From positions 1 through 64,000 of the forward strand of contig DYNP01000006.1 in the NCBI GenBank assembly GCA_020721005.1: a stretch of 64,000 nucleotides of DNA, in the 5' to 3' direction. Origin of the DNA: Thiomargarita sp. (lineage in GTDB: Bacteria; Pseudomonadota; Gammaproteobacteria; Beggiatoales; Beggiatoaceae). The notes under the pieces are model-generated. The model made no database searches, was not told the DNA's origin, and saw nothing but the letters and a program-made list of their open reading frames with translations. Of the stretch, positions 1-64,000 are shown piece by piece (position 1 is the first letter of the stretch; the number at the start of each line of letters is the position of its first letter). The translations under genes and the position numbers were made by a program.

Positions 1-1
1 T

Positions 2-229
2 TGGGAAGGTGCCAAAACCCCGTCCAGCATCCCAGCGTTTCTATACAAAAACGTCATGCTGAAATCCGGAGAAGCCCAAGAATTTATCCTTTTTGAAGGT
101 CCATTTGATGCCAGGGGATGCCTAAGCATCAGCTTTGGCTATCTCCTCCAAGAAAGCGGCGCGGTGGTTTATAATCATCACACGGCGACTGTTGATAACA
201 GTATTGGAGTGACGGTGCGGAAGAAATAG
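2..229 (+). CDS. C-terminal fragment of an unknown protein, 5' end outside window
   Basis: An open frame runs from the window edge to a TAG at 227-229 and gives 75 residues. The sequence is rich in beta-type residues and ends in TVRKK. There is no start codon with a ribosome binding site inside the window, so this is read as the end of a longer gene. I recognise no family. It could be the C-terminal sandwich of an exported protein, but nothing decisive is visible. Confidence 0.55.
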   Translation, partial: WEGAKTPSSIPAFLYKNVMLKSGEAQEFILFEGPFDARGCLSISFGYLLQESGAVVYNHHTATVDNSIGVTVRKK

Positions 230-627
230 AAGGAGAATCATCTCTTGCTGCTTTCTCTTTTCCTTAATAAAGAAGGGCGAGAGTAATTAATTTTTACCTT
301 TATCCCTTGCAACGGTAAAACCCTGCAGGGGATTTTTGTTGCTGCTATACTATAGGGCCAACGAACTGTAAAAGGGGCTCTCGTAAATCCTATGGAGACT
401 CAAATATTGTCTTCCTCGATTAATGCGCTTCGCAGAAATGCTCGCACATCCTATGCGCAGAACTTTTATGGTTCTTCATCTTGACTATATCTCATTCACC
501 ATTCTCTTACTCACATCGAAGATTGTCCCAGGTGTTCAAGCCAACGGGCATTTATAGTATTTTAGTTTTTAGGTCGCGTTATGTAGGATAGAAAGTTTAG
601 GCTGTTTTATTTTTATGATTCAACAGT
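230..627. other. Intergenic region, convergent genes, one REP-like palindrome
   Basis: The region lies between the plus-strand fragment ending at 229 and the minus-strand hyfG-like gene ending at 628. I see no credible reading frame. In particular there is no small-subunit (HyfI/NuoB-type) gene directly downstream of hyfG, where it usually sits. A REP-like palindrome lies at 423-456. The rest is AT-rich and featureless. Confidence 0.6.
423..456 (-). repeat. REP-like palindromic repeat (GCGAAGCGCAT family), copy 1
   Basis: An imperfect palindrome joins a GCGCTTCGC half to a GCGCACATCC-like half. Three other copies lie at 24791-24824, 41028-41061 and 41208-41242. All are intergenic and share the core TTGCGAAGCGCATC read on one strand or the other. 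This copy is in the same orientation as the one at 41208. Confidence 0.7.
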
Positions 628-2229
628 TTAAAGGTCATGTCCGGAGTAGCTGCCATTGATGGATTTGTTGCAGACGGGAAAGTCTGGAACGATGTTTTCC
701 CTGATTAAAAATTCCAAGGCTGGCCAGTTTAGCCAGCTGGGATCACGAGGAAAAAATCGATTGAGAGTGCCGTCCGTGGAAAATCGCACATAGGTGATGA
801 TCTCGCCGCGCCAACCTTCAACAATGCCTATTCCTGAAGCTTCCATAGTCACGGGATTCCATTCTCTCGCAATTTTCCCAGCCGGAATTTGAGTCAGTAA
901 TTGATACATCAGGTGCAAACTGATGTGAATTTCATCCAATCGCACTTGTAGCCGAGTTTCTACATCTCCGGTTTTATAGAGCGGCACTTCAAATAAAAAT
1001 TCTGTGTAGGGATAGTAAGGTGAGTCCCGACGCACATCATAATTACAGCCACTGGCGCGTCCCACATAACCCAAACAGCCAAATTGACGAGCACGTTCAC
1101 AACTTAAAATCCCAGTGGTGGCAAAACGATCTTCGAGTCCAGAATGTCGTTCTAAAATGGCTTCCAATTCATGCAATTCGGTTTGTAACTTGGTCCCACT
1201 TTCTATCAATTCTGCCAATTGTTGGGGATCAAGGTCAATTTTCACACCTCCAGGAATAATCACGTCCATCATCAAACGGTGTCCAAAACAGCGTTGGCTG
1301 AGCCGTTGCCATCGTTCTCGCAGTCGACTGAATTGTGCAAATCCAAATCCAAAAGCCACATCATTGCAGAGGGCACCAATGTCTCCCAGGTGATTGGCGA
1401 CTCGTTCTCGTTCCAACAAAATGGCACGTAGCCAAGCGGATCGGTCTGGAATTGTGCAACGCGCGGCTCGTTCCATCGCCATGCAAGCTGCCCAGGTGTG
1501 CGCAACGGTGCTGTCTCCAGAGACCCGTCCCGCCAAGCGAGCTAATTCCCAAACAGTACGTCCCTCAGCGGTTTTTTCAATGCCTTTGTGGACATAGCCC
1601 AAGTGCATTTCTAAATTGAGCACTTGTTCCCCCACTGCTTGGAAACGAAAGTGTCCAGGTTCAATAATTCCGGCATGCACAGGTCCCACGGGGACTTCAT
1701 AAACTCCTTCTCCCTTGGCTTGTAAAAAGGGGTAATCTGAGTCAGCAGGTGTGAGTTCTTGAAAAATAGTGTTTGGATTGAATGACTTACGTAGGGGGTA
1801 ATCTTGAGCGCTCCAAGCTTGATGACGAGTCCAGCGCCGGGTGTCGGGATGACCTTTAAAGGTGATGCCCCAGAGGTCTTGGATGTGTCGTTCAGCACGA
1901 TTGGCCGCGGGATAAATGGCGGTTTGAGAGTCGATAATTGGGACAGTGAGTTCGGTGAGTATGATGAGGTAATCGCCTTGTTTTTCATAGCAGGCATTGA
2001 TTAGGAAGTGTTCACTGGAATATTGTTCAGTTTGTTCCGCCCACAGAGCGCACCATCGACAGTTAAGTCGTTGTAAAGTGCTAATGCAACGGATAAAATC
2101 TTCAACTTCCAGGTGTAAGACATGGGCGGGAGGTAAAATCAAGGGGGAGCTGCCGAGAATTAAAACGTGTTCGTTCTCAAGACGGGTAAGCAATTCGGGC
2201 AGCCAAGTGAAAGTGGGTTTGGGTTTCAT
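628..2229 (-). CDS. HyfG/HycE-like large subunit (NuoC-NuoD fusion) lacking Ni-Fe ligands
   Basis: This 533-residue protein has a NuoC-like N-terminal part (to about residue 150) fused to a NuoD/hydrogenase large-subunit part (EVPVGPVHAGIIEPGHFRF near 180). It would form the cytoplasmic catalytic arm of a membrane complex. The motif that carries the first cysteine pair in group 4 hydrogenases, RVCGICxxAH, reads RVSGDSTVAH here: both cysteines are serine (about residues 237 and 240). The C-terminus, NKSINGSYSGHDL, resembles NuoD and has no DPCxxC motif and no cleavable tail. It should therefore not bind Ni-Fe or turn over H2. The ATG at 2229 overlaps the hyfF-like stop as ATGA, which favours it over the GTG at 2241. 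It may belong to the energy-converting hydrogenase-related (Ehr) group. Confidence 0.88.
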   Translation of the reverse strand: MKPKPTFTWLPELLTRLENEHVLILGSSPLILPPAHVLHLEVEDFIRCISTLQRLNCRWCALWAEQTEQYSSEHFLINACYEKQGDYLIILTELTVPIIDSQTAIYPAANRAERHIQDLWGITFKGHPDTRRWTRHQAWSAQDYPLRKSFNPNTIFQELTPADSDYPFLQAKGEGVYEVPVGPVHAGIIEPGHFRFQAVGEQVLNLEMHLGYVHKGIEKTAEGRTVWELARLAGRVSGDSTVAHTWAACMAMERAARCTIPDRSAWLRAILLERERVANHLGDIGALCNDVAFGFGFAQFSRLRERWQRLSQRCFGHRLMMDVIIPGGVKIDLDPQQLAELIESGTKLQTELHELEAILERHSGLEDRFATTGILSCERARQFGCLGYVGRASGCNYDVRRDSPYYPYTEFLFEVPLYKTGDVETRLQVRLDEIHISLHLMYQLLTQIPAGKIAREWNPVTMEASGIGIVEGWRGEIITYVRFSTDGTLNRFFPRDPSWLNWPALEFLIRENIVPDFPVCNKSINGSYSGHDL

Positions 2230-3707
2230 AGCACGCTCCACACCGAGGTCCCAGTGATCAATAAGGTGGCTTCGTCAAACCAGTTGTTGAGGAAGAGAGG
2301 AATGGAGAGTCCCAACCATAAGACGAGTCCGAGTTGGACGAGGACTGGAAGCATGTTGGCTGGGACCGGGTGTTGTCCCGGGGGAGCTTCGCCATAGACC
2401 ATGGGTTGGACGTGTTTAAAGAGTCCGGCAAAAGCAATTCCCAATCCCAGCAAAAGGGGTAAGGTGAGCCAGGGTCCGGTTTTCATGAGGGCGGTGATGA
2501 GTAGAAATTCACTCATGAAGATGCCGAAGGGGGGGAAGCCGGCGATGGCGACGGTGCCGATGAGCAATCCCCAACCTACTGGGGGTTGAGTGTGAATGAG
2601 ACCACGAATTTTGTCAATGCTTTGGGTGCCGGCAATTTGGGCTGCATGGCCAACGGTGATGAAAATGGCGGATTTAGTCAGGGAGTGGACGGTCATGTGC
2701 AGTAGGGCACCAAAGGTGGCCAGGGGGTGGCCAAGTCCAAAGGCCAGGGTCATGAGTCCCATGTGTTCGATGGAGGAGTAGCTGAACAGGCGTTTGATGT
2801 CTTTTTGGCGGTGTAGGAAGAAGCTAGCCACGCTGAAAGAAAGTAGTCCAAAGCCCATCATGAGATAGCCGGCGAGATTGTGGTCAAGGGCGCCGTCGAC
2901 CAGGACTTTGATCCTGACGAGAGCATAGAGACCGACATTCAAGAGAAGTCCAGAGAGCACGGCTGACATGGGGGTGGGACCTTCGGAGTGGGCGTCAGGT
3001 AGCCAGTTGTGAAGTGGGACGAGACCGACTTTGGTGCCATAGCCAACGAGGATGAAGACAAAGGCTATGCTCATGACGGTATCTTCTAGTTGATGGGCAT
3101 GGGCATGTAGAACGCTCCACAAGAGGGCATTTTCGTGTTGGGGAATGACTTGTTCAGCGGCGAAATAGAGCAGTACGGTGCCGAATAGGGCTTGGGCGAT
3201 GCCAACTCCACAGAGGATGAAATATTTCCAGGCGGCTTCTATGGACTCTGGAGTGCGATATAGGCTGACGAGTAGGACGGTGGCCAGGGTGGCGGCTTCC
3301 ATGGCTACCCAGAGTAAACCGAGGTTGTTGGTGGTGAGGGCGAGCAGCATGGAGAATAGGAAAGCTTGGTACATGGTGTGATAGATGCGCATGCGTTTGG
3401 GATTGACTCGTCCGGTGGTCAATTCGTGAGCCATGTAGGGTCTTGAGAAGATGGCGGTGGTCATGCCAATGAAGGTGGTGAGCACGATGAGATAGACGTT
3501 GAAGGCGTCGATGTAAAAGAGTCGATCGTGGGCCAGTTGAGGTCCTTGGTTGAGAATTTGAAGGGCCAGTTGGAGACTGGCTAGCCAGGTGAGGGCGGTA
3601 AATAGGCAGTTGAGCCAACCGGTATGGCGCCAGTGTCCTATCAGGGCAAAGATAAGGGCACTGAGGAGTGGGATGAGTAGGGTGAGGTCAAGGGCAGTGA
3701 GAGGCAT
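2226..3707 (-). CDS. HyfF-like proton-pumping membrane subunit (NuoN/NuoL family)
   Basis: This 493-residue, highly hydrophobic protein has the proton-conducting antiporter-like core: conserved motifs include GYGTKVGLVPLHNWLPDAHS, with its central lysine and histidine, and a following broken-helix region with LFSYSSIEHMGL. It resembles HyfF/HycC and NuoN/L. In the assembled complex it would move ions across the inner membrane. It sits 11 bases after hyfE and overlaps the hyfG-like start by four bases, so the genes are very likely co-transcribed and the hyfG-like gene translationally coupled. The length is normal for the family. Confidence 0.88.
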   Translation of the reverse strand: MPLTALDLTLLIPLLSALIFALIGHWRHTGWLNCLFTALTWLASLQLALQILNQGPQLAHDRLFYIDAFNVYLIVLTTFIGMTTAIFSRPYMAHELTTGRVNPKRMRIYHTMYQAFLFSMLLALTTNNLGLLWVAMEAATLATVLLVSLYRTPESIEAAWKYFILCGVGIAQALFGTVLLYFAAEQVIPQHENALLWSVLHAHAHQLEDTVMSIAFVFILVGYGTKVGLVPLHNWLPDAHSEGPTPMSAVLSGLLLNVGLYALVRIKVLVDGALDHNLAGYLMMGFGLLSFSVASFFLHRQKDIKRLFSYSSIEHMGLMTLAFGLGHPLATFGALLHMTVHSLTKSAIFITVGHAAQIAGTQSIDKIRGLIHTQPPVGWGLLIGTVAIAGFPPFGIFMSEFLLITALMKTGPWLTLPLLLGLGIAFAGLFKHVQPMVYGEAPPGQHPVPANMLPVLVQLGLVLWLGLSIPLFLNNWFDEATLLITGTSVWSVL

Positions 3708-3718
3708 GGGGAATCCGG

Positions 3719-4408
3719 TTAGTTTCTGACAGTGGGTTCGTTTTCAGAGAGGCGATTCATGTGGTCAACATTTAGGGTGTCGATGTTTTCGCGGATGTGG
3801 AGGAAGAAGACGCCAAATAATACGCTGGCTACTAGGATGTCAAAGGCAATTCCCAGTTCGACAATCATGGGCATGCCGTGGGTGGAGACCAGAGCGGCAA
3901 AGAAGAGACCGTTTTCCATGGCCATGAAGCCTACGACTTGGCTGACTGCTTGTCGATGAGAGATGATGAGTAGGAGAGAGAGTAGGACATTGGCAAGACT
4001 GATGGCGATGATGTTGCGGGTGGCTAGGGTGGAAAGGCGCTCCAGGGGTAGGGTGACATGGTAGCAGAAGATGACTAAGGCAATGCCACCGAGGAGAATG
4101 AGAGTGCCATTGGTGAGGGTTTCGGTTTCATGGTGAAGTTTGAGTTTAAGTACCTGATGGCGGAGCATCCAGGGGATAAGCCAGGCTTTGAGAATGAGGG
4201 TGAGTAAGGCAGAGATGTAGAGGTGAGGTTGGTGGGAGGTGAAGGCAACAAGTGCTGCTGTAAGGGCTAGCAGAGTACCTTGCCAAGCAAAGGTGTTGAT
4301 GAGGTTCAACAGTCGTGGCTGGGAAAGTAGGGCGAAAGAGGTGAACAGGACTAAGGCAGACAGGACCAGAATGGCTTGTTCATAGTGAGTGAGATTATTA
4401 AGTATCAT
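3719..4408 (-). CDS. HyfE-like membrane subunit (NuoK-related)
   Basis: This 229-residue protein has about six predicted membrane segments and a NuoK-like stretch (AMENGLFFAALVSTHGMPMI) with the buried glutamate typical of this subunit. It matches HyfE, the hydrogenase-4 component, in length and layout. Its role would be a membrane link between the proton-pumping subunit and the connecting subunit. The gene lies 49 bases downstream of the hyfC-like gene and 11 bases upstream of the hyfF-like gene, all on the minus strand. The C-terminal tail after the last helix is soluble and polar. Confidence 0.83.
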   Translation of the reverse strand: MILNNLTHYEQAILVLSALVLFTSFALLSQPRLLNLINTFAWQGTLLALTAALVAFTSHQPHLYISALLTLILKAWLIPWMLRHQVLKLKLHHETETLTNGTLILLGGIALVIFCYHVTLPLERLSTLATRNIIAISLANVLLSLLLIISHRQAVSQVVGFMAMENGLFFAALVSTHGMPMIVELGIAFDILVASVLFGVFFLHIRENIDTLNVDHMNRLSENEPTVRN

Positions 4409-4457
4409 AAGTAGGGGATCATGGGTGGTTGGGGAGGACAGGCGGCGTGGCTTTGTT

Positions 4458-5426
4458 TCATTTGGTCAATGGTCCCACTTCCAAAATGACATGACTTAGC
4501 ATGCCAAGTAGGCTTAAGAGGAGGGCAAAACTGAGGTAATCGGGGGCTTTAAAGAGACGCAATTTGGCCAGAAGGGTTTCGGAGAGGGCTAGGAAAGTGC
4601 CCAGGATGAAAAGTTTGATGAGAATGCTAATTGTTCCCCAAAATAGAGCGGTGGGATGCGAGGTGGTGGCAATGCCCCAGGGTATGAAAAGGTTGGCGAT
4701 GAGTACTCCATAGATCATGAGTTTGATTTGCCCCGCCCATTCGATAAGGGCTAAGTGGCGGCCACTGTATTCTAGGATCATGGCTTCGTGGACCATGGTC
4801 AGTTCCAAGTGGGTGCTTGGGTTGTCGATGGGAATGCGGCCGGTTTCCGCAATGGCGATCATCATGAGTCCCAAAATTGCGAAGATGAATGAGGGGCGCA
4901 ATACAAAACCTTGGGATAGGATGAAGTCAATTGCGGTGGATAGATTGGTGGTTGAGGCGGTCATGGCCAGAGTGAAAACGGCCATGAGCATGGCGGGTTC
5001 TGTAAGGGAGGCTAGGGTCATTTCGCGGGAGGCGCCCATTCCGCCAAAGGCAGTGCCGATGTCCAAGGCGGCCAGGGCGGTGAAAAAGCGGGTGAGGGCT
5101 AAGAAACCGACCAATACAATGACATCGGCAATGGAGGCTGTGGGTAAATCTGTGGCAATGAGGGGCAAAATGCCGGCTGCCAACACAGTTGTTCCCAAAA
5201 TGATATAGGGAGTAACTCGAAAAATCCAGGAGGCTTGTCCGGCGATAACAGCTTCTTTGTGAAAGAGTTTATGTAGGTCTCGATAAGGTTGTCGGAGGGG
5301 GGGAGCGCTGCGGTTTTGTAGCCAGCATTTGTTGGCTTTGATCCAACCGGTTAGGAGGGGGGCAATGGCTACAAACAGTAGCGTCTGTATGGCAGCCAAT
5401 AGCCAGCTGTTTAAATTATGGTCCAT
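4458..5426 (-). CDS. HyfC/HycD-like membrane subunit (NuoH family)
   Basis: The 322-residue protein is a NuoH/HycD-type connecting subunit with about eight predicted helices. Recognisable motifs are PYRDLHKLFHKE in the first cytoplasmic loop, GGMGASREM and ETGRIPIDNPSTHLELTMVHEAM. In related complexes these loops form part of the quinone or ferredoxin-coupled proton channel. The start at 5426 gives the normal N-terminus with a long first helix. This is the first gene of the visible run. No hyfB-like gene precedes it: upstream lies only noncoding sequence and the repeat element at 5541-5863. Confidence 0.88.
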   Translation of the reverse strand: MDHNLNSWLLAAIQTLLFVAIAPLLTGWIKANKCWLQNRSAPPLRQPYRDLHKLFHKEAVIAGQASWIFRVTPYIILGTTVLAAGILPLIATDLPTASIADVIVLVGFLALTRFFTALAALDIGTAFGGMGASREMTLASLTEPAMLMAVFTLAMTASTTNLSTAIDFILSQGFVLRPSFIFAILGLMMIAIAETGRIPIDNPSTHLELTMVHEAMILEYSGRHLALIEWAGQIKLMIYGVLIANLFIPWGIATTSHPTALFWGTISILIKLFILGTFLALSETLLAKLRLFKAPDYLSFALLLSLLGMLSHVILEVGPLTK

Positions 5427-5540
5427 GGTATGAGTGTCTGATTTTGAAAGGTTATTTTTTATATTCCCCTGTTTGAGGAATAGAGAAATGAAATTCCCCC
5501 CTGCTTTTCAAGGGGGAAGTTAGAAGGGACTTCCTTCATT
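5427..5540. other. Upstream region of the hyf-like run, with a G/C hairpin
   Basis: This is the likely promoter region of the hyfC-like gene. It has no coding remnant of a hyfB-type gene. A perfect 7-bp hairpin, TTCCCCC at 5494-5500 with GGGGGAA at 5512-5518, belongs to the general class of CCCTCC/GGAGGG palindromes seen elsewhere in the window. Confidence 0.45.
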
Positions 5541-5863
5541 AGACCTCTTGCAGCAGTATGCGATCATGAAAAAATGAGAGTTGCTCCTCAGTTAAGAGAC
5601 GTTGGAGTGGAGGCTTTAGCCGGTAAGCGGTAGGTCCTTGGAATGGAGGCTATTAGCCGGGGAATGGAGGCTTTAGCCGGTCAGCTGTAGGCATCACCCC
5701 ACATATACAAATTGCAAGGGCCTACTGCTGGCCGGCTAAAGCCTCCACTCCAACGTATCTTCTCGAGTTTTCACTCCGGCTAAAGCCTCCACTCCAACGG
5801 GGATTTTCCTTTTATTTTTTCGTATCTCATCTTTGTCGCATCATTTATTTTTGCAAGAGGTCT
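5541..5863. mobile_element. MITE-like noncoding element with internal inverted repeats
   Basis: The ends match as inverted repeats: AGACCTCTTGCA at 5541-5552 and TGCAAGAGGTCT at 5852-5863, with partial similarity continuing inward (ATGCGATCATG against CGCATCATTT). Inside are five copies of a motif close to GGAGTGGAGGCTTTAGCCGG: 5601-5623, 5640-5660 and 5661-5680 on the plus strand, and 5732-5754 and 5776-5798 inverted. The element could fold into long hairpins and has no open frame. The ends are reminiscent of some IS5-type elements, but that is from memory. No clear target duplication is visible. Confidence 0.55.
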
Positions 5864-6059
5864 ACTGATTTAATGGTGAATGATTTGTTTGTGTTAGGAT
5901 AATAGCTGCTTCTTTTCGTGCTGTCATCCAACGAATCCCAAGTGGCTAGAGAGTGATTGATGGGCCTCCCGGTGGTCAGCCCACCCCACAATATGTTAAA
6001 ACTTTTTACTCTTCAAGTTGTCGGTTAAAGACTAAAACACAGTAGACGCCCATGTCAAA

Positions 6060-6551
6060 TCAGCAAGTTCTGGTTTTGGCTTCCCAAGCAGTTACCTCCG
6101 GATGGGCACATAAATCTTGTACCCATGCAAAGGCAGCATTTAAATGGCGTTCTGCTGCTGCACTCAGAGGTGCTCCCAGTTCAAAAGACTCGCCCCGAAT
6201 GCTGAGCAGAAAGGCTGGAGGGGCAGGGGTGTGAAAGGTGTGTTCGTAAATATGGAGTATCGTACTGGGGTGCATAGCATGGGTGGTGTAGGCCAGGGCT
6301 TGAGTGGCTTGCAGACGACTAAAACCAAAGGGAGGGGCTTGGGAAATACTGGCGTCAATGAATAGGGCCAATTGATTGCCGGTTAAATCCAAAGCGTGTT
6401 CCACTTGGAGTTGGAAGTCTTCAACAAACTTGACAAGACTCTGGCCATCACAGTATTCTAGCAGTTGATGTAATAGGATGGGGCCTAAGGCATCGTCGCC
6501 TCGACTGGGGTTACCATATCCCAAAATGACTAAGGGGGGAAAGTTATTCAT
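6060..6551 (-). CDS. [NiFe] hydrogenase maturation protease (HyaD/HycI/HoxW family, M52)
   Basis: This 163-residue protein starts with the family signature GYGNPSRGDDALGP (residues 11-24), followed by an Asp strand (LFIDASIS) and a conserved His region (THAMHPSTIL). These are the expected nickel-sensing residues of endopeptidases that trim the C-terminus of hydrogenase large subunits. The ATG at 6551 overlaps the stop of the DUF4160 gene as ATGA, which fixes the start. A longer frame to 6638 exists but adds sequence inside the upstream gene. The nearby HyfG-like protein has no cleavable tail, so the true substrate must lie outside the window. A soluble bidirectional HoxH-type enzyme is a reasonable guess. 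Confidence 0.85.
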   Translation of the reverse strand: MNNFPPLVILGYGNPSRGDDALGPILLHQLLEYCDGQSLVKFVEDFQLQVEHALDLTGNQLALFIDASISQAPPFGFSRLQATQALAYTTHAMHPSTILHIYEHTFHTPAPPAFLLSIRGESFELGAPLSAAAERHLNAAFAWVQDLCAHPEVTAWEAKTRTC

Positions 6552-6826
6552 TCTAAAGGTTTTATTTTCAGTAAAGGGGCGTTTTGTTGAGCCAGTTCCC
6601 AATTCTTCCAAAGGGCAGTCTGGTATTGAGAGGCCCATTCTATGACCAAACCACGGACTCTAGGAGACAGTTGACCTCTTAAAATTTCCAGTGTCTCAAT
6701 GGCTAACACGGCTTTTTGTTTCTCATAGTGGACATAAAAATGAGGAGGCGGGGCGGGATCATGATAATACATAGAGATAATAATACCAAAAAACCGACTT
6801 AAGGTAATCGGCATTTTGTGCTCCAC
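6548..6826 (-). CDS. DUF4160 family protein
   Basis: This protein of about 92 residues matches the DUF4160 pattern: FFGIIISMYYHDPAPPPHFYVHY, shown here only in part (GIIISMYYHD, PPPHFYVHYE), then a LRGQLSPR segment and a C-terminal helix. The function of the family is unknown; it often pairs with DUF2442 in toxin-antitoxin-like loci. Here the partner is instead a hydrogenase maturation protease, with a four-base ATGA overlap. A strong AGGAGG lies five bases before a GTG at 6826, which I take as the start; the first ATG is at 6814 and is too far from it. Confidence 0.8.
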   Translation of the reverse strand: MEHKMPITLSRFFGIIISMYYHDPAPPPHFYVHYEKQKAVLAIETLEILRGQLSPRVRGLVIEWASQYQTALWKNWELAQQNAPLLKIKPLE

Positions 6827-6959
6827 AGATTCCTCCTGTTCAAAACAAATCCTAGGGAGTCCTTCCTACCTATTTAAGGAGGGAAGTGAGGGGGGGGGTG
6901 TCCTCAGTAATCACTGACTTGGCTATAATTTACCATAAAATCATTTTACAAGGGATGGC
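6827..6959. promoter_or_regulatory. Divergent intergenic region with a -10 box for the sensor kinase
   Basis: The region separates the minus-strand DUF4160 gene from the plus-strand kinase. A perfect TATAAT lies at 6924-6929, about 30 bases before the kinase ATG at 6960. No good -35 match lies at the expected distance. AAGGGA at about 6950 serves as the ribosome binding site. A GGAGGGAAG-rich palindromic patch lies near 6867-6890. Confidence 0.45.
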
Positions 6960-9683
6960 ATGATTCATTTTTCACCTATTCGCGCCCTGAAATTTCATCA
7001 GCGTATCCGCAGTAAGCTTACCCTTGGGTTGCTGGTGGTCACCTTGATTCCGGCGATCAGTCTTGGTATTTATGTCCGCTATAAGTCCATTGAAGTGCTA
7101 CAAGCTCAGGAGTTTATCCGCCAATTACAGATGGTCAGCAGTTTCCAGAATTGGATGAAATCGTTTTTAACTCTGGCTCAACATGACGTCCTCTATTTAA
7201 GCGAAAATCAATCCCTCAAACATTATTTGCAACTTCGCCAAAGTAAATCTCCAGATGCCGATCAAGCTTTAGAGAGTGTACAAAATGATTGGTTATCCTT
7301 TTCTGCACATCGTGGTATCTATTGTCAAATTAGATACTTAGATGAGACGGGGCAAGAACAAGTGCGCATTGACTCTGATGGTACTGCAGTTAAGAAAATC
7401 ACTGGTTCACAGCTACAAAACAAGGCCGACCGTTATTACTTTACAGAAACCATGCAGCTCTTTGCCCAAGACGTTTATACCTCCATCTTAGATCTCAATC
7501 GGGAACATGGCAAAATTGAAGTCCCCCACAAACCTGTGATTCGTTATGCCGTCAACGTCTATTATCCCAATGGAGACAAAGCTGGCATTGTCATTACCAA
7601 CCTGGATGCCCAAACCCTGCTTCAACAATTATCCGGGCTTATGTTGGTGGATGAAAAAGGCTATTATTTAGTACACCCCGATCCCGATAAAACTTGGGGT
7701 GCTCCTTGGGACTTAAATACCGGTCATACTTTATACCGAGACTATCCCCATTTAGCCAAACGTTTACTCACCTTGACCGATGGGCACATTGCCACCCCCT
7801 CTGTGCTACTTACTTTCCAACGCATTGTCATTCCCAACATGGGCTATTGGACTCTCATTGCTCAACAGCCTATGCAGGAATTAACTCAACAACTCTCTGA
7901 TTTCAAAATCATTGTTTCCCTAATTTTGGTCATCACCCTCACTATTGCCCTACTGGTAGGGAGTTCTATCAACTATTTGATCACCCAACCTATTGAACAA
8001 CTGATGGCCGTGGTCAAACGAGTGCAAGCTGGAGAACGAGAAGTGCGCGTTGAAGTGATACGCAATGATGAATTAGGCGTATTGGATCAAGGCTTCAATG
8101 CCATGTTAGAAGCCATCAAAGCTTCAGAAGCCGCCTTGCAACGAGCTAAACAGGAAGCAGAAGCTGCTAACTTAGCCAAAAGTCGCTTCTTGGCCAACAT
8201 GAGCCACGAACTGCGCACCCCTTTAAATGCAATCATCGGTTATGGCGAAATGCTACAAGAAGAAATTGCTGATTTAGGGGAGATGGAACTGAGCGAAGAT
8301 CTGGAAAAAATTCACCTGGCTGGCAAACATTTATTGGCTATTATCAATGACATTTTAGACATTTCCAAAATTGAAGCTGGAAAAATGGAACTGTACACAG
8401 AAACTTTTTTATTGCCCAACATGATCAATGACATAGTACACACAGTCCAACCCCTGTTTGCCAAAAATCAAGACCGTTTGGACGTTTATTACCCCCCAGA
8501 TCTTGGAGAAATGCACGCTGACCTGACCAAAATCCGACAAATCATCCTCAATTTGCTCAACAATGCCTCCAAATTCACTGAACAAGAAGGCACTGTGGCT
8601 CTAAAAGTCAGCCGGACCCGTGATGAACAGGACGAAGACTGGATTATTTTCGAAGTGCGCGACAATGGCATTGGCATGGATGAAACCCAAAAACAACATC
8701 TGTTTGAAGTATTTAAACAAGCTGACGACTCGTCCACCCGCAAATTTGGTGGCATGGGCTTGGGACTGGCTATTACCAAACACTTTGTACACATGATGGG
8801 CGGAGAAATTAAAGTGGACAGCCAATTGGGGCAAGGCAGTCTCTTCACCATTCGGTTACCTGCCAAAGTTCGAGTGCGGCAAATCCTCAACATGCCCTGC
8901 ACCTTTGAACCCATTCTCGAAGAAGGAGGCATCGTCTTGGCCATTGACGACGATCCCGCAGTCAGGACCTTGTTACAACGCTTCTTAAGTAAATTGGGCT
9001 ATCAGGTCGAAGTGGCAGAAAGTGGAGAAGAGGGACTGCGCCTGGCCAAAAAATTATTTCCAGATATCATCATCTTAGATGTCATGATGCCCAAAATGGA
9101 TGGTTGGGAAGTCCTCAGCCATTTGCGAGCTGACCATGAACTGGCTAATATTCCTGTCATAGTCCTGTCCATGATAGAAGACAAAAATATTGGCTATTCT
9201 CTGGGCGCCACCGATTACCTGGTCAAACCCATCAGTCGCGAACAACTTTCCAATGCTCTGCAAAAATATCACTTCTCAAAAACCGAAAAATCGCCCCTGA
9301 TCATGATTGTTGACGACGATTTAGCCACGCGGGACATGATCGCCAAAATGCTCCGTAAAGCCGGCTGGAGAATTTGTAAAGCAGAAGGGGCTCAAGTGGC
9401 TTTGGACTATCTACAACGAAGATCGGTAGACCTGATTATCTCAGATTTACAAATGCCTGGCCTAGATGGTTTTCAATTCACAGAACAACTGCATAAGCAT
9501 CATTCCAATATTCCCGTGATTATCATCACCGCTGAAGATTTAATTGTGGAACAACGGTTGCGCCTAAAAGCCGCTCAAGTTGCCAACATTTATCAAAAAG
9601 GTGCTTACACTCGAGAAACCCTGATTAAGGAAATTGAACAATTGCTCACTAAACCTCACCACTGTCCCATCGATTCCCATTAA
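6960..9683 (+). CDS. Hybrid sensor histidine kinase: Cache, HAMP, HisKA, HATPase, two REC
   Basis: This 907-residue inner-membrane protein has a helix at about 20-42, a periplasmic region of about 270 residues with a double-Cache look, a second helix near 315-337 and a HAMP region to about 395. The HisKA box [18 protein letters not shown] carries the phosphorylated His near 417. The ATPase domain shows the N box (NLLNNASKF) and G boxes ([14 protein letters not shown]). Two receiver domains follow (about 658-775 and 780-895), each with an acidic pair (IDDDP, VDDDL) and a phospho-Asp ([22 protein letters not shown]). No output domain is present. The GT2 gene starts three bases after the stop, so the two are co-transcribed. 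The ligand cannot be inferred. Confidence 0.93.
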
Positions 9684-9686
9684 ATT

Positions 9687-11111
9687 ATGACCAGTCCTCT
9701 TCCGACTATTCTCATCATCATTGTCACTTGGAACAAAAAACAATACGTTTTAGACCTGTTGGCTTCTGTCAGTTATTTACATTATCCCACTGAATTACTT
9801 TCCATTGTCGTCGTTGACAATGCCAGTGAAGATGGTACTGTAGAAGCCATTGCCGCTGCCTATCCCACGGTGCAAATACTTAAAAATTCAGAAAATTTAG
9901 GAGGGACCGGAGGATTCAATACCGGATTACAATGGGCCTTTGCTCAACCCGAATCCCACTGCCAATATCTTTGGTTATTGGACAATGATGTGGTGGTGCA
10001 TGAAAAGGCACTGTGGGAATTGGTCAACATTTTGGAACAACATCCCGATATTGCAGTGGCTGGCTCCACCATGATGCAATTAGATTATCCTTGGCGAATC
10101 AATGAGATGGGCGCTTTTATCAATTTGGGACTTGGGAAATTGGTCTTGAATCGACATCAGGAAAATATCTATGCTTGGCAGGGCCAACCCTTGGCTCAAT
10201 TATTGAAACAACCTATTGATTTAACTCAACTGTTGATTCATTGTCAAACCTATATGGATGTGGATTATGTGGCTGCTGCCTCCTTGCTGATTCGAGCCCC
10301 AATAGCTCGGCAGGCGGGACTGTGGCGAGATTATTTTATCCATTTTGACGATGTAGAATGGTGTTTACGCATTCGAGACCTGGGTTATCGCGTGGTAGCG
10401 GTGGCCAATTCTCTAATTTGGCACCTGTCGGCTGCAGCCAAAGTTCCCACTTGGATTTTATACTATGACAATCGTAACTTGTTGGATTTATTGGCTACTC
10501 ATCGGGTCCCACTTCCCACTTTAAATCGATTGATTCGGCATATTTATTTGAAAGCCGGTTACTATTGTTTGCTGGGAAAAACTGATTTGGCACAGTTGCA
10601 TTATCAAGCTGTGCATGATTTTTTGATCGGGCGCTGGGGTCGGCAACCTCTACAATTGGATCATCAGTATCAAAAACCTGCCAGTTTATTAACTTTGCTG
10701 TTAAATTCCAAAGTAAAACGCATATTGATTGCCTGGACCTTACATTTACAAGCCATGCAATTGCAAACCCCATTGGTACAAGCCAAATTGCAACGTCCTG
10801 ATTTACAAATTCATTTTTTAACTTTACCAGGGGGACTGCCCATTTTTCAATTTCCTCAAGCCCATTTTATTTCCCTGCCCAAAAATGCCTTATTGCGTTG
10901 GTGGACTTATTGGAAATTGCGCGGTGATTACGATCTGGTGATTCAGTCCGATTATCAAGCTTCCATAGGCTTGGCTTGGTTAAAGGGCGATTTGATTTAT
11001 GCCAATGATGAAGGTTTTTGTCATCGTTCTCCACCGACTTGGCAACAGGTGGTTAAAGCGGGATGGATATATTGGAAAAGTTTATTTCAATCTCCTTATG
11101 CAACCAAATAA
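9687..11111 (+). CDS. Family 2 glycosyltransferase with an unassigned C-terminal region
   Basis: The first 300 or so residues of this 474-residue protein are a GT-A type GT2 domain: the nucleotide strand VTWNKKQYVLDLL, VVVDNASEDGT, the metal-binding LLDNDVVV and the acceptor/catalytic region FDDVEWCLRIRDLGYRV. Such enzymes transfer a sugar from a nucleotide donor to a lipid-linked or surface glycan. The remaining 170 residues match no domain I recognise. The start lies three bases after the kinase stop and the end overlaps the YfiH gene by 14 bases, so the three form an operon. Donor and acceptor are unknown; a rhamnosyltransferase role is possible given rmlBACD in the window. Confidence 0.85.
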   Translation: MTSPLPTILIIIVTWNKKQYVLDLLASVSYLHYPTELLSIVVVDNASEDGTVEAIAAAYPTVQILKNSENLGGTGGFNTGLQWAFAQPESHCQYLWLLDNDVVVHEKALWELVNILEQHPDIAVAGSTMMQLDYPWRINEMGAFINLGLGKLVLNRHQENIYAWQGQPLAQLLKQPIDLTQLLIHCQTYMDVDYVAAASLLIRAPIARQAGLWRDYFIHFDDVEWCLRIRDLGYRVVAVANSLIWHLSAAAKVPTWILYYDNRNLLDLLATHRVPLPTLNRLIRHIYLKAGYYCLLGKTDLAQLHYQAVHDFLIGRWGRQPLQLDHQYQKPASLLTLLLNSKVKRILIAWTLHLQAMQLQTPLVQAKLQRPDLQIHFLTLPGGLPIFQFPQAHFISLPKNALLRWWTYWKLRGDYDLVIQSDYQASIGLAWLKGDLIYANDEGFCHRSPPTWQQVVKAGWIYWKSLFQSPYATK

Positions 11112-11850
11112 TTTTAGTTTAGAATTGATTCGCCCTGATTGGCCTGCGCCTTCCACCGTCAAGGCTTATACAACAACCCGTCAAGGAGGGGTAAGCCATA
11201 AGCCTTATGACAATTTTAACCTTGCCGACCATGTGCAGGATGACAGTGGGGCAGTTAAAACCAATCGGCAGCGTTTAAAAATGGCTTTGAATTTACCCAC
11301 AGAGCCGGCTTGGTTAACCCAAGTTCACAGTTCCAATTCAGTCTGTTTGGGCAGTAAAGATCAGTTTAATTGTGTAGCTGATGCCAGTTATACGAACATT
11401 CCCAAAATGGTATGTGTGGTGCTGACTGCAGATTGCTTGCCTATTTTACTTTGTGATCGGGAAGGTACTCAGGTTGCAGCGCTTCATGCTGGATGGCGTG
11501 GTTTGGCTGGGGGGGTGTTGGAACAAACTATGCGCCGATTCAAAGGTCCTCGTTCCCAATTATTGGCTTGGTTGGGACCGGCGATTGGTCCAGAGGCATT
11601 TGAAGTGGGGGATGAGGTACGATCAGCATTTATAGAGTTTTTGCCAAGTGCGGAATTGGCTTTCCAAGCCACTCGAGCCCACCATTGGAAAGCCAATTTG
11701 TATTTATTGGCACAACAACGTTTGGCTGCTTCGGGAATCCATGCAGTGTATGGAGGGCAGTTTTGTACTTACTCTGAAAGCGAGCGATTTTTTTCTTATC
11801 GACGGGATAAAATGACTGGACGTTTGGCCAGTTTGATTTGGTTTGAGTAG
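11098..11850 (+). CDS. YfiH/LACC1-type purine nucleoside phosphorylase (polyphenol oxidase family)
   Basis: The 250-residue protein shows the family's zinc-site motifs: TQVHS, ADCLPILL, HAGWRGLAGG and GPAIGPEAFEV. Characterised members act on purine nucleosides and were formerly called multicopper polyphenol oxidases. The end of the protein (FFSYRRDKMTGRLASLIW) is typical. I place the start at the ATG at 11098 because it gives the usual N-terminus. An open frame extends upstream to 10999 but lies entirely inside the GT2 gene. There is a 14-base overlap with the GT2 gene and no strong ribosome binding site. In many proteobacteria this gene follows rluD; that is not so here. Confidence 0.88.
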   Translation: MQPNNFSLELIRPDWPAPSTVKAYTTTRQGGVSHKPYDNFNLADHVQDDSGAVKTNRQRLKMALNLPTEPAWLTQVHSSNSVCLGSKDQFNCVADASYTNIPKMVCVVLTADCLPILLCDREGTQVAALHAGWRGLAGGVLEQTMRRFKGPRSQLLAWLGPAIGPEAFEVGDEVRSAFIEFLPSAELAFQATRAHHWKANLYLLAQQRLAASGIHAVYGGQFCTYSESERFFSYRRDKMTGRLASLIWFE

Positions 11851-11860
11851 TTTTGGGGGC

Positions 11861-11937
11861 GCGCAATAGGCTGATGTGATTGCGCCCTATAAACTGGATT
11901 TTATGCGCTGACTTAAATCGCTTCCTCATTGGTTTTT
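11861..11937 (-). repeat. Degenerate second copy of the glnB 3' end and downstream hairpin
   Basis: This stretch is a diverged direct repeat of 12219-12294, which holds the last codons of glnB and its downstream hairpin. Both copies carry CGCAATA...TTGCGCCCTATAAA, then TTTTATGCGCTGACTTAAAT, then the GlnB tail codons. I estimate about 85% identity over some 75 bases by eye. In this copy the tail reads out of the glnB frame because of small changes. It may be the remnant of a second PII gene or of a local duplication. Confidence 0.7.
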
Positions 11938-12212
11938 CCTCGTTTTCTCGTTCCCAAGTGCCACTTGGGAATGCAGTCTTGACCGCGTCGCGGTCAGTCA
12001 TTCATCAGTTTCTGCATAGTCAAAAATCAGCCCCTGTTATCGTGTGTAAACAAGAGCAGCCAGTTAATGACAGTGTAGGTTGAAAAATAAGGGGCTTGAT
12101 TTTCATCGAGTTGGTAACGACTGTGTCCCCTTGTTCCTGTTTTTATTCGTACAAACCGCGACGCGGTCAAGACTGCATTCCCAAGTGGCACTTGGGAACG
12201 AGGTAAACGAGG
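11938..12212. repeat. Element bounded by a 57-base inverted repeat
   Basis: The segment 11948-11994 is the exact reverse complement of 12155-12201 (47 bases). Weaker matching extends outward to 11938 and 12212. Each arm contains the palindrome CCCAAGTGGCACTTGGG and the motif ACCGCGACGCGGT. The 160 bases between the arms have no reading frame. The whole lies exactly between the two copies of the glnB tail. It could be a small non-autonomous mobile element or a large hairpin. Confidence 0.7.
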
Positions 12213-12271
12213 TAAAGTGGCGCAATATGCTCATGCTATTGCGCCCTATAAATTAGGTTTTATGCGCTGAC

Positions 12272-13601
<1,330 letters not shown>

Positions 13602-13620
13602 TTATACTTCGTCCTGGTTA

Positions 13621-14787
13621 TCAATGACGGGAAAGTTGCACGGCTTTTTGGGCAGCTTCATCGAGGTTATCGGCGGGAATGAGAGTGAGACCGCTTTCTT
13701 TGAGTAAATTTTTACCTTGTTCAACATTGGTGCCTTCCAAGCGAACAACTACTGGAAGTTGGGTGGCGGTTTCTTTAACGGCTTGAATGACGCCAGCGGC
13801 AATCAGGTCACAGCGAACAATGCCCCCGAAAATGTTGATGAGAATGGCAGTCACTTTGGGATCGGAAAGGATGATTTTAAATGCTTCGGTGACTCGGTCT
13901 GCAGTGGTATTTCCTCCTACGTCTAAAAAGTTAGCCGGTTCGCCACCGTGTAATTTAATCACGTCCATGGTGGCCATGGCCAGACCTGCGCCGTTGACCA
14001 TGCACGCAATATTGCCGTCTAGGGCAATATAATTCAGATCAAATTGGCGGGCGTTGTGTTCCTTCTCATCTTGTTGAGTGGCATCATATAAACTTTGCAA
14101 CTCTGAATGGCGATAGAGAGCATTGTCATCAATGGTCAATTTGGCGTCCAAGGCTAACAATTGACCGCTTTGAGTCGTGACCAAGGGATTGATTTCCAGC
14201 AAATTGAGGTCATTTTCTAAAAACAGTCGGTACAGTGCTTTTAAAATACCGGACAATTGTCGGCGTTGATCCGTGTTGAGTTGCAGGGCAAATGCAATTT
14301 CCCGGCATTGATACTCTTGAATTCCTACGATGGGATCTATCGTGCGTTGAATGATTTTGTCTGGGGACTGAGCGGCGACTTGTTCAATATCCATACCCCC
14401 AGCGATGGAAGCAATGATGACAATGCGCTGTTGACTGCGATCAATCAGAAAACTCAAGTAAAATTCTTTGTCAATGGCAGTGGGAACTTCGATAAGTAGT
14501 CCGCTTACCCATTGGCCCTGCGCACCGGTTTGATGAGTGACCAAACGGCTGCCCAATAGTTTTTGTGCGACATTGGAAAGGTCTTGTAAAGAGTGCACTT
14601 TTTGCACACCTCCTGCCTTACCACGTCCTCCTGAATGAAGTTGAGCCTTGATCATCCACGGTGCAGAATTACTTAAACTTTCAGCCCGTTGTACGGCTTC
14701 AGCCACCGTGAAGGCCGGGAGTCCTAAAGGGATTGGAATTCCATAATCCGCAAATATTTTCTTCGCTTGATACTCATGAATATTCAT
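13621..14787 (-). CDS. sucC: Succinyl-CoA synthetase beta subunit
   Basis: This 388-residue ATP-grasp protein starts [19 protein letters not shown], as is usual for SucC, and contains [34 protein letters not shown] and the C-terminal [10 protein letters not shown] region. It binds the nucleotide and forms the heterodimer with SucD. It is the first gene of the sucC-sucD pair and is divergent from mutM; 54 bases separate the two starts and must hold both promoters. Confidence 0.97.
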
Positions 14788-14841
14788 GGGTTGTCCTTAG
14801 ATTGTAAAGCTGCCTATCATTGATAAATAAGGAGAAATTTA

Positions 14842-15660
14842 ATGCCAGAATTGCCTGAAGTAGAGACCATCATGAGAAGCCTGGCGCCCAACTTGGTGGA
14901 AAAAATCATCGAGAAGGTGATTATTCGTGAAACTCGATTGCGTTGGCCCGTGGATCTCAATTTACCCAGTTACTTGGAGGGCCAAACTGTCCAGCAGATT
15001 TCTCGGCGGAGCAAATATTTGCTCGTGAGTACACTCAATGGGCACTTATTGATTCACTTAGGCATGTCTGGCAATTTACGGATTTTACCGCAAAACACCC
15101 CGGTTAAGAAACATGATCACGTTGATATCCACTTATCTTCCCAACAAATACTACGTTATCATGATACGCGGCGATTTGGTTGTATACTGTGGACGACTCA
15201 AGCTCCCGATCAACATGTTTTATTGAGGGAGTTGGGTCAAGAACCCTTGACTCCAGAGTTAACTGGGGATTATTGGTATCAACGGGCACGCTCTCGCAAA
15301 TTGGCAGTCAAAAATTATATCATGGACAATCATATCGTGGTAGGAATAGGAAATATTTATGCCAATGAAGCGCTGTTTTTAGCCGGCATTCATCCCAATC
15401 GTGCCGCCCAGCAACTGACTTTGGCGGATTACCAACGGTTATTGATCTGTGTTCGCAGGGTACTTAACACAGCAATTGCCATGGGAGGTACTACTTTACG
15501 GGATTTCACCGATGGAACTGGCAAGGAAGGGTATTTTAAAAATGAATTGCAGATATATGGGAGGGAGGGAGAGAAATGTACGCAATGTGGAAAAATAATC
15601 AAACACATGCAGATCGGACAGAGAAGTAGCTATTATTGTCCGCATTGCCAGGCAGAATAG
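14842..15660 (+). CDS. mutM: Formamidopyrimidine-DNA glycosylase
   Basis: This 272-residue protein begins PELPEVETIMRSL, with the catalytic proline directly after the initiator Met and the essential glutamate at position 3 of the gene product. The lysine in RRSKYLL, the HLGMSGNLR loop and the C-terminal zinc finger (CTQCGK...YYCPHCQ) are intact. It removes 8-oxoguanine and ring-opened purines and nicks the backbone. AAGGAG lies about eight bases before the ATG. The gene is monocistronic as far as can be seen. Confidence 0.96.
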   Translation: MPELPEVETIMRSLAPNLVEKIIEKVIIRETRLRWPVDLNLPSYLEGQTVQQISRRSKYLLVSTLNGHLLIHLGMSGNLRILPQNTPVKKHDHVDIHLSSQQILRYHDTRRFGCILWTTQAPDQHVLLRELGQEPLTPELTGDYWYQRARSRKLAVKNYIMDNHIVVGIGNIYANEALFLAGIHPNRAAQQLTLADYQRLLICVRRVLNTAIAMGGTTLRDFTDGTGKEGYFKNELQIYGREGEKCTQCGKIIKHMQIGQRSSYYCPHCQAE

Positions 15661-15735
15661 AAAGATGATCGTCCTCGTCCCCGTTTAAAGTGAGACGAGG
15701 AAACAGAAAAATATCAATATTAACGGCGCCAGGAA

Positions 15736-15954
15736 TTAATTGGGAAGCGTAATCATTTGTTGTTGCAGATCAGTGTACACCACTACAGTTAAAATTTTAT
15801 CTAAATTTTCAGCATACTGATAACCAGTTTGCCAATAATTGGCCTGCACGCTTTCGAATGAATAAGGACAGTCCGTGTTGGACAACTTATCATAGTGACA
15901 AGCTCGAAAACCTTCCAAATAAATATCGATCAATTTTAAATTGGTCATATCCAA
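15736..15954 (-). CDS. Small protein resembling ribosome modulation factor
   Basis: This 72-residue protein contains EGFRACHY...DCPYSF...YWQTGYQYA. The spacing of a Gly-x-x-Ala/Cys segment, a CPY triplet and an aromatic-x-x-Gly-Tyr/Trp segment parallels ribosome modulation factor (GYQAG, CPY, WLGGW). RMF dimerises 70S ribosomes in stationary phase. The resemblance is by eye only, and the C-terminal 25 residues (KILTVVVYTDLQQQMITLP) are not part of that pattern. The gene is convergent with mutM. Alternatively it is a lineage-specific hypothetical protein. Confidence 0.5.
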   Translation of the reverse strand: MDMTNLKLIDIYLEGFRACHYDKLSNTDCPYSFESVQANYWQTGYQYAENLDKILTVVVYTDLQQQMITLPN

Positions 15955-16098
15955 TTACCTATTTTGAGAGATAGATTCACTACCTGCACAACACGACAAC
16001 CAGTGCAATGCAACCCGTTGATTCTAACTGATCAAGCGATGAGAATTCAACTACTTCCAGTAAGTAATCGACCGACACCTATGGACAAGCTCTTGTTT

Positions 16099-16470
16099 TC
16101 AAAAACAATTAGGGAATTGTGAAATTTTTATGACAGTTCCTAAATTGAGTGATTTGATTAAGATATTAGGGACGGACAGTCCTAAAATCGCCATCGATTG
16201 ACGATACGCCCTTTTTTCAATGTCTGGTAATCGGCCTTGTAAGCCAATCAGACTATTTAATTCCTTCATCAATTCTTCTAAATGATTATTACTCTGATGG
16301 ATTTCTAGTTTCGCAAAATTAGTATAATAATCTAAAGTTTGACGCAAGAGGAAATTAACTGTGCAAATTACGGATGAGTCAGTGTTTGAAAGATTTAAAC
16401 AGCTTAAACCATAAAAAAAACAAGATGCTATAGTGGTAAAATCGTCATTTACCCCATCAGAGTTAGTCAA
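16099..16470 (-). CDS. Hypothetical protein, doubtful
   Basis: An open frame of 123 codons could encode a protein with an alpha-helical middle (LEELMKELNSLIGLQGRLPDI). It would have to start at a TTG only three bases from the divergent Uma2 start, and no ribosome binding site is visible. It has several cysteines and no family I know. It may be a real small gene using a later start, or chance open sequence. Confidence 0.28.
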   Translation of the reverse strand: MTNSDGVNDDFTTIASCFFYGLSCLNLSNTDSSVICTVNFLLRQTLDYYTNFAKLEIHQSNNHLEELMKELNSLIGLQGRLPDIEKRAYRQSMAILGLSVPNILIKSLNLGTVIKISQFPNCF

Positions 16471-16473
16471 AAT

Positions 16474-16893
16474 ATGAGTCCTTCAGAAAACCACAGTTAC
16501 CTACAAATTGCTTTAGGATCCGCTTTCTTCAACATGAAGAAATATTCGGTTTATTCTGAACTTTCAATCGAAATTGAAGGTAAGGAATATGTTCCCGATA
16601 TTTGTGTTTATCCAAAACGCAAATTAAGTCCACTGCATGACAATATCAAAATGATAGAATTGCCTTTACTTGTCGTTGAAGTGTTATCACCTCGCCAAAT
16701 CATTCAAGAATTAACCGATAAAATTGAAATTTACCTCAATGCAGGCATTCAATCTTGCTGGCTAGTTATTCCTACAACTTCTACTATCACAGTTTTTAGC
16801 GAATTGGAAAAACAGGTGAGTTTCAGTCAGGATAAGGTTATTGATGAAAAATTAAACTTGAGTATACCGTTAAGTGAAATTTTTCCATTTTGA
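16474..16893 (+). CDS. Uma2 family (DUF820) putative restriction endonuclease-like protein
   Basis: The 139-residue protein has the core of the Uma2 PD-(D/E)xK nuclease fold: VPDICVYPK with the active-site Asp, LLVVEVLSP with the Glu, and [17 protein letters not shown]. The family is greatly expanded in cyanobacteria and Beggiatoa-type genomes; its role is unknown. Typical members are about 190 residues with an extra N-terminal helical segment; here the protein starts directly at [16 protein letters not shown], so it may be a short variant or truncated. It lies 107 bases before the sodB start with no shared function apparent. Confidence 0.8.
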
Positions 16894-17000
16894 GTAAAGA
16901 AATAATTATTTGTATCTCCCATTTGGAGTATTTGAACCCAACTTCATTTTTGGCTAAAATACACTCTTCAACTCAAGATTCACTACAAAAGAGAGGTTTT

Positions 17001-17579
17001 ATGGAACACGTACTGCCGGCATTACCTTATGGGTTAGACGCTTTAGCCCCTCATATTTCCAAGGAAACTTTGGAATTTCATCACGGCAAACATCATCAAA
17101 CTTACGTCACTAACCTGAACAATTTGATTAAGGGCACTGAATTTGAGAATTCCTCCTTAGAGGATATTGTCAAAAAATCCACCGGAGGTATTTTTAATAA
17201 CGCCGCTCAGGTATGGAATCATACTTTTTACTGGCAGGGTCTTAAACCAAATGGAGGAGGCGCTCCTACCGGTAAAGTTGCAGATGCCCTGACAGCCACC
17301 TTTGGATCTTTTGACAAATTTAAGGAAGAGTTTTCCAAAACCGCCATCACCACCTTTGGCTCTGGTTGGGCCTGGCTGGTGAAAGGCAGTGACGGTAAAT
17401 TGGCTCTGGTAAGTACCAGCAATGCCGGAACTCCAATGACTGCCGGTCAAACCGCATTACTGACTTGTGATGTCTGGGAACATGCCTACTATATTGATTA
17501 CCGAAATGCTCGTCCCAAGTACGTTGAGTCCTTCTGGAGTTTGGTCAACTGGGACTTTGTCGCCAAAAATCTAGAGTAA
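17001..17579 (+). CDS. sodB: Iron superoxide dismutase
   Basis: The 192-residue protein has all four metal ligands: His in FHHGKHH (residue 27), His in [11 protein letters not shown] (near 74), and Asp and His in [11 protein letters not shown]. The AAQVWNHTF form of the motif is characteristic of the iron enzyme. It dismutates superoxide in the cytoplasm. GAGAGG precedes the ATG at 17001 by about five bases; an upstream extension to 16890 is in frame but has no support. Confidence 0.96.
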
Positions 17580-17593
17580 ACTTTGTTAACTGA

Positions 17594-17682
17594 GCAGTGG
17601 GAATCTTTAAACCACTGCCCATATCAGTTATTCAAGAAGTGACCGAGAAAGAAACCTTGTTCTCACTTCGAGCAACTTTTTA
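17594..17682 (+). terminator. Two hairpins downstream of sodB
   Basis: GCAGTGG (17594-17600) pairs with CCACTGC (17612-17618) across an 11-base loop, without a T-run. A second imperfect hairpin has GAAGTGA at 17636-17642 pairing with TCACTTC at 17663-17669, followed by ACTTTTTATT. The second looks like a moderate intrinsic terminator for sodB. Confidence 0.5.
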
Positions 17683-17692
17683 TTCCCAACTG

Positions 17693-17698
17693 TATAAT
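17693..17698 (+). promoter_or_regulatory. Possible -10 box of modE
   Basis: A perfect TATAAT lies 25 bases before the modE ATG at 17724. No -35 hexamer at 16-18 bases is convincing. If used, the 5' leader would be about 20 bases. Confidence 0.4.
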
Positions 17699-17723
17699 TT
17701 TGGGATCATCAACAGAACTGAGT

Positions 17724-18518
17724 ATGCCGAAATCAGAATTTTTTGCCCCTTGGCACGTTCACTTAAATGGAGGTGAAATTGGCCCCCGGCGCCTGCTGTT
17801 GTTACAAGCCATTGCAAATACCGGCAGTGTTTCTAAAGCCGCTAAGCAAGTGGGCATGGCCTATAAAGCGGCTTGGGAAGCTGTCGAAATTATAAACAAC
17901 CTGGCTGGTGTTCCCTTGGTGGATCGTCAACATGGAGGCAAAGGGGGGGGTGGTGCCACCTTGACTGCGGCGGGACTAGAAATTCTTAACCAATATGAAC
18001 GATTGTCGGCATTGCAAACTCAGTGGATGGCCTCCCTGCAACCACTGCAGGTAAATGCCGATATTTTACCAACTCTCAGGAGACTTACGATGCAAACCAG
18101 TGCTCGCAACACTTTTCACGGAACTGTTGAAACTGTCAAATCAGGTCCCATCAATGCTGAAGTCATTCTCAAACTGCAAGGGGAAGACCGAATTGTAGCC
18201 ACTATCACTCATGACAGCTTAGAGCGTCTGCAATTGAAAGTGGGCAATTCCGTTTGGGCTCTTTTCAAAGCCAACTGGGTTTTATTAGCCAGTCCGGAAG
18301 TGAAGGGCAAAACCAGTGCCCGCAATTGCCTATGTGGAAAGGTTTTACGTATCAGTAAGGGTCCCATCAGCGCTGAAGTCATTGTGGAACTCCCTGGAGG
18401 TAATACCATAGCTTCTATTGTAACTGAGGCCAGTTTAAGCAACCTCCAATTGACAGAGGGGAAACCAATCTGTGTACTTATCAAAGCTTCACACGTTTTG
18501 CTGGGGGTAACTGACTGA
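17724..18518 (+). CDS. modE: ModE-type molybdate-responsive transcription factor
   Basis: The protein (264 residues from ATG 17724) has a LysR-type winged helix in its first 115 residues (RRLLLLQAIANTGSVSKAAK, then MAYKAAWEAVEIIN) and two Mop/TOBE molybdate-binding domains (about 123-190 and 197-264). The two domains repeat the pattern TSARN...G.V....GPI.AEV. ModE dimers with molybdate repress modABC and tune molybdoenzyme genes. A TTG at 17700 would add eight residues without support. Two matching palindromes downstream (18565 and 18671) are its likely operators. The layout modE-operators-modA supports autogenous control of molybdate uptake. Confidence 0.92.
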   Translation: MPKSEFFAPWHVHLNGGEIGPRRLLLLQAIANTGSVSKAAKQVGMAYKAAWEAVEIINNLAGVPLVDRQHGGKGGGGATLTAAGLEILNQYERLSALQTQWMASLQPLQVNADILPTLRRLTMQTSARNTFHGTVETVKSGPINAEVILKLQGEDRIVATITHDSLERLQLKVGNSVWALFKANWVLLASPEVKGKTSARNCLCGKVLRISKGPISAEVIVELPGGNTIASIVTEASLSNLQLTEGKPICVLIKASHVLLGVTD

Positions 18519-18564
18519 TCTTGAAGCCACTTCCTCAGCCGATAACTTCGGTTTTTTTGGTTGT

Positions 18565-18592
18565 ATCGATATGGTGTTAACGCCATATTGAA
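18565..18592. promoter_or_regulatory. ModE-like operator 1
   Basis: A 28-base near-palindrome, ATCGATATGGTGTT followed by AACGCCATATTGAA. It fits the general ModE pattern TCGNTAT...ATANCGA and is nearly identical to the second site 106 bases downstream. It sits 46 bases after the modE stop. Confidence 0.65.
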
Positions 18593-18636
18593 AGACCTGC
18601 ACGCAAATTTTTGTTGACAGTTATTGACTAAACACT

Positions 18637-18665
18637 GCCAATTCCCCAACGATTGGCTTTTTTTT
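18637..18665 (+). terminator. Intrinsic terminator between the two ModE-like operators
   Basis: GCCAAT (18637-18642) pairs perfectly with ATTGGC (18652-18657) across a nine-base loop and is followed by eight T residues. It would end the modE transcript, or a short transcript starting near operator 1. Confidence 0.7.
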
Positions 18666-18670
18666 AATCT

Positions 18671-18698
18671 ATCGATATGGTGTTCACATCATATCGAA
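18671..18698. promoter_or_regulatory. ModE-like operator 2, overlapping the modA promoter
   Basis: A 28-base near-palindrome, ATCGATATGGTGTT followed by CACATCATATCGAA. A TTGGCT at 18653-18658 and TATGGT at 18676-18681 are 17 bases apart and could be the modA promoter; the site would then cover the -10 region, consistent with repression. Confidence 0.68.
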
Positions 18699-18718
18699 TA
18701 ATTTTAAGGAATTCTCTA

Positions 18719-19492
18719 ATGAGAACAAGTTTAACAGTAAACGGTTTGCTGATTTCAATGCTGATCCTGACCCCCCTCAGCCAAGCTGCTGAAATCACTG
18801 CTGCGGTGGCTGCCAATTTTGCCAAAACTTTGGAAGAAATCGGCCAAGTTTTTACCCAAAAAACGGGTCATACCATTCGACTTTCTTCCGGTCCCACCGG
18901 TAAATTATTTGCCCAAATCAAAAATGGGGCTCCCTTTGACCTCTTTTTTGCTGCAGATGAAAAATCACCTCGAACTGCTGTAGAAACAGGCCTTGCTCTG
19001 GCAGACAGCTATGTTGTTTATGCTCAAGGGGTATTGGTATTGTACAGTCCCACTCTATCTGTTAAACAACAAGCGGAAAGTGTATTGAATGCAGCCTCAT
19101 TTCGTCACCTTGCCATTGCCAATCCCAAAACCGCTCCTTATGGCGCTCAAGCTGAGATTTATTTGAAAAACAAGGGTTACTATGACAAGATCAAAGGCAA
19201 ATTGGTGCATGGAGAAAGTATTGCGCATGCCTTCCAATATGTGGTGACTAAAAACGCAGAGTTGGGTTTTGTGGCCTTGTCTCAAGTGATTGATCCCATC
19301 AGTCCTGCTTATAATGTAGGAGAATATTGGACAGTTCCCCAAGAGGATTATGAACCCATTCTCCAAGCGGCCGTGATTACCCAAAAAGGAGCTGGCAAAG
19401 CCGCTGCCGATGCTTTTATGGAATTTGTAAAAAGCCCAGTGGCAATTGATATTATCAAGCGATATGGTTATTCAAGTCCACATCATCCCTAA
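18719..19492 (+). CDS. modA: Periplasmic molybdate-binding protein
   Basis: The 257-residue protein has a signal peptide (cleavage likely after LSQAA near residue 24), then the ModA pattern EITAAVAANFAKTLEEI, LSSGPTGKLFAQI, PFDLFFAADEK and GFVALSQV. It captures molybdate or tungstate for the ModBC permease. AAGGA lies nine bases before the ATG at 18719; an upstream ATG at 18677 falls inside the operator and is rejected. No modB or modC follows: the next sequence is a repeat array. The transporter genes must be elsewhere or absent. Confidence 0.93.
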   Translation: MRTSLTVNGLLISMLILTPLSQAAEITAAVAANFAKTLEEIGQVFTQKTGHTIRLSSGPTGKLFAQIKNGAPFDLFFAADEKSPRTAVETGLALADSYVVYAQGVLVLYSPTLSVKQQAESVLNAASFRHLAIANPKTAPYGAQAEIYLKNKGYYDKIKGKLVHGESIAHAFQYVVTKNAELGFVALSQVIDPISPAYNVGEYWTVPQEDYEPILQAAVITQKGAGKAAADAFMEFVKSPVAIDIIKRYGYSSPHHP

Positions 19493-19550
19493 TTTTCTGT
19501 TATTCTGCTGGTTTTTTAGACTATAGAGCGATAAGAGTAACCACCCCTTG

Positions 19551-19917
19551 CCCCTCCTTGCCAAGGAGGGGAAAAGATGAGTGAACATTCTCCCCCTCCT
19601 TATCAAGGAGAAAAAAAGTCCAGTGAATATTCTACTCCCTCTTATCAAGGAGGTTGAAAGATGAGTGAACATTCTCCCCCTCCTTATCAAGGAGAAAAAA
19701 GGTCCAGTGAACATTCTACCCCTCTTATCAAGGAGGTTGAAAGATGAGTGAACATTCTCCCTCTCCTTATCAAGGAGAAAAAAAGTCCAGTGAACATTCT
19801 CCCCCTCCTTATCAAGGAGAAAAAAGGTCCAGTGAACATTCTCCCCCTCCTTATCAAGGAGAAAAAAGGTCCAGTGAACATTCTCCCCCTCCTTATCAAG
19901 GAGGGGGTAGGGGGGTG
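19551..19917. repeat. Tandem 42-bp repeat array with palindromic core
   Basis: After a related half unit (19551-19579), eight units run from 19580 to 19917. Starts are 19580, 19622, 19664, 19706, 19747, 19789, 19831 and 19873; units are 42 bases except one of 41. Each begins AGTGAACATTCT and contains CTCCTTATCAAGGAG, a perfect stem-loop. Two spacer types occur: GAAAAAAGGTCC (A) and GTTGAAAGATG (B), in the order A B A B A A A, with the last unit ending in GGGGGTAGGGGGG. It separates convergent modA and ubiD and may act as a bidirectional terminator. There are no unique spacers, so it is not a CRISPR. Confidence 0.9.
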
Positions 19918-19919
19918 GT

Positions 19920-21386
19920 TTAACAAATTCCCAATTTTTCCCAGATCCCATCTATTTTAGTTTTAACTTCCTGAGTCATTTCAATGACTTTTCCCCAATT
20001 TCGAGCAGTTTCCCCTGGCCATTTGTGAGTGGCGTCCAAACCTATTTTTCCTCCCAATCCAGCGTGGGGAGAGGCAAAATCCAAGTAGTCGATGGGAGTG
20101 TTCTCAACCAATAGAATGTCTCGTACTGGATCCATGCGCGTGGTGAGGGCCCAGATGACATCAGACCAGTCTCGTATGTTCAAGTCATCGTCAGTAACAA
20201 TGATCCATTTGGTATACATAAATTGGCGCAAAAATGACCAGATGCCAAACATGATGCGTTTGGCATGTCCGGGATATTGTTTGTGAATGCTGACCACTGC
20301 CAGCCGATAGGAGCAACCTTCGGGAGGCAAATAAAAGTCAATAATTTCAGGAAATTGTTTTTGTAACAGGGGCACAAAGACTTCGTTCAAAGCCATGCCC
20401 AAAATGGCTGGTTCATCGGGAGGACGACCGGTGTAGGTGCTGTGATAAATGGGTTGGTCTCTGTGAGTCAATTTTTCTACGGTAAAGACTGGGAACGTGT
20501 CAGTTTCATTGTAGTAACCGGTGTGATCGCCAAATGGTCCTTCTACTGCGGTTTGGTTCGGATAGATAAAGCCTTCTAAAATAATTTCGGCTTGAGCGGG
20601 GACTTGGAGGTTGTGAGTTAAACAGTTGGCCACTTCTGTGCGATGACCTCGCAGTAAGCCGGCAAATGCATATTCTGATAAAGTATCTGGAACGGGAGTG
20701 ACTGCTCCAAGAAGGGTGGCTGGATCGGCACCCAACGCAACCGCAATGGGAAAGGGTTGTTGAGGGTGGGTTTGTTGCCAGGCTTGGTAATCTAAGGCGC
20801 CGCCTCGATGGGATAGCCAGCGCATGATGAGTTGATTTTTATTCAACAGTTGTTGACGATAAATTCCTAAATTTTGCCTGGGTTTGTGAGGACCTTGGGT
20901 AATTACCAATCCCCAAGTGATGAGAGGGGCGATATCTTCTGGCCAACAGGTTTGTATGGGCAGTTGGGTCAAGTCCACTTCCGGTCCCACTTGACAGTGA
21001 GTTTGACAGGGAGGATGATGGATCACTTTAACCGGCATGTTTAGGGTTTGTTTAAATAATGGCCATTTTTCCCACGCATCTTTTAACCCCTTGGGTGGTT
21101 CGGGTTCTTTGAGAAAAGACAGTAATTGCCCCACTTCTCGCAAATCCGTTATTTTGGTTTGTCCCATGCCCAGAGCCACTCGTTCCACTGTGCCGAAAAG
21201 ATTAGCCAATACTGGGATAGTGTGTCCCTTAGGTTGTGTGAATAACAAGGCAGGTCCCTGAGCCCGCAAGGTCCGATCACAGATTTCCGTAATTTCTAAG
21301 TAGGGATCGATTTCCCAATTGATGCGTTTTAATTGCCCCAGTTGTTCGAGTTGTGCGAGAAATTCTCGAAGACTTTGGTAGTACAT
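19920..21386 (-). CDS. ubiD: UbiD family decarboxylase (3-octaprenyl-4-hydroxybenzoate decarboxylase)
   Basis: This 488-residue protein matches UbiD over its whole length: [21 protein letters not shown], the CNFRQN-type region replaced by [35 protein letters not shown] and the late DATHKWPGE. Family members use prenylated FMN made by UbiX to decarboxylate the ubiquinone precursor. A ubiH-type gene lies far away in the window (53814-55040). The C-terminus ends just past the repeat array. Confidence 0.94.
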
Positions 21387-21681
21387 GATTAAGTTCCATG
21401 GGTTGACAAGGAGGGAGAGTGAGGCGAGAGTGTTTTAAAAATCCGTGTAGCAAATGTAAACGCAGGCAACAGTTTTTTCCACAACGCGTATTAGGGATGA
21501 TCCTGAAGGAATAACTGTCAAAAAAACAGGACCAATTGGGGGTATTTTGATCGGAAAGGGGAGTGAATTGCAAAGTGATTCTGGCTGAGAAGGGCGGGGC
21601 TTGAAATTGATAGTAATCCCATAGATAATATCCAAATACCCAGAGTAACAATACGATACCTGATAATATCAATGGTCGCAT
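21277..21681 (-). CDS. Possible small membrane-anchored protein overlapping ubiD
   Basis: The first 25 residues form a strong membrane segment ([18 protein letters not shown]), which looks real. The remainder is rich in Cys, Arg and His and overlaps the ubiD start by 110 bases, which looks like chance. Possibly a short gene whose end has been lost by frameshift. No family is recognised. Confidence 0.28.
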
Positions 21682-21963
21682 GAAATTAAGTCGTTGATAG
21701 CCAATCGGTCATTTGGGGAAACCTATCTGTCCACGGTTAGGATACTGCTGTAAGGGCAGATTTGCCAGTGGGGGCGGGTTTGTAACCTGCAGTCAAAGGT
21801 TTTTAATCTGTTCCTGTAACAAGGAGAACCTTAAAAGGATAGCTACTCTTTAAGGGTGTTTATCCTTGAATGACTGGAACGTTAGGTTCTAAATTTTGAT
21901 CCGTAGGTCATAAACACACCCCAATCGTGTATAAATAGTTACAGTCCCTAGAATGACCTGCAT
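21682..21963. other. Intergenic region without recognised features
   Basis: Between the small minus-strand frame ending its coding strand at 21681 and the methyltransferase stop at 21964 I see no coding potential, no RNA gene and no strong hairpin. Both neighbours are on the minus strand. Confidence 0.4.
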
Positions 21964-22629
21964 TTAAAAAATAAAGGTTCTTGGGCTGGGAGTGCCTTGC
22001 AATAACGGAGGTAACCAAGTTTCAAATAGCACTTGCGTGTGCCAATCCTCGATCTTGGTGTGGGTGATGACCTGAGCCTCCATTAAAGGACCCTCTCCAA
22101 CTACGGCAAATAATCGCCCTTGTTCCGTCAATTGCCGTTTAAACTGGGCCGACACCTGCGGCACTGATCCCGTCAAGATGATAACGTCATAATTCTCCGT
22201 TGCGTTCCAGCCCTTTGAGGCATCTCCCACTGCCAAATTCACATTCGACAATTGTAGTTTCTCCAGTCGGGTTTGTGCAACTTGGATAAAATCGGCGAAA
22301 ATATCCACACTGTCCACTTGTTTGACCAGTTTGGCCAATAACGCAGTGAGATATCCACTCCCAGTACCCACTTCCAGCACTCGATCGTGAGCCGTTAGCC
22401 TCACTGATTGCAGTAAACGCGCCTCGAATTTGGGCAACATCATCACTTGGTCATGCGCCAAAGGAATGGCAATATCCGCCAAAGCTAAATTACGATAACT
22501 GTTGGGCACAAATTCTTCTCTAGGCGTATTATAGATCGCTTCCAATATCCCTTGATCCAAAACATCCCATGGGCGAATTTGTTGTTCAATCAAATTATAA
22601 CGTGCCTGTTCAAAATTAACCTCAGACAT
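21964..22629 (-). CDS. PIMT-like (protein-L-isoaspartate O-methyltransferase family) protein
   Basis: The 221-residue protein has the PIMT layout: PREEFVP near the start, a SAM-binding VLEVGTGSGYLTALLA and the strand IILTGSVP. In true PIMT a conserved segment with a catalytic Ser/Thr (TIS-P) precedes the SAM motif; here the corresponding stretch is HDQVMMLPKFEA and has no Ser or Thr. It may therefore be one of the PIMT-like proteins without repair activity. The start at 22629 gives MSEVNFEQARYNLIEQQIRPWDV and has AGGGG eight bases upstream; the frame to 22662 is probably not used. Confidence 0.82.
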   Translation of the reverse strand: MSEVNFEQARYNLIEQQIRPWDVLDQGILEAIYNTPREEFVPNSYRNLALADIAIPLAHDQVMMLPKFEARLLQSVRLTAHDRVLEVGTGSGYLTALLAKLVKQVDSVDIFADFIQVAQTRLEKLQLSNVNLAVGDASKGWNATENYDVIILTGSVPQVSAQFKRQLTEQGRLFAVVGEGPLMEAQVITHTKIEDWHTQVLFETWLPPLLQGTPSPRTFIF

Positions 22630-22754
22630 AAAACCCCTTGTAATGGTTGCAAATAGTCTCAATATGATGTAGGGTAAAAATCACAGTCCATGATTCAGAC
22701 ATGACCTTAATCATAACGGCTTTTTACCTAAAAATTCAAGCCACATTTCGCCAA

Positions 22755-22783
22755 TTACACAGCCCTCAACCATAAAATATAAT
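22755..22783 (+). promoter_or_regulatory. Probable sigma-70 promoter of thiC
   Basis: TTACAC at 22755-22760 and TATAAT at 22778-22783 are 17 bases apart. The leader would be about 100 bases to the ATG at 22890. It contains a small palindromic segment (TTAGGTAG...CTGCCTAA) but no TPP riboswitch core such as CTGAGA. Confidence 0.6.
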
Positions 22784-22844
22784 TCCTGATAACATTCAAG
22801 GACAACGTATTTCTTTGCTTAGGTAGTTCTGCAACTCTGCCTAA

Positions 22845-24758
<1,914 letters not shown>

Positions 24759-24790
24759 CAAACCATAATATAGAACTTGAGCATATTAAA

Positions 24791-24824
24791 TAGGATGTGC
24801 TGAGCGTCTTTTGCGAAGCGCATC
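24791..24824 (+). repeat. REP-like palindromic repeat, copy 2
   Basis: TAGGATGTGCTGAGCG then TTTTGCGAAGCGCATC. Same family as 41028-41061, same orientation. It lies between thiC and maeB. Confidence 0.7.
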
Positions 24825-24914
24825 TGTCTGCTCATGTATATCCCCAATCTACCACATAAACATCCCACGCCACCCGAAAATACCACTCACCCTAATAACC
24901 ACCAAGGACATACC

Positions 24915-27230
24915 ATGTCAGACGACCTCAGCGAAAGCGCGCTTCACTACCATCGCTTTCCCTTCCCCGGCAAACTTGCCATTCAAGCCACCAAACCCCT
25001 TGCCAACCAACGAGACCTTGCCCTTGCCTATTCCCCCGGGGTCGCCGCTGCCTGCCGAGAAATCGTACGCGATCCCAGAGAAGTCTCCAACCTAACTGCC
25101 CGAGGAAACCTGGTCGGCGTCATCAGCAATGGCACCGCTGTTTTAGGACTGGGTGCCATCGGTCCCTTGGCGGCCAAACCGGTTATGGAAGGAAAAGCCG
25201 TGCTCTTCAAAAAGTTTGCTGGAATAGACGTGTTTGACATCGAAATCAACGAACGAGACCCAGACAAACTCATCGACATCATCGCTGGACTAGAACCCAC
25301 CTTTGGCGCCATTAACCTAGAAGACATCAAAGCCCCAGAATGCTTCATCATCGAAGAAAAACTCAAACAACGCCTAGACATTCCCGTATTTCATGACGAC
25401 CAACATGGCACAGCAATCTGCGTCGGTGCCGCAATTCTCAACGGCTTGCGGCTCCTCAATAAATCATTCAGCGAAGTCAAACTCGTATGTTGCGGAGCAG
25501 GCGCAGCCGCCCTTGCCTGCCTAAACCTCCTGATCGAACTCGGACTCCCCAAACAAAACATCCTCGTCACCGATGTCGAAGGCGTTGTCTATAAAGGACG
25601 TACCCTATTCATGGACCCTTACAAAGCAGTCTATGCCGTAGACACTCCCTTTCGGACCCTCAGCGAAGCCATGGTTGGCGCCGACATCTTTTTGGGACTA
25701 TCAGCAGGCGGTGTACTCACTGCCGACATGGTCAACAAAATGGTCGAACGCCCCCTCATTCTCGCCCTTGCCAACCCAGTCCCAGAAATCATGCCCGAAG
25801 AAGCCCGCAAAGTGCGCCCCAAAGCCATCATTGCCACTGGCCGCTCCGACTACCCAAACCAAGTCAATAACGTGCTCTGCTTCCCATTCATCTTTCGCGG
25901 CGCCCTGGACGTTGCCGCCACCCAAATCAATCGACAAATGAGCCTAGCCTGCGTCGAAGCCATCGCCGGTCTAGTCACTCGTCAAGACACCGGTCTAGCC
26001 GCTGCCGATGCCTCGGAAATCCTAGACTCAGCCTACGCCGGTCAAGAACTCTCTTTTGGACCTGACTACATCATTCCCAAACCATTTGACCCCCGTCTCA
26101 TCACCGTCATTCCCCCGGCAGTTGCCAAAGCTGCCATGGACACTGGAGTCGCTCGCCGCCAAATTCAAGACTTACAAGCCTACCAAGATTCCCTAGCTCA
26201 ATACATGTTGCGCTCTGCCCATGTCATGAAAGCCATCTTCACTCGAGCCAAAAAAAGCCCCCAACGCATCATTTACTCAGACGGCGAAGATCGGCGCATT
26301 CTCAAAGCGGCACAAGTCATGATCGACGAAGGTGCCACCTATCCCATCATTGTGGGACGACACAAAATCATCAGAGAACGTATCAAACAACTGCGGCTCC
26401 ACATCAGACCCGACGTTGACTTTGAACTCATTGATCCTGAAAGTGAAAAATCTCACAAGGGACTGGCAGAAGAATACCATGAAATCATGGGACGACGTGG
26501 CATATGGCCCGCAGAAGCCGAAGTCATAGTCCGAAGCAACACCACCGTGTTAGCCTCCCTCTGGCTCAAAAAAGGCAAAGCAGACACCCTGATCACCGGT
26601 CCCGTAGGCAATTTCAAAGACCATCTTTACCACAGCATGAACGTCATTGGCATTCGCAAAGACATTTCCGGTCCCTCGTCCATGCACATGCTGATCCTAG
26701 ACAAAGGCACCTTTTTCATCTCCGACGCCTATGTCCATTACGACCCGGACGCCAGTGCCATCGCAGAAATTACCCTATTGGCAGCCAAGGAAATGTTCCG
26801 CTTTGGAATCGTTCCCAAAGTAGCCTTGGTCTCCCACTCCAACTTTGGCAGTACCGATCACCCCTCTGCACTCAAAATGCGCGAAGCCTTAACCCTCATT
26901 CGCCAACTCATGCCGGAATTAGAATGCGATGGCGAAATGCAAAGTGATTGCGCCCTGATTGAAGACAATCGTCTGCGCATCTTACCCAAATCCCGTCTAA
27001 AAGGCGAAGCCAACCTACTCATCATGCCCAATCAAGACGCTGCCAACATCACCATCAACCTCTTAAAATCGGTAGCAGACGGTGTCATCGTCGGTCCCAT
27101 CCTATTGGGCATGGCCAAACCCGTGCACATTCTCAGCCGAACTGTTACAACCCGCGGCGTCATCAATCTAAGTGCCATCGCAGTTGTAGAAGCTCAAGTC
27201 GATGGAGAACTCAAAAAAGAAGAACTCTAA
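24915..27230 (+). CDS. maeB: NADP-dependent malic enzyme fused to a phosphotransacetylase-like domain
   Basis: The 771-residue protein has a malic-enzyme half (about 1-425; [47 protein letters not shown]) and a C-terminal phosphate acetyltransferase-like half (about 430-771; [39 protein letters not shown]). MaeB makes pyruvate, CO2 and NADPH from malate; the second domain is usually regulatory, responding to acetyl-CoA. AAGGA precedes the ATG at 24915 by six bases. An extension to 24834 is not supported. The gene is preceded by a REP-like repeat and followed by a hairpin. Confidence 0.95.
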
Positions 27231-27240
27231 CCCCCCTCAA

Positions 27241-27267
27241 TTCCCCTCCCTGAACTAAAGAGGGGAA
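27241..27267. terminator. Hairpin downstream of maeB
   Basis: TTCCCCTC (27241-27248) pairs with GAGGGGAA (27260-27267) across an 11-base loop. It follows the maeB stop by ten bases. There is no long T-run, so it may be a repeat-type hairpin that also protects the 3' end. Confidence 0.5.
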
Positions 27268-27304
27268 ACTTCTCACTTTCCACAATTTACACTGGCATAA
27301 CACA

Positions 27305-29026
27305 ATGAATTTACAAACCTTATTCATCATCCTATGGCAGATCATGCTGTGGCAATCCATCGCCATAGCTGACACTTCCCAAGACACCCCACAACTCATC
27401 TACCATCCCATCTCCTTTCAACCTGACACTGCAGACCATCGCCAAGCTGCCCCCCTTACCAAAGGTTCCCACCTTAAAATCTTCCTACCCACCTTAGCCA
27501 ATGTCTACCTATCCCATGCCATCAACGATGCCTTACTCGTGCCCAAAAACAATGCTCAAGGATGGGACTATGGGTTAGCCACCAGTCACCGTAAACTCAA
27601 CGACCTGAGTTACGAATTCACCTTAAGAAAAGACGTTCTCTTTCAAGATGGCACTCCATTCAATGCTGACTCTGTAGTTGAAAATATGGAATATTTCACC
27701 TATAAGCCCTACCAATTTAGCAAATTTCATGAAACCTTCTCCCACGTTGAAAAAATAGATGACTACACAGTCCGATTTCATCTTAGCCAAAAATACGGTA
27801 TGTTTTTCAATGACCTAATTTGGCTACAATTTTACACCAAACCTTACCTGGAAAAATACGGCTGGAATGGCAAAGAAGGCTGTCCCAACCTGGCTGAGCC
27901 TGGTCCATTTGGCACCGGTCCCTATATTTTAACCGAAGGATATGCAGAAAGTGATCGCGTTGCTCCTAAAATTGTCCTAAAAGCCAACCTCCACTATTGG
28001 AACAAAGAATATCCCAAAATTGAAACCATCACCGTTTATACCGAATTGGACGAAATCATGGCCAAAGACATGATTTTATATGAAGAAGGCAAATTGGACC
28101 TTGCGCCTGTCTCTTTCAACTATAAAATCCAAACCATTTTAGGTCCCTATTCAAAATTAGTCATTTCCCCTTCAACCCACAACTATATGATTCACTTCAA
28201 TTTATACAATGGTCATCCCAAACTACAAGAAAAAACTGTGCGGCTGGCCCTAAACCAAGCCCTTCATCAAAAAAATCTTCTTTATTTCGTCTATAAACAA
28301 GAAGGAGAAATGTCTGCAACCCTAGCCTCTTCTCAATTGAATGGGGTCGCTAAGGTCCACCAAAACTTACTTCCATTTTCAGAAATTCAAGATCCTTACC
28401 TAGAATCTCAACAAAAACATTTAAAAGAAATATTGGCAGGTTTACATCTGACGGTGCTAACTCAAAACTATTTTTTACCATTATGGCGTGGCATTGAGGA
28501 ACAATTGGCTAAAGTGGGAGTCAGTTTGGAAATAAACGCCGTGCTAGAGGAAGAAACCGTTTTAAAAGAATTAACTTCCACCTCAAACCGAAAAAATACC
28601 AAACATTGGGACCTGCTCATGTGGGAAAATGGCGGCTGGTTTTCTGGCCACCCTTGGTCAGCCTTTAAAGTTTATCAAACCCTCAACCCTGCAAACCGGA
28701 CTGTACATTGGAGCACCCTTCCCGTTGACCTCACCATGGACGGCTATCTAGAACAATTATTTCAAATTCCCACCGATGAGCCCGGTTATCAAGAAATTGT
28801 CCGCAAAATCATTACCCACGCCTACGATCAAGCCTATATGCTGTTTGTACCCACTCCCCATCAAATATGGGCAGTCAATAAAGAAGTTATTTTTCACCCT
28901 TACCAACAAACAGTCTTACCCTTATGGAAAATAGCAATCACTTCCCTTCACCCCTCCATACGAAATGGAGACTACCCCGACAATTTAAAACAACCCTTTG
29001 AAATAAAAAGAGAACATTTCAAATGA
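27305..29026 (+). CDS. Family 5 solute-binding protein, partner of a hybrid kinase
   Basis: This 573-residue protein has a cleavable signal peptide (to about residue 22, no lipobox) and the fold of peptide/nickel-binding proteins: YEFTLRKDVLFQDGTPFNADSVVENM, GPFGTGPYIL and RLALNQALHQKNLLYF. Such proteins bind peptides, nickel chelates or similar ligands in the periplasm, normally for an ABC permease. No permease or ATPase gene follows. Instead its TGA overlaps the ATG of a 1298-residue hybrid histidine kinase (ATGA). It is therefore probably a soluble ligand receptor that reports to the kinase. The ligand is unknown. Confidence 0.87.
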   Translation: MNLQTLFIILWQIMLWQSIAIADTSQDTPQLIYHPISFQPDTADHRQAAPLTKGSHLKIFLPTLANVYLSHAINDALLVPKNNAQGWDYGLATSHRKLNDLSYEFTLRKDVLFQDGTPFNADSVVENMEYFTYKPYQFSKFHETFSHVEKIDDYTVRFHLSQKYGMFFNDLIWLQFYTKPYLEKYGWNGKEGCPNLAEPGPFGTGPYILTEGYAESDRVAPKIVLKANLHYWNKEYPKIETITVYTELDEIMAKDMILYEEGKLDLAPVSFNYKIQTILGPYSKLVISPSTHNYMIHFNLYNGHPKLQEKTVRLALNQALHQKNLLYFVYKQEGEMSATLASSQLNGVAKVHQNLLPFSEIQDPYLESQQKHLKEILAGLHLTVLTQNYFLPLWRGIEEQLAKVGVSLEINAVLEEETVLKELTSTSNRKNTKHWDLLMWENGGWFSGHPWSAFKVYQTLNPANRTVHWSTLPVDLTMDGYLEQLFQIPTDEPGYQEIVRKIITHAYDQAYMLFVPTPHQIWAVNKEVIFHPYQQTVLPLWKIAITSLHPSIRNGDYPDNLKQPFEIKREHFK

Positions 29027-32000
29027 ACCTGTTCAACTTTCGCCTCACCATTGCCTCTAAACTAATTTTACTGTCTACCTTCTTCGTCACGATCATGCTG
29101 ATCATGGGAAGTTACAGTCTCTACAGAAGTGCCACGGTTTTTCAATCGGTGACCGAAGTGTATGAGACTGCCAGCCTGATTGAAGAAGTCACTTCTGAAA
29201 TAGAACGTCCCATGAATGAACTACGTATGGTCTCTCTTTTAATGGTGATCATTCCAAATCAACAATCGCGAGAAAAGTTTAACCAGGAACGCTTAAATTT
29301 GATGGAAGACCTCGATCAGAAATTGTTGAAATGGGAGAAAAAAACCCAATTCGATCAAGAAAGGCAACGAACCACCTTCAAAAACATTCTAATTGCTTGG
29401 CAACAATACAAACTACTTTCTAATCTTACGACTGAGTCCATTCTGAAAGGTCACCAAGAATCTGCTCTGATCAATATCACTGGGGCTGGAACACAACAAT
29501 TTGAAGTCTTGCATGACCAATATCAAAAATGGTTAAAACATAAAGTTGAAATCACAAAATCAATATTTGATCAAGCCAATTACAACTATCAAAAACAAAA
29601 TCAATTGACTGTGGCTTTTGTTATTCTGATGATTTTTCTAGTTATTTTAATCAACCTGACCTTGCTCAAACGCCTCAGTCAACCCCTACGAACCGTCACT
29701 AACCAACTGCAATTTTTGGCTCAAGGTCAACTGGTCACGGTGGGACTTCCTTATTTGGGGAATGACGAAATTACTGAAATCATTCATTCCATGCAACAAC
29801 TCAAAGACACCATGCACAACATGATCAGTCAAGCCAATTTGATTGCTGCTGGGAATTTGTCAAATATCAAAATTACCCTCTCATCTACAGAAGACCAACT
29901 GGGACAAGCACTGTTAGACATGATTGACACCTTGCAACGTGTGATTCAACAAGCCAATGCCATTGCAGCTGGGGATTATAGCTACGAAATTGAATTGCGC
30001 TCTGAACACGACCAACTGGGATCCGCTTTAAGGAAAATGACTGAAGCATTGCGTTTAGCCATTGCTGAGAATGTTAAACAAGACTGGCTAAAAACCGGTT
30101 TGGCCCAACTGAATGATCAACTGCGAGGGGAACAAGACGTCTTGATTTTAGCCAAAAATACCATTGACTTTTTAACCACTTACCTCGATATGGAAGTGGG
30201 ACTGCTCTACCTATTAAAAGAAGAAATTGAGGGAATTTATTTACAAAAAGTAGCCAGCTATGCTTATACTGATTCCAATCAATCAATTGCCAAATTCAAG
30301 ATTGGAGAGGGACTGATTGGACAAGCCGCCTTAGAAAAACGCCTTCTGATATGCAATCATACCCATGAAGAATACACTTACATCATGCGCTCCGGACTTT
30401 CCAAAGCTGTGCCGCGTCAAGTACTGATTGTGCCCTTTCTTTATGAAGATAAAGTCTTGGGAGTTATTGAATTGGGCAGTTTTAACCCCTTGAATGATCT
30501 GCAAAAAGAATTTTTACAACAAGCCATGTCCAACATTGGGATCAGCATGAACAGTGCGGAATCGAGGGGACGCATGGAATTGCTATTACAACAAACTCAA
30601 CAGCAAGCCCGAGTCCTAGAAGAGCAACAAGAAACTTTGCAAACCACCAATGAGGAATTGCAAACCCAATCTGAAGAATTGCAAACTCAGCAAGAAGAAT
30701 TGCGTCATGCCAACGATGAATTGGAGGAACGAACTCGGGAATTGGAGCGTCAAAAAAATGCCATTCGGGAAAAAAATGATGCCTTAGAACAAGTTAAACA
30801 AGTCATTGAAGCCAAAGCCAAAGAATTGGAAATTGCCAGTCGTTATAAATCAGAATTCTTGGCCAACATGTCCCATGAATTGCGGACTCCCTTGAACAGT
30901 TTACTTATTCTCGCCCAATTACTGTTGGAAAATAAGGATGAGAATTTGACTGAAAAACAACTGATTCATCTCAAAACCATTCACAGCGCCGGGGGCGATC
31001 TGCTGACCCTGATCAATGAAGTTTTGGATTTATCAAAAATAGAAGCGGGACATATTGAGATTTGCAAGGAAGAAGTGGAGGTAAGCAATTTAGTAGAAGC
31101 GATCAGAGAAAAATTCCAGGCAATTGCAGACAATAAAAATGTAATCTTTCAAATTGACCTGACCCCACAATTACCTCCCGTTTTATACACGGATGGCCAA
31201 CGTTTAAAGCAAATTATCAATAACTTATTGTCCAATGCCTTTAAATTTACCCACACTGGCTCAGTCAATTTATCGTTAAATTATCGGAATGCCAACCAAC
31301 TCGATGCCAACCTCTTGAGAAAATTACCCAATCAACAGGGCAATTTTTTAATCATTGCAGTAACAGATACTGGTATTGGTATTCCCAAAGACAAACAACA
31401 ACTGATTTTTGAAGCCTTTCAACAAGCTGAAGGTACCACCAATCGGCGTTATGGAGGCACCGGTTTAGGCCTTTCCATTTCTCGACAACTGGCTCGTTTA
31501 CTGGGTGGAGATATTCTCCTTGACAGTCAAGAAAAACAAGGCAGCACCTTCACCACTTACCTTCGCATAGATACCAGACCTGCAGGTACGGTAACTGCCA
31601 GTCCCAACACTTCTGCAAATGTACCAGTTTCTTCCCATCCGGTATCTTTTAACTTGGAACCAACCACTCCTTTCAATTCTAAAATTGCCGAAAAATCAAC
31701 CACTTTAAGTCAGTTCCCAGATGATCGGCACAATTTGCAACCTCAAGATAAAGTGTTATTGATTGTAGAAGATGATCTGCGTTTTTTACAAACCTTGGTA
31801 GATTTGGCTCAAGAAAGAAACTTTAAATGTATTGTGGCTCAAGATGGGAATACTGGTTTACAACTGGTGGCAGAATACAAGCCTGATGCCTTAATTTTAG
31901 ATATTGGGTTACCCTTAGTTGATGGATGGACTGTCATGCAAAAATTGAAAGATGACCCAGAGACTCGGCATATTCCAGTCCATTTTATTTCTGCCTTCGA

Positions 32001-32919
32001 TCAAGACCAGGATGCGCGAAAAATGGGCGCCATTGGTTGTTTATTAAAACCGGTGGGAATTGCCGAATTGAGCGCTGCTTTTAAGAAAATCACTCATTTT
32101 ATTGTTTCTCCCCTACGTAACTTATTGATTATGGTAGATAATCCAGTGCGTCGCCAAGAAATTCTAGAATTATTAGAAAACAAGGAAGTTAAAATCACCT
32201 TTGTCACCACCGAAAAGGAATTGTTGGATGTCTTGAGAACTGGGGAACTGGATTGTGCAGTTTTGGATTTGGAATGTGCTCAAAATATGGTTTTAAATGC
32301 ACTTCGGCAAGTTTGTCATGAGGAAAAACTTACCAAAACTCCCATGATTCTGTATTCTGATCGGGAATTAACTGAGCTGGAAATGGAATTGTTGCATGAA
32401 TGTGAAAAAAATCTGCCTATCAAATCTGTACGTTCAGCAGCTCGTTTGCTAGATGAGGCCACTTTATTTTTACATCAAGTGGAAGCCAAATTGCCGAAGG
32501 AGAAGCAGAAAATTCTACAGCAAGTGCATGATAAAAGTGCTATTTTGACCGATAAGAAAGTGTTGTTGGTAGATGATGATGTTCGCAACACATTTGCTTT
32601 AATGACTGTTTTAGACGGAAAAAATATGAAGGTAACAGTGGCTAACCATGGTAAGGAAGCCCTGATTTTGTTGGAAGATAATCCTGATATTGATATTGTG
32701 CTCATGGACATCATGATGCCAGAAATGGATGGTTATGAGACCATGCGGAAAATTCGGTCTCAACCTCGTTTTCGAAATTTGCCCATCATTGCCTTGACTG
32801 CCAAAGCCATGAAGGGCGATAAGGCAAAATGTATTGAAGCTGGCGCCAGTGATTATTTGCCCAAACCAGTGGATATTGACAAATTGGTTTCTTTGATGCG
32901 AGTATGGCTATATCGTTGA
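29023..32919 (+). CDS. Hybrid histidine kinase: HAMP array, GAF, HisKA, HATPase, three REC
   Basis: The 1298-residue protein has a helix at about 15-37, an alpha-helical periplasmic domain of about 155 residues, a helix near 195-216, then HAMP-like units in tandem (QANLIAAGN..., QANAIAAGDYSYEI). A GAF domain (about 370-510) and a coiled coil with EELQTQ repeats (about 515-605) lead to the His box [18 protein letters not shown], the ATPase domain (GIGIPKD, GLGLSISRQLA) and three receivers. Receivers 1 (LILDIGLPLVDG) and 3 (LMDIMMPEMDG) are complete. Receiver 2 has lost its acidic pair (MVDNPV) but keeps an Asp (VLDLECA) and a Lys. The start overlaps the binding-protein stop, so the two are translationally coupled. 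It has no DNA-binding output. Confidence 0.93.
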   Translation: MNLFNFRLTIASKLILLSTFFVTIMLIMGSYSLYRSATVFQSVTEVYETASLIEEVTSEIERPMNELRMVSLLMVIIPNQQSREKFNQERLNLMEDLDQKLLKWEKKTQFDQERQRTTFKNILIAWQQYKLLSNLTTESILKGHQESALINITGAGTQQFEVLHDQYQKWLKHKVEITKSIFDQANYNYQKQNQLTVAFVILMIFLVILINLTLLKRLSQPLRTVTNQLQFLAQGQLVTVGLPYLGNDEITEIIHSMQQLKDTMHNMISQANLIAAGNLSNIKITLSSTEDQLGQALLDMIDTLQRVIQQANAIAAGDYSYEIELRSEHDQLGSALRKMTEALRLAIAENVKQDWLKTGLAQLNDQLRGEQDVLILAKNTIDFLTTYLDMEVGLLYLLKEEIEGIYLQKVASYAYTDSNQSIAKFKIGEGLIGQAALEKRLLICNHTHEEYTYIMRSGLSKAVPRQVLIVPFLYEDKVLGVIELGSFNPLNDLQKEFLQQAMSNIGISMNSAESRGRMELLLQQTQQQARVLEEQQETLQTTNEELQTQSEELQTQQEELRHANDELEERTRELERQKNAIREKNDALEQVKQVIEAKAKELEIASRYKSEFLANMSHELRTPLNSLLILAQLLLENKDENLTEKQLIHLKTIHSAGGDLLTLINEVLDLSKIEAGHIEICKEEVEVSNLVEAIREKFQAIADNKNVIFQIDLTPQLPPVLYTDGQRLKQIINNLLSNAFKFTHTGSVNLSLNYRNANQLDANLLRKLPNQQGNFLIIAVTDTGIGIPKDKQQLIFEAFQQAEGTTNRRYGGTGLGLSISRQLARLLGGDILLDSQEKQGSTFTTYLRIDTRPAGTVTASPNTSANVPVSSHPVSFNLEPTTPFNSKIAEKSTTLSQFPDDRHNLQPQDKVLLIVEDDLRFLQTLVDLAQERNFKCIVAQDGNTGLQLVAEYKPDALILDIGLPLVDGWTVMQKLKDDPETRHIPVHFISAFDQDQDARKMGAIGCLLKPVGIAELSAAFKKITHFIVSPLRNLLIMVDNPVRRQEILELLENKEVKITFVTTEKELLDVLRTGELDCAVLDLECAQNMVLNALRQVCHEEKLTKTPMILYSDRELTELEMELLHECEKNLPIKSVRSAARLLDEATLFLHQVEAKLPKEKQKILQQVHDKSAILTDKKVLLVDDDVRNTFALMTVLDGKNMKVTVANHGKEALILLEDNPDIDIVLMDIMMPEMDGYETMRKIRSQPRFRNLPIIALTAKAMKGDKAKCIEAGASDYLPKPVDIDKLVSLMRVWLYR

Positions 32920-32944
32920 TTGGATTGAAGAATATGATGAGCAA

Positions 32945-34021
32945 TTATCTATTGGGACCGCTGGGAAAATGATGGCTGGTATGATTGACGATTTTGACAA
33001 TCAGCAGCATGACTGGGACTTCAACTAATACTCCTACTACGGTAGCCAAAGCCGCTCCGGAATGGAGTCCAAATAGGCTGATGGCTACGGCGACTGCCAG
33101 TTCAAAAAAGTTGGAGGAGCCAATTAAGGCTACGGGTCCCGCAATTTCTATGGGCACTCGCCATTTGTAAGCCCATACATAGGCGAGTAAGGCGACTCCT
33201 AGACTTTGAATGATCAAGGGAATGCTGATGAGTACGATGATCATTGGGCGTTCTAAAATGGTTTGACCTTGAAAACCAAAGAGTAATATTACGGTCAGTA
33301 GGAGACCAAGCATGGTCCCAAGTTTTAAACGTTCAGTCACTTGGGCTACTTGTTTTTGACCTCCTTTTTGCAATAGGTAGAGACGAGACAGGTAACCAGC
33401 CACCAAGGGAATGACCACATACAGGGCAACTGAGAGCAATAGGGTTGTCCAAGGTACTGGGACTTCAGTAATGCCCATCAGTAAGGCTACTATGGGGGCA
33501 TAGGCAAAGATCATCACTAGATCATTGAGTGAGACTTGGACTAAAGTGTAGGTGGCATCACCACGGGTTAATTGACTCCAGACAAATACCATGGCGGTGC
33601 AGGGAGCAGAGCCGAGTAGAATCATGCCTGCAATGTACTCTTTAGCACTTTGGGGATCAACCCAGTCTCGAAATACAATTTCAAAGAATAACCAGCCTAA
33701 GAGGGCCATACTAAAAGGTTTGACTAACCAGTTGGTTACAGAGGTGATGATTAAACCTTTGGGTCGTTCCCCAATGTGTTTCAGGGAGTTAAAGTCAACA
33801 TTGATCATCATGGGATAAATCATGATCCAAATCAATATTGCCACCACGAGATTGATGTGAGCAATTTCCAATTGGCTGATGAAAGCAAACAGTTGGGGAA
33901 GCCAATTCCCCAAGAAAATTCCTACCAGGATACATAAGAATACCCACAGCGTAAGGTAGCGTCCAAAAGTGCCCAAAGGGTCAGTGGAAGGGGAAGTGAC
34001 GATTTGACATTGAACAGTCAT
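32945..34021 (-). CDS. ACR3 family arsenite efflux permease
   Basis: This 358-residue protein with ten predicted helices matches ACR3: IYPMMINVDFNSL, TSVTNWLVKPFSMALL, and GSAPCTAMVFVWSQL with the cysteine needed for arsenite transport. It exports As(III) by proton antiport. No arsR, arsC or arsH is adjacent, so it stands alone; the M23 peptidase gene lies 19 bases upstream on the same strand, so the pair might share a transcript. It converges with the hybrid kinase, with only 25 bases between the stop codons. Confidence 0.92.
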   Translation of the reverse strand: MTVQCQIVTSPSTDPLGTFGRYLTLWVFLCILVGIFLGNWLPQLFAFISQLEIAHINLVVAILIWIMIYPMMINVDFNSLKHIGERPKGLIITSVTNWLVKPFSMALLGWLFFEIVFRDWVDPQSAKEYIAGMILLGSAPCTAMVFVWSQLTRGDATYTLVQVSLNDLVMIFAYAPIVALLMGITEVPVPWTTLLLSVALYVVIPLVAGYLSRLYLLQKGGQKQVAQVTERLKLGTMLGLLLTVILLFGFQGQTILERPMIIVLISIPLIIQSLGVALLAYVWAYKWRVPIEIAGPVALIGSSNFFELAVAVAISLFGLHSGAALATVVGVLVEVPVMLLIVKIVNHTSHHFPSGPNR

Positions 34022-34039
34022 AACAGGGTCTCCTAAAAG

Positions 34040-35515
34040 TTATCGATGAGTTTGTTGGGTTAATTGCAGGGATTTGCTCAGACTTAACTGTTCCAATTGA
34101 CGAATTAGGGGAGCTGTTTGCTGGACGAAATCATCTTGATAAGTGGGAATGATGGGCATGGAAATGGGCAAATTGGCTTGTTGAGGGTCTTGTTGAATGC
34201 CATCCAGGTAGAATTCATAGTGCAAATGGGGGGCGGTGGCCAATCCAGTTTTACCCACATAACCAATGAGTTGCTCTTGAAATACAAATTGTCTTTCTTG
34301 CAGTCCCAAAGCATAACGGGAGAGATGAGCATACAGAGTGCGGTAGTGTTCTCCATGTTCCAAAATAATAGTTTTCCCATAACCAGCCTTGGTCCCTATG
34401 AAAGTCACAGTGCCACTGCCCGCAGCAGTTACTGGAGTGCCAATGGGTGCGGCAAAGTCAATACCAGTATGCAAACGCATTTTGTGGAGAATGGGGTGGT
34501 GTCGCACTCCGAAATGCGAGCTGATCTTGGTAAAATCCACTGGAGTGGTTAAAAAAGTTTTGCGCAAACTGTTCCCTTCTGGTGTGTAATAATCACTTTC
34601 GCCAATTGGATTGGTGTAGCGGACTGCTCGATACACTTGTCCTTGATGAACATATTCGGCAGCGAGAATTTCCCCTTCCTGTTTTCCCCCTTCAAACCAA
34701 GGTTGTTCATAGACAAAGCCAAAGGAATCTCCAGCAGAATTGTCTAAACTCATCAGGTCAAGTTGCCAGCGGAACAGTTTGATCAAACGGGCCATTAAGT
34801 CATCAGAAATGCCTTTTTGGCGAGAAGTTGTCCATAATGACTGTTTGATGGGGTGATAGACGGTTTTTAATTGTACATCTCTGGTCCTCATTTTTCCAAG
34901 GAATTCAGAACCTTGAGCCTGAAGATACAATTCTTTTTGCGGGGTTAGAGTTAAGATTAATTGTTTAATTTTTCCCAGCCCATCATGCTCAAAATACAAT
35001 TCTTGCCCAAAATGCAGTGAATAAAGTGCCGGTTGATCACTGGCCAAAGTCAAGAGTGTTGACAGTTGAGCCTGATCTAAGGTGTAACGTTTGAAAATGC
35101 TGTCCCAATCTTCCCCAGCTTGGATGTTTAGACGTATCCAAGGTGAAGTTAATGGCGAGGTCAATGGGAATTGGGTTAAGGTGGGTTGTGCTCTGAGGCT
35201 ATATTCCTGCTTCAAAGGGTTTAATAAATTGTCTAAAGGGTCATAAAAGGCACTGGAATTTAACCACCACAGGAACGGCAGGATGAGCCCACTCCACAGA
35301 GATATTTTTTTAATTGTTTGAATTTGCTTAACTTTTTTTGCTCGATACCATCTTTGCCAACCTTGATCTTCTTTAGCAATAGGGGTTAATTCTGTAGAGT
35401 TCAAGCGGGGAATGGGAAGGGATCGAGGCTGATGTTTTATTTTCGGCCAATGTAGGAGTTTGGCAGGGGCAGTTCGTTTAACTGGTTTTCTGCGAGTGGC
35501 TTGAGGATAACTCAT
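34040..35515 (-). CDS. MepM-type M23 murein endopeptidase, membrane-anchored
   Basis: The 491-residue protein has a basic cytoplasmic N-terminus of about 70 residues, one membrane helix (about 71-89), a LysM/OapA-like region (about 110-190), and a C-terminal peptidase M23 domain with the zinc ligands HTGIDFAAP and HLHYEF. Enzymes of this group cut peptidoglycan cross-links and allow wall growth. The unusually long N-terminal cytoplasmic tail (rich in Lys, Arg and Pro) is a difference from E. coli MepM. The 3' neighbour is ACR3, unrelated in function. Confidence 0.9.
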   Translation of the reverse strand: MSYPQATRRKPVKRTAPAKLLHWPKIKHQPRSLPIPRLNSTELTPIAKEDQGWQRWYRAKKVKQIQTIKKISLWSGLILPFLWWLNSSAFYDPLDNLLNPLKQEYSLRAQPTLTQFPLTSPLTSPWIRLNIQAGEDWDSIFKRYTLDQAQLSTLLTLASDQPALYSLHFGQELYFEHDGLGKIKQLILTLTPQKELYLQAQGSEFLGKMRTRDVQLKTVYHPIKQSLWTTSRQKGISDDLMARLIKLFRWQLDLMSLDNSAGDSFGFVYEQPWFEGGKQEGEILAAEYVHQGQVYRAVRYTNPIGESDYYTPEGNSLRKTFLTTPVDFTKISSHFGVRHHPILHKMRLHTGIDFAAPIGTPVTAAGSGTVTFIGTKAGYGKTIILEHGEHYRTLYAHLSRYALGLQERQFVFQEQLIGYVGKTGLATAPHLHYEFYLDGIQQDPQQANLPISMPIIPTYQDDFVQQTAPLIRQLEQLSLSKSLQLTQQTHR

Positions 35516-35595
35516 ATCAGTGGATAACTCTGAGTGGGAATGAATAGGTTAAAAGGGGTAAGTGATTTATAAGAGTGCATGTACAGGGTTTCCAA

Positions 35596-36192
35596 TCAAG
35601 AGGGGGAATCTAAAATAAATTGAGGTTGTTCAATGATATGGAATTCTAGTAAAGCATTCATCATAGCTAATTTGGGACTGTTCAGCAAGTCATTCATGGT
35701 AATGTTCCCGGTAACCAGTTGCTGTTGGGCTAACAAACGTTCTCGCACGGTGCCCCTGAGCAGTGGTTTTTCCGGAGTAATCCATTGATTGTTAAGCCAA
35801 ATGGCAAGATTGGCTATTGTGATATCAGTGGCTAAATTGTGTTTAAAAATAATTATTTCATCAGCCAGGCCTCGGCGTTCATACAAACGATTGAGAGCAG
35901 TGCGATCTTGATATTTATAGGGATAGTGCACGCTGGAATCTTCAATGATTTTAAAACAGTGGTAATGAGGAACCTGATAGGGAATGTAGGTTACGGATTG
36001 AATATTTTGGTCATAAATTACCCGTGCCCGATAAGTTCCTGATTGAGGAGCATGGGTGAGTGCTGCTTGTAAATCCAAGGGAATTGATTGATTGAACAGT
36101 TGGCGACGCGTGGCATTGAGCCGGGCAGTGTGCCAATCTAAAGTTTTGGGGTGTCCATCTTGAATTTTAATGGTTTCTAAGAGTAAAGGCAT
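35596..36192 (-). CDS. Class IV aminotransferase, aminodeoxychorismate lyase-like
   Basis: The 198-residue protein is shorter than typical branched-chain enzymes but fits the PabC-like type that pairs with PabB. The PLP lysine is likely in PYKYQDRTALNRL; the region DEIIIFKHNLATDITIANLAIW corresponds to the E-SN-F cofactor loop, and LLRGTVRERLL is typical. The ATG at 36192 lies 20 bases after the pabB stop; a TTG at 36237 would overlap pabB by 26 bases and is less likely. Together the pair would make p-aminobenzoate for folate. Confidence 0.84.
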   Translation of the reverse strand: MPLLLETIKIQDGHPKTLDWHTARLNATRRQLFNQSIPLDLQAALTHAPQSGTYRARVIYDQNIQSVTYIPYQVPHYHCFKIIEDSSVHYPYKYQDRTALNRLYERRGLADEIIIFKHNLATDITIANLAIWLNNQWITPEKPLLRGTVRERLLAQQQLVTGNITMNDLLNSPKLAMMNALLEFHIIEQPQFILDSPS

Positions 36193-36211
36193 GAGAATGA
36201 AGTTGGTAAGA

Positions 36212-37183
36212 TTACAGGGGAATGTAAATTTTGTCAATTAATTCTTGATATTCTTGTTCCAAATCACTGTCAATAGTGATTCCCCCTCCACTTTTGTAAA
36301 AAAAGCGAGAATTTTGGCGTTCAATAAAGCGGATCATGACAGCGCTGTCTACATTTTTTCCATCAAAATAGCCGAAAATGCCAGTAAAAAATCCCCGATC
36401 ATAGTTTTCAATTTGTTTGATTAGGGTAACTGTATGATGTTTGGGAGTGCCAGAGATGGAGCCAGCAGGTAAAAGGGTCCACAGTAAATCGCCGATATTG
36501 GCTTGCCAGCCTGGGGGGAGAATGCCAGTGATTTCGGAACTGGTTTGTAACAGTTGGCGAGGTCCAGCCCAAATTGTGTCCAGATATCTGAATCGTTTGA
36601 GTTGAACTTGTTTGGCGACGCTGGCTAGATCGTTTCTAAGCAGGTCAACAATCATAACATGCTCTGCCAATTCTTTGGGATTGTGCAACAGTTGGGCAGC
36701 GGCATGTGGCAAATTGGCTTCTAGAGTACCTTTCATGGGAAAGGTTTTAATCACATTGTCAACGATTTGGATGAATCTTTCTGGGGAAAATGTGATAAAA
36801 TGGTTCCGATAATACAGTTTAAATTTGGCGCGACTGTGATAAAATACAGTTAATAAATCAGTATTTAGGCTGATTTCGGTGGGAAAAGTAAGATTGAATA
36901 AATAAGTGTTACCTTGGCGCATTTCTTGGATAACCCGATCAAAGGCTTGAGCGTACTGGCTAAGTGCAATGGGACTCAAAGCGGTCAATGGATAAGCATT
37001 CAATGGTTGTATTGACTTGGGAAAGGTGAAGTTACTGAAACTTTCCAAGGCAAATAGAATGTGCTCATCAAGTTCGCTCAGAGGTTTAAAATAACCTTGA
37101 TCAGTTGCAAAATTGATAATGAAGAGAAATGGAATTTTTTCGGAACCCCATTGATTTAACAGTTGTTGAGGTAAGTTGGGCAT
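36212..37183 (-). CDS. pabB: Aminodeoxychorismate synthase component I
   Basis: This 323-residue protein is a chorismate-binding enzyme: MKGTLEANLPHA, ELAEHVMIVDLLRNDL, GPRQLLQTSSEITG, LLPAGSISGTPK and GGGITIDSDLEQEYQE. It adds ammonia from PabA to chorismate, giving aminodeoxychorismate. It lacks the first 120 or so residues of full-length PabB, the usual form for the short PabB that pairs with a PabC-like partner. pabA is not adjacent. Confidence 0.92.
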   Translation of the reverse strand: MPNLPQQLLNQWGSEKIPFLFIINFATDQGYFKPLSELDEHILFALESFSNFTFPKSIQPLNAYPLTALSPIALSQYAQAFDRVIQEMRQGNTYLFNLTFPTEISLNTDLLTVFYHSRAKFKLYYRNHFITFSPERFIQIVDNVIKTFPMKGTLEANLPHAAAQLLHNPKELAEHVMIVDLLRNDLASVAKQVQLKRFRYLDTIWAGPRQLLQTSSEITGILPPGWQANIGDLLWTLLPAGSISGTPKHHTVTLIKQIENYDRGFFTGIFGYFDGKNVDSAVMIRFIERQNSRFFYKSGGGITIDSDLEQEYQELIDKIYIPL

Positions 37184-37324
37184 GATAAATTAGAAAAGGA
37201 ATCCGGTTATTGGCAATGCCCCCCACATTTTAATCTCTTTTTAAGGAAGTATAAATATTGAAACCGTTAAATGGTTATACAATTAATTTTCAATTGGCAA
37301 TCAGCAACAGATTAACAGGTGATT

Positions 37325-38248
37325 ATGGAAAATTCAAGTGCTCAAGAAAGTCGTAGCCCCTGGTTACAAGTCAGTTTGGATGTGGATAACTCATGGGTGG
37401 ATGTAGTATCAGAGGAACTCATGGTCATGGGCGCTTTATCCATTACTTTGCAAGATGCGGAAAATCAACCCGTGTATGAGCCCGCGCCCAATACCACCCC
37501 ATTGTGGAAAACTACACGAGTTATTGGCTTATTTGAAAGTGGCACTGATCAAGAAATTTTAGGGGTGTTAATTCAATCGGCTTTTGAACCTAACATTTTG
37601 AAAAATTGCCGATTTGAACCTTTGGCCGATCAGGAATGGACCCGGTTATGGATGACTGAATTTCAACCCATGCGTTTTGGAAAACGCTTGTGGATTTGTC
37701 CCAGTTGGTACACTGCTGACGACCTGGCGGGAACAGTGGTGCATTTAGATCCGGGACTGGCTTTTGGTACTGGAAATCATGCCACCACTGCCTTATGTTT
37801 AGAATGGTTAGATGGCATAGAGTGGGCTGGAAAAACAGCCCTTGACTATGGTTGTGGCTCTGGAATTTTAGCCATTGCAGCGCTTAAACTGGGGGCTCAA
37901 CACGCTTGGGGAGTTGATAATGATTCCCAAGCCTTGCTTGCCAGTCGGGACAATGCCGAATACAATCAAGTTGCTGCTGCGCTCACCTTATGTTTACCCG
38001 AACAACTGCCTGATCTTCAAGTGGATGTCGTGGTGGCCAACATTCTGGTCCTGCCCCTTATCAGTCTCGTCATTCCTTTGGCTCAACGTCTCAAACCCAC
38101 AGGCTCTCTGGCATTGTCTGGCATTTTGATGGAACAAGTTCCAGACATCAGGACCGCTTATCAACCCTATTTTACCCTGGCAAACCCGGTGGAACGGGAC
38201 GGTTGGGCTTGTATAATTGGCACCCGTAACCACTTGAATTGTCCGTAA
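37325..38248 (+). CDS. prmA: Ribosomal protein L11 methyltransferase
   Basis: This 307-residue enzyme has the PrmA substrate-recognition N-terminal domain and a SAM-binding domain with LAFGTGNHATT, DYGCGSGILAIAALKLGA and VVANILVLPL. It methylates L11 at several amino groups. The GTG at 37319 is two codons upstream of the ATG I chose; AGGTG just before it could serve either. It is divergent from pabB; the AT-rich 140-base gap between them must hold both promoters. Confidence 0.94.
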   Translation: MENSSAQESRSPWLQVSLDVDNSWVDVVSEELMVMGALSITLQDAENQPVYEPAPNTTPLWKTTRVIGLFESGTDQEILGVLIQSAFEPNILKNCRFEPLADQEWTRLWMTEFQPMRFGKRLWICPSWYTADDLAGTVVHLDPGLAFGTGNHATTALCLEWLDGIEWAGKTALDYGCGSGILAIAALKLGAQHAWGVDNDSQALLASRDNAEYNQVAAALTLCLPEQLPDLQVDVVVANILVLPLISLVIPLAQRLKPTGSLALSGILMEQVPDIRTAYQPYFTLANPVERDGWACIIGTRNHLNCP

Positions 38249-38318
38249 AATAAAGCGGAATCCTATTCTATTAAGAACTTCCAAACTTCTTTTTCAACCT
38301 AACTGTCAAAAATACTTT

Positions 38319-39143
38319 ATGTTACTAAAACAACCCTCTGTGTTACCTGGCTTTTCCCTGACCTTGGGATTTACCATTTTTTACCTATGTCTTATCGTGC
38401 TCATTCCCCTGTCCATGGTATTTTTAAAAACTGCCACCCTGACTTGGCCAGAATTCTGGCAAGCCATCGCCACCCCACGCGTTTTGGCCTCCTATCGTTT
38501 AACCTTTGTCACCGCATTTTTGGCTGCCCTGATCAATGTAATATTTGGGCTCCTAACTGCTTGGGTACTGGTGCGCTACCAATTCCCTGGCAAACGCATA
38601 GTCGATGCCCTCATCGACCTGCCCTTTGCCCTGCCCACCGCAGTCGCTGGCATTTCGCTGACCTTTTTATATGCTGGGAATGGCTGGATTGGGCAATACC
38701 TAGAACCATTGGGAATTAAAGTTGCCTTTACCCCTATCGGCATTATTGTCGCCCTCATGTTCATTGGATTGCCCTTTGTGGTGCGGACCGTGCAACCCGT
38801 GCTTCAAGAATTAGAAGTGGAAGTGGAAGAAGCTGCTGCCAGTCTTGGCGCCACACGTTGGCAAACTTTTACCTTAGTCATTCTGCCCACTCTCTGGCCA
38901 GCTCTGTTGACCGGCTTTGCCATGGCTTTTGCTCGAGGATTGGGAGAATATGGCTCGGTGGTCTTCATTGCTGGCAACATGCCCATGGTTTCCGAAATCA
39001 CTTCCTTGCTGATTATCACCAAGTTGGAGCAATACGATTACAAGGGCGCCACGGCCATTGCCAGTGTGATGCTCGTCACCTCTTTTATTTTATTGCTGAT
39101 TATCAACCTGTTACAATGGTGGAGCAATCGGCGCTATCGTTAA
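38319..39143 (+). CDS. cysT: Sulfate/thiosulfate ABC transporter permease CysT
   Basis: The 274-residue protein has six helices and the permease EAA loop (EEAAASLGATRWQTF...LP). LPGFSLTLGFTIFYLCLIVLIPLS and GEYGSVVFIAGNMP are characteristic of CysT (CysU). It would partner with CysW and CysA to import sulfate, thiosulfate or related oxyanions. Neither gene follows; the next gene is a Ser/Thr kinase. It could serve with subunits encoded elsewhere. Assignment to CysT rather than ModB rests on the length and the conserved N-terminal stretch. Confidence 0.9.
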   Translation: MLLKQPSVLPGFSLTLGFTIFYLCLIVLIPLSMVFLKTATLTWPEFWQAIATPRVLASYRLTFVTAFLAALINVIFGLLTAWVLVRYQFPGKRIVDALIDLPFALPTAVAGISLTFLYAGNGWIGQYLEPLGIKVAFTPIGIIVALMFIGLPFVVRTVQPVLQELEVEVEEAAASLGATRWQTFTLVILPTLWPALLTGFAMAFARGLGEYGSVVFIAGNMPMVSEITSLLIITKLEQYDYKGATAIASVMLVTSFILLLIINLLQWWSNRRYR

Positions 39144-39192
39144 TTTCAAGCTCTGATTCTCTTTGGGACCAACAGCCTCTTTCATGCAACTT

Positions 39193-40986
39193 ATGAGCCC
39201 TGAACATCGTAATGCACTGCCAAGTGACTACCTATTAGGCACCTACAAAATCCAGTCAGTTCTCGGAGACGGTGGATTTGGTATCACTTATTTGGCCACA
39301 GATCTGCAACTCAGCCTTCCGGTGGCAATCAAAGAATATTTTCCCAATGAATTGGCTGTGCGCAAAGGAGAATCTGTGCAAGCCAAATCTCCGAAAGACA
39401 AGGAAGATTTTACTTGGGGACTGCAACGATTTTCCCGAGAAGCCCAAGCCTTAGCCCAGTTTAAACATCCGAATATTGTGCGGGTGCTGCACTTTTTCTA
39501 TGCCAATAATACCGCTTATCTGGTGATGGAATATGAAGTTGGACAAAATTTGGCCAGCTATCTGAAATCCGGAGACACAGCCACTGAAGAAGAATTGCTG
39601 TTATTTTTGCCGGCTTTATTGGACGGTTTGGAAACCATTCATAATCAAGGATTTTTGCACCGGGACATCAAGCCGGCCAATATTTATTTGCGAGCTAAAG
39701 ATTACAGTCCCTTGCTCATTGATTTTGGCTCTGCTCGCCACGATTTGGGTCGTCGCAGCCGCAGCATCACGACCATTGTCACTCCGGGTTATGCCCCTTT
39801 TGAACAATATCAAAGCGATGCCAGCCAACAAGGCGTGTGGACTGATATTTATTCACTGGGAGCAGTGCTTTATCGACTGATCAGTGGTCGTGTTCCCCCT
39901 GAGGCTCCGGAACGGGTGGCCGCTCTTATGCACAATAAACCTGATCCCTTAGTCCCAGCCAAGAAACTTGCCAAAAGTCATTATTCTCATCATTTATTGG
40001 AAGCCATTGATTGGGCCTTGCAGATTCCAGAGCACCAGCGGCCGGCCAATGTGGCAGTTTGGCGCAATAAGCTGTTATGGCCAACGTTGCCTTTATTCAG
40101 TCACTTTCCCTGGTTGAAAGAATTGGCAGTGATGATGGGATTGTTGTTGATTTTTGGAAGTATATGGTTGATTTATGTGACAAAATCAACTGACAGTCCA
40201 GATGACGGTCCAGAAGAAGTTGAGGTTGCTCCAGAACCGAATTCTAGAGTTCCCAATTCTCCAGTTACAGTGGCCAATACACCTGTTGTTGAGCCTCCCA
40301 ATCCAACATTGCCTCCTGAGGATTTGCCAGAGCCGACAGAGAATTCCCTGTCTCCAGCCATTGCGGAATTGTATGCCCAAGCAACTCAGCGCTCGAAAGA
40401 GGCTGAGAATCGTTTGCCAACAGCGCCATTGAGAATTGTCACTGGAGCTGGAGTGTATTTGCGTAAGACGCCCTCAGCTCAAGCCAGTAAGTTGGGTTTA
40501 TTGCATTTTGGAACAGTGGTGTCTGAGGTGAGGGCATTGGATCAGGTGGGGGAAACTTGGCATGAAGTGTTGAGTCATTTGCCAGAAAAGGGTTGGTTAT
40601 CAGCATATTACAGTCGGTCTCTGAGAGCTGAGCAGCGTCCCCAAGTGTATGTGGAAATTGGCAAACAGAAACTGCAACAAGAAAGGGTGAGTTTTGGGGA
40701 CTTGGTGGATGTGTGCAATTTTTTGCAACGGGCCAGTGAAGAAGTGCCTTTGGAAGAGAGTGGGGAATTGCAATGGTTATTTTTGCAGGTATTACAACGG
40801 TCTTTGAGCTTGATGCCCACGGGACAAGCAACCAATTCTCCTTATCAGGAATGGCTGGAAAAACAGGCAAATTGTGTGGAGCTTGAGAATGAAAAGTGGC
40901 AGGTAAAAAACAGGTGTTTCAAAGAGTTACAGGAACGTTATCATTTTTTACCCATAGCAACTTATCCATTGCCAATTGGGCAATAA
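39193..40986 (+). CDS. Membrane Ser/Thr protein kinase with C-terminal SH3-type domain
   Basis: The kinase domain (about residues 10-270) is intact: glycine loop LGDGGFGITYLA, catalytic Lys in VAIKEYFP, HRDIKPANI, and DFGSARHD with an activation segment containing TPGYAPFEQY. A single membrane helix follows (about 305-325), then a Pro-rich linker and an SH3b-like domain (LRIVTGAGVYLRKTPSA..., about 410-480) that would lie outside the membrane. The C-terminal 120 residues match nothing I know. The start is uncertain: ATGs at 39163, 39184 and 39193 are in frame with no clear ribosome site. The latter leaves MSPEHRNALPSDYLLGTYKI. Confidence 0.88.
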   Translation: MSPEHRNALPSDYLLGTYKIQSVLGDGGFGITYLATDLQLSLPVAIKEYFPNELAVRKGESVQAKSPKDKEDFTWGLQRFSREAQALAQFKHPNIVRVLHFFYANNTAYLVMEYEVGQNLASYLKSGDTATEEELLLFLPALLDGLETIHNQGFLHRDIKPANIYLRAKDYSPLLIDFGSARHDLGRRSRSITTIVTPGYAPFEQYQSDASQQGVWTDIYSLGAVLYRLISGRVPPEAPERVAALMHNKPDPLVPAKKLAKSHYSHHLLEAIDWALQIPEHQRPANVAVWRNKLLWPTLPLFSHFPWLKELAVMMGLLLIFGSIWLIYVTKSTDSPDDGPEEVEVAPEPNSRVPNSPVTVANTPVVEPPNPTLPPEDLPEPTENSLSPAIAELYAQATQRSKEAENRLPTAPLRIVTGAGVYLRKTPSAQASKLGLLHFGTVVSEVRALDQVGETWHEVLSHLPEKGWLSAYYSRSLRAEQRPQVYVEIGKQKLQQERVSFGDLVDVCNFLQRASEEVPLEESGELQWLFLQVLQRSLSLMPTGQATNSPYQEWLEKQANCVELENEKWQVKNRCFKELQERYHFLPIATYPLPIGQ

Positions 40987-41027
40987 GCAAGGGGAGCAGG
41001 TTTGCTTTTAGTCTTTATATTCAAAGT

Positions 41028-41061
41028 GTAGGATGTGCGAGCGTTTTTTGCGAAGCGCATC
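41028..41061 (+). repeat. REP-like palindromic repeat, copy 3
   Basis: GTAGGATGTGCGAGCG then TTTTTTGCGAAGCGCATC; same family as the copies at 423, 24791 and 41208. Confidence 0.75.
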
Positions 41062-41207
41062 AATCGAGGAAGGCAATATTCGAATTTCTGTAATTTTATA
41101 GCGGGGGTGTCTATTCGGAGTATTGGGAAAGAGTCAGTTTGATTTTCACCCGGGAAGTGAATTGACGGATGTTCTACACGGTCTTTTTATGATTCGTTAA
41201 CGCGACA

Positions 41208-41242
41208 GATGTGCTTCGCAAAAAACGCTTAGCACATCCTAC
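41208..41242 (-). repeat. REP-like palindromic repeat, copy 4
   Basis: Inverted relative to copy 3, 147 bases away: GATGTGCTTCGCAAAAAAC then GCTTAGCACATCCTAC. The pair could fold back on each other in RNA or cruciform DNA. Confidence 0.75.
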
Positions 41243-41320
41243 GCGGTCTGTTTTTTGATTTGGAAGGACAAGCAGTCATACTTAAATCTGAGTAAATAAA
41301 CCGTGTAGTCTCGATCAAGT

Positions 41321-41346
41321 GTTGGGTTAGGCTGAGCTAACCCAAC
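41321..41346. repeat. GTTGGGTTAG palindrome
   Basis: GTTGGGTTAG (41321-41330) is the reverse complement of CTAACCCAAC (41337-41346), with six bases between. A short interspersed palindrome, possibly acting as a terminator or mRNA stabiliser. Confidence 0.65.
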
Positions 41347-41488
41347 CTACCTCTCAATGGTTATCACAAATTGACTGACAGATCAGTTGAACTTCCTAAA
41401 AATTCCTGCTATTATGCTAAACAATACTCAACTTCTGTTTGTTGTCTCGTCAATTATCCCTCATTCCCTCTCCAATCCCTCCCAGGTC

Positions 41489-42073
41489 ATGAGCCAATTA
41501 CTCACTTATTCCGAACTTATTGCTCAAATTAGAGAATTGTGCCGACAGAAAAAAACCGGCACTGTTTTTGTAACCTCAGAAGAAGGTTACTTAATCCGTT
41601 TTGTCTTAAAAACCGGACAGGTCGTCCATTTGGTATTCGATGCTCAACATCGTGGCTATGAAGCTATCCCTTTGATCCATACTATAAAAAAAGGCCGCTT
41701 GCAATTTGCAGAAGGCATCCTAGAAACTGCAGATGAAGGTGGCCATTTGCCGCCCACCGAAGAATTACTGCAAACTCTAGAATTGTTTCAACAATTGCGA
41801 GATTCCGATTCTATCACTCTTTCTGCCCCCAAAGTGGTTTTGGGCCAATTTAAAACGGCTATCAAACAAGTACAAAGAAATCTGGCTTTCTACATTGGAC
41901 CCTTTGCCAATATCGTATGCGAGGATTATATCCGAAGTCGAGGCACTCCCAAATTGGCAAATGATGTACTCACAATGATCGATGCCATCGCCAAGGAAAT
42001 TGACCCTCCAAAAAAACAAGAAGAATTCAAGGAAATCACCAAAGAAATCCTGTTGGAACGAGAATTGCTGTAA
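41489..42073 (+). CDS. DUF4388-like (PATAN-type) protein with C-terminal acidic helix region
   Basis: This protein of about 194 residues (from ATG 41489) has an N-terminal pattern typical of DUF4388/PATAN domains: a TGTVFV strand, FVLKTGQVVHLVFD, a GYEAIPLI helix and GRLQFAEG. A second region (IGPFANIVCEDYIRSRG, ANDVLTMIDAIAKEI) is a conserved C-terminal module seen with such domains. In cyanobacteria PATAN domains occur in phototaxis regulators. An ATG at 41414 or the TTG at 41387 would lengthen the N-terminus; no start has a good ribosome site. It precedes rmlB by 70 bases; a role in surface polysaccharide control is a guess. Confidence 0.65.
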   Translation: MSQLLTYSELIAQIRELCRQKKTGTVFVTSEEGYLIRFVLKTGQVVHLVFDAQHRGYEAIPLIHTIKKGRLQFAEGILETADEGGHLPPTEELLQTLELFQQLRDSDSITLSAPKVVLGQFKTAIKQVQRNLAFYIGPFANIVCEDYIRSRGTPKLANDVLTMIDAIAKEIDPPKKQEEFKEITKEILLERELL

Positions 42074-42142
42074 ATTCCAGGTCCTCATCACGGTTTGAAA
42101 TGACCTATTTTTACCCCGTTCTCAATCATACCTCCTCTGTTT

Positions 42143-43213
42143 ATGAAAGGAATCTCCCCTTTGAAACTCATCGTCACTGGAGGGGCTGGCTTCATTGGCT
42201 CAGCCCTGATTCGCTACCTTATTCAAGAAAGCGATACTGTCATCCTGAATATTGATAAACTTACCTACGCCGGTAACCTGGAATCACTGACCCCACTCTC
42301 CTCAAACAATCGTTATCATTTTGTCCAATTGGATATCACCGATGGCCCCGCTTTACACGCCATTTTCCAACAATTTCAACCCACTGCCGTTATGCACCTG
42401 GCCGCTGAATCTCATGTCGATCGCTCCATCGATGGCCCTGCCACTTTTGTCAACACCAATATTGTCGGCACTTACACCCTATTAGACGCAACTCGTCACT
42501 ACTGGCAAGGTTTGGATAAACCCGCCCAAACCGCATTTCGATTTCATCACATTTCTACCGATGAAGTCTATGGCAGTCTCGGTCCCACCGGTTATTTCAC
42601 GGAACAGTCCCCCTATCAACCCAATTCTCCCTACTCAGCCAGCAAAGCCGCCTCCGATCATCTGGTGCGAGCTTGGCACCACACTTTCCAATTGCCCGTT
42701 GTCACCACCAATTGTTCCAATAACTACGGTCCCTACCAATTCCCAGAAAAACTGATTCCCCTTATGATCATTCACGCCCTGGCTGGTAAACCTCTGCCCA
42801 TTTACGGACAAGGTCAAAATGTCCGGGACTGGCTGTATGTGGAAGACCATGTCAAAGCGTTATACCTTGTGCTCCAACAAGGACGATTGGGAGAAACTTA
42901 TAATATCGGAGGCGACAATGAGCAAACCAATCTCAACATTGTCCATCAACTCTGTGAATTGTTAGACGAATTTCTGCCCCATTCCCCTCACCGTCCCCAT
43001 CGACAACTGATCAACTTTGTGACCGATCGACCCGGCCATGATCTCCGTTATGCCATCGATGCCCGCAAATTGAAACAAGAATTGGGATGGCGTCCTCAAG
43101 AAACTTTCACCTCAGGTTTGCGTAAAACAGTGACCTGGTATCTTGAACATCGAGACTGGTGGCAACGGGTACAAGACGGTCGTTATCGTGGTGAACGCTT
43201 GGGACTTCTTTAA
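42143..43213 (+). CDS. rmlB: dTDP-glucose 4,6-dehydratase
   Basis: The 356-residue short-chain dehydrogenase family protein has the NAD site [16 protein letters not shown], the catalytic [11 protein letters not shown] and the Thr-Asp-Glu triad [12 protein letters not shown]. It is the second step of dTDP-L-rhamnose synthesis. It opens the rmlBACD cluster in the order B-A-C-D; an alternative ATG at 42164 is not needed. Length and residues are complete. Confidence 0.96.
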
Positions 43214-43270
43214 TCTCAATTCCTCAACTTACTAAAAAATTACTTTTATTATCATCAGGATAACTCATTC

Positions 43271-44161
43271 ATGAAAGGTATTATTCTCGCCGGAGGTGCG
43301 GGCACACGACTGCATCCAGTGACCCAAGTGGTTTCCAAACAACTGTTGCCAGTTTACGACAAACCGATGATCTACTATCCTCTAACTACCCTGATGTTAG
43401 CGGATATTCGAGAAATCCTCTTGATCTCCACCCCTCAAGATATTCCCCGTTTCCAACAATTGCTGGGCAGTGGACAACAATGGGGCATTCACATTGATTA
43501 TGCAGTACAACCTTCTCCAGACGGCTTGGCTCAGGCTTTTCTGATCGGAGAATCTTTCATTGGCTCTGACTCCTGTGCCTTAATTTTGGGAGACAATATT
43601 TTTTACGGTCATGACTTGCAAAAACAATTGCAAAAAGCCTCTCAATTAACTGCCGGCGCTCTTATTTTTGCCTATGCAGTCCAAGATCCCCAACGTTATG
43701 GAGTCGTTACTTTTAACAAAACCGGCCGCGCCATCCATTTGGAAGAAAAACCTCAAAACCCTCAATCTCGTTATGCTGTCACTGGACTGTATTTCTATGA
43801 CAACCAAGTGATTGAAATCGCGAAACAAATTCGACCTTCCCATCGTGGGGAATTGGAAATCACTGATGTCAACAATATCTATTTGGAACGCCAACAATTG
43901 GCGGTAGAAAAAATGGGCCGGGGTCTGGCTTGGTTAGACACCGGGACTCATGAAGCCTTGCTGGAAGCGGCTCTATTTGTGCAAACGATTGAAAAACGAC
44001 AAGGTTTAAAAGTCGCTTGTCCAGAAGAAATCGCCTGGCGCAAAGGCTATATTTCCACGCATGAATTGGAAAAATTGGCTAAAGACCTGCTCAAAAGCAG
44101 TTACGGTCAATATCTGTTGTACCTATTACAATATTCCCATTTGCTACAATTTGAGAGCTAA
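43271..44161 (+). CDS. rmlA: Glucose-1-phosphate thymidylyltransferase
   Basis: This 296-residue protein starts [20 protein letters not shown], the nucleotide-binding signature, and has [40 protein letters not shown] and [12 protein letters not shown]. It makes dTDP-glucose from Glc-1-P and dTTP and is normally inhibited by dTDP-rhamnose. It lies 57 bases after rmlB, with ATCAGGA upstream as the ribosome site, and is five bases from rmlC. Confidence 0.97.
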
Positions 44162-44165
44162 ATTC

Positions 44166-44693
44166 ATGGACATCATTCCCACCAAATTAGCCGGAGTATT
44201 GCTCATCCAACCCAAGATTTTTGGAGATCAGCGCGGCTTTTTCCTAGAAACTTTTCATCAACAACGGTATGCCGAAGCCGGCATTCCTGGTCCCTTTGTT
44301 CAAGATAATCATTCCCATTCCCAAAAAGGGGTATTGCGGGGACTGCATTTCCAAAAACATCATCCCCAAGGCAAATTGGTATTTGTCACCAGTGGCAGCG
44401 TGTTTGATGTGGCTGTGGACATTCGCAAAGATTCCCCCACATTTGGACAGTGGGTAGGCGTGACCTTAGTGGCTGAACAACATCAACAATTTTATATTCC
44501 CCCCGGATTGGCTCATGGCTTTTGCGTGCTGTCCGAATCAGCTGATTTTCACTACAAATGCACCGATTACTACCATCCAGAAGATGAAGGGAGCTTGCGT
44601 TGGAATGATCCCGAAGTGGGCATCAGTTGGCCCTTACAAACTCCTTTATTGTCTCCCAAAGACGCCAATGCTCCTCATTTAAAGGATTTATAA
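44166..44693 (+). CDS. rmlC: dTDP-4-dehydrorhamnose 3,5-epimerase
   Basis: The 175-residue cupin enzyme has FGDQRGFFLETF, QDNHSHSQKGVLRGLHFQ with the catalytic His, the Tyr in DFHYKCTDYYHPEDE and LSPKDANAPHL at the end. It epimerises C3 and C5 of dTDP-4-keto-6-deoxyglucose. The ATG at 44166 is the canonical start; an in-frame extension to 44061 lies inside rmlA. The TAA overlaps the rmlD ATG by one base. Confidence 0.96.
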   Translation: MDIIPTKLAGVLLIQPKIFGDQRGFFLETFHQQRYAEAGIPGPFVQDNHSHSQKGVLRGLHFQKHHPQGKLVFVTSGSVFDVAVDIRKDSPTFGQWVGVTLVAEQHQQFYIPPGLAHGFCVLSESADFHYKCTDYYHPEDEGSLRWNDPEVGISWPLQTPLLSPKDANAPHLKDL

Positions 44694-45577
44694 TGACTCC
44701 TACGCGCATACTTCTCATCGGTGCCACTGGACAAGTGGGTTGGGAATTGCAACGCTGTGTACAAGCCCTCGGGACCGTGATTCCCGCCGGTCGTCAACAA
44801 TCACACCGTGTAGACTTGACTGATCCTGACAGTGTACGAACCTTGGTACAGGCTACTCAACCTACGATTATTCTAAATGCTGCAGCTTACACAGCAGTGG
44901 ATAAAGCTGAGACTGAGGCCGAATTGGCTTATGCAGTCAATGCACAAGCCCCGGGGATTTTGGCAGAAGAGGCCCAACGATTGGGGGCTTTATTGGTCCA
45001 TTATTCAACTGATTATGTGTTTAATGGTCAACAATGTCACCCTTATACTGAAGACGTTCCCACCCAGCCCTTGGGAGTTTATGGGAGCAGTAAATTGGCT
45101 GGGGAACAGGCAATTCAAGCGGTGGGAGGACAATATTTGATTTTTCGCACTGCCTGGGTTTATGGACGCCGGGGACATAATTTTTTACTTACTATGCAAC
45201 GGTTGGCCAGGGAACGAGATGAATTGAGAATTGTGAATGACCAAGTGGGAGCGCCGACTTGGAGTCGAGTGATTGCTGAAGTGACTGCCATGATTTTAGC
45301 CCAGTTGTACAGTCCATTTTCTCGATTGGAAATGCCTGAAATGTCAGGTATTTATCATCTGACCTGTGCTGGAGAAACCACTTGGTACCATTTTGCAAGC
45401 GCCATTCTTGCTCAGGGGGAACGGCAACCCCGCCTGGTGCCAATCACCACTAAAGACTATCCAACTCCGGCTCAACGTCCGGCATATTCTGTGCTGTCTT
45501 GTGCAAAATTGCAAGAGACGTTTGGGGTTAATTTACCCAGTTGGGACCAAGCTTTGGCCCTGTGTTTGGCAAATTAG
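44693..45577 (+). CDS. rmlD: dTDP-4-dehydrorhamnose reductase
   Basis: The 294-residue reductase has the NAD(P) site LLIGATGQVGWELQR, VDLTDPDSVR, NAAAYTAVDKAE, YSTDYVFNG and the active-site GVYGSSKLAGEQA. It completes dTDP-L-rhamnose. The ATG overlaps the rmlC stop (TAATG), which shows translational coupling. gspK starts 13 bases after the stop. Confidence 0.96.
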   Translation: MTPTRILLIGATGQVGWELQRCVQALGTVIPAGRQQSHRVDLTDPDSVRTLVQATQPTIILNAAAYTAVDKAETEAELAYAVNAQAPGILAEEAQRLGALLVHYSTDYVFNGQQCHPYTEDVPTQPLGVYGSSKLAGEQAIQAVGGQYLIFRTAWVYGRRGHNFLLTMQRLARERDELRIVNDQVGAPTWSRVIAEVTAMILAQLYSPFSRLEMPEMSGIYHLTCAGETTWYHFASAILAQGERQPRLVPITTKDYPTPAQRPAYSVLSCAKLQETFGVNLPSWDQALALCLAN

Positions 45578-45590
45578 AAAGGAGGGGGAG

Positions 45591-46778
45591 ATGAGGCAAC
45601 AACGCGCAGCTATCTTAGTGATTGTCTTATGGTTTATCATGATCATTACCATTTTGGTGGCCACATTGGCCAGCGAGATTCGTTTGTCCAGCAAGATTGT
45701 TTTTCATCAAAAGGTATCTTTACAAGCATGGACCGAAATTTTGCAGGTGTTGCGCATGGCAGAAATGGAGTTGTTGATTGCTCGTATGCCCGATCCTCCT
45801 GGTCAAGAGAATGAGGTGCCATTGAGTGAGCGCCGCAATAAAGCTTATTTATTCAATGGTCAACCGTTGACTTTGGCTTACCCGGTGCCCAACAATGTCA
45901 CTGTGCGCATTTATGATCATGCCGGTAAAATCAATGTGCAACGTTTGACCAATCGGCGCATGAGAGAATTGCTGGAAAAGAAGATCGGGACTCAGGATGT
46001 GGAGCAGTTGGATGCATTGGAAGATGCGTGGTTGGATTGGATCGATCGGGATGATTTGAAGAGGGCAAATGGGGCTGAAAAGGATTATTATGAGAAGTTG
46101 AAGGTGCCTTATCAGCCCAGGAATGCGATTTTGGAAACGGTTGAGGAATTGCATTTTATCAAGGGTTTTGAGAAGGTATTTGAGTCTACAGTTTTGGAAA
46201 ACGCGTTTACAGTGTATAATAACACCGCGGGAATTAATCCCAATTTGGCGACTAAAGAGGCGTTATCGTTGTTGCCAGAGTTGGATGGGACTGTGGTGGA
46301 GGCAATTTTGGCTAAGCGGCGAGAAAAAGATTTGAAATCTTTCAATGACTTTGATGATCTGATGAGTCCAGAGCAGTTGGTGAAGTTTCGTCCTTGGATT
46401 AATTTTGCAACCAGTAATATTTATACTATTGTGATTGAGACTGAATCTCCAGATAAGGTGGCAATTGAGAATGCGGCAGAAACAGCAACCTCTGAAGAGC
46501 AGAAAAATACTGTTCCTGAGCAGGAAAATGGTGTTCCCATAAACCATCAGGATCAAGGATCAGTTCCCGAATATGCTTACATGGTGACTGTGCAGGCTCG
46601 GGGAATCAATCAGTTTCCTAAAATTTTGATGGTCAATCCATATGGAATTGCTCCTGCGCAGTCGGAACCCTGGTCCCAGCCTTCGCCAGCCAATTCTAAG
46701 TCTGCGAATTCTGCCAATGTTGATTCTGAATCGACCATCGTTGAACCCAATTTCGAGGACAATCCGGGTGGGAATTGA
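45591..46778 (+). CDS. gspK: GspK-type minor pseudopilin of type II secretion
   Basis: This 395-residue protein has a type IV pilin-like N-terminus (QRAAILVIVLWFIMIITILVATLAS) with a short basic leader, then the GspK domain: ARIYDHAGKINVQRL-like segment, WLDWIDRDD, and the helix-hairpin-like GINPNLATKEALSLLPELDG and KRREKDLKSFNDFDDL. GspK caps the pseudopilus tip. No other gsp gene is present. AAAGGAGGGGG is a strong ribosome site six bases before ATG 45591. The C-terminal 70 residues are low-complexity and acidic (SANSANVDSESTIVEPN), longer than usual. Confidence 0.87.
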   Translation: MRQQRAAILVIVLWFIMIITILVATLASEIRLSSKIVFHQKVSLQAWTEILQVLRMAEMELLIARMPDPPGQENEVPLSERRNKAYLFNGQPLTLAYPVPNNVTVRIYDHAGKINVQRLTNRRMRELLEKKIGTQDVEQLDALEDAWLDWIDRDDLKRANGAEKDYYEKLKVPYQPRNAILETVEELHFIKGFEKVFESTVLENAFTVYNNTAGINPNLATKEALSLLPELDGTVVEAILAKRREKDLKSFNDFDDLMSPEQLVKFRPWINFATSNIYTIVIETESPDKVAIENAAETATSEEQKNTVPEQENGVPINHQDQGSVPEYAYMVTVQARGINQFPKILMVNPYGIAPAQSEPWSQPSPANSKSANSANVDSESTIVEPNFEDNPGGN

Positions 46779-46835
46779 CCATGGATTAGGAGAATGGTCG
46801 TTCCCAAAGTTAAATTTTATAAGGAATTTTATGTC

Positions 46836-47792
46836 ATGAATGTTGATTTGTCTATTATTATAGTGGCTTATGGTATTCGGGAAGTGTTGGAAGAGTGTTT
46901 GACGGCTTTACAGGCTTCTACTGATCGATTGAATAAGGAGGTGATTTATGTGGACAATGGTTCTCAAGATGATTCGGTGGCTATGGTCCGAGAAAAGTTC
47001 CCAGAGGTGATTGTGATTGAGAGTCCGGTAAATTTGGGGTTTACGCGGGCTAATAATTTGGCTTATCCGGAGGCAAAAGGTCAATATGTGTTGATGTTGA
47101 ATGCCGATGCTTTTGTGTTTCCAGAGACTTTACAAAAGAGTTATGAGTTTATGGAGCAACATCCAGACTGTGGGGTGATGGGGGCTCGTTTGGTGGGACG
47201 TGATGGGAAATTGCAACCTTCTGCCCGGTATTTTCCAACTCCTTGGCGGATATTTTTAACTCGCTTGGGTTGGGACCATCCCAAGATTCCCTTTTTGAAA
47301 GGGATAGATGATATGCAACGGGATCATCATCAGGTTTTAGAGTGCGATTGGGTGCCGGGATGTTATTTAGTGACACGGAAAAGTATTGTGGATAGTTTGG
47401 GATTTTTCTTACGTCATGATTTTTTTATGTATTTTGACGATGCTGATATTTGTTTGCGCATTAAGCGTCAGGGTTGGAAGGTGTTGTATTGTCCAATTGA
47501 GGTCATCCATTTGGGGGGGGCAAACAGTGCCAAGGTGAGCCAGGTTACGGAAAAGGGTCGCCAGATTGCCAAATTGAATACGGAAAGTGAATTTATTTAT
47601 TTTAGACAGAATTACCACTTACTGTATTTGTTGTGGGATATGTTGTTGATTGTCGCTTATGCCAAACTTAGGACGTTTAAAAAAGTGTTGACTTTTAGAA
47701 AAACGCCGAGTTTTCAAGAAATTTGGCAGCCAGTGGGAAGTGCTTATCGAATTTTGCGAGACACGCATTTTGGTCAACGTCCCCTGCATTAA
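46836..47792 (+). CDS. Family 2 glycosyltransferase, rhamnosyltransferase-like
   Basis: This 318-residue GT2 protein has DLSIIIVAYGIREVLEECLTAL, VDNGSQDDSV, NLGFTRANNLAY, the metal-site LMLNADAFVFP and the acceptor region FMYFDDADICLRIKRQGW. This is the WbbL-type layout that often uses dTDP-rhamnose, which fits its place after rmlBACD. AAGGA lies eight bases before the ATG at 46836; an upstream ATG at 46794 is less likely. The C-terminus includes a membrane-like segment (LLYLLWDMLLIVAYA). gspK separates it from rmlD. Confidence 0.87.
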   Translation: MNVDLSIIIVAYGIREVLEECLTALQASTDRLNKEVIYVDNGSQDDSVAMVREKFPEVIVIESPVNLGFTRANNLAYPEAKGQYVLMLNADAFVFPETLQKSYEFMEQHPDCGVMGARLVGRDGKLQPSARYFPTPWRIFLTRLGWDHPKIPFLKGIDDMQRDHHQVLECDWVPGCYLVTRKSIVDSLGFFLRHDFFMYFDDADICLRIKRQGWKVLYCPIEVIHLGGANSAKVSQVTEKGRQIAKLNTESEFIYFRQNYHLLYLLWDMLLIVAYAKLRTFKKVLTFRKTPSFQEIWQPVGSAYRILRDTHFGQRPLH

Positions 47793-47913
47793 AAAGTAGG
47801 TTAGAGGCGGTGAAGATGGCAAGGTGAGGCAGGATTTACGGTGTCCAGTGGTCCCACCTTTATTTGACCGAGAAGAGAGTGTACTGTTTTGATTATGCGA
47901 CCTTATTCAAGCA

Positions 47914-47966
47914 AAAAATTTTCTAAAAACAGGTAAAAATACCTATTTTACTTTTAGAAAATTTTT
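47914..47966. terminator. Nested hairpin, probable bidirectional terminator
   Basis: AAAAATTTTCTAAAA (47914-47928) is the exact reverse complement of TTTTAGAAAATTTTT (47952-47966). Inside, AGGTA (47931-47935) pairs with TACCT (47940-47944). It lies between the convergent glycosyltransferase and comF genes and has T-runs on both sides. Confidence 0.65.
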
Positions 47967-48065
47967 CTTATGCTAATGGACAACTCCTTTCTTCATGTTA
48001 ATTGAGGGTTGTCTTATTCCCTTTAATTAGGTTGTGAAGCGCATTTGTCAGGTCAGACCGTTTAT

Positions 48066-48836
48066 TTACGGTATAGATTCTGACAAATGCTTTTTTTTGT
48101 TCGTGAATTTATTTTCCAGGTCGACGGTACGAGCACAGCACCACACCTCCACTGTAGATACTTTGGCATTTAGAAAAATTTGTGTTAATTCGTTGAGTGT
48201 GGTGCCGGTGGTTAGTACATCATCAATTAATATAATGTGTTGCCAATTTAAGGAAGTGCGAGTAATTTCAAAGGCTTCCTTTAAATTGTTCAAACGGTCT
48301 TGGTAAGACAGGGCAACTTGGGGTTTGGTATTTTTTGTGCGACTGACCACTCTGTAATCTACGGGGATTCCAGTGTATTGACTGAGTATTTTGGCCAATT
48401 CTAGAGATTGGTTATATCCTCTTTCTCGCAGTCTGGACAGGTGTAATGGTACTGGGATGAGAACTTCTGGGTAGTGATGAATGGAGAATCGACAGGCCAT
48501 CAACTGGGCAAGTAGTTTTAAAATGCCTAGGTTGCGTTGATATTTTGCGGCATGAATCAATTGATCAATTGGGTGTTCGTATTTAAACAAAGTTTGAAGT
48601 CGGTGAAATGTTGGGGGGTCGCTGCGACAGTGGGAACACACGTTGTCAGATAGGAATTGTCCGCAGCGAGTACAAATATATGGGTTTGGCAAGTGGTAAG
48701 GCAAATCTTTTAGGCAAGGACGACAGAGTAAAAGGGGGCTGGGACTGCGACACAAAAAGCAATGTTGTGGTAAAAACCAGGATCCAATGGATTCTAAGAA
48801 GGCAAGGGTTTTGGAGAAGAGGGTGCTGGCGTGCAT
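48066..48836 (-). CDS. comF: ComF family phosphoribosyltransferase-like protein
   Basis: This 256-residue protein has an N-terminal zinc-binding region with four pairs of cysteines (CFLCRS, CRPCLKD, CTRCGQ, CSHCRS), then the PRTase fold with RERGYNQSLELAK and the PRPP loop ILIDDVLTTGTTLNEL. It supports natural transformation and is found in most competent bacteria; the enzyme activity is unclear. The pilU gene is also in this window, a possible link through type IV pili. The final 20 residues are Lys-rich. Confidence 0.92.
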   Translation of the reverse strand: MHASTLFSKTLAFLESIGSWFLPQHCFLCRSPSPLLLCRPCLKDLPYHLPNPYICTRCGQFLSDNVCSHCRSDPPTFHRLQTLFKYEHPIDQLIHAAKYQRNLGILKLLAQLMACRFSIHHYPEVLIPVPLHLSRLRERGYNQSLELAKILSQYTGIPVDYRVVSRTKNTKPQVALSYQDRLNNLKEAFEITRTSLNWQHIILIDDVLTTGTTLNELTQIFLNAKVSTVEVWCCARTVDLENKFTNKKKHLSESIP

Positions 48837-48958
48837 ATTTCGAAATGTAGTGAATTTTGGGAATATAGTGATATTCGTTTAAATTTATACTATTCATTTT
48901 ATTTATAATATAAATAAATATAAATTATAATTAAATTAGGCACAAATTGGTAATAAAT

Positions 48959-49467
48959 TCAATTTCCCTTAAAGAGAGGAACCAATTGGAAAATAAAATC
49001 CAGAGTATCTGTCAAGGACGCGAATTGCGGTTGAAAACGCCTGACATAACGCTTCAATACGGACCAAAGATGTTCAATGGATTTAATTGCATTCAAATGG
49101 AGTGCAAATGGAGTGCAAACCTTGGTTTGCACATTCTCATTCAAATGCACATTCTCAAATGCAAATCAAGATTTGCACTCCAGAACAAATGGAGTGCAAA
49201 CCTTGGTTTGCACATTCATTCAAATGCACATTCTCAAATGCAAATCAAGATTTGCACTCCAGAACACACTCCAGAACACTCACTCCAGAACACTCAAATG
49301 AACGTTCACGGGGCGTTGCCGCAGATTCTCCGGTATCTTTATAATGTTTCAGCCAGGCCTTGACCGTCTGCTAATGAACCTCAAAGACTTGACTGGCACT
49401 CAGACGGCTTTCCCCACGGCGAACCCAATTAATCACTCTTTCTCTTAAATTCCAGACTATAACTCAT
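48959..49467 (-). pseudogene. IS630-family transposase remnant, frameshifted and internally replaced
   Basis: On the minus strand the start (ATG at 49467) encodes MSYSLEF, then a frameshift leads to RERVINWVRRGESRLSASQ and VFEVH, a TAG, and QTVKAWLKHYKDTGESAAT: the helix-turn-helix of an IS630 transposase. The C-terminal end is at 48959-49070, IEHLWSVLKRYVRRFQPQFA and LDFIFQLVPLF, the conserved region around the last catalytic residue. The central catalytic part is missing; it is replaced by short palindromic repeats (49106-49300). About 510 of an expected 1000 bases remain. Terminal repeats are not clear in the AT-rich flanks. Confidence 0.8.
49106..49265. repeat. Two direct copies of an ~80-bp unit made of palindromes
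   Basis: Copies at 49106-49186 and 49187-49265. Each holds GTGCAAACCTTGGTTTGCAC, a perfect palindrome, then CAAATGCACATTCTCAAATG and GCAAATCAAGATTTGC. The following bases to 49300 repeat ACTCCAGAAC several times, a decayed third copy. They interrupt the transposase remnant. No unique spacers, so not a CRISPR. Confidence 0.75.
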
Positions 49468-49656
49468 TTTATTACCCCTAATATTTATTAGTTTATTTAA
49501 ATTACCACACTTTTATATTTACTATAAATATTGTTTTAATCGTATATGTATAAGTGGATATTACTATACACGAATGAGGCAATTGGCAAAATAGCGGGCA
49601 ACAAACTGAGGTTGCCCATTCTACTTGGCCAGTTAATGACACGTCCTAGATCATTC

Positions 49657-50139
49657 TCAATCTGTGGTTTGGGAATTTATCTGACTTTGACTGGGAGTTT
49701 CTTTGTGATATTTGTTAATTAAATTCTTAACCCGTTCTGGATCATAAGTGCCGTGCATTTCAATTTCAAAACCTGATTGACCGGCACTGGCAATGCCGAT
49801 GTAGCCCACTCCGAATATTCTTTGCAAAACAGTTTGCTTGATGTGAATATTGCGGACATTGCTGTGGAAAACCTCAATGGTGTCCTTGCCCAAAATGCCC
49901 TTGCGTAAAATAGCGCGCTGATCAGTGACAATCAAGGTGGTGCTGTATTTAACAATGGTTTGGGTGATGAGTGTGATGACCCCAAAACTGATGGTGATCA
50001 ATGCCATCCCAGGTCCCCACCATTTGACCAGCCACATCAGGGCATAACCACCGACGATCAGTGAAGTGGTAAATAGGAAAACAAAAGGATGGTTTCTATG
50101 AATCAGGGGGTGAGAACGGTAGAGTTCTTGCTCTTCCAT
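49657..50139 (-). CDS. Bacterial PH-domain (YdbS-like) membrane protein
   Basis: This 160-residue protein has two adjoining hydrophobic segments (FVFLFTTSLIVGGYALMWLV and GMALITISFGVITLITQTIV), then a bacterial PH domain (TLIVTDQRAILRKGILGKDTIEV, VRNIHIKQTVLQRIFGVG, GTYDPERVKNLINKY). Such proteins are small membrane proteins of unknown role. The minus-strand tsaD gene ends 85 bases upstream of its start in transcription order. Confidence 0.85.
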   Translation of the reverse strand: MEEQELYRSHPLIHRNHPFVFLFTTSLIVGGYALMWLVKWWGPGMALITISFGVITLITQTIVKYSTTLIVTDQRAILRKGILGKDTIEVFHSNVRNIHIKQTVLQRIFGVGYIGIASAGQSGFEIEMHGTYDPERVKNLINKYHKETPSQSQINSQTTD

Positions 50140-50223
50140 GGGAATACCTCGTTAGTAATTGGGAACAGTAAATCATTGATGGTTTCTATCCATCCTACGT
50201 TTCAAATAACAGTGGGGCTCAAA

Positions 50224-51225
50224 TTAAGCGGAATTATTGAGGCTCCAGCGGGGATGTACTTTAAAACTAAGCGGTTCCGTATGTCCCGCAGTTAGATGGA
50301 GATGACCCGCATAAGCAATCATGGCGCCATTGTCGGTACAAAACAAGGGACGTGGATAGTAAACAGTGATATGTAAGCGGTCGGCAAGTTGCCTAAACTG
50401 TTGCCGAAGTTGTTGATTGGCACCCACTCCTCCGGCAATAACGAGTTGAGTGAAGCCGGTGTGTTGCAAAGCACGTCGACACTTGATGATCAAAGTGTCA
50501 ATCACTGCTTGTTGAAACGCGTATGCAATGTCCGCTCGAACTTGATCCGTTTGCGCACTGGTTTGCCAAGTAATCAGGGCATGGGTTTTAAGTCCACTGA
50601 AACTAAAATCCAGTCCCGGACGAGTGGTCATAGGTCGTGGGAATTCAAAAGCATGGGGACGTCCTTGCTGAGCCAGTTGAGCCAAAGCCGGTCCCCCTGG
50701 ATAACCCAGACCCAACAGTTTGGCAGTTTTGTCAAAGGCCTCTCCTGCTGCATCGTCCACTGATTCTCCCAAAATATGGTATTGACCCAACCCTTGAGCC
50801 GCAATCAGTTGAGTGTGTCCACCTGAGACCAATAATGCCAAAAAAGGAAAAGTGGGCGCGGGTTGTTCAAGCAGGGCAACGAGTAAATGTCCTTCTAAGT
50901 GATTGATGCCAATGGCAGGCACTTGCCAGCCCCAAGCCAGACTGCGGGCCACCGTGGCACCTACCAATAGGGCGCCAATCAGTCCCGGACCTGCAGTGTA
51001 AGCAATGCCATCGGCTTTAACAATATGACTTTCTTTGAGCACTTGTTGGATCAGGGGAATGAGTTTGCGAATATGGTCTCGAGAAGCCAATTCTGGAACG
51101 ACTCCTCCGTACTGAGCATGAATGGCAATTTGAGTGTATAGCCTGTGGGCCAACAGTCCCTCTTGGGAATCATAAATGGCCACTCCAGTTTCGTCGCAGG
51201 AAGTTTCTATTCCGAGTACTCGCAT
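50224..51225 (-). CDS. tsaD: tRNA N6-adenosine threonylcarbamoyltransferase
   Basis: The 333-residue enzyme starts [19 protein letters not shown] and has the metal-binding HLEGH (INHLEGHLL), [21 protein letters not shown] and [13 protein letters not shown]. It transfers threonylcarbamoyl to A37 of ANN-decoding tRNAs. The ATG at 51225 is canonical; an in-frame extension to 51315 is not. Its partner TsaE is at 56305-56799. Confidence 0.96.
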
Positions 51226-51366
51226 GATATTTTCAGTTGGATGGGTTAATAGATCTCTTGCATAAGTCCGCGTAGATTGAGTTATAGCACAAAGAAACGC
51301 GCCACAATCCAACAACTTACGCGGGCCTCTTTTTTTACCAAGGGAAAGTAATTGGAAAATATTTCC

Positions 51367-53220
51367 TCAAAGTTGAGGATTGACAATCCAACCTTGTAGA
51401 TTTTTATCAGGTATTTCAACTTCTACCCACCAATCGGTTTTGCGTTCAACAATTGCTTTGCCCCACAAATCTGCTTCTGGTTTGGTTTGAGCATCCCAAC
51501 CTTCTTCCAAATAATATAATTTCCCTTGATACCAAACCACATGCAGTCCTTCCCCCCGCGTTTCCAAGTCAAATAAAATTTCTCCCGGGGTCAAATTTAA
51601 GGATTCCTTATTCTCTATGGAGGCTACATCTGTGGGAATAGCAGCAACACTTCCCCGTTTGCTCACTTCAACAACTCCATATTGAGTGGTGTGAATTTGT
51701 CCCTTGATAGCTTGCACTTCCTGTTGTGCTTTTAATTGGGTGATGGCTCTTGCTTCCAAAGAAGGATTGGCATATAAGGTTAAAGGGGATTTGAGAAGCC
51801 ATTTGCCATAGCTACAATTTGGGACGGGACAGGCAGCCTGAATATAAGGCAATTTGGGTAATAATTTGACATGATGTTTACTGGCATATCCCACTTGACC
51901 TTCTGCCAGTTCAACTTTATACCAATCTCCCAATATATCAATCACTTGAGCAGGCGTGTATTTCTCCATTCTCCCCACCACATTGGTATATTCTCCAACC
52001 CCTTCGTGAACATTGAGTGGTAAATCCAAACTGGTGGTCACTCCATACATCTTAAAATTGTCCCAACTGGCTGCATGTGCTTTGCTTTCTGCCTTGCTGA
52101 ACCAATTTTTCCCAGGTTTGGGACTGAGACTTTCTAATTCTTGGGACCAATTTTCCACATACTGTCCTTCTGTCCATTCCGCCATGATAACATTCACGGG
52201 TTGACTGATAGAGAGATGCAAGGAAGGTTGAACCGGTATTTTGCCCTCTTCAAGACTGTAACCCAATACATTGGCGGGGGTGAAAACCACCAGATATTTC
52301 TGATCCGGGGAGGAAAAGGCATCCACGGCTTCTGGCACGTGGGTCTTAATAACTTCCCAATTGGGAAAGAGTTTGTCATGTTTAATCAAGTTTTCGGGAA
52401 CCGCCAAATCTACATTGAAATTATGATATTCCCCTTGTTTGCCAGAAAAGTGACCCTTAAAGATCCATTTGCCTTTATGACGAGTGATGCCTGCTGAGGG
52501 TTCTCCCCATTGCTCACCGCCTTGATCTTGATGGCGTTCCCGATAACGATTGGCAGTTTCTTCAAAGGTACCAGATTCAGTCTCATCTTCGAATAATTCT
52601 GAAAATTCAACCAGTTCCAAATCTTCCATGGTAAAAAATTGTAAACCATTCTCATGAACACTACCGCCCGTGCCCCGACAAGTTTCTGCACTGAGTAAGG
52701 AGGCAGATAAATGATCTTTGCCCACAAAGAGAATATCTCGATAACGATGACCAATACAATTTTCACCTTTTTGGAATTCAATACCTTGAGACTTGACCAA
52801 TACGGCCACATCAAAAGCCGCAATCCCTTCCCGATTGGCTAAAAAAGGATTGGGAGGCATGTCTGGATCCGGTGCCGGGTTAATCCAGATGAAATCTTCA
52901 TTAAAATCATTGTAGGCACTGTGTTTGACATCTACTCTCCAAAAACCATCTTCCCGAGGTACAAGAAGACTGGTTTTTTCAGTGCCCAATTTCAAGTGCC
53001 CTTTGTTATCCGTACGAATCCACAAAGTGCGATAAGAGGCCAGTTGTTGAGGCATTTCTGCCACCTCTTGATTGGCATTCTCTTCCGATTCAGAAGAAGG
53101 TTCGGTATTGAGGTTATAATTACCACTTTGGCGTAAACCTAAAAGTAACCCATAATCTTGAGCCATCAAGCCATGGCTGAATATGAGACCAATGAGTACA
53201 GGGATAAGGTATTTGAACAT
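51367..53220 (-). CDS. Exported protein with SH3-type domains
   Basis: The 617-residue protein has a signal peptide (LIPVLIGLIFSHGLMAQ). Its C-terminal third holds SH3-like domains: LPLNVHEGVGEYTNVVGRM...GDWYKVELAEGQVGYASKHHV, a second unit with LTLYANPSLEARAITQLKA and a final one ending EIPDKNLQGWIVNPQL. The N-terminal 350 residues match nothing I know and contain two Cys (ENCIGH, AETCRGTG). SH3b domains usually bind cell wall or other proteins. The ATG at 53220 is chosen because the signal peptide starts there; an in-frame extension to 53274 overlaps the upstream gene. Confidence 0.78.
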   Translation of the reverse strand: MFKYLIPVLIGLIFSHGLMAQDYGLLLGLRQSGNYNLNTEPSSESEENANQEVAEMPQQLASYRTLWIRTDNKGHLKLGTEKTSLLVPREDGFWRVDVKHSAYNDFNEDFIWINPAPDPDMPPNPFLANREGIAAFDVAVLVKSQGIEFQKGENCIGHRYRDILFVGKDHLSASLLSAETCRGTGGSVHENGLQFFTMEDLELVEFSELFEDETESGTFEETANRYRERHQDQGGEQWGEPSAGITRHKGKWIFKGHFSGKQGEYHNFNVDLAVPENLIKHDKLFPNWEVIKTHVPEAVDAFSSPDQKYLVVFTPANVLGYSLEEGKIPVQPSLHLSISQPVNVIMAEWTEGQYVENWSQELESLSPKPGKNWFSKAESKAHAASWDNFKMYGVTTSLDLPLNVHEGVGEYTNVVGRMEKYTPAQVIDILGDWYKVELAEGQVGYASKHHVKLLPKLPYIQAACPVPNCSYGKWLLKSPLTLYANPSLEARAITQLKAQQEVQAIKGQIHTTQYGVVEVSKRGSVAAIPTDVASIENKESLNLTPGEILFDLETRGEGLHVVWYQGKLYYLEEGWDAQTKPEADLWGKAIVERKTDWWVEVEIPDKNLQGWIVNPQL

Positions 53221-53264
53221 GTGGCGAAATTCTCCTAAAATTGGCAATTTTTGTAGACAATGAG

Positions 53265-53669
53265 TTATTTGCAACTGAGTTTGCTGACTTCAATAATACG
53301 TACTTTTTCACCTCCAATGTCTGAGTATTTTAAAGCGCCTTCCACTTCCATCTCGTCAGGACATTCTACAGAAGTTTTAGTGCGTAAAATCACGTAAGAT
53401 TCATCTTCGTCAAAGGTCATATAATCCTGAAAACCCGCACCGCCACTGAGGCTTGGATCCGATTGAGCGTATTCCTCAGGCACATCTTCCATCAAAGCAC
53501 GAGGACCGGTAACCTTGATGTCCTTGCCCTCACAAGCTTTCCAAGCATCCTTTTTAGCAGTATCACTGATATCACAAGCTGCGTACAAAGTCGAGGAAAT
53601 GAGGGAAAGAATACTGAATAAGCCCACGCTCAATCGCAGTAAAATATTTTTTAGCGGTGAATGACACAT
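53265..53669 (-). CDS. Small exported protein of unknown function
   Basis: This 134-residue protein has a signal peptide (LLRLSVGLFSILSLISSTLYA) and a mature part with four cysteines (CDISD, ACEG, VECPDE, LSCK), probably two disulfides, and an acidic character (FDEDESYV). The pattern GKDIKVTGP...LRTKTSVECPDEMEVEG...IGGEKVRI suggests a small OB-type beta fold, not proven. It is 45 bases upstream of the SH3-domain gene, so they are probably an operon. Confidence 0.65.
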   Translation of the reverse strand: MCHSPLKNILLRLSVGLFSILSLISSTLYAACDISDTAKKDAWKACEGKDIKVTGPRALMEDVPEEYAQSDPSLSGGAGFQDYMTFDEDESYVILRTKTSVECPDEMEVEGALKYSDIGGEKVRIIEVSKLSCK

Positions 53670-53813
53670 ATTAGGTAACTCCTTGAAAAATCAAATAAAG
53701 CCGGCTTTGGCAACTGGGTCGATAATTGGTATGTTCTAAATGAATTTACGTGCTGGTTGGGTAGTATATCAAAAGTCTCCAATGAATGGAAAAAACTCCT
53801 TAATTTCCCCAAA

Positions 53814-55040
53814 TTATACGTCCTTTTTTAACGGCAATCCACAGGCTAAGCGGGAAGGATATCCTGTGAAACCACTTAAATAACGCATCAACTGAAACTT
53901 GAGCGGCGGCAGTTGATCCAGAGCCAGCAATCCTAAATTGCGCAAAAAAGTTAAGGGTTGATTGGAATTGGAAAAAATTCGAATTAATCCGTCTGTTAAG
54001 CGAATCAAGTGACGTTGATCCGGTTGCTGCAAATTCAAGTATTTTTTCAACTGTTCTGAAGTGGCAATGGCGGAAACATCTTCCTCAAAAGAGGCAGTAT
54101 AAATAAGTTCGGCCAATGTAGCCACATCCCTTAATCCCAAATTAAAGCCCTGTCCAGCTACGGGATGTAGCGTATGAGCTGCATTGCCAATAACAACGGT
54201 ACGATCCCGAATCAGATTGGCAGTATATCTTAAATACAAGGGATAGGCCAAACGTTGACCGACACTGTGTAACCGTCCCAAACGCCAACCAAAGGCCGCT
54301 TGCAGTTCCCCTAAAAATGCCGACTCACTCAGTCCCAACAAGTGCTGTTTTCGACTGTCTGTTACACACCAAACCACACTGCAAGCTCGCTGCCCCAGGG
54401 GTAACAGAGCCAAAGGACCCTGAGGAGTGAAGCGTTCATAAGCCGTGCCCTGATGGGAACGCTCCGTTTGCAAGGTCGTGATCACTGCCACTTGCCCATA
54501 ATCCTGTTGCACTGGTTGGATTCCCAATTGTGACAGCACTGGAGAACCCCCTCCGGTGGCCACCACCAATAACTGTCCTTCTAAATTCAGTTCCTGCCAA
54601 GGCAATTGCAAGGACAATTGCACTTTGGCTGAATCCACTCGTAATTTTTGCAATTTGGCTGGAGCATAAATTGTGACCTTGGTATTCGATAAAGCTTGTT
54701 TTAAAGCCAAATCAATAGCTTGAGCAGAAATAACATAACCGAGAGCAGGTAAATTTAAAGCGGCAGCAGTGAGGTGAGCATAGCCAAACTGTCCCTGATT
54801 GGAAATGTGAATTTGAGTGATTGGAGTGGCTTGAGAGGATAGAGACTGCCAAATTCCCAATCCTTCAAAAATACATTTTGAAGTGTAATTGAGGGCAATC
54901 ACTTGCTTATGAGGAGATTGATTAAATTCCCAAGGAGTGGATTCAATCAGGGCTATGTTAAGAGGAGTATTCCTTAAACTGTATGCCAAACTGGCCCCTA
55001 CCAATCCTCCCCCTAAAATGAGGAGATCATGTTGAGTCAT
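53814..55040 (-). CDS. ubiH: 2-octaprenyl-6-methoxyphenol hydroxylase-type FAD monooxygenase
   Basis: The 408-residue protein has the FAD-binding N-terminus LLILGGGLVGASLAYSL and the conserved VVIGNAAHTLHPVAGQGFNLGLRDV. It belongs to the UbiH/UbiI/VisC group of ubiquinone ring hydroxylases. UbiH is most likely because of the LPLGQRACSVVWCV motif, but VisC-like enzymes look alike. The neighbouring pilU is not related in function. Confidence 0.88.
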   Translation of the reverse strand: MTQHDLLILGGGLVGASLAYSLRNTPLNIALIESTPWEFNQSPHKQVIALNYTSKCIFEGLGIWQSLSSQATPITQIHISNQGQFGYAHLTAAALNLPALGYVISAQAIDLALKQALSNTKVTIYAPAKLQKLRVDSAKVQLSLQLPWQELNLEGQLLVVATGGGSPVLSQLGIQPVQQDYGQVAVITTLQTERSHQGTAYERFTPQGPLALLPLGQRACSVVWCVTDSRKQHLLGLSESAFLGELQAAFGWRLGRLHSVGQRLAYPLYLRYTANLIRDRTVVIGNAAHTLHPVAGQGFNLGLRDVATLAELIYTASFEEDVSAIATSEQLKKYLNLQQPDQRHLIRLTDGLIRIFSNSNQPLTFLRNLGLLALDQLPPLKFQLMRYLSGFTGYPSRLACGLPLKKDV

Positions 55041-55060
55041 TCATTAATTCCCTAATACCT

Positions 55061-55157
55061 GAATAAATTGTTCAATTGGTCTCAACAATCCTATCTATCT
55101 TGTAGAGACCCTCACTGCCAACACTAATTTTGGCCGGCAAATTAGACGTGAATACAT
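55061..55157 (-). repeat. Diverged tandem copy of the pilU 3' end
   Basis: 55061-55157 aligns over its length with 55159-55256, which holds the last 15 codons of pilU and its downstream sequence. Shared blocks include GAATAA.TTG, CCTCAACA/TCTCAACA, TAATTTTGGC and GCAAATT. On the minus strand the copy still reads SNLPAKI against SNLQAKI in PilU. Identity is about 70% by eye. It is a tandem duplication after the gene end. Confidence 0.7.
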
Positions 55158-55206
55158 GAATAAGTTGAGCAATCGGCCTCAACATTTCACCTATTCCCTG
55201 GAAACT

Positions 55207-56268
55207 CTATCCCCCAAAATTAATTTTGGCTTGCAAATTGGAACGTGATTCTGCATGAAGCAAAGCTTCTTCCAAAGTAATGCGACCTTCTTGATAAAGT
55301 TTAAAGAGAGCACCATCAAAGGTTTGCATACCTTCTGCTCCACTGCCCACCATCGCCTCTTTAATCTCATCGATTTTACCTTTTAAGATCAAATCAGCAA
55401 TGTAAGGCGTGTTGATCATCACTTCCACTGCTGCCACTCGCCGACTGTTAACTCCAATGGCCAAACGTTGGGAGACCACGCCCACTAAATTGAGAGAAAG
55501 GTCCATAAACAACTGTTTATGCAATTCCTGTGGAAACATATTGATGACCCGTTGCATAGCTTGGAAAGAGTTATTAGCATGCAAAGTTGAAATTGCCAAA
55601 TGCCCAGTGTTGGACAATTCTAAAGATGCCCCCATGGTCTCTTGATCGCGAATTTCGCCAATGAAAACCACATCTGGAGACTCCCGCATGGCGCTGCGCA
55701 AAGCCCGCAAGTAGGAGCGAGTATCCACTCCCAATTCTCGTTGATTGACCAAACTTTTTTTATGAGGATGTACAAATTCAATGGGATCTTCAATAGTTAC
55801 AATGTGGCCAGCCCCATTCTCATTGCGATGATTGATCATGGCTGCCAAAGTCGTCGATTTCCCAGAATTGGTTGCTCCCACCATCAGCAATAAGCCTCGT
55901 TTACGCATGATCAAGTCTTTTAAAACTGAAGGTAATTTTAAATCTTCCAAAGTGGGAATAGTCGATTTGATATAACGCATGACCAAAGAAATATTTCCTT
56001 GCTGTCGAAACGCATTGATTCTAAAACGAGCTTGAGTTTCCGGCCAGGGAATGGCAAAATCAATTTCCAATTCTTCTTCAAAATGAGACCATTGCTTATC
56101 ATTCATGATCTGACGAGCAACGGCTTCGGTCATTTGGGAGGTTAAAGTTGATTTCCCAACACTGACCACCTTACCTGCAGTTTTAATACGTACTGGAGAG
56201 TTGACACTGAAGAAAACGTCCGAGGCATCTTTTTCAACCGCCAGTTTGAGATAGGGAGAAATGTCCAT
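55207..56268 (-). CDS. pilU: Type IV pilus retraction ATPase PilU
   Basis: This 353-residue hexameric ATPase has Walker A GATNSGKSTTLAAM, the Asp box TIEDPIEFVH, Walker B DVVFIGEIRD and the His box GHLAISTLHANN. The YLKLAVEKDASDVFFSVNSP N-terminus and the C-terminal acidic LLHAESRSNLQAKI are typical of PilU rather than PilT. It drives pilus disassembly and twitching motility or DNA uptake. pilT is not adjacent. Confidence 0.93.
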   Translation of the reverse strand: MDISPYLKLAVEKDASDVFFSVNSPVRIKTAGKVVSVGKSTLTSQMTEAVARQIMNDKQWSHFEEELEIDFAIPWPETQARFRINAFRQQGNISLVMRYIKSTIPTLEDLKLPSVLKDLIMRKRGLLLMVGATNSGKSTTLAAMINHRNENGAGHIVTIEDPIEFVHPHKKSLVNQRELGVDTRSYLRALRSAMRESPDVVFIGEIRDQETMGASLELSNTGHLAISTLHANNSFQAMQRVINMFPQELHKQLFMDLSLNLVGVVSQRLAIGVNSRRVAAVEVMINTPYIADLILKGKIDEIKEAMVGSGAEGMQTFDGALFKLYQEGRITLEEALLHAESRSNLQAKINFGG

Positions 56269-56304
56269 AGTTTAAATTACATCTTTATGATAAAAATCAG
56301 ATAA

Positions 56305-56799
56305 TTAAAAAGTAATTGAGTGTAGGTGCTGGTGAAATAGACGACCTTGTTCATGATAAGACAGGACCAGTTCAATATCCGCTTTAGGCGTTAAATTTCC
56401 TCCGCGTTCTGGCCACTCAATTAAACAGATCACTGGAGATGAAAGAGTGGGAATGTTCTCAGAGGGAGAAATTTCATCCGCAATAGGTGTTAAGTAATCT
56501 CGAATTCCCAAATATTCCAATTCTTCAGGATCGATCAGACGATACCAGTCAAAATGATAGATTTGCCAAGAGGATAGAGCATAGATTTCTACCAAGGTAT
56601 AGGTGGGACTTTTGACTTTGCCAGCATGTCCCAAGGCTCTCAAGAAGCCGCGAACCAAGGTAGTTTTGCCCGCACCCAAATCGCCCAACAGATGAATGAT
56701 GATGGTTGGAAAGGGTTTTTGGGACAATATATTTTGAATCAGGGACACTAAGTTGGCGCCCATGGCTTCTGTGTCTTTTGGAGAATGGAGTAACTGCAT
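56305..56799 (-). CDS. tsaE: tRNA threonylcarbamoyladenosine biosynthesis ATPase
   Basis: The 164-residue P-loop protein has [19 protein letters not shown] and [10 protein letters not shown], with the FDWYRL motif. It binds the TsaB-TsaD complex and resets it. The ATG at 56799 lies two bases after the nnr stop; an upstream extension to 56844 would overlap nnr. The order orn-nnr-tsaE is conserved in gammaproteobacteria (orn-yjeF-yjeE). Confidence 0.95.
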
Positions 56800-56801
56800 A
56801 G

Positions 56802-58301
56802 TTATGAGACCAATAATTCTGGGTTGGCATAATATTGTAACCAAGGGAACAGGTCACTGGCCAGTAGACCACGTTCTCCTTTTTCAGCGGCTTTGTCTCC
56901 CGCTTTACCGTGTAAACATACGCCCAAATCAGCCGCTTCCAAAGTGGTAAAGCCTTGGGCCAGTAAGCCCGCCAAAACCCCGGTCAATACATCACCCATA
57001 CCTCCACAGGCCATGCCAGGATTGCCAGCAGTGCATACGTTGACTTGGCCTTCTTGATTGGCAACTAAAGTCCCAGCGCCTTTGAGAATACAAATTCCCC
57101 CAAAACGAATTTGTAGATTGCGTACTGCAGCAAAACGATCGGTTTGGATGTCTTGAGAGGTGCTTTCTAACAGTCGAGCCGCTTCTCCCACATGAGGAGT
57201 AATAATGCTGTCTTGAAAGCGAAAGGGAAATTTGGCCAGTAAATTGAGGGCATCGGCATCGACTACAATGGCGTTAGAGAATTCTTTGACTGCTTCTAGC
57301 ATGGCTCGAGACCATACCGATTGACCCAGTCCGGGACCAATAGCGATGACGTCTACTTTTTCGATCAAGGGGGATAATTCTTCGATGGTTTCCACGCCAT
57401 AACTCATGATTTCTGGACGGGTCAGGTTGGCAAAGCCAGCGTGGGAGGAACGGGTGGCTAAGGTCACTTTGCCTGCACCTACTCGGACCGCTGCCTCGGC
57501 GGCTAACCGAACAGCTCCCAACATGCCTCGTTCCCCACCGATGATCAAGACGTGTCCAAAACAGCCTTTATGAGCACTTCGAGAGCGCTTTTTGAGCAGG
57601 GGTTTTAATAGGTCATAGTCTAGGCGATTGACCGTGACCTTGATTTGTCGATAAAGAGCGGTTGGGACTTGCAAGTCATCAAAATACAGGTCTCCACAGT
57701 ATTCAGGTCCATCTCCGGTAAAAGTACCTTGTTTGAGACCAATGAAACTGATGGTTGCGTCTGCTCGGACTGCAATTCCCAACACGTTGCCAGTGTCAGC
57801 GTGGAGTCCAGAGGGAATGTCTAAAGCCAAAACTGGGCAGTTGCAACGTTGTAAGGCTTCAATGACTGTACGATAGGGTCCAGAAATGTTGCGATCTAAA
57901 CCAGTCCCAAATAGGGCATCGATCGCCACATCAACAATGCTGAGTTTTTTTTCTGCAAATACTTGAACATTTAAACCCACTTCATTCATAGCTTCAAAGG
58001 CGATTTTGGCTTCTCCTTTAAGATGGGAAATGTCTCCAATTTGTAAAACTTTCACGTCGTAACCGACTAGGTAAGCCAATCTGGCTAGCACATATCCATC
58101 GCCCGCATTGTTGCCCACTCCACATAAGACAGCAATTCGATGTGCATGGGGCCAACGTTGTTGTAAAATGGTGAAGGCAGCACTGCCAGCCCGTTCCATA
58201 AGACACACTCCAGAAATTCCCATGTCTTGAATGGCCATACGGTCCAGTTCTCGTACTTGACTGCCCCAATATAAGGCAGTGGGTAGTGGTTTTCTACTCA
58301 T
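56802..58301 (-). CDS. nnr: Bifunctional NAD(P)H-hydrate epimerase/dehydratase
   Basis: The 499-residue protein has an N-terminal epimerase ([28 protein letters not shown]) and a C-terminal ADP/ATP-dependent dehydratase ([49 protein letters not shown]). It repairs damaged NADH and NADPH hydrates. It lies between orn and tsaE on the minus strand, with stop and start a few bases apart. Confidence 0.96.
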
Positions 58302-58310
58302 AATGGTTAG

Positions 58311-58868
58311 TTAACCGGTAAGGCAGGCTGGGTTGAGAAGGTGTTGGCGGTAATATTTTAATTCCTCAATTGAATCATAAATGTCACTTAGGGAGCGATG
58401 TTTGGCTTGTTTGGCATATTCTGGCAATTGGGGTAACCAACGCCGGGCTAATTCTTTTAAGGTGCTAACATCTAGGTGACGATAGTGAAAATAGCGTTCC
58501 AAGGTGGGCATGTAATGGTATAAAAATCGCCGGTCTTGGCAAATGGTGTTGCCTGAAATGGGAGAGGTATTGGGGAGAACGTGTTGTTGGAGAAATTCCA
58601 GGGTCAATTGTTCGGCTTCGGCCAGAGAAATTGTGCTGCGCCGAACTTTTTCAGTGAGACCAGATTGACCGTGGGTACGAGTATTCCATTCGTCCATCTG
58701 CGCTAAAATATCATCGTTTTGATGAATAACCAAGTCTGGTCCCTCAGCAATTAATTCCAGTTGGGCGGTGGTTACCAAGGTGGCTATTTCAATGATAGTG
58801 TCCCGATTGGGATCGAGGCCAGTCATTTCTAGATCGATCCAAATCAGGGCTTGGGGGTTTTGTGGCAT
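58311..58868 (-). CDS. orn: Oligoribonuclease
   Basis: This 185-residue DEDDh exonuclease has [12 protein letters not shown] with the first Asp and Glu, [14 protein letters not shown] with the Asp, and [14 protein letters not shown] with the His and last Asp. It degrades 2-5 nt RNAs including pGpG. First gene of the orn-nnr-tsaE group. Length is normal. Confidence 0.97.
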
Positions 58869-59629
58869 TTTGAATACAATCCTATAAAAAATAGTTATTC
58901 TCTAAACCCTTTTAGAGTTTATTTTTAATTGGTAAAAGAGTAAAAAGTTTTTGCAAAAACGGGTTTGGATTTGATTCCGGTCAGGTTGATAATGTGGACA
59001 CTCTTAGGTCGGTTAGAAGAGGGAAAGTTGGATCGTGATCCAAGATCACGCAATTTGTTAAACCGTCGTTTATTTGGAAGCCAGTGGCTGAGTACTTCAT
59101 TTTGAGCCAATGTTGAGCTTTCCATTCTCGGCAATTGGGCAGCAAGGAGAAACTACTTCTGTTATCTAAGGTAACTTTGGGTTACCAAGGGCTTGAATGA
59201 TACGCAAAATTGATTTTAAATGAACCAAAATCCCCTTAACGAGTAAATCTTGAGCCATTCAACATTTATCCTCAGATTCACTGAAAAATACCCTTTTAAT
59301 CAGGAAGGACGGAAAAAAGTCGATTTCTCTACTTAAAAAGGTTAATTATTTCAGTTAAATAACCGTAATAAATGTAGAGTTCTTAAAAATAGAGGGTCTA
59401 AATTACCTAAAAAGTGAAACATTAGGGTAAAATAAATGGCAATACAAAGCAAGCCAGGAAATAAGAAAGATGGTAGCCACCCCAAATTAACTGACTGGAT
59501 GCAGTCCGGTAGGGTGCGCTTGACATGTCTTTTGACGCGGTAACCTACTCAGTGAATATTTTTTCTCGACCAATTAATTTGAGAATAATCAAGACTTAAT
59601 ACTGGTATTTAACACTACTAAAAGGTAAT
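58869..59629. other. Long intergenic region, overlapping palindromes, no gene
   Basis: The 760-base gap between orn (minus) and the DUF971 gene (plus) has no convincing coding frame; a minus-strand frame at 58925-59134 has no family features. Overlapping palindromes lie at 59028-59043 (TTGGATC GT GATCCAA) and 59034-59050 (CGTGATC CAA GATCACG). A short inverted repeat GGTAAC...GTTACC is at about 59171-59187. It should hold the orn promoter. No RNA gene was recognised. Confidence 0.5.
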
Positions 59630-60010
59630 ATGATGGCCAATAAAACTCCCATTCCAACTGAAATTAGCTTACGTCAAAATGCTAGACAACTCACAGTCAA
59701 TTTTGAAAGTGGGGAACAATTTGAATTCACTTGTGAATTTTTACGAGTGTATTCTCCATCAGCAGAAGTGCGGGGTCATTCTCCAGATCAATCGGTCTTA
59801 CAAGTGGGCAAGGCAGACGTCAATATCAAGGATATTGAGCCTATTGGTAATTATGCAGTGAGACTGCATTTTGATGATGGACACGACTCTGGAATTTATT
59901 CATGGGACTGGCTTTATCATCTTGGTCAACATCACGATCAACTGTGGCAAACTTATTTGGAAGAATTGGAAAAGGCCGGGCAAAAACGCAGTCCCAGCAC
60001 TGTTAACTGA
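59630..60010 (+). CDS. DUF971 (GBBH-like N-terminal domain) protein
   Basis: The 126-residue protein matches the DUF971 family: an N-terminal PTEISLRQNARQLTVNFESG, LRVYSPSAEVRGH, IEPIGNYAVRLHFDDGHDSGIYSWDWLYHL. The family resembles the zinc-binding N-terminal region of gamma-butyrobetaine dioxygenase and is linked in some bacteria to iron-sulfur cluster carriers. Two ATGs in a row (59630, 59633) could start. The gene has no visible operon partner. Confidence 0.9.
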   Translation: MMANKTPIPTEISLRQNARQLTVNFESGEQFEFTCEFLRVYSPSAEVRGHSPDQSVLQVGKADVNIKDIEPIGNYAVRLHFDDGHDSGIYSWDWLYHLGQHHDQLWQTYLEELEKAGQKRSPSTVN

Positions 60011-60096
60011 TTGAGTAACCTAAACTGGGAGGGCCAATTTTTCCACCATGGTTTCTCTCAGTTTCCCACAGACTCAATAATGAAGGATTATTTTTA

Positions 60097-63000
60097 ATGA
60101 TGACTCACTTGATTCGAATCACCCTCCTACTACTCTGTTATCAGCCATTCTCAAGCACAGCTCTGTCTCTGATCGATGGGCAAAGTTTCCTTTATGACAT
60201 CGGCAAAAATGGCGCCCTGATGCAAGGCACGTTGGGCGCTTACAAAGGCATGTATTATTTACGAGTCAATGACACTGCTTATGTTGGACACGTGGCCAGT
60301 TTATCCCCAGATGGACGAGAAGTGCAATTGGATACCTTTACAGATCCAGCCACCGGCCTTCTTATCAACCGAAATTTCTATGTCTCCAAAACCTTTAATT
60401 TTGCCCGGTTCACGGAAATTTTAGAAAATCCCACCTCTCAAGACATTATTGTCAATCTGGAACTGTTTGGCAATTTGGGCAGTGATAATCGCACCACCAT
60501 TGCCAATGAACAGTCTCACTTTTTAATTACCCATGAACTTATTAATGGGCAAACTGGCAATTTACCCGCGTTACTGCATTACCATTCCCAAGTGGGTCAT
60601 ACTTTCCAAGCCATCCACAGCGTCAATGGTAACCAACTGAATTGGCACTACCCACCAATCACCATTCCCGCCTCGTCCACCCGGCGCCTGATCTATTTTA
60701 TCGCCCAAGCCACGCAAGTCGATGCCGCAAAACAAGCCGCCACTTTCATCTTCAATAATCCCACAGCTTTGTATGAGGGCATGGACCATGTGGCCCAATC
60801 TCAACTCATCAACTGGATTCCCTCTCAACCCACTCCAACCACCGATTTTAGCCAAGTTCCCTTTTTAAATGCTGGAGAACGTCGTTTGGGAGAATTGACA
60901 GAAGGAGAAGCTCTGTCTCAATTGCGAGTTTATACTCCAGCAGATGCCTATGCCATCAACCTCAAAGTTGAGGAAACGATCACCTTAAAATTATCAGCCG
61001 CATTCAATGCTTACCTCTACCTATTCTCTGATCAAAAAGGACAGGACCTGATCGCCTATAATGATGATCAGGGACCGGAATCTACCAATGCTGAACTGGT
61101 ATTCACTGCTCCCAAAGCCGGTACTTATTATCTTGAGGTCACGGCCCATCATCATCAGGAACGGGGACCTTATACTTTAGAGGTACTGGCGGGACAAGTG
61201 AATCATCCTCCCAAGGCTTATCCTTTTGAAGTTATTGATGAAACTGATTCCCCAACCACTTTAACCTTTGTGGATTTTAGCACGGATTGGGATGGAGAAA
61301 TTGTAGAACGCTGTTGGCAATTTGGCGATGGGACCGGATTAACCTGTACCGAGCATCCCGATATCAGTCACACTTTTCCTCGGGCTGGCCAATACAGTGT
61401 GGGACTGACCTTACAGGACAATGCGGGTGCCTATGCTTATCAACAGCAACGAATTGCAATCAAGGCAGCTTTAGAAGGAGTGGTATTGCCCGTGTCTAAT
61501 ACGGTTTCTGGAGAATTGGCTACTTCTGACACTCGTTCCCAAACTCGTTCCAATGCTTTTGCTGACCGTTATATTGTACAATCTTTGTTGCCTGGCCAAG
61601 AATTGGTAATTGAAATGAAATCCAGTCATTTTAACAGTTATCTGTATTTATATGATGAATTTTATCAATTGGTGGCCCAAGATGACAACAGCGGTGGGGA
61701 ACAACAAGCTCGTATTCGTTATACCCCTTTGCGAAGTGAGACCTTGTTGATTGAAGCTACCTCTTTTCAGGATAATGCCTTAGGCACCTATACCCTCACT
61801 TTGGAATTGGCCAACAATTATCCCACTTCCAATTTGGTACTGGAAGCTTCACCTTTTTTGCATGACCCTTTGCAAACTTTACTGGTAGCTCGATTGCCGA
61901 CTGGATTTAAGACCAATTTTTTACTGTGGGACTTTGGAGACAATAGCCCGGTGGTAGCCAGCAATGAAGCGGTGGTCATTCATCGTTATCCCAATACAGG
62001 TCGTTTTACCACCACGGTAACCGCAGTCGATCGACAAGATCAAGAAATGCAAGGGAACAAAGAAGTGATCCTGATGAATCCCAGTCCCATTCCCCAAGTT
62101 CGTTTTCACGCCACACCTTTATTTGGGGAAAGTCCCCTGCGGGTATTTTTCACCAATGAATCAATATCAACGGTTCCTGGCAATGAATTGACTATGATTT
62201 GGCAATTTGGAGACGGTCAAGTTTCCACCGACACTCATCCCGCCCACAGTTTTACTGAAGAGGGAACTTATCCAGTGATCTTGGAAACCTATTCTAAATT
62301 GAATCATCAAAGTGCTGCTTACACTGTGCCCATTGCCGTGATCAATCGCGCCAGCACTCAAATTCCAGTCACGGGACTGACTCGTTTTCGTCCCCAAGTA
62401 TTAATGGCAGGCCTTGATCCCATGCTGATTGACCTGTTGGACACGCATACCAAAATTTTTGCTTTGGTGAGACCGGGGGCAGTGCCAGTACAAACGGTGC
62501 GAGTGATGCAAAATGGCAGTGAATTCACCCTGGTTATGCAGCATGTGGCCACTTTTGGGAATGGAGATCAACGTTATGAAGTGGTTTTACCTTTGACCAG
62601 GGGGATATTGTCAGTCAGCACTTATGCCAATTTATTTGGAGATAAGCCGGGACAATTTAGGATTCAAGCCATTGATCAAGCAGGACAGTTTCATGCTTTT
62701 CCCAATTTAGAGATTGGGACTAATCCTCCAGCCCCCACAATTGCCACTTCTTTAGCCATTCAGCCGTTGCGACAAGTGGGAATTAAACGAGCAGCACCGC
62801 AGGCTTTGGCAGCTGGTTTTGATCCCGCATTGGTTGATGTGGGGGATGCTGAATTTTTGGTAAAGGCTTTGGTGCGCGAGGGAATGTATCCCATTGCGGA
62901 AGTAACTTTGCTACAAAATCAAGGAGAATGGAGTTTACCCTTGCGCTTACAAGAGGTGCTGCCCAATGGGGATAAGATGTATGTGCTTACTTATAGTTTT

Positions 63001-63147
63001 GCTGGAGGCAGTTTGTCGGTCGGCACTTTGGGTAGTTTGTTTGGTGACCAATCCAGTCCCAATCAGTTTAGAATTAAGGTAACTGATCAGAGTGGGGAAA
63101 GTCATTATTTTCCAGAATTGAAGGTGGGTAATTTTCCACGACTTTAA
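60097..63147 (+). CDS. Large secreted protein with PPC and PKD domains and a duplicated C-terminal domain
   Basis: The 1016-residue protein has a signal peptide (LIRITLLLLCYQPFSSTA). After an N-terminal region of about 230 residues of unknown fold, two PPC-like beta domains (about 265-365 and 475-590) alternate with three PKD domains (WQFGDGTGL, LWDFGDNSPV, WQFGDGQVS). The C-terminal 250 residues are two copies of a unit of about 115 residues; both contain a G-DP-L-D segment, then ALVR.G..P, VRVMQNGSEF or VTLLQNQGEW, and LFGD. It is likely to bind glycans or act at the cell surface. A catalytic domain is not visible. Confidence 0.85.
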   Translation: MMTHLIRITLLLLCYQPFSSTALSLIDGQSFLYDIGKNGALMQGTLGAYKGMYYLRVNDTAYVGHVASLSPDGREVQLDTFTDPATGLLINRNFYVSKTFNFARFTEILENPTSQDIIVNLELFGNLGSDNRTTIANEQSHFLITHELINGQTGNLPALLHYHSQVGHTFQAIHSVNGNQLNWHYPPITIPASSTRRLIYFIAQATQVDAAKQAATFIFNNPTALYEGMDHVAQSQLINWIPSQPTPTTDFSQVPFLNAGERRLGELTEGEALSQLRVYTPADAYAINLKVEETITLKLSAAFNAYLYLFSDQKGQDLIAYNDDQGPESTNAELVFTAPKAGTYYLEVTAHHHQERGPYTLEVLAGQVNHPPKAYPFEVIDETDSPTTLTFVDFSTDWDGEIVERCWQFGDGTGLTCTEHPDISHTFPRAGQYSVGLTLQDNAGAYAYQQQRIAIKAALEGVVLPVSNTVSGELATSDTRSQTRSNAFADRYIVQSLLPGQELVIEMKSSHFNSYLYLYDEFYQLVAQDDNSGGEQQARIRYTPLRSETLLIEATSFQDNALGTYTLTLELANNYPTSNLVLEASPFLHDPLQTLLVARLPTGFKTNFLLWDFGDNSPVVASNEAVVIHRYPNTGRFTTTVTAVDRQDQEMQGNKEVILMNPSPIPQVRFHATPLFGESPLRVFFTNESISTVPGNELTMIWQFGDGQVSTDTHPAHSFTEEGTYPVILETYSKLNHQSAAYTVPIAVINRASTQIPVTGLTRFRPQVLMAGLDPMLIDLLDTHTKIFALVRPGAVPVQTVRVMQNGSEFTLVMQHVATFGNGDQRYEVVLPLTRGILSVSTYANLFGDKPGQFRIQAIDQAGQFHAFPNLEIGTNPPAPTIATSLAIQPLRQVGIKRAAPQALAAGFDPALVDVGDAEFLVKALVREGMYPIAEVTLLQNQGEWSLPLRLQEVLPNGDKMYVLTYSFAGGSLSVGTLGSLFGDQSSPNQFRIKVTDQSGESHYFPELKVGNFPRL

Positions 63148-63216
63148 AATGATGTAACTTGAGGATCTGAGTGATTTTTAAGATTTGTAAGGTCTGGGTG
63201 TGACAATAAATGGGCG
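63148..63216. other. Short intergenic gap upstream of the NHL pseudogene
   Basis: The bases between the stop of the PKD protein and the GTG of the NHL remnant contain a GTCTGGGTGTG stretch and AAGG, a possible ribosome site about 26 bases before the GTG. Nothing else is apparent. Confidence 0.35.
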
Positions 63217-63552
63217 GTGAAGCAATATCGTCAAGTTTGGTTATGGTTGCTGTTGTGGATGGTTTTTGTGCCGGGCGTGCAGGCTGAGGGGATTATTACT
63301 ACGGTGGCTGGGAGTGGCACCGTTGGCGATGGTGGTGTACCTGCTATCAATGCACAACTTTCTGCGCCTAATGGTATAACCTTAGATAACGGAGGGTGAT
63401 AAATCCACCGACGCACAACTTAATCTCCCTTATGGTGTGATCGTTGACAGTGGTGGATTTATATTGTTGATTATGATAACAATCGTATCCATAAAGTGGA
63501 TACCGCTGGCATCATTTCTACCGTGGCGGGAAGTGGTGCTACTGGTTTATAG
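63217..63552 (+). pseudogene. Decayed NHL-repeat secreted protein gene
   Basis: The first 60 codons encode a signal peptide (VWLWLLLWMVFVPGVQA) and the start of an NHL-type repeat: GIITTVAGSGTVGDGGVPAI and PNGITLDNGG, then a TGA. Sequence after the stop continues in other frames: GDKSTDAQLNLPYGVIVDSGG, then YIVDYDNNRIHKVDTAGIIS and TVAGSGATGL. At least two frameshifts and a lost repeat unit interrupt it. The repeats TVAGSG and GDGG would have made deletion easy. The functional gene would be a beta-propeller. Confidence 0.8.
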
Positions 63553-63703
63553 CAGGATAGCACTACCTATACTGAGACGTATGTGGATAGGGTGAAGCAG
63601 TAGTAACATCGATCAGTGATTCGTCAATACTTACGCTGACCAAATTGGAACGGGCAAACAGGGAGTTTCGCCCTCTTTAATTTTACTTTAGGGGGACGCC
63701 TTT

Positions 63704-64000
63704 ATGCCCAAAAATATCTTCAAAGAAGGAAAAAAATATACCTTTAGTGACTATTTTGAAATGGGACACCCGACCGAAGAAATCGTCACGGCCCTTGGAT
63801 ATACCTTGGCCAGCCAACTTCTCTCATTGCCTCAAAATCATCACTTTGATCCTGCCGTGCTGGAGAACTTGAGAGATTCATATTATGCTCTGGTTCCCAA
63901 AATTTCTTTAAACTCGGAAATCGCTAAACGAGAACTGATGATTGCGCCTGTTCTTCATGCCATTATCAAAACTGTTGAGGCCAAATTAAATATCGAATAT
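63704..64000 (+). CDS. Unknown protein, 3' end outside window
   Basis: An ATG at 63704 with AGGGGG eight bases upstream starts a frame of 99 codons open to the window edge: MPKNIFKEGKKYTFSDYFEM, then HPTEEIVTALGYTLASQLLSLP. It has no signal peptide. The charged, helix-rich sequence and the SDYFEM-type N-terminus look like a cytoplasmic protein, perhaps nuclease-related, but I do not recognise the family. Confidence 0.6.
   Translation, partial: MPKNIFKEGKKYTFSDYFEMGHPTEEIVTALGYTLASQLLSLPQNHHFDPAVLENLRDSYYALVPKISLNSEIAKRELMIAPVLHAIIKTVEAKLNIEY

Follow-up and report, generated by a model that had tools for sequence, protein, structure and literature searches.

What could a hydrogenase-like membrane complex do if its large subunit carries no ligands for nickel? 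The question is raised by the beginning of a 64,000-nucleotide stretch of DNA from Thiomargarita sp. (hereafter the window), where a gene for a large subunit resembling those of group 4 hydrogenases is accompanied by genes for HyfF-, HyfE- and HyfC-like membrane proteins.

The large-subunit gene encodes 537 amino acids from a GTG start at position 2241; an ATG at position 2229, the fifth codon of this reading frame, overlaps the stop of the F gene by four bases (ATGA). The protein carries the 30 kDa and 49 kDa complex I domains, with a weak Ni-hydrogenase match just below the Pfam cut-off, and its top phmmer match in the PDB is E. coli HycE (7z0s_E, E 1.7e-63). In that alignment RVCGIC of HycE lies over RVSGDS and DPCYSC over NGSYSG, the alignment stopping inside the second motif. 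Aligning the protein by MAFFT with the NuoD of the same genome and the E. coli proteins HycE and HyfG placed HycE C241, C244, C531 and C534 in the columns of S241, S244, S531 and G534 of the window protein. The serines that the preliminary description had noticed at the L1 nickel-ligand positions, in RVSGDSTVAH instead of RVCGICxxAH, do match the ligand-cysteine columns, and the third ligand column is serine too. The C-terminal DPCxxC had been reported missing, and indeed NGSYSG occupies its columns. The cysteine-to-serine pattern is not exact, as had been claimed: the fourth ligand is glycine, and A, T, C, V and N also occur across the family. The protein ends in DFPVCNKSINGSYSGHDL before the stop, with 0 residues past the HycE R537 column, beyond which E. 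coli HycE and HyfG have 32; the group 4a C-terminal extension is thus absent. An AF2 model of the subunit (mean pLDDT 81.9, pTM 0.87) has pLDDT below 50 at residues 175-215 and 532-537, regions that take in part of the active-site area, and Foldseek with this model again returned HycE first (7z0s_E, E 2.0e-29). Neither of the two CxxC Ni-Fe ligand motifs expected of [NiFe] group 4 is present. By homology, a Ni-Fe site is impossible in this large subunit, and the S/S/S/G reading of the four ligand columns supports the earlier view of a catalytic arm unable to hold such a centre.

Table 1 Genes and motifs of the Ni-free complex in the window and on other contigs of the same genome.
Feature	Location	Strand	Basis or remarks
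hyfG/ehrL-like large subunit (NuoC+NuoD type)	628..2241	-	S241, S244, S531, G534; without cleavable C-terminal tail
RVSGDS codons, first ligand motif, residues 239-244	1510..1527	-	alignment
NGSYSG codons, second ligand motif, residues 529-534	640..657	-	alignment
hyfF-like antiporter-type membrane subunit	2226..3707	-	NCBIfam NF005045 (hydrogenase 4 subunit F), 765.5 bits, cut-off 543; Proton_antipo_M
hyfE-like membrane subunit	3719..4408	-	NF008556 (hydrogenase 4 membrane subunit), E 6.4e-21, below curated cut-off; operon position in relatives
hyfC/NuoH-like membrane subunit	4458..5426	-	Pfam NADHdh, E 1.9e-35
HyfI-like small subunit	L014 8646-9167, contig C105		PF01058, sequence; not at contig end by coordinates
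HyfB-like subunit	L017 7279-9291, contig C20		PF00361, sequence; not at contig end by coordinates

Judged from sequence comparison, the Ni-free pattern marks one large clade and not Thiomargarita alone. Among 57 related genomes searched, 28 matched at E 1e-20, of which 14, the Thiomargarita genome included, exceeded 360 bits and the rest were NuoD-like or MBS-like; identity to the window protein is 42-66% in 12 relatives. Scanning named-species genomes gave at least 583 pattern matches, at least 575 of them encoding a relative, and the best 80 were kept (the named loci). According to database records, the carriers among these best 80 of at least 575 include Gamma- and Betaproteobacteria, Azospirillum, Nitrospirae, Mariprofundus, Desulfobacterales and others. 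The ligand columns were read in 126 homologues whose score against the window protein exceeds 250 bits, one of them a four-cysteine protein; 125 of the 126 have at most one of the four ligand cysteines. Across the four columns the reading was SSSG in 72, STSG in 33 and CSAG in 4, the rest being other readings, including one protein cut short at the second motif and the four-cysteine one. Taken singly, the columns hold S 112, A 7, C 5 and V 2 (first), S 84, T 36, C 3 and A 3 (second), S 111, A 9, N 4, C 1 and one gap (third), and G 123, A 1, C 1 and one gap (fourth). Since SSSG or STSG stands at these columns in 105 of the 126, the window motif is not a chance reading; the search for the motif in relatives, which had been recommended, thus revealed Ser-type ligand columns common to a large family.

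Eighty columns of the large subunit are conserved at 97% or more over 127 rows. D243 is found in 99% of the 127 rows and N525 and K526 in 100% of 126, and all three differ in HycE, HyfG and NuoD; N529 and G534 are also family-conserved and unlike HycE and HyfG. Two quick trees, one of which took in 60 of 90 thinned members, recovered the Ni-free BCEFGI proteins as a single clade with 100% SH-aLRT, separate from E. coli-type group 4a, which makes the ligand loss old and shared. A long-branched row from locus L099 was placed within this clade; long branches meet in both trees, so that the deeper branching order is unsure. The earlier suggestion of selected loss rather than decay therefore stands in part: the conserved columns argue against decay, but the loss is clade-wide and old and did not happen in this organism.

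A Ni-bearing relative was found in a betaproteobacterial MAG (L121:1-4305), where E, F, G and HyfI-like genes lie upstream of, and in tandem with, a Ni-free BCEFGI operon. The upstream G carries RICGVC and ends in NKSFELCYSCTDR before the stop, which amounts to four cysteines, an Ehr-like NKSF and no tail; the HyfI-like gene opens with a HyfH/HycF-related stretch. This G, the closest Ni-bearing relative among the sequences examined, branches outside the Ni-free BCEFGI clade, beside the group formed by L227-L230, in an open fork. The tree suggests that nickel was lost on the stem of the Ni-free clade. N525-K526 is also present in the four-cysteine L121 protein and is thus not by itself a mark of nickel loss; only D243 goes with it. 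When compared with 397 genomes of the phylum, the L121 protein matched in 73, and 30 loci taken from these comprised 25 Ni-free ones (window included) and 5 of E. coli type with the tail; no second L121-type protein was found among those 30 loci. A second cluster upstream of BCEFGI occurs in L094 and L099 too, and the second-cluster G of L099 is Ni-free. Loci L227-L230 form a separate Ni-free group, 31-34% identical to the window protein, with motifs such as RFSGAAAFAH and ATWGLSVAENDR; in L229 a HyfH/HycF-like stretch lies next to G. In 14 of the searched genomes we also observed a NuoD-like protein (L032, L033, L035-L045, L047) with RICVPDP and a C-terminal SLDACPPEVDR-like stretch, leaving one cysteine per pair. 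The best PDB match of the L038 protein is Pyrococcus 6u8y_L (E 1.5e-108), part of what we take to be the membrane-bound sulfane reductase, MBS. Might the RICVPDP-type proteins then belong to a bacterial MBS-like complex?

The F, E and C genes lie upstream of G on the minus strand. That they are intact and in operon order had been described correctly, but HyfB and HyfI, encoded on other contigs, were missing from that picture. The window starts at the first base of its contig (C117), so nothing is readable past that end, and no small-subunit-like reading frame was found between base 1 and 628. In the whole genome (4.05 Mb, 133 contigs, 99.7% complete), profile searches gave four PF01058 and five PF00361 matches, among them the HyfI- and HyfB-like genes of Table 1. 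Read by eye, the remaining genes of these families belong to Nuo complex I, a HupSL-type uptake hydrogenase and a Hox-type bidirectional hydrogenase, the five PF00361 genes being three of Nuo type, HyfB and HyfF. All six subunits B, C, E, F, G and I are therefore present, at three places. As in Ehr complexes, there are membrane subunits of the Mrp/NuoL type and the NuoH type (F and C in the window, B on contig C20) and a small subunit with the proximal cluster cysteines (contig C105). The hyfE-like protein gave no Pfam match at E 0.001.

Three further genes near these loci were considered. In the window, a homologue of hydrogenase maturation proteases (TIGR00072; 6060-6638) lies just upstream of the Ni-free operon, and a small DUF4160/DhiT toxin-like protein (6548-6826, below the NCBIfam cut-off) overlaps the start of the protease reading frame. 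We rejected the protease as a part of the complex: among the relatives' loci compared it is operon-adjacent only in the window, and cysteine-motif Hup and Hox hydrogenases are encoded on other contigs. The HyfI gene follows FhcD- and FhcC-like formyltransferase genes, with one small reading frame between (L014:6517-9167; FhcD by PF02741, FhcC by eye). Co-occurrence was counted in 36 genomes with the complex versus 240 without, one genome belonging to another group (G167) having been moved from the 37 matching to the 240, and FTR_C was commoner with the complex (11/36 versus 26/240, p 0.003). A link to H4MPT was nonetheless dropped: the other HyfI loci (L171-L195, about 1.5 kb on each side) gave no Fhc match, and the adjacency is therefore treated as chance.

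How constant is the set of six genes? With the Thiomargarita subunits as tblastn queries, the full B-C-E-F-G-I order was found in 64 of the 80 named loci (the best 80 of at least 575), of which 60 have just BCEFGI and 4 also carry extra pieces or another cluster. Of the remaining 16 in this set of the best 80 of at least 575, most are cut by the end of the stretch; at the tblastn sensitivity used, I was not found in L049, nor B or C in L072. Among 35 loci of a class sample, 27 are complete, three are cut by the contig end (L199, L201, L224), L198 stops after G, and the remaining four (L227-L230) have the order C-(E)-F-G-I-B. BCEFGI is thus the usual order across phyla. In the window's own family the operon is scattered as G alone, FG, EFG or CEFG. 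Orthologous HyfI is nevertheless found in 20 of the 21 genomes with G; 19 of these have it at full length, whereas in G026 it is split over two frames. The twenty-first, G094, matched just part of the query, at 38%, much as the second matches of other genomes do. The split HyfI of G026 (L190/L192) reflects a frameshift or a sequencing error.

Clustering of reading frames from the best 80 of at least 575 loci gave no widely recurring seventh gene, the largest other cluster being a SulP-family transporter in 13 loci; this result leaves aside two bigger clusters (20 and 18 loci) judged by eye to be high-GC artefacts, gene contexts here resting on longest-frame calls that are unreliable in high-GC loci. 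In L076 (Methylocaldum) a SulP gene (8245-9879) lies within the operon, separating F from G and reading in the same direction. E. coli HyfA, HyfH, HycB and HycF found a tblastn match in 2 of the 80 named loci (the best 80 of at least 575) and in 1 of the 35 class-sample loci. These matches lie in the extra clusters upstream of BCEFGI in L121 and L099 and in the other-group locus L229, and none lies within a BCEFGI cluster. Across the loci compared, no donor gene is consistently linked to the operon.

The residues that would matter for function are conserved. C58, C61, C125 and C155 of HyfI (C44, C47, C111 and C141 of E. coli HyfI) are kept in at least 95% of 131 rows, a set in which some genomes appear twice. 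Glu, Lys and His residues of HyfB (90 rows) and HyfF (113 rows), which we assume to be those usually tied to pumping, are conserved at 95% or more, and the window's hyfF-like protein keeps E137, K226, K345 and E400 in the family alignment. In HyfC, H206 and H213 are family-conserved, where E. coli HyfC has Glu and Gln. With subunits that look intact and these pump-type residues in place, the ion-pumping membrane module proposed at the outset appears sound. The columns of Thermus Nqo4 H38 and Y87, presumably the quinone-site residues of complex I in T. thermophilus, hold I193 and G242 in the window protein (PDB phmmer alignment). The loss of these two residues means that they lend a quinone acceptor no support. 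By homology, then, the complex should hold neither Ni-Fe nor, on the basis of H38 and Y87, a complex I-style quinone, and one Fe-S cluster is expected.

We favour, with a probability of roughly 55%, an Ehr-type six-subunit BCEFGI complex that would act as a redox-driven ion pump with a rebuilt acceptor site and whose genes lie at three places. Its probable membership of Ehr rests on the published definition of these complexes. We infer that the acceptor site has been rebuilt and that the drive may be redox or the proton-motive force. A soluble donor would dock on HyfI, because no HyfH/HyfA-type ferredoxin subunit comes with the standard operon. The one cluster would then reduce a low-molecular acceptor (a quinone or some other small compound) in the G/C/I cavity, at a site that may be rebuilt around D243, which is found in nearly all Ni-free members, and N525-K526; the acceptor reaction would power export of H+ or Na+ via B and F. 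Against a redox pump, a single Fe-S cluster makes a short electron path.

The same machine might run in reverse: in lithotrophs and methanotrophs, quinol would then reduce ferredoxin or another low-potential carrier at the expense of the proton-motive force. This would suit the many methane, sulfur and iron oxidisers that database records give as carriers among the best 80 of at least 575 loci, the many carriers in the family that shares an identical protein with a Mariprofundus MAG, and the intact pump residues. However, Paraburkholderia and Azospirillum have the complex as well, it lacks the quinone residues of complex I and the standard operon has no ferredoxin-type subunit, and we regard reverse operation as unlikely, if still worth entertaining. 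Very improbable is a formate hydrogenlyase or hydrogenase still working with other ligands. Formate or H2 roles for such hyf clusters are discussed in the accessible parts of PMC2621215, PMC2864759 and PMC5596200, yet both the four-cysteine site and the C-terminal tail are absent. No FdhA was found in the Thiomargarita genome at E 1e-120 (4 of 14 candidates scored), and FdhA above the curated cut-off occurs in 14/36 genomes with the complex versus 57/240 without (p 0.065), so weak a link that we set it aside. That the gene is the decaying remnant of a hydrogenase in this genome is scarcely credible: the operon is broken up, with B and I on other contigs and a similar dispersal in several relatives, but the frames are intact, conservation is strong, and G and I are both retained in the genomes where they are dispersed.

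A different role, in inorganic carbon metabolism, would have ion flow coupled to CO2 hydration or bicarbonate accumulation, as in cyanobacterial NDH-1MS or DAB, with the former nickel site as a pocket for CO2 or an anion. In its favour, a SulP-family gene lies beside or inside the operon in 16 of the 80 named loci (the best 80 of at least 575): nine Methylococcales-type loci and L050, L070, L081, L096, L105, L114 and L126. It is on the same strand upstream of hyfB in 14, upstream on the opposite strand in L070, and inside the operon in L076; its identity was established by Pfam PF00916 in six proteins tested. On the downstream side, with flanks totalling 493 kb, SulP was found in 0 of the 67 loci, of the best 80 of at least 575, whose flank there is 1.5 kb or longer. 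The SulP proteins are of two unlike types, 23% identical, and the linkage changed at least 6 times on the tree of loci, with 57 loci scorable. PF00916 is also the commonest Pfam family, with 14 members, among 86 upstream proteins, which represent 86 of 109 upstream reading frames (two with a later start), the rest, including the second SulP of L078, having been dropped by eye. Between SulP and hyfB, L096 has a homologue of gamma-carbonic anhydrases of the Cam/CcmM kind, with gamma-carbonic anhydrases as its best PDB matches. Its stretches GVVIH and AHRSIVHGP align with these enzymes, and we take them to hold the zinc histidines. A partial gamma-carbonic anhydrase homologue lies 4.65 kb upstream in L081, and a beta-carbonic anhydrase adjoins the hyf cluster of Acidithiobacillus caldus, according to the accessible part of PMC3826726. 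Against this role, SulP is near the operon in 0 of the 35 class-sample loci, of whose 31 BCEFGI-type members 27 have at least 1.5 kb upstream, which rules it out as a universal partner; it may also carry sulfate or molybdate. RuBisCO (PF00016, E 1e-20, counting RuBisCO-like proteins) shows no enrichment in genomes with the complex (21/36 versus 127/240, p 0.59), and a link to it was likewise discarded; RuBisCO-family genes are present in the Thiomargarita genome. The four Fe-S cysteines are conserved, and a hydratase would not need them. By eye, no SulP or carbonic anhydrase gene was recognised among the genes read near the window operon, no beta-carbonic anhydrase was found in its genome at E 1e-5, and a scan of the 80 named loci (the best 80 of at least 575) and the 35 class-sample loci with a beta-carbonic anhydrase motif found none. 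On balance we consider the role in inorganic carbon handling doubtful. It is more doubtful still that methanotrophs and several lithotrophs possess a further, so far unrecognised complex I-like inorganic-carbon machine, working with SulP and carbonic anhydrases and with electron flow via the one Fe-S cluster as an option. In the titles and abstract openings searched, which lay outside subscription journals, a recurrent SulP-Ehr link was not described.

Our favoured reading, an Ehr-type ion pump, can be set beside the systems it resembles. E. coli hydrogenases 3 and 4 (HycE, HyfG; group 4a) give the best sequence and fold match and share the subunit types B, C, E, F, G and I; unlike them, the window complex lacks the nickel ligands, the C-terminal tail and the subunits of the HyfA/HyfH kind. 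Respiratory complex I (NuoB, CD, H and K/N/M/L) has the core fold and the pump residues in common with it, and no nickel, but the operon has no NADH module, as judged from the lack of a recurring seventh gene, and D243 and N525-K526 replace H38 and Y87. The Pyrococcus 6u8y complex is, we assume, another Ni-free group 4 hydrogenase relative with an ion pump, and is like the window complex in being Ni-free, whereas its relatives in bacteria fall in a different clade, with one cysteine left in each pair. NDH-1MS has complex I-like membrane parts. It and DAB2 (accessible part of PMC13144422) share such parts with the window complex, and the Ni-free operon sometimes lies beside SulP and carbonic anhydrase genes, but clustering of its reading frames gave no widely recurring seventh gene, which a zinc CO2-hydrating subunit such as DabA or CupA might have supplied, and the Fe-S small subunit is kept.

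The complex fits Ehr, which as described in the accessible literature has a group 4-like large subunit without Ni-Fe ligands and complex I/Mrp-like membrane subunits; unlike Ehr, the Thiomargarita complex has its genes at three places. Ehr complexes without the Ni-Fe residues and with no proven function are described in the available text of PMC6349859 and PMC10284858, and for Sulfobacillus in that of PMC4378227; the latter two cite Coppi 2005 and Marreiros 2013 on Ehr complexes. Similarly, the catalytic subunits encoded by the hyfBCEFGI cluster of A. ferrooxidans are non-hydrogenase ones according to HydDB (PMC7735108), and six-gene clusters are reported in Acidithiobacillus, Nitrospira and Cupriavidus (PMC2621215, PMC5596200 and PMC2864759), the last of these papers naming the six hyf genes of Cupriavidus H16. 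Going by these sources as far as available, the Ni-free complex belongs to a known, widespread and already described family, and a Ni-free Ehr is not new.

The complex is widespread, with at least 575 stretches encoding a relative in one genome scan. Several papers interpret clusters of this kind as encoding hydrogenase 4 or formate hydrogenlyase, so that H2 or formate metabolism may be wrongly inferred for their carriers. The residue set found here (S/S/S/G, D243 and no tail) is a simple test that separates the Ni-free complex from hydrogenases, and the SulP and carbonic anhydrase neighbours, together with the tandem relative in L121, are concrete handles on the function of Ehr.
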